10,432 nt of DNA. It comes from an uncultured Bacilli bacterium. GTDB lineage: Bacteria; Bacillota_I; Bacilli_A; RF39; UBA660. The translations under genes were made by a program, and so were the position numbers. The DNA lies in the NCBI GenBank assembly GCA_947598455.1, contig CANQFI010000055.1:1-10432 (forward strand), read 5' to 3'. The notes under the pieces are model-generated. The model made no database searches and had not been told where the DNA came from. It saw nothing but the letters and a program-made list of their open reading frames with translations. Shown here piece after piece: positions 1 through 10,432 of this stretch; positions within the stretch are counted from its first letter, which is position 1, and each line of letters starts with the position of its first letter.

Positions 1-8
1 AATAGTTT

Positions 9-986
9 TCACTTTTTATTTACTAAGAATGATATAAGTAATTGAGGATTTTCATCATTCATAACAATTTTATATATTAAATCGATTATAGGCATTTTAA
101 TTTTTTTATGTTTGATTAGTTTATAGATACTTTTTAATGTATAGTAGCCTTCGACGGTATTATTTTGTAAATGTTTTTCTTTTTCTTCTTTGGTAGCACC
201 AGCTCCTATTACATAGCCAAATGAAAAATTACGACTTTTTGTTGATGTACAAGTTAGTAATAAATCACCAACACCGGCGAATGATGTTATTGTTTTAGGA
301 TTACCACCTAATGCTGCAATTAAGTTTTTAATATCATTTAAAGCTTCAGTAATCAGGAAACTTTGAGTTGATTCAGGATAACCCATACCATCTAGCATAC
401 CAGCAGCAACGGCAATAACGTTTTTAATACTACCACATATTTGAACACCAATTAAATCATTAGTGTCACGTAATTTTAAGGTGTCGTTTTCTAAAACTTC
501 TTTAATACATCTTATGGCTTTTTTGCTATGAGAGGCGATTGATAAACCAACAGGATTATTGTAAGCCATATCGATAGCAAATGAAGGACCAGATATAATA
601 GCGATATGTTTTATTTTTAAAGTTTCAAAAGCTATATCGCTTAAGAAAGAACAAGAGTTGTTTTCAATACCTTTAGAAGCAATACAGACAATGGTTTTTT
701 TATTTATGTATGGTTTTATAGAACGACAGATGGATCCGACATAAGCTGCAGTTGATGTTATAAAGATAATATCAGTATTTTGACAAGCTTTTTCATAATC
801 CATAGTTAATTTAATATTTTTAGGAGTATCGAAGTTAGGTATTAAGCCATCAATATAACCTTTTTCTTTATAGTTATTGTATCTTTCTTCTGATTCAGTC
901 CACATTATGATATTTTTATTTTTTTTACTTAGTGCACTGGCAATAGCAAGACCATAAACTCCGGTACCTATTAGAGCAATTTTCAT
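9..986 (-). CDS. gpsA: NAD(P)-dependent glycerol-3-phosphate dehydrogenase
   Basis: This cytosolic enzyme reduces dihydroxyacetone phosphate to sn-glycerol 3-phosphate, the backbone for phospholipid synthesis. The 325-residue protein is close to the usual family length. Visible motifs: the N-terminal nucleotide-binding GTGVYGLA (residues 7-14), ASKG with K105, SGPSFA (132-137), the catalytic lysine K188 in GSIKNV, D241 in GVGDLLLTC, and the phosphate-binding SRN (251-253). The stretch around 205-216 (ESTQSFLITEAL) departs from the common NTKAALITRGL, and Y11 replaces the usual small residue or Trp of the loop. The start ATG shares one base with the rarA stop (TAATG), and the ribosome binding site AAAGGTGG lies in the last rarA codons, so translation is coupled. 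It ends in TGA at the left edge and the operon may continue outside the window. The family assignment is firm. Confidence 0.95.
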   Translation of the reverse strand: MKIALIGTGVYGLAIASALSKKNKNIIMWTESEERYNNYKEKGYIDGLIPNFDTPKNIKLTMDYEKACQNTDIIFITSTAAYVGSICRSIKPYINKKTIVCIASKGIENNSCSFLSDIAFETLKIKHIAIISGPSFAIDMAYNNPVGLSIASHSKKAIRCIKEVLENDTLKLRDTNDLIGVQICGSIKNVIAVAAGMLDGMGYPESTQSFLITEALNDIKNLIAALGGNPKTITSFAGVGDLLLTCTSTKSRNFSFGYVIGAGATKEEKEKHLQNNTVEGYYTLKSIYKLIKHKKIKMPIIDLIYKIVMNDENPQLLISFLVNKK

Positions 987-2185
987 TATTTTCCACCTTT
1001 CATTTCTTCATGTAGTTTATTTAAATTTTGTTCGTATTTGTTATTTTTAGGATGATAGTATTTTTTATTTTTAATATTATCAGGAAGATATTGTTGTTTA
1101 ACCCAAGAATTAGGATAATCATGAGGATATTTGTAGAGAGGACTATTAGTTTTAATATGAGCTGGTAAGTTACCAGTTGTTCCTTTTTCAATATCACTTA
1201 AAGCTTCATCTAAAGCAAGATGAGCACTATTACTTTTAGGGCTTAGGGCCATTTCGGCAACAATTGTTCCTAAAGGAATACGGGCTTCGGGAAGACCAAC
1301 TAGCTCTGAAGCATGTATGGCAGCCATTACTTTGGGGCCAATTCCAGGATTGGCAAGACCAATATCTTCATAAGCAATTACACTTAAACGACGATAGATA
1401 CTATCTAAGTCACCTTCGGCGATTAATCTTCCAAGATAATGAAGTGATGCATCAACATCAGAACCGCGAATTGATTTTTGGAGTCCTGATAAAACATCAT
1501 AGTGACCATCTTCATCAGCATCAGCAAAGAAAATGGCTTTAGAATTAACATTTGTTACAGCTTCTATAGTAACATGTTTATCTGTTGTACCATAATAAGC
1601 TACTTCAAGTAAATTAATAGCGCTACGCATGTCGCCACTACATAATTTAGCAATAGTAAAAAGAGCTTCATCATCTATTTTAATACCACTTAAATATTTA
1701 CAGGCACGTATTAAACCTTCTTTGATATTAGCAATGGTAAGCTCTTTTAATTCAAATATTTGACAACGACTTCTAATAGCGGGATTTATTTTATGATAAG
1801 GATTTGAAGTAGTCATTCCTATAAGAGTTATTAAACCATTTTCAATATATGGTAGTAGCAAATCTTGTTTATCTTTATTTAAACGATGAATTTCATCCAT
1901 AATAACAATCATTTCACCATTCATTTTAGCTTCTTCAATGACGATATCAAAATCTTGTTTATTATTAATTGTCGCATTTAACATACGATATGGTTTATTA
2001 ATCGTATTAGCTATGGCACAAGCAATTGAGGTCTTACCAATACCTGGTTTACCATAAAGTATCATACTTACAAGATGATTATTTAAAACTAAATTACGAA
2101 GTATTTTATTCGGACCTACTAAATGTTCTTGACCAATTATATCGTCTAAAGTTTGAGGCCTTAATTTGTCGGCAAGTATTTCCAT
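986..2185 (-). CDS. rarA: RarA/MgsA-family AAA+ replication-recombination ATPase
   Basis: RarA (MgsA in E. coli, related to eukaryotic WRNIP1) is a clamp-loader-like AAA+ ATPase that acts at stalled replication forks. Residues seen: Walker A GKPGIGKT (45-52), Walker B IVIMDEIHR (93-101), sensor 1 TTSNP (125-129), and the arginine-finger region AIRSRC (136-141). Next come a sensor 2 region with GDMRSAINLLE, and the family's C-terminal signature with KSIRGSD, YEDIGLANP and a PHDYPNSW-type end. The 399 residues are slightly short for the family (about 420-450) but complete. AGGTG sits 5 bases before the ATG. It is the first gene of an operon with gpsA; the shared operon suggests no known functional link. 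Overlapping plus-strand frames are shadows. Confidence 0.94.
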   Translation of the reverse strand: MEILADKLRPQTLDDIIGQEHLVGPNKILRNLVLNNHLVSMILYGKPGIGKTSIACAIANTINKPYRMLNATINNKQDFDIVIEEAKMNGEMIVIMDEIHRLNKDKQDLLLPYIENGLITLIGMTTSNPYHKINPAIRSRCQIFELKELTIANIKEGLIRACKYLSGIKIDDEALFTIAKLCSGDMRSAINLLEVAYYGTTDKHVTIEAVTNVNSKAIFFADADEDGHYDVLSGLQKSIRGSDVDASLHYLGRLIAEGDLDSIYRRLSVIAYEDIGLANPGIGPKVMAAIHASELVGLPEARIPLGTIVAEMALSPKSNSAHLALDEALSDIEKGTTGNLPAHIKTNSPLYKYPHDYPNSWVKQQYLPDNIKNKKYYHPKNNKYEQNLNKLHEEMKGGK

Positions 2186-2200
2186 GTAATCACCTATTTA

Positions 2201-2230
2201 ATTATAACAAAAGTGATTTACAATTAACAA
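2201..2230 (-). promoter_or_regulatory. promoter of rarA-gpsA
   Basis: Read on the minus strand, a perfect -10 TATAAT (2206-2201) follows a -35 TTGTTA (2230-2225) with an 18-base spacer. The predicted transcription start is about 10 bases before the rarA start codon, so the leader would be very short. It interleaves with the divergent xerD promoter. Confidence 0.6.
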
Positions 2231-2245
2231 GAAATTTTATATAAT
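2217..2245 (+). promoter_or_regulatory. promoter of xerD and the Cys-rich gene
   Basis: TTTACA (2217-2222) and a perfect TATAAT (2240-2245) are separated by exactly 17 bases, a near-consensus sigma-A promoter. Transcription should start near 2252, leaving a leader of about 15 bases that carries the ribosome binding site GGGTGG (2255-2260). The -35 box lies between the -10 and -35 of the opposing rarA promoter, so both polymerases compete for the same DNA. Confidence 0.7.
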
Positions 2246-2266
2246 TTTATAGTAGGGTGGTCACAT

Positions 2267-3169
2267 ATGAAAGAAGAATATATTCCTAGTACTTATATAA
2301 ATAAGTATATGGAGTATTTAGAATATGAAAGAAAATTATCTAGTAATACTTTAAAAAGTTATTTAAATGATTTAAAAGACTTTGATGTGTATTTTAAAGG
2401 TAATTTATTAAATTTAAAGTATGATGACATCCAAAAATATATTGGTTCTTTAAATGATCGTGTTGCAAGGACGGTATCACATTATCTTACAGTTATTAAT
2501 TCTTTTTATGAGTTTTTACTTAATGAAGGAATAATAAATGATAATCCTTGTAGTAATATTGCTTCACCTAAAGTACCTAAGAAATTGCCTACTTACTTAA
2601 CAGAAGAAGAAGTAGATAAATTACTTAATATTAATTTAGTTACACCTTATGATTATCGTAATAAAGCAATGTTAGAATTATTATATGCAACGGGTTTACG
2701 TATTTCGGAATTAGTTAATTTAAAAATAACTGATATTGATGTAAATAATTCTCTTATTAGAGTCTTTGGTAAAGGCAAAAAAGAAAGAATTGTTCCTGTT
2801 ACGGATTTAGCTTTAGAATATTTAAGAGTTTATGTTACACAGTATCGTAATGTTATATTAAAAGATAAGGTTTCAGATTATTTATTTATTTCTAATAGTT
2901 TAACTAATATAAGTAGACAAGGATTTTTTAAGATAATAAAAAAAGAATGTAAAAGAGCAGGGATTGAAAAAAATGTTTCTCCTCATGTTCTTAGACATTC
3001 TTTTGCCACACATTTACTTAAACATGGTGCTGATTTAAGAGTTATTCAAGAACTATTAGGTCATGAAGATATTTCAACGACACAAATATATGCTCATTTA
3101 GTAAATGAAAAATTAAAAGAAGATTATGAATATCATCCAAGAAATAAAATTTATAAGGAGGATTTATGA
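2267..3169 (+). CDS. xerD: XerD-type tyrosine recombinase
   Basis: This is a site-specific tyrosine recombinase of the XerC/XerD family, which resolves chromosome dimers at dif in concert with FtsK. At 300 residues it has the family's typical length. Residues 10-90 form the N-terminal SAM-like core-binding domain, and the catalytic domain follows from about 108. All catalytic positions are present: R145 (ATGLRISE), K169 (GKGKKER), H240 and R243 (HVLRHSFATH), H266 (LLGHEDIS) and the nucleophile Y275 (TQIYAHL). GGGTGG lies 6 bases before the ATG. A candidate dif site lies 1.7 kb downstream, which supports a chromosomal housekeeping role over a phage or transposon integrase. XerD is preferred to XerC from the overall motif set, but the two cannot be cleanly separated without alignment. 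It ends in TGA, two codons before the next start in the same frame. Confidence 0.88.
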   Translation: MKEEYIPSTYINKYMEYLEYERKLSSNTLKSYLNDLKDFDVYFKGNLLNLKYDDIQKYIGSLNDRVARTVSHYLTVINSFYEFLLNEGIINDNPCSNIASPKVPKKLPTYLTEEEVDKLLNINLVTPYDYRNKAMLELLYATGLRISELVNLKITDIDVNNSLIRVFGKGKKERIVPVTDLALEYLRVYVTQYRNVILKDKVSDYLFISNSLTNISRQGFFKIIKKECKRAGIEKNVSPHVLRHSFATHLLKHGADLRVIQELLGHEDISTTQIYAHLVNEKLKEDYEYHPRNKIYKEDL

Positions 3170-3172
3170 TTT

Positions 3173-3805
3173 ATGAAAAAAGTAATTTTTAGAATAGTAA
3201 TAATTCTTGTAATAGTTGGAGCTATTTTTGGTGGTAAGAAATATATTGATCAAAGAACTTATTCTTATAAAACAGAAATTAATGATGCTTTGACAAACTA
3301 TTTTGTTAAAGATGATGATACTAGTTTGAATAATATATTAAATGTTTTAGATAAAAATAAAAGAAATGATGCGAAAAGAACAGAAATTCAAAATTATTCA
3401 TATCAAGTAGTTGGTAGTTGGTTTACTTATATGGATCAAAAGTATGCTTGTGATGATACAACTTATCGTGCTAATAAGAATTCTTGTATTGATCAATTAT
3501 CTGAATTTCAAAAATTAAAAGATAAATTAGAACAATTATATAATTATAAGTCTAAAGAAGGTTATACAATAATATTACCAAGTTATTACAATAGTTTATT
3601 ATCACAAAGTCAAAAAAGAATAGCAGACTTAGAGAAGAAAGTAAAAAATAGTCGAAATCCTCAATCTGCTGAAGAAGAAAGATTAGAAAAATGTAATAAA
3701 GCAACAGAATGTGAAAATTGTCGAGATGGTATTTGTACTTGTTACTATACAGCTAATGGAGTTAGAGAAGGACTTACTTGTAAAAAAGAAATTGAAGGAA
3801 ACTAA
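3173..3805 (+). CDS. membrane-anchored Cys-rich protein, function unknown
   Basis: I do not recognise this 210-residue protein. It starts with a basic MKK and a hydrophobic segment (residues 4-20), a signal anchor or signal peptide without a lipobox, so the rest is probably outside the cell. Residues 30-160 look helical and highly charged. The C-terminus holds a compact cysteine cluster (C174, C180, C183, C188, C190, C203), and two more cysteines lie at 93 and 105. Eight in all is an even number, as expected for disulfide bonding. AAGGAGG (3155-3161) lies 11 bases before the ATG, inside the end of xerD. It is in an operon with xerD and is followed at once by a terminator. An alternative ATG at 3166, overlapping the xerD stop, leads only to a few codons. 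An adhesion or envelope-sensing role would be speculation. Confidence 0.8.
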   Translation: MKKVIFRIVIILVIVGAIFGGKKYIDQRTYSYKTEINDALTNYFVKDDDTSLNNILNVLDKNKRNDAKRTEIQNYSYQVVGSWFTYMDQKYACDDTTYRANKNSCIDQLSEFQKLKDKLEQLYNYKSKEGYTIILPSYYNSLLSQSQKRIADLEKKVKNSRNPQSAEEERLEKCNKATECENCRDGICTCYYTANGVREGLTCKKEIEGN

Positions 3806-3836
3806 AAAAAGAACCAGAAATTGGTTCCTTTTTTTT
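3806..3836. terminator. bidirectional intrinsic terminator
   Basis: The stem GAACCA (3811-3816) pairs with TGGTTC (3822-3827) around a 5-base loop. It is flanked by A7 on the left and T8 (3829-3836) on the right, so it can stop the xerD operon on the plus strand and the small Ser/Asn-rich gene on the minus strand. Confidence 0.85.
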
Positions 3837-3975
3837 AATTACATTCTCTTTTAGAGTTATTTGATCTAACATTTGTTTTTTCGTTAGTACGTTCGTTAGA
3901 TCTATTATTACTCTTAGAGCTTTTTTGATTATTACTTCTAGAATTACTAGAAGATTTTTGACTATTTCTGCTCAT
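3835..3975 (-). CDS. small Ser/Asn-rich basic protein (46 residues)
   Basis: This short gene encodes 46 residues starting MSRNSQKSSS and ending SKRECN. The ATG (3975-3973) is preceded by a full AGGAGG (minus strand) with a 10-base spacer, a much stronger site than that of the ZIP gene opposite. About two thirds of the residues are Ser, Asn, Arg or Lys. There are 11 basic residues against 3 acidic ones and one Cys near the end, so the product is predicted to be disordered and strongly basic. Its stop codon abuts the bidirectional terminator, which gives it a ready-made 3' end. I know no family for it. A nucleic-acid-binding or spore-type small protein is conceivable but unproven. No convincing promoter is visible in the 50 bases upstream. 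Confidence 0.6.
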   Translation of the reverse strand: MSRNSQKSSSNSRSNNQKSSKSNNRSNERTNEKTNVRSNNSKRECN

Positions 3976-4025
3976 AATATTTTAACCTCCTATTAGTATT
4001 ATTTACGAAATATAGAAAAGTATTT

Positions 4026-4808
4026 ATGGAAAATGATGGTATTTTTGAATATTTTATTATTTTATTAATAATATATATTATGATAAATTTATATCCATTG
4101 ATTATTACAAGTATTGCTGGGCTAGGGGCGATGCTTGGTAACTTATTTTTATTTATTAATAAGAAATATAAAAATAATATTTTAGCTTTTGCTTTGGGTT
4201 TATCTAGTTCAGTAATGTTTTTAATATCAGTAATTGAATTAATACCAGAAGGATTATTACTTATTAGTAGGGAGGTTAACTATTTAGTATTACTTTTTTA
4301 TTCTTTGGCTTTACTAGTAATAGGGTATATCTTAGTCTTATTTATTGATAAAAGAATAGAAAGTAATGATAAATTATATAAAATTGGTATTTTAAGTGCG
4401 ATTAGTTTATTAATACATAATATACCAGAGGGGATAATATGTGCAGTAACTAGTTATAGTAATATAGATTTGGGTTTAAAAATGAGTTTTATTATAATGG
4501 TTCATAATATTACGGAGGGAATAGCGATTTGTTTACCGATTTATTATGCAACTAATAGTAAATTAAAAGCTATATTAATTACCCTATTAAGTGCAATGGG
4601 GGAGGTATTAGGAGCGTTATTTACAATGTTGTTTTTAAGACCATTTATTAATAATTTTATGTTATATATTATTCTTTTGATTACAGCGGGAATTATGATT
4701 AGTTTGAGCTTAGGAAAAATATTTAAAGAAGGATTAAGTTTAAAAAAATATTTGTATTTTATGATGGGAATTATTATTGGCTCAATAATAGTAGTGTTTA
4801 CTTTATAA
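4026..4808 (+). CDS. ZIP-family metal transporter (ZupT/GufA-like)
   Basis: An integral membrane divalent-metal importer of the ZIP family (zinc, iron or manganese; the ion cannot be told from sequence). The 260 residues form about eight hydrophobic segments. Metal-site signatures are intact: ELIPEG in TM2 (E71, E75), HNIPEG in TM4 (H131, N132, E135), HNITEG in TM5 (H160, N161, E164), and E193 in GEVLGAL of TM6. The His-rich cytoplasmic loop of many ZIPs is absent. The start is uncertain: ATG 4026 has only a weak AGAAAAG upstream. M19 (ATG at 4080) would begin right at the family's first transmembrane helix but also lacks a ribosome binding site. It is transcribed alone and closed by a hairpin terminator. 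Confidence 0.9.
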   Translation: MENDGIFEYFIILLIIYIMINLYPLIITSIAGLGAMLGNLFLFINKKYKNNILAFALGLSSSVMFLISVIELIPEGLLLISREVNYLVLLFYSLALLVIGYILVLFIDKRIESNDKLYKIGILSAISLLIHNIPEGIICAVTSYSNIDLGLKMSFIIMVHNITEGIAICLPIYYATNSKLKAILITLLSAMGEVLGALFTMLFLRPFINNFMLYIILLITAGIMISLSLGKIFKEGLSLKKYLYFMMGIIIGSIIVVFTL

Positions 4809-4810
4809 GG

Positions 4811-4836
4811 GGAGATTACCTAGTAATCTTTTTTTT
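4811..4836 (+). terminator. intrinsic terminator of the ZIP gene
   Basis: AGATTAC (4813-4819) pairs with GTAATCT (4823-4829) around a 3-base loop, followed by eight T (4829-4836). It starts two bases after the stop codon. Confidence 0.85.
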
Positions 4837-4849
4837 GAAATTTATTATC

Positions 4850-4877
4850 GGTTAACATAAGATATATTATACGAAGA
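4850..4877 (-). other. dif: candidate dif site (XerC/XerD recombination site)
   Basis: Read on the minus strand the 28 bp are TCTTCGTATAA (4877-4867), TATATC (4866-4861) and TTATGTTAACC (4860-4850). The Firmicutes dif consensus as I recall it is ACTTCCTATAA, TATATA, TTATGTAAACT; matches are 9/11, 5/6 and 9/11, in total 23/28. The inner XerD arm TTATGTTAA is identical to the one I recall for E. coli dif. The location fits: it is just past a terminator, in a gene-free region, where plus-strand and minus-strand gene blocks converge, near a xerD-like gene. The consensus is from memory and no genome-wide skew can be computed here. Confidence 0.75.
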
Positions 4878-5044
4878 TAAGTTATTTGGAAATTGTTGGT
4901 TTTATTATAAGGTTTTATCTTAATTATTTTATCATATATTGTATATTAAGTTGTTATTATTTTATATTTTTAAAATAATATAATATAAAATTGATAATTT
5001 AATTTATAAATTTATTTTTTTATATTCTAACATTTGTTCGTTTT

Positions 5045-5074
5045 TTTATATATTGTTTATTTTATAAATATAAT
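5045..5074 (+). promoter_or_regulatory. possible promoter upstream of the repeat array
   Basis: TTTATA (5045-5050) lies 18 bases before a perfect TATAAT (5069-5074), placing a transcription start at about 5080-5082, exactly where the first repeat unit begins. The -35 matches only 4 of 6 positions, and TATAAT arises easily in DNA this AT-rich, so support is weak. Confidence 0.3.
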
Positions 5075-5078
5075 TAAT

Positions 5079-5405
5079 ATTAGGCATTGAGATTTGTTTA
5101 GATGATATCTTCTTTATCTTATGGAATTCATTAATGTTTAAAATTAGGCATCGAGATCTATTTAGATGATATCTTCTTCACTTCGTGGAATTTGTTATTG
5201 TTTAAATTAGGAATCGAGTTTTATTTATGTGATTAGTTAATCATCTCAAGTTTAATTATTTTAAGACGTATTAGAGATGATTTATAAATTTTTTGATAGT
5301 TTAGATTAAATTAGATGTTTTGGTTAGATAAGCGTTTTAAAAATAGGAATCGAGAATTAAAAAGATGATAAGCTAATCATCTCGTGGAATCTTTTAAATA
5401 TAGTT
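5079..5405 (+). repeat. degenerate tandem array, period about 64 bp
   Basis: Units begin ATTAGGCATTGAG (5079), ATTAGGCATCGAG (5143), ATTAGGAATCGAG (5206) and AATAGGAATCGAG (5342). Steps are 64, 63 and 136 bases; a weakly matching ATTAGAGATGA at 5270 fills the missing position. The first two units are about 80% alike across their length. Each unit carries a hairpin around AGATGAT; the clearest is AGATGAT (5363-5369) with ATCATCT (5376-5382). Units 2 and 4 share CGTGGAAT near the end. No convincing reading frame runs through the array. Confidence 0.75.
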
Positions 5406-5449
5406 TATATTTTTATATAGGAAAAGGGGAGTTGCTCCCCTATTTTTTT
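5080..5449 (+). ncRNA. possible noncoding RNA covering the repeat array
   Basis: A strong plus-strand terminator ends at 5449 with no gene upstream of it for 600 bases, beyond a first terminator at 4836. A transcript must therefore start between them if this terminator has a purpose. A weak promoter near 5045-5074 would give an RNA of about 370 bases made of the repeat units and their hairpins. This is inference from layout; it matches no RNA family that I recognise. Confidence 0.35.
5425..5449 (+). terminator. strong intrinsic terminator without an upstream gene
   Basis: AGGGGAG (5425-5431) pairs with CTCCCCT (5435-5441) around the loop TTG, followed by A and seven T (5443-5449). It is the most GC-rich hairpin in the window. 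The T run lies on the plus-strand side only, so it serves rightward transcription out of the repeat region. Confidence 0.8.
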
Positions 5450-5630
5450 ATTTCGATGAAGAGGGGACTTTAATTTTTCATAATATAGATATTTTTAGAT
5501 TTAATTAATTTTTAATTTATTTATATATTATTTTGCTTTTGTTCTAATTTATTAATATTGATAATTATATTTATATTATTAGAAATTGAAATTAAGATAT
5601 GTTTATACTTGATATTTAAATTGTTGATTC
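5450..5630. other. gene-free AT-rich stretch
   Basis: Nothing convincing is seen here. An open minus-strand frame runs through part of it but has no start codon or ribosome binding site. Confidence 0.5.
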
Positions 5631-5660
5631 CCCCTACTTTATTACTTATTATAATAGGGG
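5631..5660. repeat. inverted repeat CCCCTA/TAGGGG
   Basis: CCCCTA (5631-5636) and TAGGGG (5655-5660) form a 6-bp GC-rich stem over an AT-rich loop. Neither side has a proper T run, so it is not a classical terminator. It may stabilise the 3' end of the HTH transcript if termination at 5661-5690 leaks. Confidence 0.4.
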
Positions 5661-5690
5661 AAAAATAAAAGAAAGGATTAAACCTTTCTT
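5661..5690 (-). terminator. terminator overlapping the 3' end of the HTH gene
   Basis: On the minus strand AAGAAAGG (5690-5683) pairs with CCTTTCTT (5676-5669) around TTTAAT, followed by a T-rich tail (TTATTTTT). The stop codon of the HTH gene lies in the loop, and the last codons form half of the stem. Confidence 0.75.
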
Positions 5691-6445
5691 GATTGAATTT
5701 CAGCTATTTTTTCAAATACTTCAGCAGCATTTGATTCATTAATCTCTGTATAACCTAATTCTTTTAATGCTTGAATCTTAATAGTATTTAATTGTTGAGT
5801 ACGAGATAATTTTTCTTCATTTTTTTGCTCAATTTCTTGAACGAATCTCTTATGTGATTCAGCTAATTTACTACGAGAAGCACCACCATTATTATATAAG
5901 GTTAAGGCTGAATATAAAATACCTTCAAAAATAAATTGTTTATCTTCTTGGAATTTATATTCTTCAGGATTAGTAAAGCCGGTTGTTTTACTCATATAAC
6001 CAAAAATATATTTTATTTCTGGTACATTATCTAGTGATTGGAGTAAATGATATAAATATAATATCGCATAATAGTTCTCCTCTTTACTATCGTTACTTAA
6101 TTTTTCTTTTAATAAATATGTAATATCACTTAATAAAACTTGTGATTCTTTATTTAAGCCTTTAAAGTCAAATTGGCTTTCAAATTCACTAGCATTTTTT
6201 ACTTCTTGATTTAAACGACTCTCGACGTTCATTAAATAATCAGTAGTAATATTTATATTATCTATATCTTTACTATCAGTTATATCTAAAAGTTTAAATA
6301 ATAGTAATTTTTTTTCTTTTGGCCATTTATTAATATCATTAAGTTCTAAGTAGTTATAGACCATTTGACGAGAAACACCTAAGTATTTAGCAAGTCTTAC
6401 TTTAGATATCCCTAATTCTTGAAATAGTTCATTTAATTTACGCAT
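5678..6445 (-). CDS. HTH-domain DNA-binding regulator
   Basis: A 255-residue protein with an N-terminal Cro/C1-type helix-turn-helix: residues 12-33 read as helix 2 (ISKVRLAKYLG) and the recognition helix (SRQMVYNYLEL). The rest (about 65-255) looks all-helical, with a charged, possibly coiled-coil segment at 200-235, and has no enzyme motif that I recognise. It probably forms an oligomerisation or sensing domain. AAAGGAA lies 9 bases before the ATG. The gene has its own consensus promoter and its own terminator, so it is a single-gene unit behind the four-gene AAA+ operon. Palindromes on its promoter suggest autoregulation. Whether it also controls the upstream operon is unknown; the operators do not look identical. 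Confidence 0.85.
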   Translation of the reverse strand: MRKLNELFQELGISKVRLAKYLGVSRQMVYNYLELNDINKWPKEKKLLLFKLLDITDSKDIDNINITTDYLMNVESRLNQEVKNASEFESQFDFKGLNKESQVLLSDITYLLKEKLSNDSKEENYYAILYLYHLLQSLDNVPEIKYIFGYMSKTTGFTNPEEYKFQEDKQFIFEGILYSALTLYNNGGASRSKLAESHKRFVQEIEQKNEEKLSRTQQLNTIKIQALKELGYTEINESNAAEVFEKIAEIQSRKV

Positions 6446-6464
6446 TGTTATCAGTTCCTTTCTA

Positions 6465-6477
6465 ATGTATTTTACAT
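6465..6477. promoter_or_regulatory. 13-bp palindrome over the HTH gene's transcription start
   Basis: ATGTA-TTT-TACAT is a perfect 5-3-5 palindrome. The -10 box ends at 6482, so transcription should start at about 6475, inside this element. That position would let a bound repressor block initiation. Confidence 0.5.
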
Positions 6478-6481
6478 ATTC

Positions 6482-6510
6482 ATTATATTGCTATACATTG
6501 ACTATGTCAA
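6482..6510 (-). promoter_or_regulatory. consensus sigma-A promoter of the HTH gene
   Basis: On the minus strand TTGACA (6510-6505) and TATAAT (6487-6482) are both perfect and separated by exactly 17 bases. This is the strongest promoter in the window. A regulator gene with so strong a promoter usually depends on repression. Confidence 0.88.
6498..6510. promoter_or_regulatory. 13-bp palindrome over the -35 box
   Basis: TTGAC-TAT-GTCAA is a perfect 5-3-5 palindrome that contains the -35 hexamer. It has the same architecture as the palindrome at the transcription start, 33 bases away centre to centre (about three helical turns), so cooperative binding from one DNA face is possible. Confidence 0.5.
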
Positions 6511-6522
6511 GGAAATAGCAAG

Positions 6523-6549
6523 AAAAAACTAGTTATTTTTTAACTAGTT
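6523..6549 (-). terminator. terminator of the AAA+ operon
   Basis: AACTAGTTA and TAACTAGTT form a 9-bp stem (6541-6549 with 6527-6535) around five unpaired bases. On the minus strand it runs into T6. The stop codon of the ATPase gene overlaps the stem. Confidence 0.8.
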
Positions 6550-8044
6550 ATTGTTTTTTTGAGGCATTAATTGCTCTTTCTTGCCCCCATTTTCTAATAT
6601 AATTTATTTTTTCGGGATTTGATTTAGATAAGGAAACTACTCTTGATAATTCATTAATTATTAAGTCTTCTGATAAAGTTAATTCTTTATTAGCAATTAA
6701 TTTATAAGCAATCGATCTAATAGTTGCTTCAATATCAGCACTTGCAAAACCTTCGGTTATAGATACTAATTGGTTTAGAAGGTTTTCTCCTAGTTCAACT
6801 TTTAAATATTTTCTGGCATAAAGTTTTAGAAGTTCTAAACGTTCTTTATGATTTGGTAGATCAACAAAGAATATTTCGTCAAAACGACCTTTTCTTACTA
6901 ATTCTGGTGGTAGTGAATCAATACTATTGGCTGAAGCGATAACAAAAACAGGTTTTTTGCATTCTTGTAACCAGAAAAGGAATTGACCAATCATTTTGGA
7001 AGTTACACTTGAGTGCGAATCGTTTAGTCCTTTTTCAATTTCATCAATCCATAAGACACATGGTGAAACATATTCAGCAGTGTCTAGAGCTTGTTTTAGT
7101 TGACGTTCTGATTGACCAACATATTCGCCTTGAATTGTTGCTAAATCAAGACGATATAAAGGAATATTAAAGATATTGGCAGTAGCTTTAGAACATAAAC
7201 TTTTACCACAACCTGGTACTCCTGTAAGCAATATTCCTCTTGGAGATGCTACTCCCCTCTTCTTTAATTCTTCTTTTTTAGTAGGATCCATTAAAATTTT
7301 CTTTTCATATAACCATTCTTTTAAATTGTCTAGACCGGCGATTTCAAAATCATCTTCTATAGGAATTGATTCTAAACCAATAATATCATTAAATAATGTT
7401 TGTTTAGAAAATTTTAATTCTTTTAAATCTTCTTTGGCAATTGTTCCATTTACTATTAAAGAAGAAATAATATTTTTTATTTCCATTTCACTTAAACCTT
7501 GAAGATAAGTAGCAGCATTTTTATAATCGATTTCATCCCATGAAACAGTTATTTGATTACTATATGGTTTGATGGTCTTTTTAATTACTTCTAAGACTTC
7601 TTCTTCATTTGGAAAACTTAGATTAAGACTTACTCCTAATCTTTCGATATTTGGCCATACTGGATCATTAGTAATAATAATTATGACACCAGACATTTTT
7701 TCAGCTTTTTCAACAATATTTAATAAATATCTTGAAATAATGGTTGATTCATTAATATCTGATATATCACTTAAGATAAAATTAAAATTTTCTTTATATT
7801 TTAATTCATTAGCTAAAGTATCTAAAGCACTCATAATGGTTTTATCTTCGCTAATAACGGTATTAGTTTCTAGATCAGTAATACCTGTAGACATTTCATA
7901 TAAATTAAATTTATTATTTGTTTCTTTAGCAACTTCACTAATTAATCTTAAAGAACGATTCTTTTCAATTGTTTTTAAGATAATTACGGGGATTCTAGCT
8001 TTTAAATATCTAGTTAAATAGTCCTTTATTTCATTATAATTCAT
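6548..8044 (-). CDS. Ycf46-like AAA+ ATPase
   Basis: A 498-residue protein with two parts. Residues 1-215 resemble the degenerate N-terminal P-loop-like domain of Ycf46 proteins ([15 protein letters not shown] near 16-30, where Ycf46 has a P-type strand and T-EE-R) and lack a Walker A. Residues 235-480 form an intact AAA+ module: Walker A GVPGCGKS (275-282), pore-loop-like YVGQSE (308-313), Walker [10 protein letters not shown] (330-338), sensor 1 N373, arginine-finger region VRKGRFDE (383-390) and sensor 2 GFASADIE (432-439). The DNLKEWL and [11 protein letters not shown] phrases are typical of Ycf46. It should be an active hexameric remodelling ATPase, substrate unknown. Its start overlaps the end of the 148-residue gene by 11 bases, with GGAGAG before the ATG. 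It is the last gene of the operon. Confidence 0.88.
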
Positions 8045-8480
8045 TGTTATCTCTCCATTTTATTTTATTATTATTAATTGTTAAAGTCATATTGCCTTTA
8101 GGATCAACATTATTAGCTTTTTTAAGTAAAATATCATATGTATGATTAGTTTCATCTTTAATTAATTTAATTAATTCAATTTTTTTATCAGTAGTTAAAA
8201 TATTTAAGTTAATCATTTCTAATAAATAATTTATTTCTTTTTTAAAATTAACTAATATTAAGTCTAGATAATTAACATCATCAAAGATACTATATAAATC
8301 TACTTTAATTTTTTTTATCGATTCACTAAATTTATACTTGATTAGTTCAATATATTTAGGAATAAGCATTTCTTGAATATTAGTATTTATAGGGGTATTT
8401 TTTAATTCATTTAATGTTTCGATATTATAAGTAGAAGTTTTTAATTTATTAAATATATTTAAATACTCTTCATAATTCAT
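8034..8480 (-). CDS. helical 148-residue protein of the AAA+ operon, unknown
   Basis: Not recognised. The protein is rich in Lys, Asn, Ile and Leu and appears all-helical over residues 1-122. A short beta-like tail ([18 protein letters not shown]) follows and carries its only tryptophan. No signal peptide, membrane segment or catalytic motif is visible, so it is probably cytosolic, perhaps an adaptor for the ATPase. GAGG lies 7 bases before the ATG. The start overlaps the stop of the 59-residue gene (ATGA), and the end overlaps the start of the ATPase gene by 11 bases. Such double coupling suggests fixed stoichiometry with its neighbours. Confidence 0.8.
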   Translation of the reverse strand: MNYEEYLNIFNKLKTSTYNIETLNELKNTPINTNIQEMLIPKYIELIKYKFSESIKKIKVDLYSIFDDVNYLDLILVNFKKEINYLLEMINLNILTTDKKIELIKLIKDETNHTYDILLKKANNVDPKGNMTLTINNNKIKWRDNNEL

Positions 8481-8656
8481 TTTTGGCCTCTATTAATTTT
8501 TAATGGTGGTTCGATAGACCATTCTGGTAAAGTAGTTATTACTTCTTTACTGAGATCATTTTTATTTGTTTCCTTATAATTGGGAATTTTTTTAATATCT
8601 TTAATTTTTTTAATACTAGGTATTTCTTCTTTAATTAAGTTTATTTGCTTTTTCAT
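8477..8656 (-). CDS. 59-residue operon peptide, unknown
   Basis: This short gene fills the otherwise unexplained 180 bases between its neighbours. ATG 8656-8654 is preceded by GGAGA with 8 bases' spacing, located in the last codons of the 555-residue gene, only 4 bases after that gene's stop. It ends in TGA overlapping the next ATG (ATGA). The product begins with a Lys/Ile-rich half (KKIKDIKKIP, residues 16-25) and ends with a tryptophan- and proline-containing tail, LPEWSIEPPLKINR (43-56). It is probably unstructured with a linear binding motif. Start site, spacing and overlap on both sides argue that it is real. No family is recognised. Confidence 0.72.
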   Translation of the reverse strand: MKKQINLIKEEIPSIKKIKDIKKIPNYKETNKNDLSKEVITTLPEWSIEPPLKINRGQK

Positions 8657-8660
8657 ATGT

Positions 8661-10328
8661 TTAGTCTCCTATTATAATATTTCTTTCATTATTACTAGTT
8701 ACATAGTTATCAGTATCTAAATTATTGATAAAAACTATAAGTTCTTCAAAACGTAATTCATCTTCTTTTAACATATTAATGTAATCGACTGTTTGAGCTA
8801 ATATTTTTTCTAGACTAGTTAAATAATTTGTTCTTAATTTATTCTTTTCAATAGTTCTTAAATGATTGCGACGATTTAATTTATAAAATAAAATGATATT
8901 ACCAAGAATTATTACAATAATTAAAATTGTACTTAATAAACGATTATTTAAAGTTATGAATATACCAATAATACCAATTATATTTATGATAAGAAGAATT
9001 ACTATTAAATCTTTATCTTCTGAATCAAATTCATTATTTAAGTATAATTCTAAATCTTCTTTTATTTCATTTAAATTTGTACCATCAGTGGTCTTAGTTG
9101 TAAATTTATCTATTTTAATAGTAAATGGTTCAGTATTTATAGTTTCTTTCGTCTTATTTAAGGCTTCAATTAGATAGTTTTTAACAAGAGAAATAGCTAT
9201 TTTAATAGTTTCATTACTTACTTTATAATGCTCTTTGTAGATAACTATATTGGTTAATAAACTAAATAAATCTTGCTTATTATTAATAGCATTTTCTTCT
9301 TTTTTATATAATTCAGTAGCTTTTTTAGTATCGCCATTACAGGCAATAATTAATTGATTTTTTAAATTATCATTTTGATATATTTGTTCTTTTTCTTCAT
9401 ATTCATATATTAAGTCTGATAAGATTTCTTCGATCTTTTTATTGGATTTTTCACTATATATTAAGTTATCTAAGTAATTATGGAGTGGAACATATGTTGA
9501 AGTGATTTTAAGATTTCTTTTTAAAATATTGATATCTGGACTATAATTTTCTAAATGAGGCATAGAAATATTAGTTGCTTCATACTTAGAGATAAAATCT
9601 TGCCATAATGTTATTTGTTTATCTTTGATATGTTTTTCATTTTTTAATCTTTTAAACCATTCTGCTACTTTATTAAAGATTAATTCTTTAGCTTCATCAC
9701 CATAAGCACCAGTTGCTATTAAATCTAATATTACAATAAAGTTTTTATCTAATTCTAAGGGAGACTCACTATCTAGATAATTTTGTAACCAATGAATTGA
9801 TGGATTGATACGATTTAGTTTTAAATTAATTAGAGAGAAAAAGATGGAAGTTTTAGCAGGATCTTTTTTTAAAGCATTTAAAACTTCTTTAGTAGTATTT
9901 TCTTTGTCGTTATTTAACCATGAAATTAAGGCTGCTAAGGCATTAGATAACCAATAGTTAGGATTTTTTAATAATATTTCTTCACGAAGATTTAAAATAT
10001 AGGCTTTATTAATTTGAGATGATTCAAGAGCTTCTAATAAAGATTCAGTAGTTCTTCTAACATCGTCATAATAACCATATTTTTTTTCGATCAAAGCATT
10101 ATTATACATAATAGCTTGACGAGCATTAGAAATAATCGTTGTTTCTCTTATTTCTTTTACTAAACCTTTTACTTCAGAATTTAAATCCTCGACTCTTTCT
10201 TGAACTTTATTGACTTCATTATTAACGGAATTAACATTAGTTATAACACCAGTTAATTCATTGGCTACAGCACCTAAATTCTTTTCTATTGTATCTAAGT
10301 TAGCGGCACTTATTGTTAATGCTTCCAT
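8661..10328 (-). CDS. membrane-anchored coiled-coil/TPR-like protein, unknown
   Basis: First gene of the AAA+ operon, not recognised by name. I choose the ATG at 10328 (555 residues). An upstream in-frame GTG at 10337 gives 558 residues, but that GTG is itself part of the ribosome binding site AGAGGTG (10341-10335), which sits 6 bases before the ATG. In 558-residue numbering: 12-68 is a coiled coil with heptad-like Leu/Val spacing. Residues 75-200 are helical hairpins resembling TPR repeats (for example NYWLSNALAAL near 127 and ALKKDP near 155). Residues 200-440 are further helices. Residues 444-462 and 467-486 are two transmembrane helices, and 490-540 is a charged helical tail. There is no signal peptide, so both ends should face the cytosol. 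It could recruit the ATPase to the membrane. Confidence 0.85.
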   Translation of the reverse strand: MEALTISAANLDTIEKNLGAVANELTGVITNVNSVNNEVNKVQERVEDLNSEVKGLVKEIRETTIISNARQAIMYNNALIEKKYGYYDDVRRTTESLLEALESSQINKAYILNLREEILLKNPNYWLSNALAALISWLNNDKENTTKEVLNALKKDPAKTSIFFSLINLKLNRINPSIHWLQNYLDSESPLELDKNFIVILDLIATGAYGDEAKELIFNKVAEWFKRLKNEKHIKDKQITLWQDFISKYEATNISMPHLENYSPDINILKRNLKITSTYVPLHNYLDNLIYSEKSNKKIEEILSDLIYEYEEKEQIYQNDNLKNQLIIACNGDTKKATELYKKEENAINNKQDLFSLLTNIVIYKEHYKVSNETIKIAISLVKNYLIEALNKTKETINTEPFTIKIDKFTTKTTDGTNLNEIKEDLELYLNNEFDSEDKDLIVILLIINIIGIIGIFITLNNRLLSTILIIVIILGNIILFYKLNRRNHLRTIEKNKLRTNYLTSLEKILAQTVDYINMLKEDELRFEELIVFINNLDTDNYVTSNNERNIIIGD

Positions 10329-10347
10329 AGTATACACCTCTATTGTT

Positions 10348-10366
10348 TATTATACCACGTATAATA
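10348..10366. promoter_or_regulatory. 19-bp perfect palindrome at the operon promoter (operator)
   Basis: TATTATAC-CAC-GTATAATA has perfect 8-bp arms around a 3-base centre. It encloses the -10 box of the AAA+ operon and places a second TATAAT on the plus strand (10360-10365). The position is ideal for a dimeric repressor. Confidence 0.6.
10349..10357 (-). promoter_or_regulatory. extended -10 promoter of the AAA+ operon
   Basis: On the minus strand TGGTATAAT (10357-10349) is an extended -10 element (TGn plus TATAAT). The -35 region offers only weak hexamers, which an extended -10 tolerates. The transcription start near 10342 would give a leader of about 14 bases, made almost wholly of the ribosome binding site. 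Confidence 0.6.
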
Positions 10367-10369
10367 CTG

Positions 10370-10410
10370 ACTAGTAAATTGATGAATTTGCAAATCATTG
10401 ATTTACTAGT
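10370..10410. repeat. 41-bp inverted repeat upstream of the AAA+ operon
   Basis: ACTAGTAAAT (10370-10379) is exactly mirrored by ATTTACTAGT (10401-10410). The next five bases inward pair at three of five positions, and a perfect ATTTGCAAAT palindrome lies at the centre. Directly after it GTATAATA (10409-10416) repeats a half of the 19-bp palindrome. A plus-strand TATAAT (10410-10415) sits 17 bases after TTTGCA (10387-10392), so a divergent promoter for a gene outside the window is possible. Confidence 0.6.
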
Positions 10411-10432
10411 ATAATAATTTTACTCATTTTTA

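Follow-up and report, generated by a model that had tools for sequence, protein, structure and literature searches.

A Probable Terminus Module of xerD, dif and a Helix-Turn-Helix Gene, with a Companion Dyad Element, in Uncultured Bacilli

Introduction

In a stretch of 10,432 nucleotides from an uncultured Bacilli bacterium (contig CANQFI010000055.1 of assembly GCA_947598455.1, referred to here as the window), two blocks of genes converge on a 28-bp sequence at 4850–4877, which raised the question whether this sequence is the dif site of the chromosome and which further components belong to it. As judged from its sequence, its uniqueness, the GC skew and its gene linkage, the site is almost certainly a chromosomal dif, the site in the terminus region on which XerC and XerD act to resolve dimeric chromosomes. 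Sequence comparison with relatives further points, with high confidence, to a conserved module at the terminus, in which xerD and a gene for a helix-turn-helix (HTH) protein, designated hth, face dif from both sides. In part of the order, the module is accompanied by one to five copies of a nested-dyad element, of which the closest is separated from dif by about 185 bp and is mostly found on the side of the XerC arm. The best explanation of the locus as a whole is a dif site with an accessory complex, combining Xer site, terminus module and protein-bound element, to which we assign a probability of about 0.6. The element and the HTH gene beside dif go beyond the original prediction for this DNA, which had been a claim on dif.

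Identification of the dif Site

On the minus strand, the 28-mer reads TCTTCGTATAA-TATATC-TTATGTTAACC, with the XerC arm at 4867–4877, the 6-bp centre at 4861–4866 and the XerD arm at 4850–4860, which is the layout of XerCD dif sites. The arms were assigned by analogy with the Firmicutes dif consensus. A match to this consensus at 23 positions had been claimed, and the recount gave the same value (23/28, the runner-up in the window reaching 19); to the B. subtilis site, 22 of the 28 positions are identical. None of 100 first-order simulations of the window contained a match of at least 23, the maximum being 22, which was obtained once. With a matrix built from the sites of relatives and leaving the window out, the site scored 35.0 and the runner-up 6.8.

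Relatives were collected by a scan with XerD, from which the best 80 of 256 loci were used. Nearly all of these come from assemblies labelled as uncultured Bacilli, Tenericutes or Erysipelotrichaceae, with one from Candidatus Coprovivens excrementavium and one from Candidatus Aphodocola; their order is named RF39 in GTDB. The assemblies are mostly metagenomic, and contig ends hide some arrangements. The strict dif pattern was identified at 52 of the 80 loci, always on the 3′ side of xerD and at a distance of 0.67 to 9.0 kb. In 38 of 40 whole genomes it occurs exactly once, compared to a reversed control pattern found in 5 of the 40. A second set of 40 genomes contained it in 28 cases (once in 27, twice in one), and a panel of 117 genomes of the order in 76 (once in 72, twice in four; reversed control in nine). 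One dif per chromosome is normally what the relatives show, the remaining genomes being without a match of the strict form. In the order panel, where the comparison with xerD took in 114 of the 117 genomes, 64 pairs of dif and xerD share a contig, at 0.6–14 kb and with a median of 1,975 bp. A better 28-mer elsewhere, or a lack of conservation in close relatives, had been named as points on which the prediction could fail, and in the relatives it held on both of them.

In 7 of 53 sequences (L028, L034, L059, L060, L065, L067 and L068), dif is flipped relative to xerD, with xerD and hth still pointing to it. At L030:14029 and L034:6463, the directions of dif relative to xerD are opposite and the flank on the XerD-arm side is the same; an element may have been inserted at or beside dif at these two loci. 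The flipped loci were considered as a sign of skew polarity, an idea that was dropped since a plus-to-minus switch reads alike on either strand.

GC Skew at dif

The plus strand of the window was said to carry an excess of G at 4861–5640, and a recount gave 100 G and 48 C in this interval; the cumulative G−C maximum of the window lies at 5626, about 0.75 kb from dif. Among 46 sequences with at least 2 kb on each side, the window included, the skew drops across dif in 45, L024 being the exception, and a strict change from plus to minus was identified in 32. From one relative, G020, a contig of 1,256,952 bp was sampled in 20 stretches. The skew was +0.17 to +0.24 in seven stretches between 1 and 390 kb, +0.07 in the 16 kb directly left of dif, and −0.22 to −0.39 in ten stretches from dif (426 kb) to 1,032 kb; at a resolution of 2 kb, the sign changes at dif itself. 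The parS cluster of this contig, at 1,037 kb of 1,257 kb, is nearly opposite dif. Beyond it, a skew of +0.20 was obtained at 1,110 kb, as expected past the origin, and an unexplained value of −0.09 at 1,200 kb.

The check on the skew extremum, proposed for the whole genome and carried out here in relatives, came out as predicted, and the candidate dif site is supported by match, near-uniqueness, skew and linkage. The further statement that it marks a replication terminus is borne out in so far as the skew switches at dif in the relatives. "Terminus region" is the safer wording, because the skew shift has been described as close to the point of fork termination without coinciding with it exactly (PMC3025954).

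Recombinases and Gene Organization

The gene at 2267–3169 on the plus strand, originally noted as xerD-like, was confirmed as xerD (TIGR02225, 339.2 bits at a cut-off of 329.6). At least two integrase matches were found in all 27 genomes searched; in two of these (G008 and G010) the second integrase is weak, and no clearly XerC-like second protein was identified there. Of three genomes checked, G003 and G006 have a second Xer protein above the XerC cut-off, and in G001 it reached 332.4 at a cut-off of 335.15. With XerD encoded beside dif and XerC elsewhere, the system is therefore an XerCD/dif system, and the XerD-type and XerC-type proteins and the 28-bp site are not those of a single-recombinase module with XerS or XerH. 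A chromosomal dif normally depends on control by FtsK (PMC11724359). No ftsK-like motif was found in about 2.15 Mb of locus sequence, which consists of loci and not of whole genomes.

The layout of the window is as it had been described, with plus-strand genes up to 4808 and minus-strand genes from 5678 converging on the site; the exception is formed by gpsA and rarA, which lie to the left and are encoded on the minus strand. In the relatives, the position of gpsA/rarA beside xerD is a conserved arrangement, and rarA/mgsA (986–2185, minus strand) is the divergent neighbour of xerD in most of them. A gene for a ZIP-type metal transporter (4026–4808, plus strand) is frequent between xerD and dif, yet not constant.

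The Linked HTH Gene

The hth gene (5678–6445, minus strand), with its 3′ end facing dif, is the conserved gene beyond dif and codes for a protein of 255 amino acids, in which a lambda-repressor-like HTH at the N-terminus is followed by a helical part. It was identified in 114 of the 117 genomes of the order, in single copy apart from one weak second match. At the five closest loci with hth, its product is more alike (93–98%) than XerD (80–88%) or RarA (85–91%). The strict pattern gave 80 dif matches in the 76 genomes; 69 of these are on one contig with hth, and in all 69 pairs the 3′ end of hth is directed toward dif. The gap between them has a median of 467 bp and a maximum of 11.9 kb, with 60 of the 69 within 1.5 kb and 61 below 1.6 kb. 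The 11 unpaired matches comprise four second matches and seven with dif and hth on different contigs. In 56 of 58 cases dif is located between xerD and hth, and the two genes are convergent in 78 of 80. Larger distances between hth and dif were found in G158 (about 8 kb), G142 (12 kb) and G124 (16 kb), and in G068 and G070 hth is found beside dif although the distance to xerD is about 30 kb and 48 kb, respectively. G068 contains two full-length copies of hth, at C2:59740 and C38:6319, of which one adjoins dif.

The 3′ side of hth was examined in 37 of the 38 genomes which contain hth and lack the strict dif pattern. A dif-like site of at least 15 bits in the matrix was present in 30 of the 37, the maximum in five shuffles of each being 12.9; the seven without a passing site include two short contig ends. 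Beyond the order, a search of 149 genomes of the class gave 17 strong hth matches, all of them in members of the order panel, and eight weak ones; in these eight genomes the hth-like gene shares no contig with a dif match, and one of them has no dif match at all.

For the HTH protein of the window, a named family was sought and not assigned: it is below every cut-off of Pfam and NCBIfam, with weak HTH matches only, and gave weak matches in PHROGs and PADLOC. General HTH families are matched at E <= 0.01 by 36–38 of 42 members of the hth family. A convincing sequence relative was not found in the PDB. In the predicted fold, residues 1–65 form a lambda-repressor-type HTH, and for the helical remainder no clear relative was found. 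With Foldseek, the whole model gave nothing at E <= 0.001 in the PDB or in the viral library, and neither did the C-terminal part alone in the PDB (model pTM 0.43 and 0.52). The fold matches listed are mostly lambda-type HTH proteins; RTP and MatP are absent among them, which excludes nothing. At L014, L022, L024, L025, L031 and L042, the gap between dif and hth holds, as judged by eye, about 1 kb of differing, partly coding-looking DNA, which would fit repeated gene insertion.

The Companion Element

Four copies of a 54-nt nested-dyad unit form an array (5079–5395, plus strand) in the interval that separates dif from hth in the window. They are located at 5079–5132, starting 201 bp from dif, and at 5143–5196, 5206–5259 and 5342–5395, the last being the best of the four (E 7.6e-13) and a training copy of the model. 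For an alignment, 37 copies were taken from eleven sequences, namely the window and ten loci, after five of 42 regex matches had been dropped as out of register or doubtful. This alignment is nearly free of gaps, with near-constant spacing. The arms of the dyad change together, since 68.4% of the cells are complementary, compared to 35–46% in slid versions, and 13 of 18 pairs have changes on both sides. In 2 of 500 shuffles the cells paired were equally high, a control which gives no probability. The dyad structure was drawn from some of the same copies. Many copies of the window type have a broken outer arm.

A first model (R1) was used to search 17 whole genomes, with the best 150 first-look candidates scored per genome. 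It gave 47 matches at E <1e-3, of which 43 are beside dif and four in parS clusters. The majority of the 43 had served to train the model, whereas the copies of G015, G018, G020, G022 and G031 had not. G014 was without a match in this search, and G005 had one at E 0.08. At E <= 1e-3, the element was found in 22 of 53 loci (18 of 21 in a first set and 4 of 32 in a second). In these 22 loci, 54 of 55 copies are at most 650 bp from dif, the exception being at 6.6 kb in L048; the distance of the nearest copy to dif is 138–253 bp at 20 loci, and at 21 this copy is on the XerC-arm side. Copies of one array are mostly oriented alike, with one opposed copy in L001, and the direction varies between clades.

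A second model (R2), built from 60 copies and applied with stricter filters to the 117 genomes, gave 30 matches in 24 genomes, 4 of the 30 being training copies. Within 2 kb of dif are 25 of them, 24 at 13–439 bp and one at 2.0 kb, with 17 on the XerC-arm side and 8 on the XerD-arm side. The others comprise one in the parS cluster of G020, one at a contig end of G064, about 1 kb from hth, and three elsewhere with neither dif nor parS near. In G120, G124 and G158, the element match led to a previously unrecognised dif 199–319 bp away; in G124 and G158, dif had been missed within about 6 kb of hth and was then located through the element. In most of the distant genomes the element was missed, which may be due to divergence, to the limited number of candidates scored or to true absence.

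Copies of the Element at parS

In 21 of 22 genomes searched, parS matches were present, in one short cluster each. For G001, G002, G003 and G006, the only R1 match away from dif at E <1e-3 lies inside this cluster, near gyrA, tadA and dnaX, with genome-wide values from 1.6e-7 to 4.2e-4. With R1, the element was found between parS sites in 6 of the 21 clusters examined, two of them weakly; in searches of 98 kb, E was 1e-8 to 2.4e-5 for L195–L198, 2.8e-4 for L199 and 0.015 for L207. The other 15 clusters had no element inside at that level. The weak copy between the parS sites of G013 has an E of 0.015 in 98 kb. In G020, the parS copy gave an E of 0.0039 with R1, another match away from dif being better (0.0023). 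With R2, which had been trained without this copy, its E was 2.6e-4. Several genomes among L202–L217 show, by eye, a sequence near parS between gyrA-like and tadA/dnaX-like genes that resembles the SRP RNA.

Possible Role of the Element and the HTH Protein

For the element, an accessory role in Xer recombination was considered because its position resembles that of the accessory sequence beside the XerC site of plasmids. Such accessory sequences have been described for plasmid Xer sites (PMC11724359), which need about 200 bp of sequence adjoining the XerC site; in cer, an ArgR box is located 98 bp from the XerC site (PMC2409434, PMC11724359). The copies of the element would be bound by a protein with sequence specificity, and the chances that this is the HTH protein encoded beside dif are about even. 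The bound element would then form a nucleoprotein complex next to dif. By analogy with ArgR and PepA at cer, this complex might favour recombination between the two dif sites of one dimer, or otherwise control the sister termini, a step that is put forward tentatively. With hth in 114 and the element in 24 of the 117 genomes, the pairing of protein and element is therefore a putative one, and the copy in the parS clusters does not fit a purely accessory function in Xer recombination.

These parS copies bring in the main rival explanation, according to which the element is bound by a chromosome-organising protein, the HTH protein or another one, at both ends of the replichores. Such a protein might, for example, have SMC/ParB at parS as well as the terminus as its targets, or control both regions jointly. 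XerD of B. subtilis has been reported also to unload SMC at the terminus (PMC12322038), which would be in keeping with an origin-terminus role of the parS copies. In four genomes the sole match away from dif at E <1e-3 is between parS sites, and G020 and, weakly, G013 have further copies there. However, the element is present in 6 of 21 parS clusters, in two of them weakly, and copies at dif are commoner and more numerous, and we regard this explanation as doubtful. A further reading is a dedicated terminus system in an order of gut Bacilli. In it, the HTH protein would bind nested-dyad sites located at a distance of about 185 bp to dif and, in some lineages, within the parS cluster, marking both the origin centromere and the site of dimer resolution and thereby coupling resolution to segregation; this is considered unlikely.

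If the HTH protein were instead an ordinary regulator without a role at the terminus, the order rarA-xerD-dif-hth would have been kept by descent, and the linkage of rarA, and often of the ZIP gene, would be consistent with this. Against it, 61 of 69 dif-hth gaps are below 1.6 kb, hth is beside dif with xerD far off in G068 and G070, and the sequence that separates dif from hth varies among relatives, which makes plain synteny a quite improbable account. Dyad sites at the skew switch and beside the gene of a DNA-binding protein also recall a fork trap, in which the HTH protein bound to the array would block forks near dif; RTP dimers occupy two half-sites of ter (PMC10331603). Yet the copies are mostly one-way within an array, in a direction that depends on the clade, copies are also present in parS clusters and, as weak evidence, no RTP family is among the protein matches of the window, so that a fork trap is very unlikely. 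A similarly low probability is given to a structured RNA, a terminator or a mobile repeat. The dyads have hairpin potential, and a terminator-like hairpin is visible by eye after the array at about 5425–5450. But the two Rfam matches in the window are both below their gathering scores, RNAalifold found no consensus pair on the 37 copies, which led to the rejection of an RNA family, and the element occurs in both orientations; across the 17 genomes, all matches at E <1e-3 are at dif or parS. The accessory complex at dif is proposed as the preferred reading.

Comparison to Known Systems

Compared to the XerCD/dif systems of Firmicutes and E. coli, the 28-bp site with arm, centre and arm, its normally single occurrence, the skew switch and the two recombinases are the same; here, in contrast, xerD is 0.6–14 kb from dif, an HTH gene is linked and part of the order has a companion element. 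With XerS/difSL and XerH/difH, the module shares a recombinase gene near its own site (PMC5357621), but it differs in having two recombinases, a 28-bp site of the XerCD type and a TIGR02225-type XerD. As in cer and psi, where ArgR or ArcA and PepA act, an element resembling a protein site is present within about 250 bp and mostly on the XerC-arm side, whereas here it is chromosomal, the dyad has another sequence and the protein is a candidate only. RTP/ter and MatP/matS likewise link a DNA-binding protein to the terminus, a link which here consists of gene position only; the protein in question has a lambda-repressor-like HTH, and the element is beside dif and, in some genomes, at parS. In the open-licence literature, no description of the HTH protein, of the element or of the linkage of xerD, dif and hth was found. 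The conserved element at its set distance from dif, the near-universal protein encoded beside it and the parS copies would provide a testable case of protein-marked termini in Bacilli, and would offer a handle for finding dif in draft genomes.

Further Observations in the Window

To the right of hth, a minus-strand cassette at 6548–10337 codes for an AAA ATPase, for two small proteins and for a protein of 558 amino acids that may contain a membrane segment. The ATPase matches phrog_8638 and has a weaker similarity to IetA. The right-hand genes were considered as a mobile element on the basis of the phrog_8638 match, which was rejected, the cassette being limited to closer relatives while hth persists; only in these relatives does it adjoin hth. 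Between dif and the array, at 5030–5040, the motif ACATTTGTTCG was noticed by eye, also in L001, L002, L003, L006 and L007, and half of it resembles a LexA box.
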